DNA from: Membranipora membranacea
Taxonomy: Eukaryota > Bryozoa > Gymnolaemata > Cheilostomatida > Membraniporidae
Length of the DNA: 64,000 nt
Direction: 5' to 3'
NCBI GenBank assembly: GCA_914767715.1
Contig: OU612066.1
Location: 1,867,001 to 1,931,000, forward strand
Of this stretch, positions 1 to 64,000 are shown piece after piece. Positions within the stretch are counted from its first letter, which is position 1. Every line of letters starts with the position of its first letter. The translations under genes were made by a program, and so were the position numbers. The notes under the pieces are model-generated. The model was not told the origin of the DNA and did no database searches. It worked only from the letters and a program-made list of their open reading frames with translations.

Positions 1-3000
1 TACTCATCACTCAAACTCAGAAAATACTAGCGGGTGGCATCACCGACCCCCGCAGTGTCATGTAGGAGAACCTGAAGCACCTGCGCTGAGAATAGGGCTT
101 ATCTGGACGTAGACGCTTGGGAATCGATCAGTGCCAAGACTGATAAGGATTACGATAAATAACTTAAAATAGATAATAGATAAAAGTTCAAGCATCCTAT
201 CTAAGAAATAGTTGTGGTCATCTTTAATTCTCATGCAGTCAGCATTAGTGGGGACAAGTTGTTTGAATAATTTAAGCGTTTTTGTCCCAGATTCAGTGTG
301 CTTAATTTAATGAAACAAGTAAGGTGAAGAGCATGTATAGAGACTAAGTAACCCGCCTATCCTCGATTTAGAAAACCAAAACAAACTTAGTAGGACCTCA
401 GTAGGAGAGAAGATCTGTCATGATTGAAGAGAGGGGAGATGTCAATCACAAGCAATTAAATCACCAATCGATGCCAATTAATTAAGTCAATGGTAGTGAT
501 AATAGGCTGTATTAAATACTTGTTATTTTCATAACTGGGTGACAGAAGGAGCGCTGAAAAAGAGCTCAAAAGCAGCAGCCAAAATCACAAAACATGATAC
601 ATATTGTTGACCTGTTGACACTGTCTTTTGACTCCACATGTCAGCTATCAAAACGCACCTAATTTGATCCTATAATTAGCTGTATGAGGGAGGTGAGGCC
701 CTGTTGATGAGGTAACAGTACTGTAGCTGTATATAGAGATGATGCTGGCTACCCTGTAAGTTACACTAAGATGCCATTGATTATGAAGCCATCACGTAAC
801 ACCTCCCTACTGATAAGATAACGACATAGAGGCTTAACCAAGGCCAGCATTAGTATAATCCTGTCATTCAAGAGCTTTACCTATTTCTCTGTATCATAGA
901 CCAAAGAGTTCTTATTTTATGTCTGCGCCACAGGACCTCCGACATGAACTCAAATCTTATTTGTTAATATATTTGTGGCCCCTCCATAACTTAGAATTTG
1001 TGTTAATGTTATTTTGTCTATTATCTTTCAATATGATGTGAAATAAACCATCGGTTCTTTGGAGTAAATTTACCTTCTCTCCTTTCACTTGGGAAATTAT
1101 TTTTTCATTGAGTACCGCAATAATAGTTAAGTTCAATGACTACATGGCCACAGGAAGGGCACTGAAAATCATCAATGATAAACACTGACATATATCCTAG
1201 TAAGCTTTTATACACTGAATAAATAATTTGGTATATGAAAAAAACCTTTGTAAATTCAGGTTAATTCACAGAGCAGGGTCTTTCTCCTCTCCATGAACTG
1301 CAACATTTAAAATAAAATAAAAATTATAATTGAGATTCATTTTTGCAACCTTTTTACCAATACAATAAAATTTATGATGTATTTGGTCTCATCTTATGGA
1401 CAGGCAACTCCAAAATTGAAATAGCAATTTTCTTGTAACACCAAAAGCAGGGGGTAAGTCCAAAAGTACCAGCCAGAGTGTCTGCTCTGATGGCCCCACC
1501 CAAACTGTCCAGACAATTTGGAACTATCATTTGTGATTCATTATAAATCAAAACAATATTTGAGTACACTAGATTCAGTTCGCCATATTAGAAAGGACTA
1601 GCAGGGTTTAGTCCTGTTTTAGACTGTACCCAAATATCACCACTTTCAATTAATGTTAGAGGGAAACTTTGCTTGAGGTACACAGAGACTGTTGCTATAA
1701 TATTTTACACGGTGCCCAGACACTCTGAAGGACTACAGGAGGATATAGTGTGAAGGTTAAGTCTGAGACTATCTAACCAAATTAGCTAAATATTAATCAA
1801 TGACTTCATTAGTTTCCCTAACATAGAAAGGTTGGGGTGGTGAAAGGTTCTACTCTATACCAGTACTTTATTCATTGCCTGAATGAATGACCAAAGTATG
1901 TCTTTATTCTTATGGAATCCTTTGCCTTAATTAAGTCATGCATTGATTACCGCGGATATTATTACAGCCAGTAGCTCACAGGTCGTAGCTAATTCATCAG
2001 TCGTTATGTAAAGCACTCAACTAATTCTATGTGGCACAAATCAATAAACAATACCGCTGGATTGTCCAAGCTTACAATTAATCACACAATATCGCTGCTC
2101 TCAATTTAAGCCAATGTTTACTTCTGCTTTGAAAATCTCCATAGCATTGTAAACACATTACATAACACAGTGGGCATACCCACTACCGAGTGCACTATAG
2201 TAGGGTGTATTTGTATTTATTAAAAACAGTGACCAATATACGAATGTATGAATGGGACAGCTCAATGGATAGTAATTTCTAAATCGGCCACGGTTTTCTA
2301 GAGTGGAAATCTTGATAATAGGCCTAATAGTGCCTAGGTCCCTAATTGACAAAAGGTAGTTATCCCGTCATCACCTTGTCTAATGATCACAGAGAAGTAA
2401 CACAGGCTGTTCAGGAAGGAGGTGGGAATAATTGGTGCAGCTTGAATCAAACAGCTCTCATGACAGATCGCCATTGTGATAATAAATCAACAAGGCAATC
2501 TGGATTCCACTCAAAGAGCTTCATTACCGAATCTAGGCAAAGAATCGGTTTATTCAGCTAATATATGTACACAGTAGCGCACAACCGACTCCCACAACTC
2601 TAATTATAGTAGGTCACATGTAAGATCTGATACTGTACTACACTAGCGAAGTGACAGCAGCGGGTAATTATTGACAAGGTGGGTGTGCATGACGCAGAGA
2701 TCGAAATTAATCATGTGATAGCTGCCTTAAAATACATCGCTGACTTACCTACAGATATCAGGTGTCCTGTTCAAATATTTGTAACACCTCAATGGGTAAT
2801 AAATGTAAAGTTAGGTATGAAAAAATTATCACTATTGTGATACTCAGCTGAACACTCTTTCACAGGTCCCAACATGCAACTAAATAACTCAACCCGAAAT
2901 ATCATATCACACATTATATGTAGTTGCTGTTGAGATACGCCTGGTGTGTTGTCAGCAGTGTCAATTAAAAGTAAAAAACTCACATGAGATTTTCCAATCA

Positions 3001-3186
3001 TAGATTAAGGTTAGGTGGACTGCCAGTGTAATATGACAACACAGGCATCATTTCAGTAATATTTCTATTTGAACGTTAATAAAGCGATGGACTTTGTTCA
3101 ATAGAGACTATCGGGTGCAGTGACGACTGGTGAATAGTGAACATTAACTATACATATACAACAAGTGATAGCAGAATTCAACTCAC
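1..3186. other. Gene-poor stretch, nothing assigned
   Basis: I see no convincing coding exon here. Open frames are short and not flanked by good splice signals. A donor-like site on the minus strand near 2747-2752, after a possible tiny exon, could belong to the gene whose exon lies at 3187-3393, but I cannot support it. Confidence 0.4.
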
Positions 3187-3393
3187 CCCCATGAGCACAG
3201 TTTTCACATTTATCACAGCATGTGCCATCTGTCTCAATCTCTGACTCCGGATCCTCACTACTGGCCAGATCTTTTGCTTCATCCTCAGACAATGGCTCCT
3301 CTGACTCGACTACAGCTGAAGACAGCTTCCTCTCTAAATCATTCGCCATCCTCTCACTTAAATCTATGAATTCACTTATAGTTTCTGTCGATA
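3187..3393 (-). CDS. Internal exon of an unidentified acidic, Cys-containing protein (partial gene)
   Basis: A 207-bp open exon on the minus strand with a pyrimidine-rich acceptor (…CCATTGCAG) and a strong donor (GTGAGT) at its lower-coordinate end. It encodes about 68 residues: a short amphipathic start, then a Ser/Glu/Asp-rich acidic stretch, ending with TCCDKCENCAHG, which has four cysteines in a C-C-x2-C-x2-C arrangement and could bind metal. The exon enters needing two bases to finish a codon and leaves one base over, so it is internal. I could not find the neighbouring exons; a tiny exon near 2.75 kb is possible. The low-complexity acidic composition makes family assignment unsafe. The opposite strand is also open here, but lacks splice support. 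Confidence 0.45.
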
Positions 3394-6300
3394 CTGCAAT
3401 GGAGAGCGTGTGAACAATAAAAAGGGACCAGCGACAGGGTCAGAAGGTCAGAAGTTCCTTCTACTGCCGGTAGACCAACAGGTCAGCGCTTTATCAAGTC
3501 AAATGAGACTGGGAAGTTAACAATTAGAACGATAAAGTTGCTTTCAATGAAATCCTCACTAACAGAAGTTTCAACTAAGCTTATATTTTCCCAAAATGAT
3601 CGATAGGTGGTTATATACATTAAGATTTATGTATAGTTTCATTCTCTCTGGTTCTATTAAGCAGAAAACCTATTTGTGAATAAGATTGCTCACTAAGCGA
3701 AGGAAAAAAGCCCACAATCGAAAAACCAACCCCTCCGAGGATATCCCTTAACACAGTTCAGGCAGCATGAATTTCAACTGAACTAAAAATCAATATTGAG
3801 GGCACTAATATGTGTAGTAGTAAAGTGGTAATACCACTAGATATGCTACAGTAGTAAATGTCTAAGTATTGGTTAGTAAACTCATTGAACTAGTATCAAG
3901 TTTATATTAAGATTAAAAAACTGTAGTGTCAAAATTATTCGATGGACATTGCTTCTTGATCTAGGGCCTATAATTCTTACCATATAAGCAAGTGGTCATT
4001 GGTACAACTAAGAGTTGCTTTGTTTATGTTCCAACTCTGCCTATGCTTTAAATACAGCAGAGGTGTGGAATACCAACAAGGATTAGTACTCTACAATAGT
4101 CTTTGACACTACTTACTATTACTACCACTAACACAATTCTAGTAGGCATCTTATTATATTTACTTACCCAATAAAGTCCCTGTAATCTTACAGTTGGAAT
4201 GGATGTATGTTCTCTCTCTCCACACACACTCTCTTATATACAGGCTGAGGCTGATCAGTGAGGTGTGTGAAGGGGAAGGAGAGACATGAGAAGTGAACAC
4301 ACACACACCGTGACTGAGTACTGTGAGATTGATATATATTGTTTATCTGTATCCAGTGAAAGTTTAGCCTCTATTCCTATCTATTGTCAAATAAATCCTG
4401 TACCACCCCACTTTGTGTTAGCTTAGCTAAACTGCTAACTTCTTACAACAGAGAGTTATGGGTGGACAACTCTTCAAAAATGAATATAATATAAATTATC
4501 AAAATAATTCCAACCTCCAAAGCTATCTCATCTTATTGCTATTTTAATTGCAGAATTACACTAAGCTGACAAGCTTAGCTTTATTGATACAGCATTATCC
4601 ACACTGAGGGAAAATTTGAAATTGACATCAGTATGTTGCTAACCTCCTATAAGAAGGTCTATTCTCACCATCTGTGTAGGAGAAGCCAAGGAGTGTCACT
4701 GTAACCACGCCCTCTGCTTCTGCCCTGTCTTTGAAACCCCATACCTTCTGCCGTTAAAAATACCTAAAAACTGCGTAACACCCCTTCCTCCCCCAAACCA
4801 ACGGCAAACAGAATAACCGCTAGAAATGGTAAAGAGCCTTCTAAATTATATATTTCCAACAAAGCGAAAACAACTTTATAACAACTCAATTGAATTGATG
4901 TTTTGTGATGCTATGACAAGTAAGATTACCATTGCACAGACATACCATGGGATTAAAAAAGGAAAACAGAAATGTATCACAAAAAGCCGAGGTTGTGTCA
5001 TAGAGTTATTATATATACAATAACTCTATGGGCTATCTAAAGCCATATTATTATAGTTCGACAATAGCACAATGCTTTGTATTTCATCCGTTTATCCCTC
5101 TCTGTATCACCGTGAACTTTTCGAAAGTTGGCAGTGGCACTCCATCATGAGGGAATAAGCCATTTTGTTATACATTTAGTCAACGGATTAAAAGTTAACA
5201 ATGTTGAAAAATGTATGTAGATTTTAAAAAGTAGGTTCAAATATTTCATTCTTAATTTTGAACTTATTTCGGCGTTTCCTGTTCAACACATAACATCTCT
5301 CTAACTCCATCACCACCTCATTCTGATGTCATTCATATCGCCTTTCTATATTTATCAGCTTACTGTCTTTAGTTTTGTTTAGTAAATAAAAACTTTACAA
5401 ACTCCCCCCTTCTTGTTGCCAAGTCTTACCACCACAACAGGATTTGAAGGTCAAGCTTACAACAATAGCGGCCAGCTTGTATGACAAAGTATTTATAACC
5501 ATTGTGTATGGTCAATTCGTCCTTCTGTGGTTTACTAACCAGGATATCTACATGAATCTCAGTAATTCCTTGAATTGATGAGAAAAACAACTCATAACCA
5601 GATACAAGTGTAATCAAGTACAAACAACACATTCCTCAGTCTATGAGGTAATAACACTCATCCTGATAGTGTTCCAATATCAGTTGACATGGTTCCAATT
5701 TTTTACCTAATTTCAATTTTATTCGGAGATTGTGGTTTTTGTTCTACGTACAATGATTTGCACTATAATTACTTACATCACTACTCTGTAAAAATTCCCA
5801 AACCTAATTATTCTTTGGAGGTCAAAGATGAGCGATGGTCAGTGATGGTATTGACTGTTTGATGTTGAAGTTTGTTTACTGTCATGTCTTAAAAAGCTAT
5901 CTTAATTACTACGTTGATCATATTAAATGAAGTACGAGAGGCTTTCTGAGTTTGATCTGTGGTGCTGTGATTCTACCTTTGATTATAAGACACCTCTAAT
6001 TTTAAGTGGCATATTTACTCATCAAAACCGGAATAATGGCTGAATTTTGATCCTTAAAAATATACCTATAACTTCCACGCTTTCGCCGTTCTTCATGGCT
6101 AACAGGAAACAGTACACGGTACAGAGGTTGGTTGAGTATTTTGTTGTTGGCATATGGGTTGGATAATAACAGGGCATACCATACGAAGCATTTACATATC
6201 ACAAATATTTTTTCTGGAGAAAGAGTAAAGCGCAGGGCACTGTAGATTGTAACCAATGAGACATCTGGGACTGTCTTTCAGCATGTGACAACACAATAAC

Positions 6301-6413
6301 CAGCTACCCATACTCCAAAATTCAGTCATCATTCATAAATTTTCTTATTAGGCAGACAATATCATCCTAAGCGGATGACCTATTTCTGGACCAAATCACC
6401 TACCAGAACAACT
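3394..6413. other. No gene recognised
   Basis: This stretch contains only short frames and AT-rich sequence. A purine/pyrimidine tract (ctctctctcc acacacactc) lies at about 4212-4232. Part of it may be introns or 5' untranslated sequence of the gene that owns the exon at 3187-3393. Confidence 0.35.
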
Positions 6414-6448
6414 ATCGCTCCTCGGCCTTTTGGCTAAGATATAAGTGT
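6414..6448 (+). ncRNA. Truncated U2 snRNA 5' end (retropseudogene or SINE head)
   Basis: Bases 6414-6448 read like the first ~35 nt of spliceosomal U2 snRNA: ATCGCT(C)CTCGGCC, then TTTTGGCTAAGAT, then AAGTGT after a small insertion. The match to the conserved 5' domain is nearly exact; then homology stops, and neither the branch-point-pairing region (GTAGTATC) nor the Sm site follows. It is therefore not a functional U2 gene. A truncated retrocopy, a chimeric retrotransposition product, or the head of a U2-derived SINE would explain it. Comparison is to the U2 sequence as I remember it. Confidence 0.65.
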
Positions 6449-6759
6449 CACTGTCATTGGCCGATTTGTGCCACTTTCAGTTTTGGCAGTTTTCTTCAGG
6501 AGGTCTTCCATGGTCTCAAACATCAAGGATGCATTCTAGTTTGCTAGGATGTATCCTGCACATTCTCAGTATGAGATTTGAGGGCACCTTGCGTGCCTCT
6601 TTAGGGGCAGCCCAATCTTCTGTGTCTTACTAAATATCATAACACAACTAAGTATTCATAACATCAATATGGTATTATAGCTTGGTATTTATCGACTGTC
6701 AACAAAGAATCAGTTTTTGTCAGCAAGTGTTAATTTTTCTTGTTAATCCTTTATGAATA

Positions 6760-6987
6760 TTATAACGAGTTGAGAACTTTCATAAAAAAATTGTCTGGCC
6801 TCAGTAATGGTACTTTTGACAGCATGTTTGGCGTTATGGAAAAATGTATCTACCTTCAATGGTCTGTGCTGATCTCGATAAATATTTTATACTGCTGAAA
6901 ACTGGGGTGTACATCATTTAAACTGCACTCCAGTGGGAAATAGCAAAAAATTTGGCTCTTTCTACTAAATCTATCTCAAGAGGTTGC
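6760..6987 (+). repeat. Left piece of an older relative of the 1.38 kb palindrome
   Basis: Bases ~6772-6841 (gaactttcat…, then gacagcatgtttggcgttat) match, with divergence, the right arm of the palindrome at ~7813-7876. The relative resumes after the inserted palindrome at 8375. This indicates an older family member interrupted by a younger one. Confidence 0.6.
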
Positions 6988-8374
6988 TTAAGGTAATGTC
7001 AAAGACCGATCCGAATATCAACATATCATATACCGTTGGAAAGCTGCCGAGTTACTGAAAATGAATACCTGAACAAAAACTTGATTCGATGACGTTGTGT
7101 CATTTTAGGGAGGAAATGAGGCAAAAACCGCTGTTTTTGTCAATGCAGATGTAGGAGTCAAATTAATTGCAAAAAAATTCAAAACCTGTGGAATGTATAC
7201 TTAGAGATTGCATTCATCATAAAATTTGATTTTCTCTGATATATGACTAGTCTAAATTGACTTTTTACGTCACGCCATACAACGCATTTTTTTTGTGAAG
7301 CCGTGAAAATATGTGAAATTTTAATCATAAATTCACAACAGATCATATGCTCGAATCAAAATTAATTATGATTTTCTCTTAGAGTACTCTTCAAATGTCA
7401 TACACATTGACTTTCAAAAAATTAGCTTGCATATTGGAGTGACAGTAGACTCTCGAATGCGGCTAATATTTTCGCCACCTTTGCATAACGCCAAACATGC
7501 TGTCCAAATAACCATTATTGTGGCCAAACAAAGTTTTTTTGAAAGTTCTCACATACGAAGCCGCTTTCATTAACCATGGTGCACACAAGAAATGCCAACA
7601 TAATTTTTCATTGCATCTTCATTTTTTTTAATTTAACGCAAAAGAATGCCAAAAAACACCTCAAAAGTCCTTAAAAAGACCTCAAAAGTCCCTAAAAGTA
7701 GCTGTTTTTTGGCATTCTTTTGCGTTAAATTAAAAAAAAATGAAGATGCAATGAAAAATTATGTTTGCATTTCCTGTGTGCACCATGGTTAATGAAAGCG
7801 GCTTCGTATGTGAGAACTTTCAAAAAAACTTTGTTTGGCCACAATAATGGTTATTTTGACAGCATGTTTGACGTTATGCAAAGGTGGCGAAAATATTAGC
7901 CGTATTCGAGAGTCTACTGTCATTGCAATACGCAAGCTAATTTTTTGAAAGTCAATGTGTATGACATTTGAAGAGTACTCTAAGAGAAAATCTTAATTAA
8001 TTTTGATTCGAGCCTATGATCTGTTGTGAATTAATGATTGAAATTTCAGATATTTTCGCGGCTTCACAAAAAAAATGCGTTGTATGGCGTGACGTAAAAA
8101 GTCGATTTAGACTAGCCATATATCAAAGAAAATCAAATTTTACGACGAACGCAATCTCTAAGTATACATTCCACCTGATTTGAAATTTCTTGCAATTAAT
8201 TTGACTGCTCAATCTGCATCGACAAAAAGAGCGTTTTCTGCCTCATTTCCTCCCTAAAATGACACAACGTCATCGAATCAAGTTTTTGTTTAGGTATTCA
8301 TTTTCAGTAGCTCGGCCGCTTTCCAACGGTATATGATATGTTGATATTCGGATCGGTCTTTGACATTACCTTAA
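6988..8374. mobile_element. 1.38 kb palindromic (foldback) element flanked by TTAA
   Basis: The sequence from 6992 to ~7660 is repeated as its reverse complement from ~7705 to 8370, with only scattered mismatches, leaving a spacer of roughly 45 bp centred near 7680. The termini are GGTAATGTC…GACATTACC and both are followed outward by TTAA (6988-6991 and 8371-8374), the target duplication typical of piggyBac-like transposons. There is no long open frame, so it is a non-autonomous foldback element. The transposon class is inferred from TTAA alone. Transcribed, the whole element would form a hairpin of over 600 bp. Confidence 0.8.
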
Positions 8375-8710
8375 AGTTTCACATTATATCATCCAATTGT
8401 AAAAATCACACACGTCATGACGTGATGTTAAAAGCCACTTTGGGCTCATCATAAATTATTTTCAACCATAAATTAGGATGTACTGTATCTCTAAGAATAA
8501 ATATAACCTATTTTGAAATTTCCAGCAATCAAATTAGCTCAGCCGTCCACTTTGCTAAAAACAGCCTTTTCGGCCCCATTACCTTGATAAAATGACGCAA
8601 CGTCATCCAATCAAATTTTTGATGAGCTATTAGCGATCAGGAGCTCGACAGCTTTCCAACGGTGTATAGAAAATGGATATTTGCTGACCCCCGTGTCTCT
8701 TCCTTAATAG
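8375..8710 (+). repeat. Right piece of the older palindrome relative
   Basis: Bases ~8440-8680 follow the order of the palindrome's right arm (8085-8345): a ctctaag block, a cagcaatcaaatt block, then aaaatgacgcaacgtcat, then gctttccaacggt, but at clearly lower identity. Together with 6760-6987 it forms one old element split by the younger insertion. Confidence 0.6.
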
Positions 8711-9239
8711 GTCAAATTGGAGACAACCTTCATAATCAACTCTCCCTGTTCCACAGCAATAAATCGTTATCACACGCAGTGAAAGCAGACAACTCAACAT
8801 TGCTCAGCATGACAATTTTTTCAGGTATTTTACTCTGATTTTGATGAATGATAGAGCCCAATGTATAACAGGGGACTCGATATATGAATAACCAAAATTT
8901 TCAAAGTAAATTATTATTGTACCTATTGGTTGTTTCTGTCAATAAACTGGAATATTAGATGATTAATGAGAATAAAATGAAAAAAACAGGCTACTTGGTT
9001 ATCGAACCATATATTAACAAAAAAATAGATCATCATCAAGACTCAATTTAGCCGATGACTTTTAGTGAATCAAATCGGGGTGTTTCTTCTGACTTTATAA
9101 TCAAACATATATGGAAGCTAAATCAGAGTCAGCAACCAATCAACAGTCATACCTGTCTAAGTTTCGGGTAACAAAGGTGAACATAACATACAAACATCTA
9201 TATACATATATGAGGAGTGTGACAACGAGCTCATCATCA
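8711..9239. other. Downstream flank of PTP gene B
   Basis: No coding sequence seen. It probably includes the 3' untranslated region of the phosphatase gene ending at 9240; an exact polyadenylation site cannot be fixed. Confidence 0.3.
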
Positions 9240-12200
9240 CTAAGCTAGCAGCATAGTGAGGTCAGCTGATGCTGCTATGAGTCCTCGTTTCTGAGCGTAC
9301 TCTAGTATTACAGCATAACAGAACAGATATTGTTCACCAGTCTGTATAGCATATGCTCTCTGTCTTCGAATTCTTTTCACAACTTCAACAATGTTCACCT
9401 TGAAGATATCGTCTATCATATGTATACATATATCCGCACATATAAACGTCCCAGAGCGTCCGACACCAGCGCTGCAGTGCACCACAATGGGAGGTCCTCG
9501 TGGATGGCCCTGAAATATTCACACAAAGCAGTTGGGATTTTGGTTGAAAATTGTCATAAATCCTCTAGAACTGTAGGATCACCCACGTATGGCTGTGTTA
9601 ACTTAATAATCGTGATGTTAAAGTCTATTTATATGATTCCCACATATGATCAAATATTTAATTTCAAAGATAATATTATTCTTAAATGAGCCCATAGCAG
9701 ATAAAATTAATAAATTAGATTAAAATTTTTAATGAGAATGTTATAATGCTGAGTAAATTAAATGATAAATAAAACCTAAAAATGACAATTGCAAATGCAT
9801 ATGGTAGCCTCTTCTGAGATTACAGAAATATTCCACTTACCCTCCAAGACGGTCCCATAGATAGCACAGCCCTCTCCTGACAGTCTCGAGCTGTAAACAA
9901 GTAATCGAGAAAATCTGTGCCCGAGGCCGGCACACCGTAATCAGGCCAGCTAAGGAATAGTAAGTGATAAACTTCTCTTCTCTCTCCTGTCTGAAACAGA
10001 GGCAATATAATGTGAGCGTTGTGTATATTCTAGTTGTGCCTGGACTTCTGTAAGAGTATCAAAACAGATTGGTTTGGCGATATATGGTAGCTGTGCTGAC
10101 TGCAGCATCTCTATGCAGAAGTGCTTTTACATGCTGAGAGTAACAGGGGTTCTCAGTCTTTGTGTTGTTACAATTCTGAGCCTTCCAATATTTTCATGGT
10201 TTCACATCACAAAATTTGAGGAATCTAACCAAAAGCAATATGTGTCCAGTGGAAGCTTCAATTGAGCCAACATTGATGCCATATGGAGAACTTAAAACTT
10301 CAAAGATAATACCTCTTTATTTTGGACATATAATTGACTGCAGATGTAAATGTCATGTGAGTCTATCTCCAAACAGGTAAGTGTAAAGTGCTCCGAATCC
10401 ATTGTGTCCATTAACTGATCGGGCCAATACTGGGTGCATTTGTGTTTCCCCTTCTCGACTACTCTACAAGTGGGCAAGGGAGAATGAAAGCCCTAACAGA
10501 ACAGAATACAACCCAAAAGTATGGATAAGCAATGTTGGTTGGTGATTATTGAGGACCCCTTTGTAGAGAGGACAGGACAAGGGGATTATTTTCAAACCTG
10601 AGGCGTAATTAATTTATACCACTATCCCTTTGCTCAACATCCACATTCTTATTTTTGGTCTTTCAATTACGCAAATATAAACACAAACAGCTTTGTTATC
10701 TTAAAGTTTGTTCGACAGTTAAGTTAAACTTTAAACAATTGTACAAGTTTTTTCTCAATAAAGCCAATTTTTAGAGGGAAAATATATAAACAGTTATCTT
10801 CTTCCTTTACAAGGGTTGACAATTCTGATTCATACGGAAAGAAATATATTTCATTGAAACTTGTGTCCTTTTCCCAAGGGCTGTTGAGTGAAAGCTTTCA
10901 CATCCCAAGCCAATCCATTTACATGAAGAGTTCTACTAAAGAGTTCTACTAGCCAAAGTGGTTGGAAATTTTGGCTCAATGATACCGGAGAACCGGCAAT
11001 GGAATTGACACCAAAAGTTTGGCAGTCAGCCACCTGTGTATCAGCAGGCTGGTGGGCAGGCAAGTGCATTGTTTATGAGGTGCTTTGGTGTGCTGGCTAT
11101 ATAAAGTCGCCCCCGAAGATCAATCCTGTCCAGGAGAATTCAACAACTCTCCTCAATTTGGATTGTTTTTAACAGAATGAAGGGAATTGAAGCAATTAAT
11201 ATGACTGGAAATTTAAACTGAAAAATATTAAAGGTGCTTATCATTGGAGATTCACATATTTGACGTATGTCAGGTATATCGGGTAGTCATCAGTACACCA
11301 AGAGCTGCATTAGGGACTCTATGGCAGAGTTTAAGCTTCAGGGCGGGGCCAAAGTGGAATACTTGTGGGCAACCGAGAGAAACAATGATATCATTGTTTT
11401 TTGTCTAGGTTTCAATAATAAAGATTCAGGCTCTAAATCTGCGTGCAGGGAGTTTTTGAGACACTGATATTACATGCGCTACAAGAATCTCAATATTTGC
11501 GAGCATGTGATCATTATGGGTCTTTGGCCAAGAGCTAACAGTTATAACAATAATCAGATGAGAACATTCAACACCCTTTCTGCTAGGAAGGCAGGAATCA
11601 CTTTTTGGAAACAGTTGTACAGCCAATTGGTTCAAATTAAAAGTGATCGAGTCCATTTAGATGAGAGGTCATAAAAATTGTTCCCTATTATTTTCCTTAT
11701 TATTTTATTATTTCATTATTCAATTTATGTTTTACCGATTAATTCTGAATCGTATGTTCTCATAGTTTTACATATCAAATATATTCATCTCAAAACCAAA
11801 TCATTTTGTTTTGAGACATATTTGGGAGAATAAAAAATAATGCTTTTTATATTTTCTTACACACCATCACACTGGCATCTCCTAATATACATGTTTTTTT
11901 ATCAACATGATAATGTATCAATTATCTAAAATTTTCATGACAGTTGTCTGAAGTTCTGACAGTTTTCATGATGTTTTCAGACACACATGGTCCTATGGTC
12001 AAATTACCAAGATTACACTTGCCTGGTGGTCATGACTATCACTCTGCAGTCTTCCTGCCAAACCATCCTCCAGAAATCATTGTTGGTCTTACTGAGGGGA
12101 CCTTGACATGCTATGTAGCCAAATTTCTGTTTATACCCATTTACATAGCTGGCGTTTATATAGTCTGTGGTAGGGTCATCGTTTATTGGTGAGAGGACAA

Positions 12201-14193
12201 CTCTAGTCTCGTCGTAACAAAGTACATCAGCGTAACGATTCTTGTAGGTGTGAGCAGGCATGCTACAAGCAGTATCAACATACAAACACCAAGTATGGAC
12301 AACACTGGTCATGTAGAATATTTCATGAAACAATAACATAAAGGTTTCAGCCAAGACCTACTTAATTAGGCAATCTTCTTTTGGCACAGCTCAACCCAAC
12401 TTTATTTGAGAAAAGAATTACTGTACTAGAACATTCCATATATTACCAATATGAATAATTAATTTACAGCTCGAGTGCTCCACACATATCTAGCTCATCA
12501 CTCACCTTCCGACGTTGAATGTGCCAACGTATGGTTCGCCGCTCAGTGAATGAAACTGGGATATTAAGCCTGACACTCCCATCAGGCTAACCGCTTCAAA
12601 TAATCGAGCCACTGTTGTTAAATCCTCAATCAAATCAGGACTGAAGATTGAGTCTTCTAAGTTTGTTAGCCGATATATAGGCATAACCTCTGCCGATGCT
12701 GCCCTAAAATCAGAGGAGTATCTGTAATAGTGTCAATATTTTGAGCTGGGCTGTTAGTCAAGAAGACACCTAGCTAAAAGTGCTATAATGTGTTTAACTA
12801 AACGGGAGGGGACAACGCTAGACGGGATGCTCACTTTGTCGTGATGCCTACCCCTTACTTGCAACATTGCATATCATTCCTTCAAGGAGTTCTTACAAAA
12901 TGGCCACACAGACCCCTACTATTTTGCTTCGAATTTTCTATTGCGCCAATTTCTGAATATGGTGTCTGTATAAAAACTGCGTTGTTGCAGCCATATCTTG
13001 GTAATATGTAAACTTGTTTCTATCCCTACAACTCACTTGTTACCAGCACAAGAACATGCTGCCAAATGCTCGCAGATTTTAGCTATTCGCTTCCTCCTCC
13101 TTCTTGCCGTTCTTTTTTTTCCTTTGCTGGTTTTGGTGACAGGATTGACACTGTTGTAATCACTTTTTTCGTAATAAGTATAGTCATAAGCATCCTCTTC
13201 AGCCGGTTTACCAGAAGATAGCGGGGGTGGAGGAGGACGTGAAGGTGGTGCTTCTATGGCAAACCGAACTGGACTTAGTGAGTGCTTCAGACTACCCTGG
13301 GCTGAGAATGAGAGACGCGTAACATCATTAGAAGCATTCTGAGAACCAGGTCCAGATGTTCTGTCTCTGAAGTCAGGCTCATCTAGCTGATAAAGTTTAA
13401 CAGGGAGAGATGGAGGAGGGGCTGCGATTGAGTCTCGTGTCGAGTCCTCAGCCTCATAAGGTGCTGGCTCTGCTCCAACTTCTCTAGGTTTAATCACTGT
13501 TGAGTAATCTTCAGATGTTATACTCTTATGATGTGTCAACGTTTGGGGGGCTGGAGCAATCGCCCTTCTTTTCTCCACAATTGGTTTCATGCCACCCTGC
13601 CAGCTTGAGGCTTTCGGTGTATTGTCCATTATCTGGCTTATCGATTCAGTCACTAATGCAGCTTTATCCTTTATCAGTTCTTTAATTCTGACAGACGAAT
13701 CAAATATTTTTGCAAAAAGTCCTCCTTGTCTTTGTTTTTGTGTGGTAGAACTGATTGCGTTTGCAGAGCTACTAAGAACTAATTTTGGGGAATTAGGATC
13801 TGTCAAAGACTTACGGGTTGTTGCAACATTACTGTCACTTGAATGGTGTTTGTTGCGGCGAGATCTGCGAGGTAAGCCTGAGCCATGGTGCACAGCAGTG
13901 TCATGATGCTTCTGTCTGGTACCCCCTGTAGGTTCAGCAGCGTACACTTCTTCATCTGAGTCTGATTCATTAGGCTGCTGCTTTTTATGAGATTTATTCC
14001 GAGATCTGTTGCCAACTCTAGTATCAGGCGGATATGCAGCATCACGCCCATACACAGCATTACTCTCGTACACAGCTTCACTGTCGTACACAGCCCCATG
14101 AGGATCAGGCTGCTGAGAAAATCTTCCACTCACAGACTTCCTACCTGACTTATCTCTAAGGCCATGACCTCGGCCAGCGGGTGAACCATTCAT
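9240..14193 (-). CDS. Cytosolic PTPN9-like protein tyrosine phosphatase, paralogue B
   Basis: Classical Cys-dependent phosphotyrosine phosphatase, predicted 727 aa, removing phosphate from tyrosines of cellular proteins. Exons (gene order): 13037-14193, 12506-12721, 12023-12262, 10313-10463, 9841-9990, 9240-9509; phases agree throughout. The C-terminal catalytic domain has KNRYADV, the TDYINASYVNGY block, KCTQYWP, the WPDYGVP loop (Asp ~605), HCSAGVGRSGTF (nucleophile Cys ~650) and QTGEQYLF, all intact, so it should be active. By eye it is closest to human PTPN9, but no SEC14/CRAL-TRIO domain is present. The first exon encodes a disordered tail with four AVY-type tyrosine repeats (~34-54), a KDKAALV…KRRAIAPAP block (~175-216) and a basic HLAACSCA end. 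The intron after 12023 uses a GC donor. Head-to-tail paralogue of the gene at 14606-19364. Confidence 0.88.
11231..11674 (+). pseudogene. Decayed SGNH-hydrolase-like ORF (probable retroelement remnant)
   Basis: One frame on the plus strand, inside an intron of PTP gene B, reads KVLIIGDSH, then a TGA, ~66 codons, a second TGA, then a stretch with VIIMGLWPRA and finally DRVHLDERS before a stop. The GDS block near the start and the D-x-V-H block near the end are hallmarks of SGNH (GDSL) hydrolases, which occur in some metazoan retroelement proteins. Two in-frame stops and position in a host intron, in the opposite orientation, argue for a dead copy. Sequence from ~10860 may be part of the same element, including a TATATAAAG at ~11098. 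Confidence 0.55.
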
Positions 14194-14605
14194 CTCATGT
14201 CTTATGTTTTACGGTATAATAACAAAGTTTTATTATAACGCGAATGCTGTTCTTACATGCAAAAAAAAACAGGCTAGCCAAGCATTGTTGGCTGGCTATC
14301 TTTGTGTAGAAATGACCGTAAATCTCTATGTCTAAACAGGCCATTTCTATTGTTGTTAATATATTATTGCTAATTTTCCGGCCAATTTCTGGCCTAATTT
14401 TCTGACAAAATTGAATTGTTCTGTTCAAACACATAAAGCCTCTGAAGGCCGCCCAAGATAGAATGTAAACTAGAAAAATATCTCTATCAGGTTAATGTCG
14501 GTCACTCTCCGGCACAACCGTCACTATAAGATGAAAGTGTGCCGAAATATTCTGCACTGCATCGTCGTAATAAAATCCTATTTACAAGAACTGGCTTATT
14601 GCCTG
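14194..14605. promoter_or_regulatory. Short spacer between the two PTP genes; promoter of gene B
   Basis: Only 412 bp separate the stop of PTP gene A from the start codon of PTP gene B, both on the minus strand. The spacer must hold the end of A's 3' untranslated region and B's promoter. I see no clear TATA box; a poly-A run lies near 14263-14271. Co-transcription or read-through is possible but not shown. Confidence 0.35.
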
Positions 14606-17600
14606 TCATTCTTCAGCAGCGAGCAGCTTGATTAAATCTATATCTTTAGGAATCAGTCCTTGTCTCTGGGCGTATTCCAGAATAACAGAGTGACAAAATA
14701 CATATTGTTCTCCTGTCTGCACTGCGTAGGCCCTCTGCTGTCTTATTCCTCTGACAGTCCCCTGTACATTGACCTTGCCCATGTCATCTAACATGTATAT
14801 ACATATGTCTGCACAGATAAACGTCCCTGACCGGCCTACACCAGCGCTGCAGTGAACAATCATTGGAGGTCCTCGTGGATGCCCCTGAAGCAAAAGTTAA
14901 AAGTGGTTTATTAATTTGAAAATTGAAAAAGCTATCTCAATATTCACCATCTCACATAAAAAAAAATAGAAATACCATCATTTTTGCCATTTATGTTCTT
15001 GTCACATCATAAAAAACATTAGACACGATGAATTGTTGATGACAATAAAAATATTATATATATCCTCAGTCCTTCCGCAATATAATAATATAATCATGTA
15101 CGTTTTATTTTAGCCCATCTGTACTTACTTTCCATGCAGAACCTAAGGCGTCTGTAGCCAACTTTTGACATGTGCGAGCAGCAAACAAGAAATCAAGAAA
15201 GTCAGCAGCCGAGGAGGGAACACCATAATCAGGCCACAGCTGGAACAGCAGATGGTAAACTACCCTAGTCTCATTCGTCTGCAATAAACATAGACATATG
15301 TATGAGCCATAGACTCAATAATAAATATATTATTAAGTCTATGGTATGAGCTTGTTATTTCTACTGCAAATGAAGACAGTCCTCTGTGACAAGTGAACAC
15401 ACAATTGAGTAAATTATATTATGACGGTATCTAATAAGTAAGATTTGAATCTCATTTCAAAACTCTTGTGAGTAACAGCATGGTTGTACGCTTTCAGGAA
15501 AACTTGACAAAATTATGCAACAAGACACCAAACAACAGCGTAATTTTCTGTTGTGAATAATAATTTTTATGAAGGCTTTCCCTCAAATCTAAGAGTAGAG
15601 ACAACTTCTGCACTCTAGATTACAGATATAATTATTATAGTAGCACAAACCTCTTTATGAGTTATATTGAGTTTAGCTATCACGTGCTCTTCTGTAGTCT
15701 GTAGTCCAACATTCACCACCATAAACAAATCAAACTCTCTGCCGAGCATGTGAATCTCAGGCCAGTATTGATAGCATTTGGTTCGGCCTTTTTCTACTGC
15801 CCTAAAATCGTTGAAATTATTTAAATGGAATTAATGCAAACATTACTCATGATCAAGTTTGGGCTGAAACCCGTGCCCTTATAACCAGAAAGCACATCGA
15901 AATCTAGTAGCAAGATGTGGATTAATCTTTCAGTAAAGAAGGACAATAAAATGTTAAATGGTGTCTCAGCATAATGTGTTGACTAATTGATGTTTACCAT
16001 TATGTTAGTTAGGTAAGGGTAGAGTTCGATCACAAGTCAAGACTTCTTCAATGCAGAGAGAGTTGTCCCCACTTTAGTAGAGGCGCTTGCCATACTCACG
16101 TTGCGCATTAGAACAATGCTTCTCTTTATATCAAGGAAACAGGATGATACTATAACTCAATGTATCGGGAGTGCAGACATACAATAAAACTTCCAAAGTT
16201 TTGCATTTTGCAAGGACTTGGCTAGGACGAATGGCGGGCCAGTACTAAATCAGGGTTTATTGGGGGCGACAAGAATTGAACCTGCCGTAAGCTCAGTACC
16301 CTTATCCTCTAGATTACCTCTAGATTACCTCTGCCCCGGCCCCAGGGCTCTCAACCACTCAGATTCAGCCCGAGTTACTCAGGTACTTGGGTTCAACCCA
16401 GGCAACTCAGGGGATTCTAGAATAAAAGGTAAAAACTCAGATTTTGCCTCATATTCATCGAAGTTGGCGAATTCCTCTCGGTGTGGCCTAGTTGTATGAT
16501 TAGAACGAAACAATTTTATGTTGTGATATATGAAATACATTAACCAGGATGAATTTCACAGTGATTCTATACTAAAAGACCAGTATCATTCATGTGCAGA
16601 GGCCTAAATTTATCTCTAGACTCTGGAGGCCGGACCCATGGAGGAGGCTAACAGAGCTCTAAAACTGTAAGCTGTTTGTGCACAGGGCATTTCACGCCTT
16701 TGAAATGTCACCTGCAGCATGGTATCGGCAAAACTCAGGTTTTGGATCCTCCCAGGTTGAGAGCCCTGCCCGGCCCCCTGGTGCCATTGCTATCTTTGTT
16801 CAGTCAAGTTGCTTCCATGCTTCTAATTATGATGATGATGATGATAGATTTCTATGGGCTTTGGGATAATAAATTGTTTTGAGCAGAACAATTCTGTCAT
16901 GTTTCATAATGATGTTTGTAATAATTACTGTGGTATTTTAAGCAGGGTAGCAAAATAGAATAGATATAAAACATTTGTTGATGAGAGTGTACCTTGTAGT
17001 CATGACGATAACCCTGACATTCTCCTGCCAGACCATACGCCAAAAGTCGCCGCTTGTTCTCTGCAGAGGACCCTGACAGGCAATGTAGGCGTTCTTTTGC
17101 TGGTAACCATTCACAAAACTGGCATTGATAAAATCAGTTGTAGAATCGTCGTCTATGGGATCTAGTATGACTCGAGTACTGTCGTAGCACAGCACATCAG
17201 AATACCGATTCTTTGCAGCGTTGGCTTTTAGTCTGGTAAAGAAGTAAAGTGTATCGAAGCTTTTCAGGCGCAGGTTCTCTTGACACAAGGTTGTAGATTT
17301 GAATATTATCAGAATTTTATGGCTTGGAATTGCCAGAAAGGAAAGCCTTTTTTTCTTTCTTTAGCTATCGAATATGCAAGGAAAAATATGGTGGTGCTTC
17401 ACGTCATTGCTTCCAAAGCACCAATCAACGGCACATGGATGGCTAGCAGGCAGGGTACTTGCCAGGTAAGTAAATATGGATAAAAATGATTTGAAATTCA
17501 AGGTAACTTGAAGGGTCACTCAACTACAACTAATCTCCCTGAAATGAGGAACTGGAACAAGGCACTTACTTGGCAATTGTAAATTTATCAGCAAACTTCT

Positions 17601-19364
17601 CATTGGTTAGGAAAAAATACTGTGACGTGATGCCATTTGCTTTATGCAGTGAGACAACCTCAAAGAAACGAGTAGCTGTCATAAGGCCGGGCATGTTTGG
17701 TTTGAAGGTTGACTCATAGAGATCTTTTGTCTCATCCGTAGGTTTAGTTGATGATTCAGCAGGTGGTGATGTGTGTGTATCAGGTTGTCCCGGTTTAGTG
17801 GAGGATGGTTGTGTAGGTGGTTGATTGGAGGATGGTTGTGTAGGTGTGAGTACTGAGGAACTGGCAGGAGTGGAGGGCGCCGGAGTAAAGGGTGCGAGCG
17901 CTTTCTGCCCATCTCCATCTGACTCATTCCTAAAATCACCAATGAAAATAAAGGGCCAAGTTCTTGTTACGATGAATTTATATTGAGATCTTTCAATTTT
18001 ATGATCATGTTTCTAAACCATCCCACCCCTTCTAACGTTTGTTAATACTAATAATAATTTATCAGGTGTGGAAGGTTACTGATTTTTGGGCTAATTTTCA
18101 CACATTTCTGGAATCGAGGATGATCGATTATTATGTTAATAAATTTTTGTTATGATATGAATTTGAGACAAACTTACTTATCTTTTGCACATGTGCAGGC
18201 AGCAAGATGGCCACAAAGTTTGGCCAGTCTATTCTTCCTCGGCTTTTTACGTTTCTCAGGACTAGTTACAGATGAATACACCGAAGACATGTCAAGATCA
18301 TCAGCCCCGAGGTTAGCTGTAGCAGGAGATAAGTTAGCGGAGGCTACAATGGCGGCCTGATCTTCTGCTGCTGAATACTCAACAGGCTTGGAAGGCTTTC
18401 TCCTTCTAAGTTGTGGTGGGCGAGCTTGTTGCTTGGGTAAGTCTGCTGTAGGTAAGGGCAATGCGGGTAGTATAAGGTCAGATAGTAGGGCGGCCCTCAT
18501 AGCAGCTAATTCATCTAGATCTGCTTGTGGTATGCCTATCAGTAGGGGAGCTGGAGAGGGTTCGGGAAGTTTAGGCTCTTTTAAGGATGTTCTGCGTTTA
18601 ATAAAACTGTCTGGTTCAGAATTCTTCCTATCTCTCTCATCAGCTGACTTAATCTCATGCTTGAGGTTAATTTCTGGCGCCGATGAATATGCAGAGTTTT
18701 GTTTGTTCATGTCCTTTAAAATATCTTCAATATTTAATGTGTCAGTGATAGGAGTGATGATAACTCCAGATGTCTCGTCTGGAGGGGCTGGAGCAATGGC
18801 TCTACGCTTCTCATTGATGGGCGTCAAACCACCTATCCTGCCAATTCGAGGCTTTGTCTCATCTATGACTTGATGAATTGACTCTTTGACTAAGGCAGCC
18901 TTTTCTTTTAACACATCTATTCCAGGCTGCAAGGCAACTTTAAGCTTAGATGTTGACTCAACTAGTTTATCCTTTATTTTTCGGCTGAAATCCATGAGTT
19001 GAGAGCTTGAGGACCTGTGAGATTTGCTCATAGTTGACACTGCAAGTCCCTGAGAGTGTGAGTCATGTAACGAGAATGATTTTCTCACAGGGGCAACTTC
19101 ATCATCACTGTTCTGTTTAACTTTAACACCAGTATACAAATCATCTTTAGTATATTCCACCATCTCCACGGCAGCACCTGATTTGACTTCTTCCTTTTCG
19201 ACGACATTATCAGAGTCACGGCGCTGAGATCCCTCAGCGGAATCTCCGTCTGACGTCCGATCCTCCTCGCCATCAGTGAGTGGTTCTATTTTAGCACTGT
19301 TGTTGTGTTGCACTTGCCTCTCTAACTGCATACGCAACTTTCTACAAGCCTCTCCAATTTCCAT
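14606..19364 (-). CDS. Cytosolic PTPN9-like protein tyrosine phosphatase, paralogue A
   Basis: Predicted 788-aa phosphotyrosine phosphatase. Exons in gene order: 18178-19364, 17570-17929, 16993-17232, 15651-15801, 15129-15278, 14606-14884; all GT-AG and in phase. Exons 3-5 (240, 151, 150 bp) have exactly the sizes of those in paralogue B. Catalytic motifs are intact: KNRYSDV, the TDFINASFVNGY block, KCYQYWP, WPDYGVP (Asp ~663), HCSAGVGRSGTF (Cys ~708), QTGEQYVF. No signal peptide or membrane helix. The long first exon encodes a charged, probably disordered region with KEKAALV…KRRAIAPAP (~152-194) and ends in basic residues plus LCGHLAACTCA; both blocks recur in paralogue B. Exon 2 adds a Pro/Thr/Ser-rich linker. 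I chose the ATG at 19364 because upstream codons in frame are not ATG. Confidence 0.88.
16185..16320 (-). repeat. tRNA-derived SINE copy (minus orientation)
   Basis: On the minus strand 16320-16255 resembles a tRNA: an A-box-like start (GGTAATCTAGAGGATAAGGG), an anticodon-arm region and a B-box-like GGTTCAATTCTTG. Its continuation (GATTTAGTACTGGCC, then GCCATTCGTCCTAGCC) matches the body of the copy at 30703-30975. The rest of the body appears truncated. It lies in an intron of PTP gene A. Confidence 0.6.
16480..16845 (+). repeat. Possible second SINE-like repeat ending in (GAT)n
   Basis: The segment starts near GTGGCCTAGTTGTATG, weakly like a tRNA A box, and ends in a TGATGATGATGATGAT tail at 16828-16845, a 3' end style seen in many SINEs. 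I have no second copy in the window to confirm it. Confidence 0.3.
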
Positions 19365-20041
19365 GATTAATACCAAGTCTTAATGCCATGTGAGTTGTAT
19401 GAGCACCAATTAACTAATTGAAAAAAAGCTAAATCCATGTCAGTTCTACCTTTGAAAGTTAGTTACTTACATTTTACTTTTTACAACTACCCAGACATAG
19501 ATTCAAACCATTGTTTGAAATGCTGAGAGCATTACGTAAAATATCGAGTAATGCATGGCCAAGTTTGGAGTTGGGTACTCGTTGAATGATTTTTATTCAT
19601 TATGCTGTTACGCCATGTGTAAAAATATTACTACAAGAAGGGGCCTCAAATATGTCCTATACATATATGATACACATATATAATACAATAAGCTTTTTTC
19701 TTTCAAATCAGGCCAGTTATGATTTTTACGAGAATGCATCATATTGCATATCGCATATCACATATAAAACAATTAAGTGTGTTTGTTGTTCTATAATAAA
19801 GGTTGATCTATATTATTGCATTTCCGAGCTGGCTTAGGTGGCGCAGCTGTACGTTAAGGTGTGAAATCTTTTAATTAAAAAAAAGCGTAAAAAGATGAAT
19901 ACTGATTTAATTCCAGTTTTAGACTATAATCCCTTGTCTTATTCTCAATTTCTGATGGGAGTACAGAGCTTTTGGTGATTCTCAAATTTCTCCTTGACAA
20001 TTTCACATGAAAGGGGATAGCAACAACAGCAACAAGGTGTA
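19365..20041. other. Upstream flank of PTP gene A
   Basis: No exon supported. A short tRNA-like piece (GGCTTAGGTGGCGCAGCTG) at ~19832 could be a SINE head fragment. The promoter of PTP gene A should lie in the upper part, but no TATA or other core element stands out. Confidence 0.3.
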
Positions 20042-20470
20042 TCATAAGAGATGATGAATAGTACAAACTGCTATCGTTGGTTTAATAGTTGCATAAATAG
20101 CTGGCATCACATTATCAAACACACATGAAAATGAGTCTTTTGATAATGTAATGCCACTAACAGGAAGGTTTAGAGAGTCTCTAATATGCTGGTGGCACAG
20201 GCTCCTTTGAAGATTTTTAAGGACACAGCAAGCGAAGTATAATTTTATATAAATAGTAGCTCCAGCACCTCTTCTGTTGATTCTATGAGCGTGATGTATT
20301 GCTAATCTGTCTACTCTATGCAAGTTTCCCTTAGCCTTGGTCAACCAGGATTTAGATGGAAGAGGCATATCATCATTTTTAAATTGGGAATATTGTTTGA
20401 GCAGCAAGAGAATATCACACGGATTAGGTGCTATCTTGTCCTTAGATTCAAGATAATAATTATTGTTCAT
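20042..20470 (-). CDS. Unidentified single-exon ORF, 142 aa
   Basis: An ATG-initiated frame on the minus strand coding a mostly basic protein with many Leu, His and Cys residues. Starting at the ATG there is no intron. I recognise no domain, signal peptide or membrane helix. It is longer than chance frames nearby, which is its only support. It could be a lineage-specific gene, a retrocopy or part of a repeat; the adjacent plus-strand gene at 21773 would share the region as a divergent promoter. Confidence 0.3.
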   Translation of the reverse strand: MNNNYYLESKDKIAPNPCDILLLLKQYSQFKNDDMPLPSKSWLTKAKGNLHRVDRLAIHHAHRINRRGAGATIYIKLYFACCVLKNLQRSLCHQHIRDSLNLPVSGITLSKDSFSCVFDNVMPAIYATIKPTIAVCTIHHLL

Positions 20471-21753
20471 ACAAAATTATATTATTACAGTTGACAAAGG
20501 AGAAATTTTGATTTGAAATTTAATTAAATCTAAGATATATTAGTTTTTCTGTAGTTATGTTTTGAATGATTTTACATTTCACGAAGGATATTTGTTCAAC
20601 AGATAATACTATAATATTGACAATCATAGCAACATATTACTGCATTAATGTCAACAATGTATTGACAGATTATCCTAACAAACTTTTGATGTTACTTGGG
20701 ACATTGATTTAACTTGAGTTGTTTTCTGCTACATCATAATAACTGCAGCGTGAATGTGGCAGCAGTCCATACAAGAGGCATCATAGGGAGAGACACGGTA
20801 AAGGAGAGGTAAGGTTGGGGTCAATCTGCTCTACATTTTATTTTCATAGTTGCGGATGACTGCACTGCACTAATGGAGCTGTATGAAATATGGTATGCAA
20901 ACCTTAGTTGACTTTCCGTCACTCAAGTTCAGCGATATTATTGTCAAGGCAGCAATTCAGGCAGAAACAGTCTTTTCTGTTTGATCAGGTCCCAAACTAC
21001 AAAACACCAACAGTTAAACAGTGCCCTACATTTAGCAGCGCACATAATAGTTCAATTTTATTTCCTTTTAATTAGCTGAGTAAACCCTTTCAAATCAATT
21101 CATAATTGGTACATACCTTTAATTTTACTTTACAAAATTATAAAAGAAAACTTTCTTTGTGAATAAAATCACGCAAGGGCTACCATAACATTATGAATGA
21201 ATGGGAAATAATTGCGTAAAACAAAGCATTATCGCCCTGATTTAAAGCCTAATCACATAACACCTCTTAACAGCCTGGTCAGACATCGGCAGCGGTCTAG
21301 AAGGGGGTGTTTATGTAACCAGTGTTATGCTTTGTTACCAGGGAATGAACACAGAGTGCACCTACTATATGGGAGAGTGTTGACAGGTGAAAGTGAGCTT
21401 TTGACAGACAGCAAGTTACTATGAATCATACACAATCACCTCAGAGACCACATTACTAACGTCGGTGAGTTTAGCTATCGCAACAAAACTCTCTGATAAA
21501 CAAAAATAAAATTTTAATACCTGCGATATTGTATTGCTGTAGAGATCTAGGCTGAGCTTAGCTTGAGAGAACACCACTCCTGGTGTTGATGTTCTCCAAT
21601 TTCTTGTATACACTTAGAAGGTAGGTAGTGTAATTCATCTCACTCATCAACGTTTCCTAGTTTGTCATCATCTCTTATCTCATAGTAATCAACGCTGTCC
21701 ATTTCACACTTTTGTTGTTATTGATTGCATGAGGTTCTCCGCATTCATTTCAG
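20471..21753. promoter_or_regulatory. Upstream region of the 389-aa basic protein gene
   Basis: No coding exon supported. It should hold the promoter and a 5' untranslated exon of the plus-strand gene starting at 21773, because a good splice acceptor (CATTCATTTCAG) ends at 21753, only 19 bp before the ATG. Confidence 0.35.
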
Positions 21754-21772
21754 GATCATCACTAGGACAGAG

Positions 21773-22942
21773 ATGTCAGGCTCGCCGTCCACTGGTAGCT
21801 CAAAGGAGCTTACTGCGATCATCGTCAACCTCAAGGAAGCCAGAGTTCTAGAGAAATCTGTACAAACTTTATCGCTAGAAGAATCATACGCTTCAAAACT
21901 CCTCGACCTAAACAGTAAGATGGTAAAATTTAATTACCGCCGTCTTAAAAACAATGTAGGTAAAATTCAGTCATACCTCAAACCGGAGGAAGTGAGTACA
22001 ATGAAAAGTTTGGAGGATGAGGGCAGGTTTAGATCCATCCATCCGCGAATATGCAGCAGCAGTAGTTCTACAAAGATCGCTGCGGCAAGAAGAAGACTTA
22101 ATCTCAACTCATATCGTCGAGCGCAGAGCGCCATGCCCAGAATATCACAGGCACAAGCTGAGGAACAATCCATTATTGAGGAGGAAAAACCAAAGAAACT
22201 ATCCGATAAAGAGGCTCACTTCCCCTGTCCAAAGAGACTCCGACCTAAAACAACAACATTCTGCTCCTCAGCACGAGAATCAATAGATAATACTGATAAT
22301 AGTCCGAGAAAAGAGCAAGCACTCCCTACCCCAAGATCACCAGCACCTCCCACCCCTAGGTCACCCAGACCCAAGAGTACAGCTTTTATCTTAGAGAGGA
22401 TAACAAGAGCTCAGAAAGCCAATAAGATGCAGGCGCCTCAGGTTATATTCAGCTGTCACGATGAGAAACCACCAGAGGGTGCTACCGATGCTAAAGGCAA
22501 CAAATTTGTCCTTGATGCTTTTGGCCCAAATCCGTATGAAGAGAGGCGTCAAAAGCTACTAAACAGAGAAACTGAGACGTTTCAGAATCTGGGTCAAAAG
22601 AAGACGGGGTTCGTCAGTGACTTAAACGAGTTTGTAGAGAAGAATCCGTGTATAGTGGACGTACATCCAGAGATGACACAGCACATCATCGGGTCTATAG
22701 ACAGCATGGCTTCTCGATCAGGTATGATCTCAGAACCCGGTGGTCGGGTCGGAATCAGGGCCGGCCAGAGCCCGCTGTACAAACAATTTCAAGAACTTAG
22801 AAAAACACGCTATCTTAGAATAAATGACTCGTGTATAATGCCCAGTACTAACACGCTAGCTCAAGAGTTCCATAAGAAAACGGAGCCGTGGCGCCAATAC
22901 AACAACAATGCCAAGTCATTTAGGGCATCAGCACAGCTCTAG
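21773..22942 (+). CDS. Basic, largely disordered protein, 389 aa, function unknown
   Basis: A single coding exon behind a splice acceptor at 21752-21753 (probable intron in the 5' untranslated region). The N-terminal ~60 residues (ELTAIIVNLKEARVLEKSV…) are likely helical; the middle is Arg/Ser-rich and contains a duplicated proline motif, LPTPRSPAPPTPRSPRPKS, at roughly residues 199-217; the C-terminal third is more ordered with PNPYEERRQKLLNRE and SPLYKQFQELRKTRYLRI. PTPRSP-type sequence is a plausible SH3 or proline-directed kinase target. No enzymatic domain is recognised. I chose the ATG at 21773 since it is the first in frame after the acceptor. It looks like a cytoskeletal or scaffold protein, but that is impression, not evidence. 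Confidence 0.7.
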   Translation: MSGSPSTGSSKELTAIIVNLKEARVLEKSVQTLSLEESYASKLLDLNSKMVKFNYRRLKNNVGKIQSYLKPEEVSTMKSLEDEGRFRSIHPRICSSSSSTKIAAARRRLNLNSYRRAQSAMPRISQAQAEEQSIIEEEKPKKLSDKEAHFPCPKRLRPKTTTFCSSARESIDNTDNSPRKEQALPTPRSPAPPTPRSPRPKSTAFILERITRAQKANKMQAPQVIFSCHDEKPPEGATDAKGNKFVLDAFGPNPYEERRQKLLNRETETFQNLGQKKTGFVSDLNEFVEKNPCIVDVHPEMTQHIIGSIDSMASRSGMISEPGGRVGIRAGQSPLYKQFQELRKTRYLRINDSCIMPSTNTLAQEFHKKTEPWRQYNNNAKSFRASAQL

Positions 22943-23611
22943 CTTTTTATTTATAATTGCGCAGCTCTAACTATCGCTTATAGTATTTTACTAATGCTGA
23001 AACTTAATCTACGCTTTGTCCAGCCTATTAGGTGTAAATATCAGCACCTCACAGACCGATTTAAGTACAACAGATTCATCACAGCCTGCAAATATTAAAC
23101 ATTTTAGCACAGCTCCCCTATCACCTGTGCTCACAAACATATGTTGGTGAAACTTGATCACCCTTGTAGAAATTGATATCCCTGGCCATAATTTACATAA
23201 AATTCTGTTGACTGATTGCATTATTGGAATGTGCATTTTCTTCAATTATTCAACATCACATCTAAGGAATTTTAATGATTTATCCTCTCAAATATCATAT
23301 TGCAATATTGGAATATAGAACCAAAATAACTTGATGTCAATAACCTTGCTGATCGACACAAAAAATTCTCCATACAGCTTCCGATGCTGCGTCGGTCAAA
23401 GCAAGGACAGTCAATTTTGAGTATTGTTATAGTATTAACAGAAACCCCCACATGTTACATATTTAGAGATAAAAAGATACTGTTTCTAGTGTCTTATATT
23501 AAAAAATGTTATCTCCTGGTTGGTGGTGTGTGGAGATTATGTTTGCTTGGTGTCCGATTTATGCTCGTTCTATCAAGCTGTCACAGTTTGGCTGCTGTTT
23601 GCACTGTTTGG
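22943..23611. other. 3' flank of the basic protein gene
   Basis: No coding exon supported. This AT-rich stretch should contain the 3' untranslated region of the preceding gene. Confidence 0.3.
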
Positions 23612-23617
23612 CATATC

Positions 23618-23625
23618 TATAAATA
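23618..23625 (+). promoter_or_regulatory. Possible TATA box (TATAAATA)
   Basis: TATAAATA sits about 75 bp before a strong donor (ACAG|GTAAGT at 23697/23698), as expected if a short first exon starts near 23650. It could equally be chance in AT-rich DNA. Confidence 0.3.
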
Positions 23626-24325
23626 GCTCGAGTTATCGCCGTGAGGGTGGCTGCACCGTGCCGTGTGACTTTCTGTGTGACTCTATAGTCAGTACAGGTA
23701 AGTGCTTTATTAACAGTCCCGGAATTAAGTGAACCTGTCAACATGTTGTCGTTAAACAGCAGATTTTATCAAAACAAACCTGGGGAAACTTTTGTGTTCA
23801 ATATTTTGATTTGCTGACTTATTCACTGAGGGGAAACTCTAAAAACAAAAGGAGATAAAGGAGTTATACATTAGGTTATTGCCGCTGCCTTTAATACTCT
23901 TAACAGGTCATAGAGAACATTGAGAACATACACGTAAGACCCACCTGATATAATCAAACTACCCAAGTCCCCGGACCATACAAGGTCATAGCCCAAGTGC
24001 TAATCTCTACCTCTACTTAGGATTTTCTCACACAAATTATGAGCGCTAGTCTGTGTTCCATATCGATTAGCCATAAATTGTGGATTCAAAATTCTTCCCC
24101 AAATAGCTTCACGATCATCAAACATGTTTTTATTTTATTTTATCAGAAATACTAGAGGAGCGCCTCAGTAAGCAGATAGATGTGGGGCTAGTGAGGAAAG
24201 TGATCTACACACCTAACATATATGAGAGAGAGTACTACTCGGTACATATGATGAGAAAGGGCAAGAGACACACGCAAACCACAGAAGATCTCTTTGTACC
24301 CGCTCGGTACAAGATACACGCTTAG
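23626..24325 (+). CDS. Small two-exon candidate gene
   Basis: An exon ending at 23697 with donor GTAAGT can be joined to a second exon at 24147-24325 with acceptor TTTATCAG. The phase agrees (one base left over) and the second exon then reads EILEERLSKQIDVGLVRKVI and, after a few residues, NIYEREYYSV, a basic stretch and a TAG stop. The second exon looks genuinely coding (charged, compact, no low complexity). No ATG was found in frame in the first exon, so either the start lies in an unseen exon, or translation starts at the paired Met in exon 2. It might also be an alternative 3' exon of the gene at 21773. Confidence 0.35.
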
Positions 24326-24634
24326 ATTCATTTACCAGAATTATACTCTTATTTTCATACACTTATCCTTTGATACTACATCTTAGTAGAGTGCAATAAT
24401 AGTATTATATTCTGGCTCAAAAAAAATTTAATTTTAATTATAATATAGTAATAAAAATGTAACAGTACTACTTATTCAACAGAAGACAATCAGCTCAGTG
24501 TATTACATCATGTGAACGCATCAGAGGCAGTGACAGTATTGACTGATACTATAGTGTATAAAGTTCACAATTTAGCTGGTGAACTCCTTCGGTTTGTTAG
24601 ATCTAGATGACTAGATCCCTTCGGTTGGATAGAT

Positions 24635-27600
24635 TCAGCTGACAAGTCCCCTCGGTTTGTTAGGATTGATCAGTTTATCAGCTTTACCCGCACTACCTCT
24701 TCTTGGTTTTAGCTGATACTCCGTTCCCATATACAATGTGCTGATATCTGCAGCTTCCTGTCAAACACAGCAATGTTATCTTGGAAGGGATGGTTCTTCA
24801 ACGAGTAATAGGCCTATTCATTCTATAATCCTCACACTTTTACAAATCACATAACACAGGGATGGTGACACAGTTCTCTGGTTTTATTCATGATTCGTCA
24901 TGAAGAATTAACCAATGGAATGCAATCAATTCAAAATGTTAGTGTGAGTTCTGGATAAGGCAGATACTTACAGGGTCATATGCTGACTTTCCTGGTTTGC
25001 TGCGAGAAACCTTCCCGGAGTCTTTTCCTACAACCATTATGCGTCAGAGTGATAAATACAAACACAGACTCAATCAGCTAGGGTTTATTTTCACATGAAT
25101 CAAGCATCCAATAGTTGCTGGGGTTTGCAGAATTAGCTTGCTGTAGTTGTTCCCCCATTAGCAATGAGAAGACAACTACGATATTTCCATTTAGTGGGTG
25201 CACCATAGACTTAGCAATGCCTGTTGATTTCTCAGCAGGAGGAATATCTCATAGTTAGCAAAGCCACACCCACCTAATCTAGCTTTCTTTCCTTTGTGAG
25301 TTGAATCATAGTTTGTTGGATTGTTGGAACTGTAATATTTCTCTTTGTCCTTGTCATAATCATATTCATACATGTTACCGCCATCATTCACTGGTTCATA
25401 GGCATAGACAAAGAGTTTTTTTTCACATGAAACAAGCATCTAATAGGCGCTGGGGTTTGCAGAATTAGCTCGCTGCAGTTGTCCCCCCATTAGCAATGAG
25501 AAGACAACTACGATATTCCCATTTGGTGCATCATAGACTTAGCAATAACCAGCGTATCAATCGCAATGACTAGACTTTATGCCTATTAATTTAAAAGGCT
25601 TTCACTGCTACATGATTGCATTACAAAATAAAGTAGAGTTACGCTGTAGTACGTTGGATAGGCCCTGGGGGCCTATGTCTGGGAGTCTGTCTTCAAATAA
25701 TGTCTCAAGACACCTATGAGACTTGAGTAACAAAAGGTTTTGTTTGGTGTACAATGGCAGGCAAAGTTGTCTGAATACGTGTTGGATGTGTGTGATCAAT
25801 GGTTGGAGGAACTGTCTTGTAGCCTCAGTTCTCCACTTTTCCTACACTCATTTGTATACACAATCTCAGCAGGAGGAGAATCTCCTTGTTAGCTAAACCA
25901 CACCTACCTATTTTAGCTTTCTTTCCTTTGTTAGTTGAATCATAGTTCGTTGGATTGTTGGAACTGTAATCTTTCTCCTTGTCATAAACTTCTTCATACA
26001 TGTTGCCGCCATCATTCTCTGGTTGATAGACATAGAGTTATATTCATCCAATAGTTGCTGGGGTTTGCAAAACTAGCTCACTGCAGTTGTACCCCCATTA
26101 GCAATGAGAAGACAACTACAATATTCCCATTTAGTACGTGTACTAACAATAACCAGAGGGGTCTTTCAATTAGAAACATCCCAATCTGATCGCTGACTCA
26201 GTGAGTGAGCAATACCTGCTAGGCTCGCGCTTTCAAATCCCTCAGTCAATGATTTGACTATTTAAATTCTGAGTGAGCGATTTGGGAGCGAATTTTTCTA
26301 TTTGAAAGACCAAGTGAGTGATAATTTTGAGCGATGTGATAGTGATAACTTGCTTTCGTAAAGCATCGCTCTTTCTAATTGAAAGACCCTCTGTGTATCA
26401 CTCATAATGACTAGACTTTACAGTTTTACCTTATAATCTCAAAAATTAAGTCTATGCCTATTAATCTAAAAGGCTTTCACTGCTGCTGATTTCTCAGCAG
26501 GAGGAATATCTCATAGTTAGCTAAATCGCACCCACCTGATTTGGCTTTCTTTCCTTTGTTATTTGAATCATAGTTTGTTGGATTGTTGGAACTGTAATAT
26601 TTCTCTTTGTCCTTGTCATAATCATATTCATACATGTTGCCGCCATCATTCACTGGTTCATAGGCATAGACATAGAGTTTTTTTTTCACATGAAACAAGC
26701 ATCCAATAGGCGCTGGTGTTGCAGAATTAGCTCGCTGTAGTTGTACCCCCATTAGCAATGAGAAGACAACTACGATATTCCCATTTGGTGGGACCACCAT
26801 AGACATAGCACTAATCAGTGTATCAGTCATAATGACTCAAATTTACACTTTTCCTTAAACATGAACCTGATATTCTCAAACATTGAGTCCATGCCTGTTA
26901 ATTTAAAAGGCTTTCACTGCTGCTGATTTCTCAGCAGGAGGAATATCTCATAGATAGCTAAACCGCACCCACCTGATTTGGCTTTCTTTCCATTGTTATT
27001 TGAATCATAGTTCGTTGGATTGTTGGAACTGTAATATTTCTCTTTGTCCTTGTCATAAACATCTTCATACATGTTGCCACCATCATTCACTGGTTCATAG
27101 ACACCAGGGGCAGCACCTCCAGCCTCATACAGATTCTCCGGCTGTCGACCAAACGACACCTGATTATCGCTATGAGGTCGGGCTGCCGCTGTATCATACA
27201 TATTCCCTCCTTTATTGTAAGTGTTCTCATACAAATTGTCAGGCTTAGCAGTGTTTTCATACATGTTATCAGGTTTAGCAGAGCCGTACAAATTGTTACG
27301 ATTAGCGCGACCTGTTGTCTCATACATAGTTTTGTCCCCCAGACCGTCATACACATTACTAGGACCTTGAGGGCCACTTGAGGCGTAGACTCCAGGAACG
27401 CCATCCAGCCCTTCATACAAATTTGTGGGGCCTTTAGCGCCGCTAGTGGCATAATCTGCTGGCGTGTAGTCTCCTGGTTGGTTAGCCAGTCCCGTATACA
27501 GATTCTCTCCAGCTCGGTGACTGCTGTAATGTTTTGACCCTGACGGCTTTCTTTTACCTGATAAATTAAAAATACAAAGAGGATTAAATTCAATGATAAA

Positions 27601-30600
27601 ACAATACATTTTTAGCAAAGAAGCCCTTAGGTGCTTTCGATTATTGACCACCATTCTGCTTACTTCGGGTGTCCTCAGAGTATCCCAAACCAAGTTTAGC
27701 TGAATTTCGTTAGCATGGTTACATCTCTCAGTAAGTCAAACACATCATATCTTACCCATAGCTTGACTCTTTCCCTTCTGATCAAACACAGTTTCTGGTT
27801 GATATTCTAAAACAGATCACAATGATATTGCTGATGATCAAGCAAAAGCCAAACTATCCGACATTAACGCAATTACACTTATTTACTTGATTAATTCCGT
27901 AGTTTTATTATTTTATACTGCCGCACGGTAATAAAGTATAAGTTAAGTTGTGTTGGGTTAGATGCGTGTACATATGGTTATACGCAGGTATACCATATAT
28001 GTGTATACTGTGCATATATTGTATAAGTAGACATTGATAAGACATACCATCACTGTAATAGTTCTGCTCGTATATGTAATACTCATACTCCCCTCTCACC
28101 TCTTTCCTCTTAGTCTCCTGCCTTTCCTACAAGAGCAGAGCCAACAAACATATAACTCATCATCCATACATACTCAAGTTAGCCAGAAACAAGTCTGCAG
28201 TGGCTATTTTATGGTTTAGAATAACGAGTGGCAAGTCTAAATTAACTTGCTAAGTTCCGTCCTAATGTGTAAGCTTTTGGTGAATTGATAATTTCAAAAT
28301 TGAAGCATAAAAATTTCATATTTTCAATAAAATACTCTTCATATTATATACACTCCAAATTTCAACCATAAATCTGATAAAATGTACGTTAATAAAAAAC
28401 AGTTTCTACCTCCTTTTTCTCTATAGCTTACCTTTGATGATTTAGATCTATGTTTAGATTTAGAACCTGTGTTATAATATGTCTCTCCTCCGATATCAGG
28501 CTGTATCGAATTACCTCCTGAATAATATAATATAATATCAGGCAACAATACAATATGAGAGTTGTATTTTTAATTTGTGATGATCCCATTAAATCGGTAT
28601 ATAATTTTGAGACATATTAAATAAATTCTTACCATCAGTTACAGAGCGTATTCATCTCTACATATCTTACATGAGTATTTCACAGTTACACCGGTATAAA
28701 TATCAATCATTCATATCCTTTCACTCACCAGGTTTGATCCCTGAGGCCACAGCAAACTTGGCACTGCTTCCGCCCAGTTTATTATTGGATGCAGCATGTA
28801 AGACATTAGATACGCTGCCCTGGTTAGAAGTCCCAGGTTTGGCTTGAGAAGCATTTTTATCGTCATAATAGTATTCGTACTCGTACTTCGGCGGCGGCTC
28901 TACAGATAAATAAGGTATGTACTGAGTGTTATCAGCACTCTAACGTTAGATACATGACTCCATTGTGTGTAAGACATGTAAACATTATGAATACTTGTGA
29001 TTTGACATGAATATATTTTTTTCACGTTTTGGAATTGGCTACTGCTAGATGAAGCAGGGAGGGATGAAGTTTGATCCATTTTTCCAGCGTTGGAATTGCC
29101 CCCCTCTAATGACACCGTTCGGCGTGTCAGAAGAGGGGGCAATTCTAACGCTGGCAAAATGGATCAACCTTCATCTAGACTACTTCTACTATTTGATGAC
29201 AGAGTGACTTTAGATGTGCAGCAACATAAGTTGACAATTAGCAGCTTATCCCGAGGCAGGAGCATTCCCTGGATATAAGACCGATCCAAGCAGAGATATA
29301 TCCTGATTGTAAACTGCTACTGTAAACAGCCCAAATACAGAGCTGAATGTTGAACTGAACTGCTGGCTAACAAGCAAGTATATATAGTGCATTACAATGA
29401 CTTACCTTTACCTTTCCTCTTTCCGTGTTTTGTGCTCTTCTTACCAGCCGCTGCCTGATCGACGACCTCTTCATAGTTAACATCGATATCTTTAAGCTTA
29501 TCCATCAGGATCTTCTGTTTGTTCTCGGCTTTCTTAGATGCCATCTGTAAGCGGATCTCATGTAGGTTCAAGCTTATAATCATCAGTGATTTTACTCTCT
29601 CTCTTTTTTTTTAAATTCTCACAACCAACATCTGTGTTTAGCCTCAAGTGACAGCCCCAAGTTTGACCCCAGAGGTTACGCAGTCAAAGACCTATGTTCA
29701 TGGCACTTTTTGAAAAACATTCTTTACTGAATGATAACATTGGTTTGAAAAAATTAAAAGATATTACGCTTCTTAATTCATCTCCATGAGACTTTTCTTT
29801 CTCTTACTGAATTGGCAGCGCATGGACTGATTATGGGAGGTGTTATACAGTCTAAATATACTAACGTTCATGATTTCCTGATTTGCTTGTTCCTGGGCCA
29901 TACCCATCAGCTTCTGTTGGTTGATTGAACCCTGTGTTAGCTGTAGCTGTAGCAGAAACTTTTTATATAATGCAATGCCTTGAGCCTTTCTGATTTCCTG
30001 TAATATAATTAGAAAGTATTGTTCAGCTTATGATCTATTTACTGGTATCTACATGAGCCCTCCAAACCAAAGGCGAGGTGCTTCTCCTGTATGTAAGGTA
30101 GAGGCTCGGCTTTTCCTAGAAAATTTCAAATAATGTTGGTACCGCAGACATAGCTCATGTTGTAAAATGTAAAAGCTGCAAATACATTGCTGCGGATACG
30201 ATGCTGAATTCACACAATCAGGTTCAAAGACTGATGATGTATTGTGTGATCCAACGGTTGGTGACAGATGCTTAATCAAAATTTAAATATTTAGAGAGTG
30301 AAAAGATAGTTTCCCATATTTCATGAGATATTTGAATGACAGTAACAATTTTGTAAGAAAATAAATTATAGAGTTTTCACTTCCAACTCATCTCTTTTGT
30401 GATCATGGAAAAAAAACCATAATCATATAATCAAAGCCATGATGATGATCGAATGACTGGTGGACTCAATGACCGCTAGGGAAAGGAAGCTTAACATACC
30501 TCGAGATATTTCTGCATCATTTTCTGATAGTGCAATTGTGCGGTGGTGATTTTACGGATCTGATCTGCCTGTAGCTGCCGTTGTTTTAACATGGCTGCCA

Positions 30601-32456
30601 ATGTCTGACGCTGCTGCTCGTATATCATCTGCTGCTGCTGCATTCTCATTCTATCAAAATATCCTGTCTGATAGTTGTGGCATATAACAAAAATAGGCAA
30701 AATGTTACAAGTGGTCTAATGGTTAAGGGTACGGGACTGAGGTCCTTGTGCCAAGTTTCAATTCTTGACGCCGGCAGTCATTACTGATTTGGTACAGGCC
30801 TACCATTCATCCTAGCCTAATTAGACTAAAAATGCTAGAGGCCCACATGTAGTAAAATGATTTCTCTCAGCTTCTTTGATAAATAGGAAATCCAGTGTCC
30901 GGGAGGCGTGGGTATAGGCTGAAGCATGCATGAGTACTATGGGTCCCAGTACTTGTATTCAAGGCGGGATAACTTTCTCCGATTAAAATATGGTGATGAT
31001 GATTTAACAAACAATACGCCAATTTCATAATTCAGAACTCTGGGTGATTAAGAGAAACCTGCATTCTTAGAAAAATTTAGTTTAGAGCATTGTGTGATAA
31101 TTTATTAATGGATGGGATCAGATCAGATAAACAAGCCTTGCTGCGTATGTATAACTCACCCCAGTGCTTCCTGTGGAGTACCCATCATCTGAGAGGGAGT
31201 GGCGTTTATACCAAACTGCTGAGAGGGCTGCTGATGAAACTGTTCAGATGGACGGCCCATCATACCAAACTGCTGGTGAGAAGGACTGGAGAACACACTG
31301 CCGACCTGTTGTTGAGAAGGTCGGGAGAACATACCAACCTGTTGTTGCTGTGATGGAGCTGCGTGTATAACCATCATATTAGATGCCCGAGATCTATGTG
31401 GGTCAGCAGCTATAGCCCTAGGCGTAACTGATCCCTTCCATACATGGCGTTGTTTGTAGTTACTGTCCCCACAAATCTTAAATATTAGAAATCTACCCGC
31501 AACGTAAATCAATGCTGCAACAAAAAAACCAGCTATCGGGAGAAATATGAGTAACCATATAAATAAACCCTCCTTTTGCCAGTCTTTTTCGATGAATGAT
31601 AACGTTCTCTCTACAAAAATACCAAATGTGCAACATCAATATATCTCACATGAAATGAACATCATGATAAACGAACGTCCCATAAGATTAATCATAAGCT
31701 CTGTACTACTCCTCTAGAGCAAAATACAGAATGTTGTTGTGGATTGATCAAAGAAGTTTCTGTATTGTCTTTGTACATAACCTAGTTAGAGCCAGCCGCT
31801 GGATGGATCCTGAGGTAACATTATTAACTTTAAATGATAAGTCAGCGGCCAGACAGACAAAGTCCTTTATGCCGTAACAAATTACCTGTTTGTTCACCCT
31901 ACACAAGAAAATGTTATATAAAACTTTAATCTTAGAGTTCAGCAATTGGCGTGATCTAACTCCACGCCAATTAACTGACTAAAAACAAATGGCCCAAACT
32001 CATCCAAGTCTAAGCGGCTATAATATAATAAGTTTGTGGCGCATAAACAGTAAAGATAACACAGTAGATATAACTCGCTCACCTGTTGAAGACATTCATC
32101 AAGCTGATGAGAATAAATCACAATCTTGGATTCATGAATACAAAAGTTATAGTAAGAGTTCTGGTTAGGTGTGAGTGTTACGCGCTCACACTCAGTTGGT
32201 AATATTAATGTCATTGTGCGGATAACTTTATTAGTACGTAGGAATGGCGATAATGTCGACACTGAGCAAGTTTGCCTAGTGGTGACAATGACTGTAAGGA
32301 GAAGTGAGATTCATCCTCACTCTGATGCATTATTTGTTGATAATCGTATTAAAATGTTGTGCATTTGTAGACAAAAGGCATCGTGGAGAAACTCCGCATT
32401 GCAGGTTTTTATTTTTGGTGTTCTATCAACAAGCGTAGACAAACAAATAAAAATAA
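24635..32456 (-). CDS. Multi-tyrosine single-pass membrane protein (receptor/docking type)
   Basis: Exons in gene order: 32321-~32456, 32083-32291, 31782-31885, 31160-31606, 30500-30667, 29866-29997, 29406-29544, 28729-28899, 28432-28517, 28048-28126, 27756-27806, 26973-27557, 24972-25027, 24635-24757. From 30667 to the stop all phases agree. Predicted order: a short ectodomain with about eight Cys; one helix (LFIWLLIFLPIAGFFVAALI, ~31535) followed by basic residues; a Gln/Ser-rich part; a Gln-rich coiled coil; a Lys-rich segment; then tyrosine-rich exons. Exon 26973-27557 alone has motifs such as NLYTGL, NLYEGL, NVYDGL, NMYENT, NLYENT, NMYDTA and NLYEAG. YENT fits the known pYxN rule for GRB2-type SH2 domains. 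No kinase domain. The start codon and the junction 31160/30667 are unresolved, so an exon may be missing. Likely a phosphotyrosine docking receptor. Confidence 0.7.
25195..25405 (-). pseudogene. Decayed duplicate of the tyrosine exon end, copy 3
   Basis: Encodes YEPVNDGGNMYEYDYDKDKE and continues like the 3' part of exon 26973-27557, including the NPTNYDS motif and the former donor region. It has no recognisable acceptor of its own, so it is probably not spliced into the message. Confidence 0.6.
25850..26035 (-). pseudogene. Decayed duplicate of the tyrosine exon end, copy 2
   Basis: Reads YQPENDGGNMYEEVYDKEKD and then a NPTNYDS block, with a donor-like AAAATAG|GTAGGT at its end. It is the most diverged of the three duplicates and again lacks a clear acceptor. 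Confidence 0.55.
26155..26392. mobile_element. 238-bp MITE with ~22-bp terminal inverted repeats
   Basis: The left end AGAGGGGTCTTTCAATTAG is repeated inverted at the right end (CTAATTGAAAGACCCTCT), with one base of length difference. The interior has repeated GAGTGAG/GAGCGA words and no coding potential. It sits in an intron of the multi-tyrosine gene, between two of the exon duplicates. Confidence 0.7.
26470..26665 (-). pseudogene. Decayed duplicate of the tyrosine exon end, copy 1
   Basis: Encodes YEPVNDGGNMYEYDYDKDKE, the NPTNYDS block and KKAKSG followed by the same GTGGGT donor as the functional exon. The flanking block beginning ggctttcactgctgctgatt is also shared. No acceptor is visible; homology breaks off just upstream of YEPV. 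Confidence 0.6.
29045..29178. mobile_element. 134-bp foldback MITE in an intron
   Basis: CTAGATGAAG at the left and CTTCATCTAG at the right begin an almost complete palindrome that includes ATCCATTTTTCCAGCGTT, GGAATTGCCCCCCTC and a TGACAC centre, with a loop of only a few bases. It lies between exons 29406-29544 and 28729-28899 of the multi-tyrosine gene. Confidence 0.75.
30703..30975 (+). repeat. tRNA-derived SINE copy (plus orientation)
   Basis: Starts with a tRNA-like head: GTGGTCTAATGGTTAAGGG (A box region), a GGACTGAGGTCC arm and a degenerate B box (TTTCAATTCTTG). The body, with GATTTGGTACAGGCC and then CCATTCATCCTAGCC, matches the copy at 16185-16320 in order and spacing. The probable 3' end is a TGGTGATGATGAT tail near 31000. 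It is inserted between exons of the multi-tyrosine gene, opposite in orientation. Confidence 0.65.
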
Positions 32457-33252
32457 CAACATCTCAACATCTTGGAATTCTCTCACCCTAGCTGTTGGTT
32501 CTCCACATGTTTAATAAAATTATACAATTTTTTAAATGTGCTGGTTGATTAATATGAGCATAGAGGGTCTGACTGAAAGATAAGAAGCTCCTCTTTAGGT
32601 TGTGTTAATAAAGGAGCTTGTGTTTAACTTCAAGTTAGGATATGAATGTTAATGTTAATGTCATATCTTGGAGCATTGAGTCTATATTCAAATTTATCAC
32701 ATTTTATAGCACAGGTATCTTCAAGCCTACATCAAAAAAAGAGAAAATATAATTTGAATCAATATAAAAATAATGTTAATTTATTTTCATGGTCTCAACA
32801 TCCCAATCACAGGGAATTTTCTTGACACATGTATGTCAGGTATACAGACGGGTAAGCCAAAAACTGAATAACTTGAGAAAAAAAAGGTTTCCAGGCTATT
32901 TTATGTTGGTTGTATTGCAATATCATGGGCGGTGTTTAAAATGGTCAGTTACAAAAATATAGTGGATTCGAGGAATGTTTAATAGCAGAAGGGAAGTGAA
33001 TAGAAATAAAGTTCACTTTCCAGACTTATTAAGAGATAGTTTGTAACTTGTGAGCAGCGTCAACTTCGGCATCAGACAGGCATACAGATGAGAGTATAAC
33101 CCAGTATGGCAAGTAGGGAGACAGGTAGGATGACAGGTAGGGAGACAGGTAGGGTGACAGGTGGAGTGACAGGTACGCATATGTAGCAAGTACCTGTTAC
33201 AGACGCTCACACTTGTAGATGGTGGATTGTTCTTCTGACACTATGAGGAGGT
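32457..33252. other. Spacer between HPS5 and the multi-tyrosine gene
   Basis: No coding exon supported. It must hold the HPS5 3' untranslated region and the start of the downstream gene in the same orientation. A frame reading MLLFLFVCLRLLI near 32450 looks like a signal peptide but hits a stop and does not join cleanly to the next exon. Confidence 0.35.
33107..33175 (+). repeat. Short 12-bp minisatellite
   Basis: About five to six units of a variable 12-mer (GACAGGTAGGGA and variants), just beyond the end of the HPS5 coding sequence on its 3' side. Confidence 0.75.
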
Positions 33253-36200
33253 TTAACACAGCAGACATCTATCACTGGTACAGCATGCCTGATGTACGGT
33301 ATGTCCTGTAATATAGAGTCATATATCTACTGCTTTGGTTTTTAAATATTGCAATGAAGTTTTTTTATGAGAATATACATCCACAGTTACAATGAATCTG
33401 GTTACTAAATAGATGGGCTGTGTTACCTGATAACGACTAAATTAGCCGTATAATAAACTCTGAACGGTAAAATGCTGATCAGATATTATAAAGGTTATTG
33501 AGGTTCTGCCTGTTCACATACCGCAGCTAAACACTGTGATGTTCTGATTCTCATGTGATAGCATAAGACCACATTGATTGCACTCATTATTGAGCGTCAC
33601 CGTAGTGCCCCAATGTATGTCTCCATTCTCAACAGTTCTCAGGCTACCCATCTGCTTAAGAGCATTGGCTTTCTGTGTCAACTATAAAAAAATATTTGGT
33701 AAATATTTGATAATTTCTGGTTTAGAGCAGCACAACAAGTCATCAGAATGAGAATCTCAGGCACTCTGTAAGGTCTGAGTGTGAAAATTATCAGGAGAAT
33801 TTAACTTTCAGCCGAGCACAAATCATCCCAACTTCTTAAAAGAGGAAATACAGCTGAAATGCTAGAATTACCTGATGAGTTAGACTTTGGTTAAGGTGAT
33901 ATCCTTCCTTCATGTTTCTGTAAGTTGATGACTCCTGCTCAGCTAGGCTCAGTAACTGAAACAAAGACCACAGATATCATAACATATTAGCTTAGTCTGT
34001 GTCCGGGTAATGCATTCTAAAAATTCACTCCAAAGTTCTATATTAATTTATTAAAAGCACAAGACCAATGAAAACAAAACAAAATGCTGAGCTTACCAGA
34101 TATCTATTAATATATGATTGTAATTATGATCGCTCTGTGTATAGAATAGGGGCGACATCATGGCTCTATACTATGAGACCTTCAAACTTACTGCATTTTG
34201 CCCTAACCGCACTACGATACAGAGGCACACATACATTGATTTAATATAATTTACGTTGATTTAATAGACTTACAAACGGGCTGATGTTTTTATCTGACAG
34301 CTCAGTTGACCACAGAAAACTCTCCATGCTATCAATAAGATCACCTACTATCTGCCTACAAGTAGTAATGTTTAGTAGACATTAACTTGAATAGCAATCG
34401 AAGTATGTTAGGAAATGTGAAGATGTGTAGATGATCACAAATCATTGGGCTTTTTCTTCTCTTACAAAATTTAAGGGTACACAACTCTGATACTGAGGCT
34501 TCAACCAGGGGAGACCTTTGATTTTGAAGTTTTACCTACTGAATATCACTATAGTTTATTAATTTTTGACCCTTCAGGATACACATTCCTACCTAGATTT
34601 GATTTGTTGTTGATGACTTTTAACACATTTAGAGAAGAATTCAGCAGATACAGATTTAACAGGTAACTCCGCTTGTGCCAAAATATCCATACATTCATCA
34701 GCTCCAAACTCCACCAACATCACGTCTGGGAAAAAATGTGGTAAACGAATCAGTAGAGAACTGGATAATGGTGTAACCAGGTTATGATAAACTTCTAGAT
34801 TGATACATTCCAATTATGATAAGTATTTTCAGTGTATTATATAATAAATAATATACAAGTGACAAAGATTAATCACGGTCACTTTACACATCATCACAAT
34901 CATGAGTCAGTAACAGGTATTCTATTGAATGAAACTCTTAACCGAGCTTACTAACTTTCTTCTTTGCCCAGGAAATGAAGCTTAAATTTACTGGATGAGC
35001 CCTGATACTTTACATAATGACCTACCAGCTAGGCTATCCCAGGTGAGCAGAGGAGAAGATCTATGATAATTCTCTTGGCACCACAAACACTGTACCATTT
35101 TATTATCTGATGTAGATTGTTGCTGAGCTCGGAGTTGGAGAAGCTTTAACCAGTCACCTCTATTTAACTTCAGCTGGTCTATAACAACATTTACATTAGT
35201 GTGAAGAAAAGATGATACAGAAATCAGAATGATCAAACGTCAAAAGTAAATATAAGCATTTTGAGCACCCAACAATCTTTATCTAATAAAAATAAGTCTA
35301 TTTCTTGGCACAGAACAGATGTTTTTCTGACATGATCTGGCACAAAATCATGATCATGTTACAGTCGGTGTTTGCCACAGGTATGATAGTTGATCATTAC
35401 TTAGAAATAATCTTAACATGTGATACTGGACAGGTAAATGTTACCTGGAGAGGTAAGAGTATCAGTTATGAGTGAGGTATCAGAGCTGAGTAGAAGTATT
35501 CTGATTATCTCCTCCGTGTCTCGTACTCTAAGTCGCTGTCTCAAGTAAGCCATACCTCCCCTATAATACAAAGATATACGCTTATGTCATCACCTGCCCT
35601 GAGAGGACATTGTTATCAAGCTCATGTGCATCAGGTTAACAGTGTATCAGTTCAATTATTAGTGGTGTTGTAGAGACTTTTCACTTCCATTTTGAATAAG
35701 TTTTTTATTAAACATAGCACACAACTACCAAAACTTACCCTAACTTGAGTGTAAGTGATTGCACCTGTTCATTGTCACTGAAGCATTCTTCCAGTAGTAA
35801 AAGTATATCATGAAGCAAAAATTGGAGGCTTCTTTGTACAATCTTCTGAATAAATCTGAAAAATATAACAACGTGTCCTTACAGAAAATTATACAGAGTT
35901 TTTGAGACTTATTGTTCTAAAGCATTGTGAGAAGGTTCAGGTGTTATAACAATGCGTTACACTTGGCAATTTTTTATCTTTGACATGGCCTATCTTTTCA
36001 CTGTCTATGCATTATCAAGTACCACAGTGCCCCGTTGCGAATTTTGCTAATTTCTATATCCTCGCCTATCAAGATATATTTTGGTCCTATTCTCAAAATA
36101 TTTGAAAGACTGTAAACGTCTTTTTACTTCAAACATCTCATTTTGGGGTAAATAGGGAAAAATGATTTATAATAATCAATAGTAATTCATAGGGTCTACT

Positions 36201-39200
36201 GATGGATCACACATAAAGACTTTTAACATGGAATAAGATTCAGTTGGCTCATTATAAGACACCCAACCATGTTCTGCCTGCAGGGACATAAGAAGGTTGA
36301 CAGACAAGATACTGAGAAATTATGTCTGGTTATGCGGATATGCATATTCTCTATGCACATCACAAAGATGACGCAGAGCACAGATAACAAGCAACACCGT
36401 AGATATGAGAGAGGGAAGCTCTGTTAGCGATGATAACTCACATTGGTTTACCACATGTACACAACTCCTCACTGTTTTGTGATTCACTCGTATCTAAGCA
36501 CTGCAGCCAGAACTCCAATAATTCACTACTCATCATCTTATCCTTCAGATAACTGACTCTGGAAAATTATATTTGGAAAAATCGATATATTGAGTTAACA
36601 GCTGAGCGATGTGATCATAAATATTGACCGACAAAAAATATCATCGCAGGACACAGAATACTGTGGTGGTGGCTAAATAACATAGAACAAGCTAGTTCGC
36701 TCTGTGAATGCGGAGGAATACTGTACGGGGTACCTCAATACTTGACTTTTGCAATATCACTCTGCAACCATAGGTGGAACAAACTTGTTCTATAAATTAC
36801 AGTCATCCGCTGTATTAGGTGTACTACAAAAATAATTCGTCAGACATCTGACAACATTGGATAGTGCAGTGTTTGTGACCAGGATTACTCATCCTTGATT
36901 ATCAATTGAACAGGGTTAGAAATAAGCATGATATCAGCAAAGCTAAACGATATTATTTATTCCATCTTTTCTTATATTATGCTTGCAACCTTACCGTTTA
37001 TTTTGTTCTTGGTATTGAACAAGCGACTGCATGTATTTACAGAAGTGTTTGTCTATTTGCTGAACTTTTCCGTTATCATCACTATCTTTGCAGGTGAACT
37101 TTAGGCACATCATCAAGTGGAAAGCTGGAACCTGCATCCAGGAGTCTATGGCCACAGTTACTGCTTTGTCTAACTTTTGCTGTCTCACCAATCTGTAAAC
37201 AGTATGCATGTGTCACTTATGAGTGGCCAATCAGCAATAGTTTAACTGTTTTGTTCCACCATCAAAACAGTCAATGGAGGAGATTTTTGCTTCCACTTTA
37301 AAGGGGAGGAAATTTTTGCGATCTTAATATCATGCAGCAAGGTCTTCGTTTACTACCCAGCATAGTGCAGGTCAGTTTTATCTGTGAAATTCACAAAAGT
37401 TTATTCACATTCACCACTCACAAATATGTATAGAGCCACAGTCCTTGCTTGTCATTCTGCTCAAAAAGTTTTCTTCCCATATCAGATACAGTGAAGATTG
37501 ATCCAGAGAATGTGGTCTTCCACTCAAGCTTCTCAGAACAGCTCTCTATAACACAAAATCACATTTATACAACAAATTAGTGACAAAATGTATCTGTGTC
37601 GAACTTGATAAAATTATGTTGACAGACTCTAAAGACGTAGTTGGTTTATGAATAGACTCAATCAGTCGCAAGATGCTAAATACTAGCAGGGAACTTGGCC
37701 ACCGCTTGAAGCATTTACATCAAACCTTTAGGAAAACCCATAGACTTAATTTTTACTAGAACTGACATATGAGGGAACCTAACTCCAACAACGGTGCGGT
37801 GGAAGGTAGGGGTAGAAAAGTATGAGGGGGAGGTATGTTTGCAACAGCAATATGTTCAGCGAAAAACCGAGGTGTGTCAAAATTATTATAAAGTATTATT
37901 TAGTCTACGGGAAAACCTAATGGAATTGTAAAACAAAGAACAAATATATTGCTGACACTTGCACTCACCAACGAGGCAGTTGATGAGAGTGCCCCACAGC
38001 GCTCTCTCTCTGATGGTATCAGTGTTAGACAGCTGCTCTATATGTGTACACAGCTGATCAATATCCATCAGAAACCAGAAGGTAGACATAAATCTGCAGG
38101 TGCTCTGTAGGACACCAGATAAACAGGAGTCTGTCCGCTCTATAACCCTAGAGTCTGTCAACTCAGCTGTCTCATGCTGGGACTCCTCACTGTCCTCACT
38201 GTATTGCTGTTTATAAAAAGTGAGCAGAGTGAGGGGAGATGAGTGATCAGAGTGAAGACCGGAATCTGTCTCTACAAAATCTCCTCCACCTCTCAGTGAG
38301 GCCCCGTCACAGTCATAGCACCAGGGCATGAGGTAGAGCTCACTGTCCGCCGTATGATCACATGACGTCATCTTATAATCCTGTATACACTCACAGCAGC
38401 GAGTCAGCACACTCAGAGTGCATAAGTACCGACTCTGTCTCATCAGCTCACCACTCATCCTCCACGGACAGACTCTAGTTATCTGTCTAAGACTAGCAGG
38501 TCCATCGCTGGAATGTCTGGAGTTACTATGCTGTGATAATACAAGGCATAGCTTCTGGGACCATCTCTCTAAGAGGGGAGTTACTTCCTCCTTGTTGATC
38601 AGGACGAGAGGGTCACTGAGCCTGCTGTAGGTCGACTCAGTGAGCTCTAGGTATGCACTGAGACTGGAGGGCGTCTCGTCTGACATAGAGATATCATCTC
38701 CATCACCAATAAAGAATCCCTGATGACTACCGCTATCCTCGCTGAGCTCAGCAGGAGTGCCTGACTGGCCATACTCTGTAAACAGCAATCATGCCATATT
38801 GTGATGGATGACAGGGTCATAAGGATATACATCAATTTTAAGGAACGATCAAAGGCATCGGAGTAAACAATTTCTCTTTCTCCTTCTTGAACTGCGTTAT
38901 GCTGTGGCATCATCAATTTCTTAAAATAAAAAGTCCTTGGGTAGCACTGCTGAAGCCTTTTAGTTCAAATGATGATTAAAAATTTGTTTAGGCTAAATTT
39001 CTATAAGTGAGAAGAAGATACCTAGCATTTCATCCTTATGCAGGTGTTGTCCTAAGAGCTTTTCGATGGCAGGTTGTGATGCTGCCTTCTCCTTGATAAC
39101 ACTAATTAGACTTTTAGCCTGAGATCCAATCCTTGTCAATCTATAAGAGGATGCAGATATAAGAACTGAGACAGAAAAATTGGCGTCTTAGGAGTGGTTT

Positions 39201-42200
39201 CCGAAAATGTATCACAGCACAAACATCCCATCCAGATGTATGGCACACATTATCATTGTGTCAGAAAATATCTATACTAGTGAAAGCGATCACATACAGC
39301 GAAAACATTTCTTGTCCTGGTCATTCAGTTTGATGTACGATGTAGGAGCAGTCCTAAGATCAAACCCACATGAGTATGTCTAAATTCAGTTGGACATATG
39401 TGGAAAGCCAAGCCTTCAATGTGCATCTATCTTGCAGTCGATATCTCAAACAAGCAATCTTGTTTTCCCAAACTAACAACAGACTGACACCCATGATAGG
39501 AAGTGAATCTTACCCATCTTTAACATGATCACGGACGTGATCAACTACATCACCAGGAGAAGATATTTCTTTACCAAGAGAGCGGGGTGAGGGGGATAAC
39601 CCCTGAGATTTAGGAGAGGGAGAGAACTCCCTACTCAGGCTGTGGGGGAGGGAACTATTTTGCCCTGCAGCTGAAAATATAGGCTGAGGTGGTGTCCTGT
39701 AATCTGTGGGCTCATCTAAAATAACAAATATTTATACAGCTATGATATCCCTGCTGTACCTGTACATACATGACCAACAACTTCTGCGCCAAAACAGGTT
39801 TTGTGGGATAAGAAAATGTTTCATTCACCGATGGAATATGTCTACTTATGCCGCTTTCTACCAACACATGCATAATCTGAACAACAAAGTGAAATGAGCT
39901 TTACAAAGACAATTATAGTCAAGACTGAGAGCTCATACTAACCATCAGACAGTCCGGCGCCTGCGGCTTTATCAGGTGATGTAAACGTTATAGTGGCTGC
40001 TCTCAGTTTTCTTCTTCTCGGCTTTCTATCCTCAGTGTAATCCTCGGAGTGGTCGAAGCTTGACATGCTGGTGATACTGCCTAGCCTTGTAGAGTTAGTC
40101 GCCAGGCTACTGGTGATAGACACTAAACTCTTAGAGGAATCATTCCGAGGTATGGAATGTTCATGTGATGATTGAAGGTCTGGTGTTTCAGTGGCTTTGA
40201 TCAGATTGGATGGATTGATTTGTACGGTCATACCTGCATCCTGAGTTTGTTGAGGAGATGGTTCAATGAGGTTTACCGATTGAGCACAATTGTCTCTGAC
40301 ATCAATGATGTCATCAGTAGATTGTTGATCCGATGGATGTTCATTATCATCATCGGCAGAGGTTAATGACTGTTTATCAGTCCTTGATATGGGATAGTAT
40401 TCTGTCTGTGGCTCATTGATAACTTCAGCGCCTGCCTGACCAGGGTTACTAAGCTGATCACTATTCTGTAGTCGAGAGACTACACTACTGACTGTACTTG
40501 ATCTGGAGTTCTTCCCACTGATACTCAGTGATGACTTGTAATCCTCTATTGTACTACTGAAGACATCGTCAAAATTCTACAACAACACAATGGAGGGTAT
40601 ATAATCTATCAGCCAATCTTCATTCTTAGCGTCATTCTAATATACAACTCATCGGCTGGTGGAGTCAAGTGTACTGTGCTCCCATCGAAAAAGCGCATGG
40701 ATTCACTCAAATGTTTTGGGGATACTTTTTTAGATGCTAGGATGTCACCATCTTAGGAAGGTAACAGACAGCAGCTTTGAGATGTTGAGAGAGAAAACAT
40801 ACAAACATCGATTATTGATTTATGGTTGAATTATAGTTTGCAGATAGCAAAAATTAACACCTGGAAGTGTCAAGTGGGGAGGAAGTAGAACGCCTATCGA
40901 AAGACGAAGGTTTTTGGTTCCAAATTAGTTGGTATCACCATTCAGATAAAAAATTCTGCCCTGATCTGTGCTCAACAGGATCGTAATAGCAAATAGTCAT
41001 TTTAGAATGGAGATCTCCACATATATAGTGAGCGCTGAGCTGGTGACATCACATACCTTATATAGTTCATCATCTGTAGGTAATAACTCCTGTACTCGGT
41101 GTAGTAACATACCATGATGCTTTATCTGAGCCTCCCTGCCTAAGCACGCCCTAGCAGCTCCAGAGATAGTCTCAGGTTCTAGTAGTAATTCTATATACTC
41201 AGTGAGGCTGGTCAGCTCAAACCCTAACACCTGACCATCACTTGTCAAAACATGCAATGAGTTGTGATAGGTGGAGTAGCTCACTAGATCTAAAAGAGAA
41301 AAATAAGTGCTATGTCTTGAAAAATCTGAAAGCAGTCGAAAAGCAAACGCCGTACAGGTTTTTTATCCAGATCTCCAAGCGTAGCTGCTTCCGAGTCTTG
41401 TAACCTCCATTTATAATACAGACGAATCATCTCAAACATAATATACAATCCTCTCACCTGAGGTGATTTGACATATCATCAGTACACTGGAAGTTCTTGG
41501 GTCGAGCACCGCTATCCGTCTACCTATCATAGATATCAGATAATCTTCTCTGTAAAAAGTGAGGAACTGTATTTTCAGATTAGGATGTGGAAAAGCCTTC
41601 TACAGGTTTTTTCGAAGTTTAACTTGCAACTGAATACTAATGCGAACTCGACTCCATGCTACCTTATTAGCCCGGGATTATTGGTTTACGTGGCAAGGTT
41701 TCTCTAAATGCCTCAACTTGTGAAATTGAGGAGAAGGGCAGCTGCGGAGCTCTGTCTCCCTTATCATTATCATGTTGACTTATCTAAGTAGAAGAAATCC
41801 AATCCGATTCTTGACTGGGAGAGTAATATTTTGTCACTTTCAAAAAATACACACGAGCGATACATGCCAATGTTATGCGGACGGAAGTTATATATCTGTA
41901 AGTCAAGAGATTGCTCACCTGATTCTTTGTAAGTTTGGAAGGCCACTTGGTAATCCAGATGTAAATGAAGCACCTTCTTCATCAGTGGAAAACTTACTGG
42001 AAAACCTATATGCAGTAACATACTATGGAGAATAAAGAGTCAGTGCTGAAAATTTAAGTGATCAGATATTTGATCCAGTAAGCCAAGGCATGATAAGACT
42101 ACAGGCTTTGAGCCATAAGATAAGATAGGATAATCTCATATCTTATCATGTGAGAGTGTTAGGTTAGATTCCTACTACCTTGGCAGGTCAGCCCTAGTGT

Positions 42201-45087
42201 AGTACTACCTGCCTAGCTCTATACTGTGATGAAAAGTAAAAAAGAACCACAATCATCGGAACCATTAGGCTCATACAAACGGAAAACTCTCCATATTGTA
42301 AATGCTATAAAGCATTGCCAGCCTACTGTCATCATAGAAATATTGTATATTAAGTAAAAATTAGTTTGCAGCAGCCTTTTAGGATAACGTTTAACAATTA
42401 TTGTTCTATTAGGGTGATGGATTCCTCTCATATTCTCTGACCTGCCAACACTTAAGACTAGACGAGATACAGATAATAGAGTAATTCTGTGTGTACCTGG
42501 ATAGTGGATAAGTTATGTAAGAGTCAGCAATGCTCTGTTTGAAGTTAAGTGTAGCGCTGACTTTACCCTTAGTGTCAGCTCTCCATACCCTGAGTCCGGG
42601 TCGAGCACAGTAACATCCCACAGATATATCCTCCCCCTCCCCCTCCCTCTCACCACCGCTGGAAGAGTCACGGGATAGTACAGCACCATAATATCCATTC
42701 CTGGGCTTACTGCCAATATCAGTCCAGACTTTCCTTAAAATAATACAACACATATGTATATCCTGCTCAGTTACTGGGGAATTCTGCTATGATAGCTCCA
42801 TACACAGTCCACCAAAGCGAACTTTATTTTGTCATCTTGTGGGCTACGACAAACCTGATGAGAGTTCAATATTAGATATATCCTACAAAGAGGAAGAATC
42901 ATAAAATAGAAATCCCAGACTTACTTTTCCGTGTCGTATATATATAACACTTACTTTTCCGTGTCGTATATGGCACACTTAGTCAGAGTGGAGGCCAGTA
43001 GATATCCATCTCTGAAATCTAACTGCTGTATGTGACTGTCTAACTTTGTCAGTGTACTGCATTTAGGGAAGATCTGAGAATAGAAACAGAAAGGCATTCA
43101 AAAAACATTGAAGCCTCAGAAAGAGTCAGGCTTGAGATATCTGTATCATGGTACCGCGAGACAATGGCTGTGATAGCAGGGGCCTTTGGTCCAAGACACT
43201 GAACCACATTCTCAAGCTTACTGTACCTTTGACGTGAGTATTGAGCATATATGTATAGACCCTGTATTATCTCCCACATATAGTTTAGTGTTGTCTGTGT
43301 GCCAGACAAGCTGAGTTATTTCTGTCTTCAACTTCAGGGCTTCTACGGAATCAGGTTTCTTAGTGCTGGCCTTTTTCAAACCACAGACATAAATTTCCCC
43401 ATTTCTAAATAAAATTCAAATGCAAGATGCAGGTTTTGAATACAAGAAAAAAACTATAAATTAGCAGCAATTCTCAAATGTTTGACTACATACTAAGTCA
43501 ATGACTCTACAAACTCAATGGCCTTGACTTGGTGTATCGTATTGTGTCACTTGTTCAATTACACCTTTGTTACAATCTTAACAAAAACAGTACATAACAA
43601 CTGATACTCATGACAGCTGAGTACTAATTACACAAAATTGAGTCAACCGTTTGCACCTCTGAATCCTCAAGTCTGGAAATCTGAGGAGATAGCCAAATAA
43701 GCTAACCACCACATCAGTCAGATTAATATATAGGCTACTGACCTGTTAGCGGAAGCGCAGAGTAGCTGAGTTTTATATACAGATAAGTGAGTGATAGTAG
43801 ATTGTGTAGTAGATGTGACTTGTGTTGTAGTGGGTATCAGATAAATATGCTTTAGAGATTTATGATCGAATACATAGAGAGTAGCACGGTTACTTCCACA
43901 CCAGATATAATCCTCACTGACTGCTATAGCTGAGAACTGTGGAACAGAATAGTATAACATTCAGGCTGTGTATCAGAAATAGGTAATATATACCGGCTAC
44001 TGACTATGGGACATCAACAGCTGATAAGAGCATGAAAATCGACTAATTAGGATTTAAGCCTAGATGTTATTAGGGTTAAAAGGATTTAAAAAGTCTCCTC
44101 TTAGTTCCAAGGAACTTCATCAAACTGATCAAAAAGCACCGAACTCAGAGCCTTATGAATACTATATTTTACAAATTCGGAGTATAAAATGGAATTATTT
44201 TTCTATGTGTGACATTATAAAGAACGACTAATGCAGTTCGAATAATTTTTTAATGTAACTCATGCTCTGATTATGATTGTATAGACAGTTTTCTGAGCTC
44301 TTATTTATGCCTCGATTCGGAGTTGTCTTCTCTCCAGTTTGGTACTTTTAACCCACGCCGCATATGTAGAAAAACCTGCTGAAAGAGGGTTATCTTGAAA
44401 ACTGCTTATGTTAGGATGAAAATGAGTTTTGATTCAGAGTCTGCACCATTGAAAACCCAAATCATTGGAGGCTAGAATGTTGAAAAATCTTAATTTTATT
44501 GACGAAACTCATGAAAAATTCTGCCAAATTGTCTGCAAAACAGGCAGAAAATGCTATAATTGGACTATCCAAATACTAAAATTATTTTCCAAACTATTAC
44601 CATGAGTTTTCAATGCTGCAGATTCTGAATCAAAAATCATTTTTATCCTATTATAAACGGTTATCAAAATAACCCTCTTTTCAGCACGTTTTTCCTATGC
44701 GGCGTGGGTAAAAAGTACCAAACTGGAGAGAGGACAACTCTGAATTGAGGCCTAAATCAGAGCTCAGAAAACTGTTTATTATGTACTTTCTTGAGCGGTG
44801 AAATAAAGTCCATATCTATCTATATATCTATCTATTGTAATAACTAAAAGCTATGATGACAATAACAACACGAAATCCTGTTGGAATCAAATGTATAAAC
44901 TTGATGAGTTTGGACTATAATTACTTACAATAACACCGGGGCTTAGCTTGATTGGCACCAACAAGTCTTCATACTGACGAATCTCAGAAAGAAACAGCTC
45001 AGTCTGTGAAGAATCATGATCGCCATCTCCGTCACAGACTTTGGTGAGGTTATCAGGTTTTTGACTGTCTTCTAGACTATCAGACAT
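33253..45087 (-). CDS. HPS5: HPS5-like BLOC-2 subunit with a RING-like C-terminus
   Basis: Complete 22-exon gene, 1436 codons, one frame throughout: 44929-45087, 43743-43936, 43227-43404, 42955-43073, 42497-42733, 41458-41549, 41057-41289, 39943-40576, 39514-39715, 39022-39140, 37969-38775, 37422-37545, 36995-37192, 36442-36558, 35739-35855, 35445-35560, 35026-35178, 34593-34725, 34274-34355, 33872-33955, 33522-33681, 33253-33305. HPS5 is a BLOC-2 subunit for traffic to lysosome-related organelles. The N-terminal WD40-like part matches remembered human HPS5: KLYVGDNTGSIHI; NGYYGAV…CYCARPGLRVW; REDYLISMIGRRI; LSDPLVL occurs mid-protein. The middle exon is Ser-rich and disordered; the C-terminal half is helical. 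The last two exons encode CNQCG…FSCGHTVHQACC…CLLC, a RING-like cluster as in VPS8/VPS41. Human HPS5 is ~1129 aa and, as I recall, lacks it. Confidence 0.88.
42919..42970 (-). repeat. Tandem 30-bp-offset duplication of a 5' splice site
   Basis: The 22-bp block ACTTACTTTTCCGTGTCG plus TATA occurs at 42919-42940 and 42949-42970. On the gene strand this duplicates the end of HPS5 exon 4 with its GTAAGT donor. Using the second donor would add 30 bp but puts TAA directly in frame, so the donor at 42949-42954 is taken as functional. Confidence 0.75.
44285..44775. mobile_element. 491-bp inverted-repeat MITE in HPS5 intron 1
   Basis: Begins ACAGTTTTCTGAGCTC and ends GAGCTCAGAAAACTGT. Arms of about 180 bp are complementary (cctcgattcggagttgtc / gacaactctgaattgagg; cccacgccgcat / atgcggcgtggg; the ATGATTTTTGATTCAG-like block). 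No open frame. Another copy starts at 63952, showing a dispersed family. Confidence 0.8.
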
Positions 45088-45491
45088 TCTCACTAAGCAT
45101 ATGTTAAGTTGCTCTGCTATGCCAGTTACTGTTACAGTTACCTTCCATAATTAATATATCTGGGGAATGAATAAATAAGTAAATAAGTGTTATGTAAAAA
45201 GATCAAAGTATAAACACTGTTTCGAGCTTGGGTACATATTACCTTATTTCCAACAGTCCTGACAAGTTGACTTCACATGCCATACTCTGACCAATGAAGA
45301 GGAAGTTCATTGCTCTGACCTCCTAAATAGAATCCTAAAAGTCAATTTTCAAACCGGCTTTTTGTCCAGCCCATAGTTGTCGACCTACATAACTAGGTAT
45401 GAAGACGCTGAGAAGAATGGAGTGAGGAGCCATGCAATGTAAGTTTATTGCTGCACAGGTATACTTAGCCTGTCATGTCAAGTTTTTTTTG

Positions 45492-45507
45492 CCCCCCCCC
45501 CCCCCCC
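45492..45507 (+). repeat. Homopolymer run of 16 C
   Basis: A run of 16 consecutive C following T8-G, about 400 bp upstream of the HPS5 start codon. On the HPS5 coding strand it is a G16 tract, able to form a G-quadruplex. The exact length may be unreliable in any assembly. Confidence 0.85.
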
Positions 45508-45974
45508 ACCGAACAAAGCTTGTCTAGATAGGCTCAGGTATGCTGTGCTGCAACGCCTCGCATCACAAACAGCAATACAGTCAAAATGAAACAGCCGCCA
45601 ACGCAATCAGTTACTTCATATGTATGATTACGGCACATATCTACATGGAGGATAATAACAGGTTACTGAGTTCAGTCAGAATTTTAACCTGTTAAAATCA
45701 ATGAAATGAAACTGCATCATAGGGCTACCAGAATCATTACACACTCAATCAAATGCTTTAGTTAGGCCTAACATGATGCCTCATTGTGGATGGGTAGTGT
45801 AACAATACTGATGACTGGGGGGCTGGGGTCAATGAGCTCCCTCATTACTGGGGTTCACTATGCAAGTATAAATAAGTATATTATTATAAGATTATGTAAT
45901 ATTGTTGTTGTATTACCATTACTTACATACGTCAAAAGTAGCATGACTAACTTTAATAAAGCATCTCAACTAGC

Positions 45975-46092
45975 CTACCCCAAGACATGGGTCTCTGGCA
46001 TTGCTTCATGGTTAGACTGCATCCCCTGCTTTTCTTTGTTTAACAGGGGGGGGGGCAGTCAAAAATGTCCAGAGGCCCAGGTTTTAGAATAG
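45975..46092. mobile_element. Foldback MITE, family 1, copy 1
   Basis: Left end CTACCCCAAGACATGGGTCT pairs with the right end (CCCAGGTTTTAGAATAG), and inside GACTGC…CCCTGC pairs with CAGGGGGGGGGGCAGTC. A related element is at 47337-47457. Confidence 0.65.
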
Positions 46093-46402
46093 TCCTGTCC
46101 TGTGTAGTCTGTTCATTCTTGAGGGTGACTCCTTCCTTGGCCTGTTTTTAACAGTGTTCCATATCACTTGATTGTACACAGGGGTGGGAAGGGGTTTTTT
46201 AATGAGGTGGATCTTGCGGGGATAATGACCATCACCAAGTAGTATAATTTTATATACACATACATTTACCTTAACTCTCTGCAGCCCATAATTATTACAA
46301 TTTAGTTCTCAGAAAGTGTTTTTGAGTGATCACATGAGAGGAAGTAGCAAGAAATGATTGTACTCCAGCAGTTAGAAATCATATTTGAGGGTGCTATCAA
46401 TG

Positions 46403-46544
46403 ACCCCTACGGCAGACGAGCTGCGCCATGGGAGAAAATAATGTCAGATGGCGCAGCTCGGCTAGAGGCAATTTACATGTGGCGCAGCTCGGCTAGAGGC
46501 GATTTTGTGTGTGGCGCAGCTCGGCTAGTTTCAAAATTTGTAAC
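46403..46544 (+). repeat. GGCGCAGCTCGGCTAGA element, copy 1
   Basis: Three direct copies of TGGCGCAGCTCGGCTAG at ~35-bp spacing preceded by one inverted copy (GACGAGCTGCGCCATGGG). An inverted copy of the whole unit lies at 50430-50566 with the same number of repeats. Confidence 0.75.
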
Positions 46545-46912
46545 CAAGAGCACACGATTCCTAATATTGATAGACTTATACATACTTGCTCATCTGTCGG
46601 AATTGATAAATGAGGTGGAATTTATCACAGCTCTATTGTTCAAGATCTAGCTGAAAAAGCAAGAGGACTATTTTACATAAGTTGAACTAGGAGTGGGAGT
46701 CACAGTGTTTGTGAAGTTGCTTGAGTTTCCCTACCTATGTATACGATATGGCTGTAAGTATAGTATAGACATTCTGAAATGAGGTAGTATTCTCCACAAT
46801 AATGTATGACAATTATATTATTAAGGTAGTGATTAAGTACCATGTGAAGGAATGATTTGAAGTGTTGATCTACTTAATTATTATGCCCACAGAGAGACAG
46901 GTCACCCCACTC

Positions 46913-46991
46913 CACTGACAGTTGTCAGTTGATTTGATGAGTTGCAGCCTTGTGTGTGTGTGGTTGCAACTCATCAAATCAACTGTCAGTG
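46913..46991. repeat. Perfect-stem hairpin with (TG)n loop
   Basis: CAGTTGATTTGATGAGTTG and CAACTCATCAAATCAACTG flank a CAGCCTTGTGTGTG-type loop; CACTGACA / TGTCAGTG extend the stem after a short internal bulge. It is followed by CCAAGGAGTAA-type words repeated to ~47110. Confidence 0.75.
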
Positions 46992-47336
46992 ACCTGCTGT
47001 CTGTGCTTGTACCAAGGAGTAATAGCGAAGTCCCCTGTTACTCCTTGCTTGTACTACCTACTTATTTCTTCTACCAAGGACGGAGTAACAGGCTAAGCTT
47101 CCCCTGGTACTCTTTGCTTCTACCACTCACATCACTGCATTTCCTTACTTTTGTTGGCTTGGGCTTTATTGTGTCACGTGTGGGTGCACCAACAAAGCAG
47201 TGAACTGCCCAATGTGTTGATAGTTGATAATGATGTTGATGAAATATGTATCAAGCAAGAGTGACTAGTCACACCCACAGGCTACCTAGTACTACTAGTA
47301 CTGCAGGCTGCTACTGAGTGAGGAATGGTCACAGGC

Positions 47337-47457
47337 CTACTCTAACCCCTCGGTCACTGGCAGTGATTGACTGCCCCCTTGGTTTTTTTGTTGTTTGAAA
47401 CTCAACCAGGGGGGAGCAGTCAAAAATTGCCAGAGACCAACCCAGGTTTTGGAGTAG
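47337..47457. mobile_element. Foldback MITE, family 1, copy 2
   Basis: Left arm CTACTCTAACCCC…CACTGGCAGTGATTGACTGC and right arm GCAGTCAAAAATTGCCAGAG…GGTTTTGGAGTAG are complementary around a CCTTGG…CCAGGG centre. Shares its terminal and central words with 45975-46092. Confidence 0.65.
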
Positions 47458-50429
47458 ACATGTGTATATAGTGCATACAATGCAACACATATAGTAATGT
47501 CTGCTAGATGGAGGGCATATACTGCAAGCGTAGAGAGGGCTTTAGTTAGAGCCCATCAAGTTACTTAGTTCAAAGTTTGACTGTGATTGATGTGTCTGTA
47601 ATCTGACAAAGTCCAAACAACATGTGTATGTATGTGTACTTTTAATTTACAGCCTGTATGATTATGAAGGAGCATTTTAGAGATTAACCAGAGATAAGCC
47701 ATAGGAATGATATGCAATCAACACCAGACTGAGTTAATCTTTGATCACGTGTAAACCTCGATATGTATCAGGATTGCATTGGTAAGACAGTGGCTGGTAC
47801 TCTTAGCCGGAATTAAGATGCTGAGACTTCACCGAGTGTTTTCCAATGAACAACGAGAGATCAAGGAGATTTTATACACAATAATAATGCTGTTGCACAG
47901 CTCATCTCCTAGTCCTGCCACATCTCACTGTAAGTGCTTCATATAGGCTACCCTTGTAACATGGCTGAAGGATGTAGATGATAAATCAATGTCAAGCTGT
48001 GGACTTCAGTTGGTATTCAATACTGTTGATGGTGATACCTAGATAGTTTTTGCGATATCAAATAAATGAACAAACTTCATCAGGGTGCTTGGTCACTGGG
48101 TGCAGGCCCCAGGGAACTGAAAAGAAGGTTCATTGCGTAAGGCAGTCCTCGCACCCAGCTATACTCTTCTTAAATCTATCAATAGTAACAAGATCGAATG
48201 ATTCACAGTGTATTGTGCTTTTAATTTTTATTTTCAGGTACATCGAATATAATATGCATAACAGCGACAGGTATTCTGGCTCGTAGTCACATTGATGCAA
48301 CTTTTTTTGGGTCAAACCAAACGCCTATCCTTACTCCAACTTTGGATTGATTGATTGGTTTATTTGTCACTCACATATAAGTATGTTGTGTTGCGAAATT
48401 TGTTGCTTGATACACTGCTGTCCACATAGAGCAAAGAAAAAAATACGTGAAAAAAAGCTGACATCTCATCGTGGATTGGGTTAAAATAATATTATTGAGG
48501 GATAAAATCATGTTGCTTAAAAAACTGTCTTTCCCCCAAGAAGATCGATATTTTAATGTCCTGAATCTTCCTGATGGAAGCTTTGGTAAAAATTCATTTA
48601 TAAAATGTTCATCATCATGTATGTAATTTAGTATCAGGTTTTTAGTTCAATTATCTATAATGGCATCAAGGACACTTATGTTTTGAATATTCAGATTATT
48701 AGCGTATTTGAAAAACTTTCTCAGTCGTTTCTTATCTTTAGCATAAATAGAGGTGAACAAAATAGGCAGACAGATGTAGGAGAGTGATAGTAAGTCCTTG
48801 GGTGAACTAAAGATATCAGGGAGTATGTATGATCAGGAAGTTGGGGACACAATATAACATTTGTCCCAAACTCCCTGGTATGATTGTATCAGACATATGG
48901 GTTGTCCTACCATAGATCTTGTAAACACGGCTCCAAGTTCTCTCAGCAAAAATCAATCTTTCTCCCAAGGTAGTCTGGTCACTTGGCTCAATTAGACAAT
49001 TCGTGCACAAGGCATTTACTCAGAATGCATAGGTATAGTTCTATCTATGAGAGAGTGATTTGGGGACGAGACCTAAGTAGGGCACCTAAGCTGTTTTTAT
49101 TCAAAGAACTTTCAGTCACTGTTGACAAATTCGCATCTATCTATACGTTATTCTGTAGACTTTCTTAGGCATAGTATAATTATTATTATGCTTAAAATAC
49201 GTTACACAAAACAGATAACGAAAAAAGAAATAAAGGAACCATTTATGTCAGCTCCTCATCAACAAACAAACATGGTATGTAAGAAAAAAAAATTTAAAGC
49301 CGACCAGAGAGAAAACTTTGAAATAATTTGGTACCAACTTACAGATTACAGTTGTCAAGTCAGTTCACCGATGTATTTGTTGTCTATTAGAACTCACGAT
49401 TGATTTGAATCAGCTTATCAGTGGCACTTTGGGCATTTACAATTAAAATGTGCTTGACTGCTTGAGTTCCTAAACTGAAAACCTGACCCACAAGCAATCA
49501 AAAAATGCATAGATACTAAGACCAAGGAGTTAGACTTATGTAAAGAGGTCATTTGACCTTCTTTGTGGCACTACATTGCAGACTCCTATCTCATAGTTGA
49601 TCGGCAAGTTGTTTGTCGGCATATTGATCATCCAGATGACTTTATTTCCAACAATATTATGATAGACCACTGGGCCATAGGCTGGTTTTAATTTTGTTTT
49701 CATCACCTTGTCTTCAACCGTTCTGAAAGGGAAAATGATAATTTGATCAATCAATGCAGAAACCAAATGAGATGCTCAACTGTGAAAAAAAGTTTATGTT
49801 CCTGTGTTAGCGATAGAGCTCATATGAGGTCATTGAATGGAAGAATTGAACGTAATACGACTGTCAAACATTGCCACAGACCCAGACAGGTTTTGGATAA
49901 GGAGGACCATTGGGTCATAGATAGATAGTCTGCCAGTGAGTGAGGGTGCTGCTGCATCGTCAACAACATTCCACCAATTCTTTGACTCCGATTCACTGTA
50001 ACAATGACAAAAATTAACTACATACATAGATCCTACAGATTGGTCCAGGAAGTGTCTCTAGTGAAAGATCAAGGAGTACTCCTAGCTAGTCCTTGCCAGT
50101 CCTTCCTTGGTAAGATAGATTGGGTGGTGACAATCAGAACAGTTCACATGACAGACACCTCTCATCTGCATATATCTTTTCCAAGGTGGCTCTATGTTGA
50201 GAGTGACTGATAGTGATAACAATAAAAAGGTCACCTTCCAGTGCTCAGGCCAGTGAGTGATCCTCTAAACTCAAAGTCAGGCCTAGGACCCAATTATCAG
50301 ACTCAGCTATCAATATGGTGCAGACTTAGTTGTCAACAATCATACCTCCAAAACCCAAGTTGACTCCAACTCTTTTCCGACTGAGTAGTGTCAGACTATC
50401 AAATTCAAGAGTTGTGTTCTCAAGTCTTC
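47458..50429. other. Intergenic sequence, nothing firmly assigned
   Basis: Frames are short. Minus-strand segments 49540-49722 (reads KPAYGPVVYHNIV) and ~49860-49995 (reads SKNWWNVVDDAAAPS) look more protein-like than average and may be exons of an unknown or dead gene, but no consistent splicing was found. Confidence 0.3.
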
Positions 50430-50566
50430 AAAATTTGAAACTAGCCGAGCTGCGCCACACATAAATTGCCCCTAGCCAAGCTGCGCCACATGTAAATTGC
50501 ATGTAGCCGAGCTGCGCCATTCCCAATTTATTTTCCCATGTGGCGCAGCTTGTCTGCCGTAGACCC
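50430..50566 (-). repeat. GGCGCAGCTCGGCTAGA element, copy 2
   Basis: Reverse-complement relative of 46403-46544: three CTAGCCGAGCTGCGCCA units then one inverted TGGCGCAGCTTGTCTGC unit. It ends about 90 bp before the TMEM106 start codon, so it probably lies in the promoter or 5' untranslated region. Confidence 0.75.
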
Positions 50567-50657
50567 CCACAATACTGTGTCATGTTTAGTTGAGATTTCA
50601 GGTATAGGTCAGGACCTTGAAATATGTGAAGTTCCAACAAAAAATGTTCACATTTGT

Positions 50658-53600
50658 ATGGTTACTCCAGAAAATCAGAAGGGACCTGATATAATGTCTG
50701 TGAATTCGCCTCCATCTCCACATAGTTCCAATGGGAGAAGTAGCAGTTATGGGACATTATCTGTGAATTCACCTCCAACTTCTCCACAGAACTGCACTGG
50801 TCACAGTTATGAAGAGTTTCTGGCTGATAATATAGAATGTCCTACCTGCAGAGGACTGGGCAGAATAAAAAAAGGTACATCACATACTTACCTTGTCACA
50901 TGTAATTTCCTTTCCATACATACACTTAGTTTGAGTTGAGGATCCAATATAGCTGATGCAACCTTTTTGAAAGCACCAATCAATGAGTAGAGTAATAGCA
51001 AGGAAGCTTTTTACTCCTTGGTAGTAGTAATATCATATAACATATATGAGTGTACTCTATGCCAGTTATAAAAAAACTTTTTTGCAAGCAAATCTTCCAA
51101 CCTAACAAGCTCAAGCTTACTTAATTCATCCCTATATACAGTATATGATTGTTTTGTTATAGACTTTGATTTTTCATCTAGCTTATTCATTCATTTAATC
51201 TTGTTATGGTTAGTGTGGACAAAGGGTGGGATTTATAATAATAGTGGGTAATGAGAGTTGGTATAATTGGAGTAAGTGTGTCAACAGCGCAACAAATCCT
51301 AAAGGACAACACTGCAACAGGAAAAACTCAAAAGTGACCGCCGCAATGGATAATTTTTGGGTGCAATCATTTTGCAAAGTTTCTGGTTATACAGCTTTCC
51401 TTTTTGGTGTTTTCACTCATGGAATTACCTCATGAACCGATTGACAATTCACATCATTCCAAGAAAAAAAAATACAAACAATCCCTCTGGTAAGCCATCT
51501 GCTGCTAGTTTTCTACTCCCATATTCTTCTTATTCCTATTTCTACTTTTTTACTATTAAAATTTACATGTACGCTGTATTGCATAGGGTGACGATGGACA
51601 GTGCTGTAAGATGAGAAAACATAACTCTGAGTAGTGAGTAGCGGACATGATAATGAGTGCCATCAACCCATTCTTTTTTAGGAATGGTGAGATGGCGCAA
51701 TCGCTTGCTATTCACTACCAGGCAATTGTGGGTTCGAAACCTACTGGGGGAGCTTTCAAGGTTTATTGTTCCATCACCCTTTGGTGTACACAAGTCCTCT
51801 CCTATTCAAATCTGCTTTGAAAAAACTAAATCTGAACCATTTACCGAAAAATGGTTGTCGCCAGAAAACTAACAGTTATATTTTCAGATTGAGAAACCCC
51901 CTGCATACAACATGGCAACATGGCAACATCATAACTGATCTGCATATTATATTACTTCCTTACTTTGGAATCGAGTCATAGTCATAGTGGTATGGTTTGT
52001 CATCATGGAATATGATAATTCAAAAAAAAATTTGGACAGCGAAGATGGTATGATTTCCTGGTGGCGTCATGTCACCATGCTGACACCTAGTCTATCGGTG
52101 GATCCTTATGCAATATAGGGCTTTCCCTTCAGCTCTATCATGAATTATATAAACTGGTGTTACTTTTGAGCCAACACAGACTTTTGCTTATGTAGGCCTA
52201 GCTATAGGTAAATAAATGAGTGTATGCTTTTGTGCAATGAATCATTTTACACTCTTTACATTCATTAAGTTTAAATGAAATTCTACTTGGCATGTAACTA
52301 ATGTTTATGCTGCAATCAATGTTTTTGTGCTAGGCATTCCTCTCTTTTCGTGTGCACGCTGAAAACCTGCTGTCCTATCAATCACTGGTTTCGCTGTTAG
52401 ACAGTATATGTGGCAATGTACATAATGAGATGATGCCAATGTCAAAATCTAAATTCAATATCAACTTTTTATGATACTGGAATATGTTCTACCTATGTTA
52501 TCTTCACTGTTATTATTTGTCAGGTAATGCTGAACTGGTGGCACTCATACCAGTCAATGACAAAAGACTCAAACCAAGAAAAACGTAAGCATTTGTAGTG
52601 ACTTGCTATACTATCAACAAAAAAACCTCATGCCTAAAAACTGTGACACCAAAATATATACCCGCTCAATTTATTTCCATCTATGGCAACATATTTCCCG
52701 TGAGATTGCTGCTATCATTTTGTAATGTATCCCATTATTTTGTGAAGTTAGGAGTGACTGTGTTGCTAATACGATATTCATGTTTGTATTTATATTATTT
52801 CAGATTTCTATACGTGTTAATAGCTGTGATAATATGCTCCTTGATAGCTGGAATGCTGCTATTTTTCCTAATATCTCGCTCCATCACTCTTGATTCGGAG
52901 GATGAGATTATTTCTCCCACTATACTACAGAAGATTAAAGGAGAGGAGATGATATTCATGGAGTATCAGGTAAGTTTTCTGTTCTGTCAAGCAGTTAAAT
53001 GAGGAAGTGATTAGGCTTCTTAATTATAAGTTGGAAAGTAAATGAGCTATAATTTGTATGAGCATGGGTGAGAATCACGAGTATGAAACAGTTTTGCTCA
53101 CGTCCAGGTTACATGTATGCCTATATAATGTATCTGAAATTACAAGGTTAAAGGTTAAATCAGAGACAAAAGATTTAGTTTCTATAGTCTCTGGTGAGAT
53201 AATTTAACACCACTTGACTCATGGCTTCTTGCCAGAGACCTGGGTGTTGTGATTGTGGATCAGGAACGACTCGGAATGCAGGCAAATGGACCAAACTTGG
53301 CCTAGGTGATTGAGTATGACAAACATTGGATACATGACCTTTGTACTCAGAGAGTCACAATTCCTAATTTTTACTCATATTATGGTAATTAGTCATGTTT
53401 TTATGTGCCTAACTTCATAACAGGGACCATAGATATCTATCATCTCTGTCGTAGTAACTGGATTTAATTCTTATGAGTGAGATAAGACCCTGCAAAATTA
53501 CAGCAGACATCAAGGTCTCTGATACCTAGACTAGGTGCTCAAATGGGTCAGGAGCTGTAGCATTTTATTGTCAACCATATTACCAGCAAGGGTATATGGC

Positions 53601-55037
53601 TGATAGTGCGGTGCTACTACCATCAATTTTTATACGTCATGATTACAGGACATGATCATACAAGTTTCATAATTTTATTCTATTAGGTAGCTGTGAATAT
53701 AACTAATGAAAATTATCTACCCGTCAATGTACGAAGTTTGCAGTTATCCTCCATGTTATACGGAGACAAGCAGTTAAATGTCAGTACTAACTACACCACA
53801 GTCTCAGTGCCTATGCGGAGTACAAAGATACACTATATAACTGTCAATCTTACTATAGGCAACAGTATGGACCTGAGGCAAATAGTGTAAGTGTAACCAT
53901 TGTGTAAGCATAGAAACATCACATTGTAGAATAAGGTTTGCTCTCAGATTTTATGTTTGTATTTTCTGATGTCGATAGCTCAGACAAACGCAAAGATTAT
54001 TTTGGTATCTAACTCATTGCATGACACAAAAGTCTCTTGACATTACACCTTGTGTTTCCTTTAAGACTAAGTCTACATTTCCTGTTATTTTCCACTTTTA
54101 TTTCATGGCACAACTAGTTGCTATACAATTAGTCAAATGAACTAAAGGTTTAGTTCATTGATTAGACCACAAACTAAGAATCTGAGATGATCACATGATT
54201 GTATGATTGTGATTGGGAGGCTGTAAGCACTTGTGATAAGATAAGCTTACTTTGATTGTTACAACTTGAAAATTGAACTCACACAAAAGCTAAGCGCTTT
54301 GCCCTGTCACTGTTCTAGACTTGTCTTATGTAATATAACTATATCCTGAGTCACATGATCAGGTGACTAAACTTTACATTGTAATTGACCCTTCCTGCCA
54401 GAGTAAGCAAATAACCACTATGATGTTATTCTCAGCATCTCATTGTTATAGGAAGGCTTGTCTGTCTGATGCTCCAATCTTGTGGAAGCTACCGATGAAT
54501 TTTCAGTAAGTATGATGTAGTATCCTGATTCCAGTTCATGTACACTCTTACTGCTTTGTGAGTCCTAAATTTAATATATAAGATAAATTATTTGTTGGCA
54601 TATCGACGAAAACATATGGTATGGCTGACTATATTTTCGGTCAGGACCAGAGCCATGTTTAAAGTGTGCTAAGATTGTTTTAGGGAAGTTTGCTACTTTT
54701 TCCTACTGCAGTCTCATGACTGTTCATAATTTTTACACACATTTGGACAATCAGTAAAAACAACCGAAATTTTCATACATAAGTAGAGTTGTCCTCCCTT
54801 GATTGTTGAGTGCGGATTAACAATTTTTGAACCCAAAATCCTGAAATACAATTTGTATGACAACATTGTGGTAATATCTATTTTTATTGTAGGATTGATG
54901 CTAATATAAGCTATTTATCACACACAGAGTCTTCATCTATTACTCTGTATAATAGAAAAGTTTGTTGTCACTTACATGAGAACACTACCTCATTGATGCC
55001 ACCAGTAGGCCTCGACTGCGCTGCACCTGGCGACTAA
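50658..55037 (+). CDS. TMEM106: TMEM106 family lysosomal membrane protein
   Basis: Six exons: 50658-50874, 52524-52584, 52804-52969, 53687-53886, 54452-54505, 54893-55037; all GT-AG, phases consistent, 280 aa (human TMEM106B 274). TMEM106 proteins are type II membrane glycoproteins of late endosomes/lysosomes that affect lysosome size, acidification and transport. Residues ~12-45 are Ser/Pro-rich with two SVNSPP repeats; then IECPTCRGLGRIKKG with the CxxC pair typical of the cytosolic part; ELVALIPVNDKRLKPRK directly before the single helix (YVLIAVIICSLIAGMLLFFL); then a lumenal domain starting FMEYQVAVNITNENYLPV with several N-x-S/T sites. The C-terminus (VCCHLHENTTSLMP) keeps Cys residues. 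Start: ATG at 50658; the ATG at 50694 is an alternative, and the next upstream ATG lies in a repeat. Divergent from HPS5. Confidence 0.9.
51678..51765 (+). repeat. tRNA-related sequence (SINE head)
   Basis: Within TMEM106 intron 1, GAGATGGCGCAATCGC resembles an A box and GTGGGTTCGAAACCTACTG contains a perfect B box core (GGTTCGAAACC), with tRNA-like spacing but no complete acceptor stem. A tRNA-derived SINE of a different family from that at 30703 is the best reading. Confidence 0.5.
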
Positions 55038-55998
55038 CCCAGCCCGACACTAGGCGATGGTATACCAGTCATATTAGCTGATATTTAGATGTCTGTGTGG
55101 CTGTGTCTGGGCAGGACAAAGTTCGGTGAACCGCCTCACCATAATGATGAGTCTGCTACTGTAACTTCCTTGTCTGTATTGGTTTTGGCGTAGCTTTAGT
55201 AAGGAGTGTACCAAACGTTGCCAGAATATTTTTTATATTTGACTCCACGACTACCTCCAATGCCTGTATAAAGATACCATTGCATTTCACTTTATTATTG
55301 TCATAAAGTAGATGCCAGTTATTCATGTCTATGTATTTGTGATGTTACCAAGGAGTGATGCTACAATGAGCTGTAAATTGGGATGACTGATTTTACTCCC
55401 AGTTCATAGTAAGTACATACAGAGTTATGGCGATGTTGTTTTCTGTTCTTGGACGAACCAAAAATGTTATACTATCTCTTTACTTCTCATATAGAGATAA
55501 TATATCTGTCCAAATCTCAAATGGATTTTTGGTTTCATGACAATTTTATTTTACTATGATCATGTCTTGTCTTTTTCCGTAGCTTGCCAGTATCGATAGG
55601 TTTGCATTTATGTTGTTTTTTATAATTTATTTTGGTGATGCTTGTCTGATGGGATTCTTTCTAAGCAATTGAAAATAGTATTTTCAAACCCTAACTTGGA
55701 GCTTGTCTGGTCTAGCTCAGATGGTGGAGAATGCCTCCCCTCCCTCTTCTCTACAACAAGGCAGACCAGGGAAGGCCACATTGTTGCCAGTTATTTTTGA
55801 TGTCAAGTACTCTATTTGTAAATTTTTTTTTTCATAAAAATTCTTTCTTGCACTTTCTTATTTTATCACCAGTCTCCACATATAACTCAAATTACATGTT
55901 GATATTATATTTATTTTACAGATAGGGCATAATCATAATTCATAATATAATGTTGACTGGTTAATGAATATAAATATATTGATAACAAATATTAATGT
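55038..55998. other. 3' flank of TMEM106, convergent intergenic
   Basis: No coding exon supported. It should contain the TMEM106 3' untranslated region. A weakly tRNA-like GGTCTAGCTCAGATGGTGG at ~55707 may be another SINE head. Confidence 0.35.
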
Positions 55999-56251
55999 TT
56001 TCACACCACTGAACTCGATAGTACTATTCTGTGTTTCACACCACTGAACTCGATAGTACTATTCTGTGTTTCACACCACTGAACTCGATAGTACTATTCT
56101 GTGTTTCACACCACTGAACTCGATAGTACTATTCTGTGTTTCACACAATCACACCACTGAACTCGATAGTACTATTCTGTGTTTCACACCACTGAACTCG
56201 ATAGTACTATTCTGTGTTTCACACCACTGAACTCGATAGTACTATTCTGTG
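55999..56251 (+). repeat. Minisatellite, 35 bp x 7
   Basis: Seven units of a 35-bp sequence starting TTTCACACCACTGAACTCG and ending TAGTACTATTCTGTG. They appear identical except unit 5 (56139-56181), which has an 8-bp insertion (AATCACAC). The array lies between the converging TMEM106 gene and the unknown gene ending at 56468. Confidence 0.95.
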
Positions 56252-56467
56252 TTTCGAACATGGTATTGTGTTATACTGGATAAAAAACACAAATGTGACT
56301 CTGATAAAAAATTCAATAAATCAAGACATTAGTTTCTAGGAGGATAAATCGCACAACCTTCTCTCAGGACAGGATAGGCCGTACTGCTCTACTACTACTT
56401 ATTTATGACTAGAAAGCGCCGCACAAGTTACACAACCAGCATAATTAATAAATAACTCGTACTACTG

Positions 56468-58204
56468 TCATATATGACCAGCTCTTTCAGACTTATGGAT
56501 GCCAAATGATATGAGGTTTTTATATATGACACATAAATGTCCCTCACCATCATTGTACTCCACGTAATTCTGTCTACCTCTGTGCTCACAATGCTGAGGT
56601 GACACTGAGTCGCTGAGTAAGTCTAATGTGAACCTCCTCTCACACGGCAGCACCACAAATACATGCTGCCACCAGGTATCCAGAAGCTTATTTCTCAAAT
56701 CTAAATCTCTCTGACCATAAGTTATTAGGTCCGATTTACGTTCTATCCATCTCCTAAATGCCGCGCTCTGCACAGTAAATCCTAGAGTGTAACACGGGAA
56801 GGAGATATACTCGAGGCGTAAGTCACTATCGGTAGCCAGGAAACCTATCAGCTGTGTGAAGCTGTTATCATCTGTATTGAGTTTTATTGAGATTGTACAG
56901 TAGACACCAATCTCTATGTCTTTGGAGTCATCAGAAACCTGGTGTTTATGCCATGAAGTCACCTCCGCTTCGATGTCCTGTTTCGTACCTTCAATAATAT
57001 CTCTCAACACCGCTGTCTCCAAAGACTGTCTGTTTTCCTAAATGAGCACAGCGTATTGTTCATAATATATTATGTTTCAGATAAGGTTGGTAATATGAGC
57101 AATAACGACTGAACAACATACCTATTACTTGCTACATTCTTTCCAAGCCATGGCACCTATTGAATACAATATATGTCCACCTGATTGTGATTGCTTACAT
57201 AAGGAAAATTTCACATTTATTACACTTACCTTGTCAGGAATATTGACTGGTGTCACAAAAGCTGGGTTACTGTGCCCGATGATAGGTAGACGTTCTGCAA
57301 GTAATAAAACTAAGCATTTGAGGGTGAGTTGTCTCCCCTTGCTGAGAGAGCAGACAACACGAATTCTGTTAAAAAAATTCTTCCTGAGTTTTTACGAGGA
57401 AGTCCTTGGTTTTTAGCATCGACTTTTACTTAAGCAAACTAGTAGTCAATATTAGCAATGAACTAGGTCATTGTTGTTTGTGCCCACAATATGATGCATG
57501 TATGTAAGTTTTCTAATATCCACTGGGGCCATAATTATGCAGTATTACTCAATGAAAGCTATACCGGCCCTACTTTTTTCAAGTTTTTGAAAGACAGGAA
57601 AGGATACAGTGTTAACATAGTCACTCTATTACCAATAAACGTTCAACCAGTCCTGGTTGGCCTGTAATTTATAGTAAAAACCCTGGGCAGAGCTTGAGTA
57701 CTCAATGCAAGTAAAAGCAAATATAGATACGCTGACACCTTTACTTATTGTATTGTAGCCAGAAGAAAAAGGTCTACATCAGGCACTAAAATAGACTTCT
57801 TTGCCGCTCGCAACACCAACTGATAACGTAACCCTGAACACAGCCTGATGAACCCATACAATAAAGCATGCCGTATTCACCAATCAGTCATCTCTTACCT
57901 GTGATAATTGACTTCGATCGTCCTCCAAAACATCCCAACTGAGTGAAGAAAGTATAATAAAATATAAGTGATATAATATAACATTTATGTTTCTTTTAGG
58001 TTGGCTGTGGCTATTTGAGTTGCAGTGCTCGATGTACTGCATATAGTTGCAAGAATATGGACACAACGTAATAAAAATAACCCATAAAATTGTGATACAT
58101 AGCAAGCTCTGTGCATATTTCGATGCTCATGATGCTGTTACAGTTCATGGACAGATTAGAGTCAAATATACTGCAGGCTGTTATTTAAATACTGTACTTA
58201 CCAT
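56468..58204 (-). CDS. Unknown 225-aa protein with N-terminal MLGCFGGRSKS
   Basis: Four coding exons on the minus strand: 58202-58204 (ATG only, directly followed by GTAAGT), 57899-57938, 57230-57294, 56468-57037; phases match. The protein starts MLGCFGGRSKS, with a Cys near the N-terminus that could be lipidated, then RLPIIGHSNPAFVTPV and a compact, probably folded domain of ~190 residues (for example TWWQHVFVVLPCERRFTLDL and IGVYCTISIKL). There is no membrane helix and no motif I recognise. Composition and unbroken frame over 570 bp make it a real gene. It lies upstream of TMEM106's end (convergent) and downstream of glyoxalase II on the same strand. The start codon assignment is the weakest part. 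Confidence 0.65.
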
Positions 58205-59315
58205 TATAACCAGGTTGCTGCTCCACTACGCCTTGCTGATTATTTCCTGGTTAGCTACACTGTGTCAGTTTATCGAATGGAGAGAGGGAGAGAGATGCAG
58301 CCCTCTGATAAGTTCTACACTGGATCTCACCTGTAATTTCCAATCAAAGCAGATATTTGTCATTACGTCAAATAATAGATCATTTTTATTGACTAATTTG
58401 TTAGATTTATAACAGATCAAAGGTTTACATCAAATATGAACTGGAGATTTAATGAACTGTGGGTACATGAATGAATATTACGAAACACGATTAACATCAC
58501 AACCTCGATCAGCTTCTATTCATAACACCAATCTGAGTTGACCCAACTGTAAAGTTCTCTAACCCACAATAATACTGTGAATGTAATTTTTTTTCCGAAA
58601 CCTTTTCCTATATGCTAAATCCATAAACATATAAATAAGTATTTATATGTTTATGGTCAAATCACTCTGGAAAAAAATGGTATGTGGATTCAAACTATAA
58701 CTTACCTTTCAAATGTCATTGATTTAAGACAGCAAAAGCCTATAGACATATGCTTCAAGTTTTGAGCTATTTTTGTGTAGTTTACTGCAGGTCGATGTAT
58801 ACTAGACCCACACACAGGGCGCAAAAGGCAAGATAATCAGTAGAGCACAGTAAGCACAGTAAACACAAGTATGCTGCACCTACATCTGATAAGAAACCGT
58901 CAACCTAAACTAAACAGTGGCATGGTTATACTGTTTGTCTTTGATGTCATGATATTACCTGTTTTTTTATCTATCCATAGAAATTCCAATCGTTGTAATA
59001 TTGAATGAGTCAATCTACCTGGGGATTTTTATGAATCATAAAAACTTATGTATGTATTATCATTGCAAAATATGATAAAAGTATAAATGGTTGATGCATG
59101 CACTTCTAGCAAAGCATTCCATGTATACAATGACTGCACATGAAACATGTCAGATGACTCAGACAGAAGTGAATCTGGGTTGCCTGAATAAAAAATAAAC
59201 TGTGTTGAAAAAGAAACTGCTCGCATATGAGGTCATTCTGATAGGGGAAGTTCAAAAGTTCAGTTTTCCCCCACCTGCGCACTACAAGTGATGCAGATCA
59301 AAATGCATCGATAAG
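58205..59315. other. Spacer between glyoxalase II and the unknown gene
   Basis: No further coding exon supported. A 5' untranslated exon of the unknown gene probably runs from an acceptor (GGAAATTACAG) near 58333 down to 58202. An imperfect hairpin lies at ~58615-58655 (CCATAAACATATAAATA / TATTTATATGTTTATGG). Confidence 0.4.
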
Positions 59316-62300
59316 TTAGAGTTTAGGGGGTTTCCAGTTATCCTTTTCATTTCTCAGAGCACCCATCACTTCAATAGGCTCAGTCTGCTTTGTGTGCTTC
59401 TTTACTGTTTCCTCACTAAAAATCAAAAGCATAATGTTACCCACTTCACTATGTGACCCATAGACAAAACACATAGACTATGCTGTGATCAATAAAGTAC
59501 GGGTCATACCACAACATAAAAGGATATATCTACCATGTACAATTGTGCAAAGTTTGATCTGTACATCAGGAAATTAGCATAACTATCATCATAAACTTCA
59601 CCATTATGAACTATGACGCCATCATCAATGGCAAACAAGTATCCATATTATCTCATATACTCTAATACTCAAAAGAATAATGTAACAGAGGATGCATATT
59701 TTGTCTAATATTATGTACTGTTTGGTTACTAACCAGACCCTCATGAAGGGGTTGATCTTCATCTCTTCAGATATTGAGGTAGGTATAGTTGCCTGCTTTG
59801 CATTTCTCATCTCCTGAAAACAAGATTAGCACCAAAATCTTCATAAATCTTGACCAAAACCTGAACGAAAACCTGAATGATTGACATTCTTTACAACCTC
59901 TAGGTCCTCAGATTAAAAATGGTATGCTGTGTCAGTAAATATCAAGACCTTCTCCCAAAATCAAGCCCTAATGTAACGCCAAATATTGTAATAGCTGACT
60001 ATATCATGAAATGTTGCACATATTATTGAGTCAATGTGTGATTGTGGCGAGGGGTCCCTCCATTCAGGCGGCTGGTACATATGACACATTACATCATTAT
60101 TTCTATTTTCTTACTATTGCCATTCTTTTCATCATGTTATTGTTATGGAACATCAAACCAGGTCTAACTAACTAGAGCAAATGTCAAACAATTCGATGAA
60201 GTTGTGAGATTGATGACTGGAAATTAATTTTTCCTATTACCTGTGACTTGGCCAATTTGTCTTTGATATACTGATTATCGGGCTCTACATGACAGGCATA
60301 CTTGAGATTAGCTACTGTGTATTCATGTCCACAATACACTCTCTACAATAGAATAATCATACAGATAAAAATAGGGAATTGTCTCTTCTTAGATAATGAG
60401 GGGATAACTGTTAGGATGGTCATAACGGCTTTGGTATATCCCTCTACAACGCCCAATTACAATGTTCACAGACTATTTTTCAGTTACATTTGGGTTTCAT
60501 GTATTGTTTAGTCATTATAGAGTGGTACCAGAATAGTGATTGGCAGCTGAAAATTTGTACTTTTACATTCAGGCGATTTCAAAACATCAAGATACAATTT
60601 TGTATTACAAGCAAATCTACGGGCATAATGTTGCTGCTGGCAACACACCTCCATATGCAAACAGTGAAACACTACAAACAACATAGCTGGCATAGGTACG
60701 AGATTGTAGTTTTTGTCACATCCAATATGTTGCATGTAGTATGTTTTAAATTGTCAAATACTATTTCTATTTCAGCCGCAATATAAAACCTTATCACTAA
60801 ACTCAAGAGTTTTTGTGTGTAACAACTGGAAACATGTGAGGTTCAAAGGTGAAGCTGGTTCATATAAAGTGTAACAAACTCTTCACAACACATTAAAGGT
60901 CCAGGATATGCAGTAAAGTTGGTTACCGTATTTCCAGGAAGCTTCTGCAGAACCTCGACTAGTGCGCGATACATCTGCTCTTTAGTTCCCTCAAAGAATC
61001 TCCCACACCCACCAGCAAACAGCGTGTCTCCTAGAAATTTATAATTATAAAATATTAATAATGATGGTATTGTGTAAGTTATTGCATTAAAAGTAATATG
61101 TCTTTCTTGATTTCTTTTGTCATGATTGGAGAAGATAGATCTATGTTCATTATTAATTATAGAAAGTTTGTAAGCTCGAAGAGAATAAGTTGCCGTGTCA
61201 TGTTTAAATAAGCGATTCCTCTCAAGTCAGAAATGCTGACTCATGTTATGGAAAGTTCAGTTAGAAGGCAAGTTTAAAATAATTGATAGGACATAGTGTA
61301 GTTTCAGTGTTTACACATTTTTATGCATCTATTCAAAACAAAGAGATTATTAGTCAGTCTATATTGACCAAAATCTAAAACCACACAAGGGCATAATCAA
61401 TATGTGAAAGGAATTAAAAGGCATGAATACAATTCACACAGATTCCTGCTAGAAGTGAAAGCCTTTTAAGGCTTACAGCAAACATTTGAGGTGAGAATAC
61501 GGGACAATCCGAGCTAACAACAAACACAAACCTACCCGTGAAGACTGCTGGGTCCTCATCCGTATCCTCTACATAGAAACATATATGTCCAGTAGTGTGA
61601 CACGGTGTGAAGAGACAGCGGATATTCAGGCTTCCCACCTGTAGAGAGGGTGTTATAAAGCACAGATTAATTAGGAGAATACATTTAGTTATATTGTGTA
61701 ATAAGAAACAGTAAAATTGGATTATCACTACTTAAATCCAATGAGAGATGCATATATTATACTATATTTACGAGTAAAGACCACTCTTTAAACTGACGGC
61801 AACATAATGATTTTCCTCACAGAGAGTCTTGTCTTGCTTTGCTCAGCTATTCTGATCAAAACTTGTCAAGAAAGACCAAGAAGGTCTTAGAGTTATTGTA
61901 TAGCATAGTGAGAGCTATCCAGTGTTTGGAAAAGTTAGCTTACCTTTAGCTGGTCGTCATGTTTGACTTTGTTCTGTCTTGCAGGTTTGATTCGATCATC
62001 TCCTCCGTAAAACTTCAGACCTGGACTGAGATTATCCAGCTTCTCGTTACCTCCAGCATGATCCCTACAAAATTAACAGTGTCTGGTCATTAATCATATC
62101 ACCACTAAGGCATATCAGCACTTAGGTATGTCAGCACTAAGAGCATTAGCTTATAAGGTGCTGTCACTGGTGCTGGTGCTTCACTGTCGCATCCAACATC
62201 AACAAACGTCACAACTCATAGTTGGAACAGGGGATTTAGTACTTTTTCATGATCTCAAATTTGATAATCCAAAAAGACTGCAATCAATCCTTGCATTGCA

Positions 62301-63409
62301 TTAATGACCCGAGATTAGTCTGTGGAAAGATGTCTTCAAATAATTTGAGGAGGAGCAGCATCCTGGCCTTTACCATATTTTACATTATACTGTACTTAAT
62401 AAATCGCTCAAAATTCTAATATATATCAGACTTTTGTAACATGCTGACAAGCAAGGCAGTTACATCTATCAAGTGTGGGTTAAAAAATGTGAAAATTAAA
62501 GCCTCTACACTGAAATGCCCCAGACCTTCTCAGTCTTGAGCTTCGCTTGCTGAACCTCGCTCCTGGCTCTCAATCTACAAAACCAATCGACACATCCCGC
62601 ATAAAGTATCAGGGTCCACTAATAAGAGTAGATGACAGTATGCTGATATCAAGGAGTTAGCGAACTACTAACTCTTACTCCTTGATGAAAGTATTGTTCA
62701 ATAAAATCAAATTGTTTGATTTACAGTTACATGCATAATTAGATACAACATACAGTGGTGCGCGTACCACTGCACAACACACAGGTCTTCAGCTAGAAAC
62801 CATGAGTCAAACGCTGTTTCGAGGCCTTCTCTAGTACAACCTCCTCATGGCCGGCCCCAGCAGCATGAAGCCACCCCTGTGTGTTGCTGAGCATCTCAAT
62901 CAATCTCATCGATCCCTCAGTGCATTTTGTAAGTTTCGGTGGTTTGACATAATTGGTGTGTTTACGCTGTTGCGCAACCAGGGAGGCTGCCAACTCTTCA
63001 TTGTTTCAGTGCAACAATGTTCGCCCCATCACTCTCATGCTTATACTCTAAGCCAAACCAGTGCAGGGAGGTTTGCTTTCCATCAACTCATCAACTAATT
63101 CTTAAGCGCTCAAACTTTTATTTCAAATGAACCACCTCACACACAGTCCACTAATTCGGATTCCGTAATGTGACATGACAGCAGAACATAGACTTAATAC
63201 GGGAGTAAAAAAAGTCTGTACAGAAGACTAATGACATACCAGTGGTGATGAGTTGTGAGTACACTTGTCAGATTTACCCCGTACTTCTTTACTGCTTCTA
63301 CCACCTTCTGTGGGTCTACTGGGTCGACTACAGCAGCTTCATTGGTCTTATCATCGATCAGCAGGTACATGTAGTTATCCTCCAACGCAGGTAATAACTC
63401 GATCCTCAT
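59316..63409 (-). CDS. HAGH: Glyoxalase II (hydroxyacylglutathione hydrolase)
   Basis: Hydrolyses S-lactoylglutathione to lactate and glutathione, the second step of methylglyoxal detoxification. Seven exons: 63240-63409, 61944-62064, 61536-61638, 60927-61030, 60241-60342, 59734-59813, 59316-59415; total 780 bp, 259 aa (human cytosolic form 260), phases consistent. The metallo-beta-lactamase metal ligands are all present: TTHHHWDHAGGN split across exons 1-2, CHTTGHIC in exon 3, FTGDTLF across exons 3-4, YCGHEYT in exon 5. The C-terminal substrate-binding tail [13 protein letters not shown] matches the family. I chose ATG 63409 ([15 protein letters not shown]) by homology; upstream in-frame ATGs at 63502 and 63496 would add ~30 residues with Arg/Ser that could target mitochondria, as in animals with a dual-located enzyme. 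A possible acceptor lies between them. Confidence 0.95.
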
Positions 63410-63502
63410 GTTCTTGTGTACATGTAATGCAGAGAGAGTGGAAGAATATCGCAACAACCCTGTGGGAGATTCAAATACCATCAGTACACAAGTCATAATC
63501 AT

Positions 63503-63951
63503 CAACTACCTCTAAATTAAGACTGCAATCTGTTATCGTGCCGACATCATTGTTAGATGAAAAGAAGTTGCTTCTTTTTTGATTACATAAGTAAAAATTA
63601 ACTGCTGACTACCATCATCGATCTGAATATCCCTCCTTTTGAAAGAAGCTACAAGGTATAACAAAAAGCTGTTCATGCACGGCAGACCTGTTTGTAATCA
63701 GAGCTTCTGCAATTAAGTCAACATTTTATTCATTAACTTCTGGCTCTTCTTCTTCTTCAGGGTACTCCGATGCGTCTTACGGGGAAAAGTATACGTTCGG
63801 ACGATTGGTGTTGTAATTTGGTAGTGTATGGCAAGCGGTTTGTCGTGTAGCTAGGTCTAATAAACTGAACAAACTTGGGTGACTTATACTGTTTAAGAGG
63901 CCAACTGTCAATATATTGGGCACAAATGCCCTTACTACTAGACTTGTATAG
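63503..63951. other. Upstream flank of glyoxalase II
   Basis: No coding exon supported. It should contain the glyoxalase II promoter. A plus-strand pyrimidine-rich stretch (TCTGGCTCTTCTTCTTCTTC) lies at ~63740-63760. Confidence 0.3.
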
Positions 63952-64000
63952 ACAGTTTTCTGTGCTCTTATTTATGCCTCAATTTGGAGTTGTCCTCTCT
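63952..64000 (+). mobile_element. 491-bp MITE family, second copy, cut by the window end
   Basis: ACAGTTTTCTGTGCTCTTAT, then TTATGCCTCAATTTGG and AGTTGTCCTCTCT, match 44285-44333 with few differences; the preceding TTGTATAG is shared as well. Only the left end is visible. Confidence 0.8.

Follow-up and report, generated by a model that had tools for sequence, protein, structure and literature searches.

Phosphotyrosine signalling needs docking proteins. Those such as FRS2, DOK, IRS and GAB are defined by a PTB or PH domain, docking by Dof and FRS2 uses multiple tyrosine motifs, and the adaptor LAT combines a nearly absent ectodomain with a juxtamembrane CxxC. Dof, according to an excerpt of PMC7260276, is defined by a DBB domain; the same excerpt reports that representatives of sponges, ctenophores and placozoans lack FRS2 and Dof, and that Grb2, Crkl, Sos and Shp2 are present in a sponge. 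The substrate domain of BCAR1/p130Cas is described as a disordered ladder of similar tyrosine motifs that Src-type kinases phosphorylate and SH2 proteins read (excerpts of PMC3983058 and PMC5043372). In Salpingoeca rosetta, PTSG_05573, 12435 and 12436 are presented as putative transmembrane proteins with cytosolic YxxP repeats, and the peptides EM-pYDVP-RS and DM-pYDVP-RN bound a choanoflagellate Crk SH2 domain (excerpt of PMC5043372). Here we analysed a window of 64,000 nucleotides from the bryozoan Membranipora membranacea, in which one gene may encode a lineage-restricted, single-pass transmembrane phosphotyrosine docking scaffold, a reading to which we assign a probability of about 0.57.

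Gene model

The gene was modelled on the minus strand at 32422..24635 with 16 exons (E2 to E17, Table 1), all joined at GT-AG borders with consistent phases. The modelled product has 886 residues in one frame, with a stop only as the last codon, and is laid out as a Cys-containing ectodomain, one transmembrane (TM) helix and a 745-residue tail that passes from a Gln/Ser-rich part through a helix into a Tyr-rich region. A membrane protein with a tail of N-x-Y motifs had been proposed in a sequence-only reading of this DNA, and the phase-consistent GT-AG chain indeed keeps this tail in frame with TM exon E4. Codon log-odds in the modelled frame are positive in 14 of the 16 exons (E4 to E17) and negative in E2 and E3; for E5 and E6, another frame scores above the modelled one and carries one stop in each.

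Since all junction phases match and E2 to E17 contain no internal stop, we infer that the exons form one gene and one transcript. The same two features argue against a pair of genes, an upstream membrane protein (E2 to E7 or E2 to E11) and a downstream Tyr-rich protein (E12 to E17), or exons that are not all in one transcript. Such a split is favoured by the way the model was made, with splice borders picked by hand so as to fit the frame and exons joined from the genomic sequence, and we consider it improbable.

The 5' start and the ectodomain exons of the model are uncertain. Two scans gave no convincing alternative first exon, and the intron between E2 and E3 would have to be 45 nt. The signal-peptide-like stretch of 17 residues lies in a frame that differs from that of E2; its ATG could serve as the start should an indel lie in the A-rich run at about 32404-32418, and the stretch may alternatively be merely the pyrimidine tract preceding E2. 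In E3, the other two frames carry 4 and 9 stops compared with none in the modelled frame. The structure predicted for E3 folded alone was of no use (pLDDT 47.9).

Table 1. Features of the modelled gene, in positions of the window.
Feature	Position	Strand	Basis
Possible start: ATG and 17-residue signal-peptide-like stretch	32412..32462	-	frame translations, position read by hand
E2, ectodomain exon, 2 Cys, NAS sequon at end	32321..32422	-	weak: negative codon log-odds
E3, ectodomain exon, 4 Cys	32083..32275	-	one frame open; negative codon log-odds
E4, TM segment and Gln/Ser/Pro-rich juxtamembrane region	31160..31608	-	positive codon log-odds
Predicted transmembrane helix, model residues 113-141	31480..31566	-	hydropathy maximum
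E5, Gln-rich helix	30500..30650	-	gene model; single-sequence AlphaFold2
E6, presumed helical	29866..29997	-	gene model; without proline
E7, presumed end of the helix plus Lys-rich linker	29406..29544	-	gene model
E8, Tyr patch (PPPKYEYEYYYDD) and one PPxY	28729..28899	-	gene model
E9	28432..28517	-	gene model
E10, Tyr patch (EYEYYIYEQNYYSD)	28048..28126	-	gene model
E11	27756..27806	-	gene model
E12, principal Tyr exon with 20 Tyr and 7 N-[LVMI]-Y-[ED]	26973..27557	-	gene model; motif count
E13, copy 2 of Tyr segment ending E12 (NDGGNMYEYDYDKDKEKYYSSNNPTNYD)	26536..26652	-	gene model; copy comparison
E14, copy 3 (NMYEEVYD), 6 nt shorter	25908..26018	-	gene model; copy comparison
E15, copy 4	25274..25390	-	gene model; copy comparison
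E16	24972..25027	-	gene model
E17, C-terminus and stop	24635..24757	-	gene model

Membrane topology

The TM helix is the hydropathy peak of the whole protein (2.69 over 19 residues). Its flanks contain K+R and D+E at 3/3 before and 4/1 after the helix; because the positive residues lie on the C-terminal side, the tail is predicted to be inside the cell (type I, single-pass). The modelled ectodomain has 6 Cys in 112 residues, fewer than the roughly eight read originally, compared with 1 in the 745 residues of the tail; one sequon lies ahead of the TM helix and two within the tail. This distribution of Cys and sequons, together with the positive residues after the helix and the presence of L, V or M rather than acid at -1 of the N-x-Y sites, argues against an extracellular or secreted tail with sulphated acidic tyrosines, which would need an inverted topology or a TM exon from another transcript. 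What favours such a tail is the look of the E8 and E10 patches (YEYEYYYDD and EYEYYIYEQNYYSD), which we take to resemble tyrosine-sulphation sites; overall we regard it as very improbable.

Homology and domain searches

No known family and no kinase domain had been recognised by eye, and the searches bear this out at the sequence level. For the modelled protein, Pfam gave no family at E 1, PTB, PH and DBB domains included, and it gave none in four of the six frames (three minus, one plus) of 24.6-37.9 kb. PDB yielded no relative. Against a database of about 5.8 billion proteins, the full-length protein had 5993 candidates, none at E ≤0.001, and the E12 reading frame 921, none at E ≤1. Viral contigs contained no homologue, Rfam had no match on the window, and no title on this protein or its motif appeared among the literature matches listed. 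In its own genome, three pieces of the protein revealed no second copy, and E12 matched solely its own locus and its own exon copies. A receptor tyrosine kinase was rejected for want of a kinase domain in the modelled protein and in the four frames searched, and a docking protein of the FRS2/DOK/IRS/GAB/Dof type for want of any Pfam family.

As a control, the neighbouring phosphatase retrieved 437 proteins at E ≤0.001 from the database; the best 120 of the 437 cover at most 49% of the query, presumably the catalytic half. The database covers many animals but seems to lack a close relative of the species, so the missing homologues do not show a narrow clade. Kinship with the Tyr-bearing N-terminal exons of the neighbouring phosphatases was also considered and rejected, as the best match in the window had an E of 0.21 (tblastn without composition correction) and the pairwise values of 1.1 for the first exon and 2.7 for the second exon were not significant.

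Tyrosine motifs in the tail

The tail contains 10 instances of N-[LVMI]-Y-[ED], compared with a shuffle mean of 0.08 and maximum of 3 (0 of 5000 shuffles reach 10), and the 7 in E12 alone contrast with a shuffle mean of 0.03; because shuffles ignore repeat ancestry, part of these counts is due to duplication. The six peptides named in the sequence-only reading (NLYEGL, NVYDGL, NMYENT, NLYENT, NMYDTA, NLYEAG) all lie in E12, and the Tyr-rich patches it saw in earlier exons are real (YEYEYYYDD in E8, ETYYN in E9, EYEYYIYEQNYYSD in E10). Within E12, 12 [NGT]-[LVM]-Y sites stand about 10 residues apart (9 of 11 intervals are 9-12 residues). Codon identity is 32% on one side of these sites, 38% on the other and 31% farther upstream, with 26% expected from base composition; with codons so little alike, recent repetition of DNA does not account for most of the array. 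Motif windows are 47% alike versus 31% for their flanks, a difference that is largely by construction since the windows were chosen by motif, which weakens it as evidence.

Human tyrosine-kinase profiles, as given in an excerpt of PMC11136658, prefer an aliphatic residue at -1 with Glu at +1 and disfavour Glu at +3; we extended +1 to Asp. I/L/V/M at -1 with E/D at +1 is found at 16 of the 59 tail tyrosines (0.91 expected; 0 of 2000 shuffles), with Glu in 12 of the 16, and at 10 of 20 in E12 (mean 0.23; 0 of 2000 shuffles). Ser is at -1 of none of the 59 compared with 5.1 expected. Both the -1 aliphatic/+1 acidic context and the absence of Ser at -1 fit the preferences excerpted from that study. 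Glu at +3 follows 7 of the 59 versus 3.3 expected (71 of 2000 shuffles reach 7) and none of the 20 in E12, and aliphatic residues or Phe at +3 are at chance (9 of 59, 8.8 expected). In the early patches (E8 to E11), just 1 of 14 tyrosines has the -1/+1 kinase context, and 4 of 14 have Glu at +3. Yxx[LI]-x(6-12)-Yxx[LI] had no match in the tail, so that an ITAM-bearing receptor was rejected.

These patterns also bear on a trafficking or structural role, in which the tail would either serve in sorting or act as a linker, cytoskeletal or forming condensates, and its tyrosines would be aromatic stickers, not phosphosites. The composition (59 Tyr in 745 residues, with Gln-rich and Lys-rich parts) and the early patches without kinase context are in keeping with it. 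Stickers need no set residues at -2, -1 and +1, and here Asn, an aliphatic residue and an acid recur far beyond composition; NPxY is absent from the tail and YxxL/I/V/M is not enriched (8 versus 8.05 by chance). We hold this role to be rather unlikely.

Helix and tyrosine-exon copies

The Gln-rich coiled coil of the sequence-only reading stands as a probable helix, with no support for a coiled coil. E5 (50 aa) folded alone by single-sequence AlphaFold2 gave one helix with a pLDDT of 95.6, and the Gln-rich stretch has no proline in 116 residues, so it is probably helical; in a simple heptad test, 859 of 1000 shuffles scored equal or higher.

E13, E14 and E15 are three further, frame-neutral copies of the Tyr-rich segment at the end of E12. 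They had gone unmentioned in the sequence-only reading. The four copies keep the frame, and dN/dS is below 1 in all six pairs (0.28-0.82), values resting on 2-4 synonymous differences per pair. Even with so few differences, this speaks against a surface protein that evolves fast and uses its tail as a kinase sink or decoy, not as a docking platform, an idea that the lack of a homologue in the protein database, apparently without a close relative of the species, would suit; it strikes us as barely credible.

A putative docking mechanism

Exon-level matches at E ≤0.001 in the same genome number at least 44 for SH2, at least 155 for PK_Tyr_Ser-Thr and at least 158 for phosphatase. In nine places, read by eye, an SH2 match has a kinase match after it, no more than 6 kb away and on the same strand, and these loci are built like non-receptor kinases. 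Along with the residues at -1 and +1 of the tail tyrosines, the SH2 domains and these loci lend the docking reading indirect support.

In the docking scaffold that we favour, a small and probably disulphide-bonded ectodomain would anchor or cluster the protein, and the helical segment would space or oligomerise it. The tail, presumably disordered, would display N-[LVM]-Y-[E/D] sites as a ladder with a spacing of about 10 residues, for phosphorylation by non-receptor (Src-like) tyrosine kinases, SH2 proteins could bind several phosphorylated sites simultaneously, and tyrosine phosphatases would reset them. As E13 to E15 are frame-neutral, splicing could include or skip them, thereby adjusting how many docking sites the tail offers. 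More tentatively, and less likely than not, the protein may form a separate docking system. It would be a receptor restricted to its lineage, with the N-[LVM]-Y-[E/D] ladder serving as a substrate code for non-receptor tyrosine kinases and with site number set by splicing of the tandem Tyr-exon copies, possibly taking over the role of FRS2 or Dof in a lineage without them. If true, an orphan membrane protein with such a ladder of kinase-like sites would show docking platforms arising anew, and exon duplication would be a route to altered platform valence.

Comparison with known systems

With the FGFR docking proteins Dof and FRS2 (excerpt of PMC7260276) the protein would share a docking role. 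Like LAT-type transmembrane adaptors (excerpt of PMC6624021), it appears to combine a TM anchor with a long, multi-Tyr, non-catalytic tail of predicted cytoplasmic topology and with putative multivalent docking; unlike LAT, it has a modelled outer part of about 112 residues that includes 6 Cys, in the least certain exons, and a single juxtamembrane Cys. Like BCAR1/p130Cas, it carries a ladder of many similar Tyr motifs, here putatively phosphorylated. The SH3 and FAT-like domains and the YxxP motifs of BCAR1 were not found in this protein, and membership of the BCAR1/Cas family was rejected on the count of zero YxxP in the tail.

The choanoflagellate YxxP-repeat proteins were compared by their description; the full-length database search gave no protein at all at E ≤0.001 among its 5993 candidates. 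This protein differs from them in having no YxxP and in having Asn at -2, a Cys-containing ectodomain, a long helix and duplicated Tyr exons. As far as the excerpt of PMC5043372 describes them, they have in common with it a TM segment, a repeated cytosolic Tyr motif, given the topology predicted here, and no other domain; by eye, NM-Y-EDV and NM-Y-EEV are also like the Crk-binding peptides. The best reading is of a plan that, by analogy, would resemble that of the choanoflagellate YxxP-tail membrane proteins, built around a different motif.

Gene model and 5' end

The orphan membrane-protein gene was modelled as 16 exons (E2 to E17, numbered 5' to 3') that can be joined into one 886-residue frame, with all junctions in phase and all introns GT-AG. 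The exon borders were picked by hand with the frame in mind; matching phases are thus required of a real gene but do not independently prove it. Codon log-odds, with three neighbouring reading frames as the training set, were above zero in the modelled frame for E4-E17, where the sole stop is the final codon, and below zero for E2 and E3. Another frame outscores the modelled one in E5 and E6 but holds one stop in each. The E2-E3 intron is 45 nt, an outlier against the other 14 introns (198-517 nt), and an ATG with a signal-peptide-like stretch (32462) lies just upstream of E2 in a different frame; scanning for an alternative first exon gave nothing convincing. Division of the locus into an upstream membrane protein and a separate downstream Tyr-rich protein is considered quite improbable.

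Features of the window and of the species' own genome (C numbers denote contigs)
Feature	Position	Strand or setting	Detail
Orphan gene	32422..24635	minus	stop at 24635
PTP1 (tyrosine phosphatase)	19364-14606	minus, downstream of orphan gene	788 residues in model; catalytic HCSAGVGRSG intact
PTP2 (tyrosine phosphatase)	about 14199 to 9300	minus, tandem with PTP1	gene model
PTP1 long N-terminal exon	18178-19364	minus	
PTP2 long N-terminal exon	about 13039-14199	minus	
Short array (TRF)	27220-27281	E12 ladder	2.1 copies x 30 nt
Intron repeat	25080-26790	introns between Tyr-exon copies	117 nt, four copies
Inverted repeat	29063-29175	E7-E8 intron	41-nt arms with 93% complementarity and a 31-nt gap between them; resembles a small transposon
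Repeat array	55966-56295		spacing mostly 35 nt
Reading frame	50496-50936	plus	weak TMEM106 N-terminal match, 17.9 bits vs curated cut-off 24.5
tRNA-derived SINE-like stretches	30715-30790; about 16270-16340		by eye; GGTTAAGGGTAC, 5 matches across the window vs 3.1 by chance, within chance
SH2-then-kinase places	C1, C2, C4 (x3), C6, C7, C11 (x2)	one strand each	by eye from profile matches
SH2, then phosphatase matches	C9:12128490-12135640		order as expected of Shp2

Tyrosine motifs and kinase context

The tail, the 745 residues C-terminal of the predicted TM segment, contains 59 Tyr and 1 Cys. The sequence-only reading had described spaced N-x-Y tyrosines here, and this was borne out: N-[LVMI]-Y-[ED] occurs 10 times against a shuffle mean of 0.08 (10 reached by 0 of 5000 shuffles), and 7 times against 0.03 in the main Tyr exon E12 alone. 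YxxL/I/V/M was not enriched (8 vs 8.05 expected), and a pattern search of the tail found no ITAM, NPxY or YxxP, one ITIM and three YxN.

The specificity statements drawn from PMC11136658 are that human tyrosine kinases as a rule prefer an aliphatic residue at positions -1 and +3 and select against -1 Ser and +3 Glu, and that most non-receptor kinases favour Glu at +1 while most receptor kinases disfavour it. The tail Tyr contexts were tested against this published rule, with expectations from shuffles. I/L/V/M stands at -1 of 21 of the 59 Tyr (8.1 expected), at 16 together with E/D at +1 (0.91 expected; 12 Glu, 4 Asp), and Ser at -1 of none (5.1 expected). E12, with 20 Tyr, has I/L/V/M at -1 in 13, the combined context in 10 and Ser at -1 in none. 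Counter to the rule, Glu is at +3 in 7/59 tail Tyr (3.3 expected), hydrophobic residues at +3 are at chance level, and the early Tyr exons E8-E11 have the -1/+1 context at only 1 of 14 Tyr. No enrichment of this context was seen in the phosphatase catalytic domain (0/12) or the 21725+ gene (0/8); the N-terminal part of PTP1 has 1/7 (reached by 339 of 2000 shuffles) and the N-terminal exon of PTP2 2/13 (24 of 2000).

Growth of the tyrosine ladder

[NGT]-[LVM]-Y accounts for 12 of the 20 Tyr of E12, with spacings, in order, of 27, 10, 12, 9, 12, 9, 10, 11, 23, 10 and 10 residues. Leaving out the three site-defining codons, codon likeness around these sites is 32% over the three preceding codons, 38% over the three that follow and 31% further upstream, against 26% expected from base composition; TRF found one short array. 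Since likeness outside the sites is low, the bulk of the ladder is not a fresh DNA repeat but an old or convergent feature.

E13, E14 and E15 are repeats of the final 39 codons of E12, with intron flanks copied too. Their lengths are multiples of 3 nt with phase 1-1; being frame-neutral, they could be retained or omitted by splicing. Among the Tyr-segment copies dN/dS is 0.28-0.82 (six pairs, 2-4 synonymous differences per pair). In the 117-nt intron repeat, the other copies are 72-91% identical to the reference copy. A lineage-restricted docking system of its own, in which splicing of the Tyr-exon copies sets the site number, is a tentative and rather unlikely reading.

Ectodomain, TM segment and helix region

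The modelled ectodomain comprises 112 residues with 6 Cys and one sequon, fewer Cys than the eight or so first proposed. The predicted TM segment spans residues 113-141, and K+R/D+E is 3/3 in the preceding and 4/1 in the following 15 residues, a charge distribution that fits an intracellular tail. Residues 249-364 lack proline, and E5 folded alone gave one predicted helix (pLDDT 95.6). A Gln-rich coiled coil had been suggested; it gained no support from the heptad test, in which 859 of 1000 shuffles matched or exceeded the score of the helix region. E8 contains one PPxY.

Search for relatives

Pfam returned no family at E 1 for the modelled protein and none at 0.05 in four of the six frames of 24.6-37.9 kb (all three on the minus strand and one on the plus strand), in agreement with the initial view that there is no kinase domain and no known family. 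PDB searches gave chance-level best E values with the ectodomain plus TM (0.26) and E8-E12 (0.75). A word-based search of limited sensitivity found no homologue among about 5.8 billion proteins. As a database control the neighbouring phosphatase was searched in the same way; its top-ranking named hits were animal proteins, which, like the introns, points to an animal genome. The control suggests good animal coverage without a close relative of the source species. The species' own genome (339,339,785 bases, 18 contigs) was searched with three pieces, E3-E4 (part), E5-E11 and E12; among the best candidates scored, each piece matched this locus only, and no second copy was found.

Neighbouring phosphatases and genomic signalling domains

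PTP1 has no clear TM segment (peak 19-residue hydropathy 1.58). The long N-terminal exons of PTP1 and PTP2 are partially alike (38% over 111 residues), and their last exons share a 121-nt stretch with 82% DNA identity. The genome holds at least 158 exon-level phosphatase-domain matches, many in clusters, which suggests a large expansion; because of this, the adjacency of a kinase-site protein and phosphatases may be chance. Clusters are dense on C3, C6, C8 and C11. There are also at least 44 exon-level SH2 matches and at least 155 PK_Tyr_Ser-Thr matches, a model that also picks up Ser/Thr kinases. SH2 matches are followed by kinase matches on the same strand within 6 kb at nine places, as expected of non-receptor tyrosine kinases.

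Comparison with known docking proteins

A docking interpretation, specified by the kinase context, the spacing, the exon copies and the lack of a second copy in the search, is plausible. The best explanation, judged from sequence features, is a single-pass membrane phosphotyrosine docking scaffold, to which we give a probability of slightly under 60%. The nearest described kind, in the portion of the literature cited here, is a set of putative membrane proteins of choanoflagellates that carry YxxP repeats on the cytosolic side; a choanoflagellate Crk SH2 domain bound two of their phosphopeptides (PMC5043372). BCAR1 has 15 YxxP motifs, at least 10 of them phosphorylated by Src (PMC5043372, PMC3983058), and LAT is cited as an example of a TM adaptor building multivalent assemblies (PMC6624021). 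The orphan protein carries no defining domain or motif of the counterparts tested; by analogy, it would function like the choanoflagellate YxxP-repeat proteins, BCAR1 and LAT.
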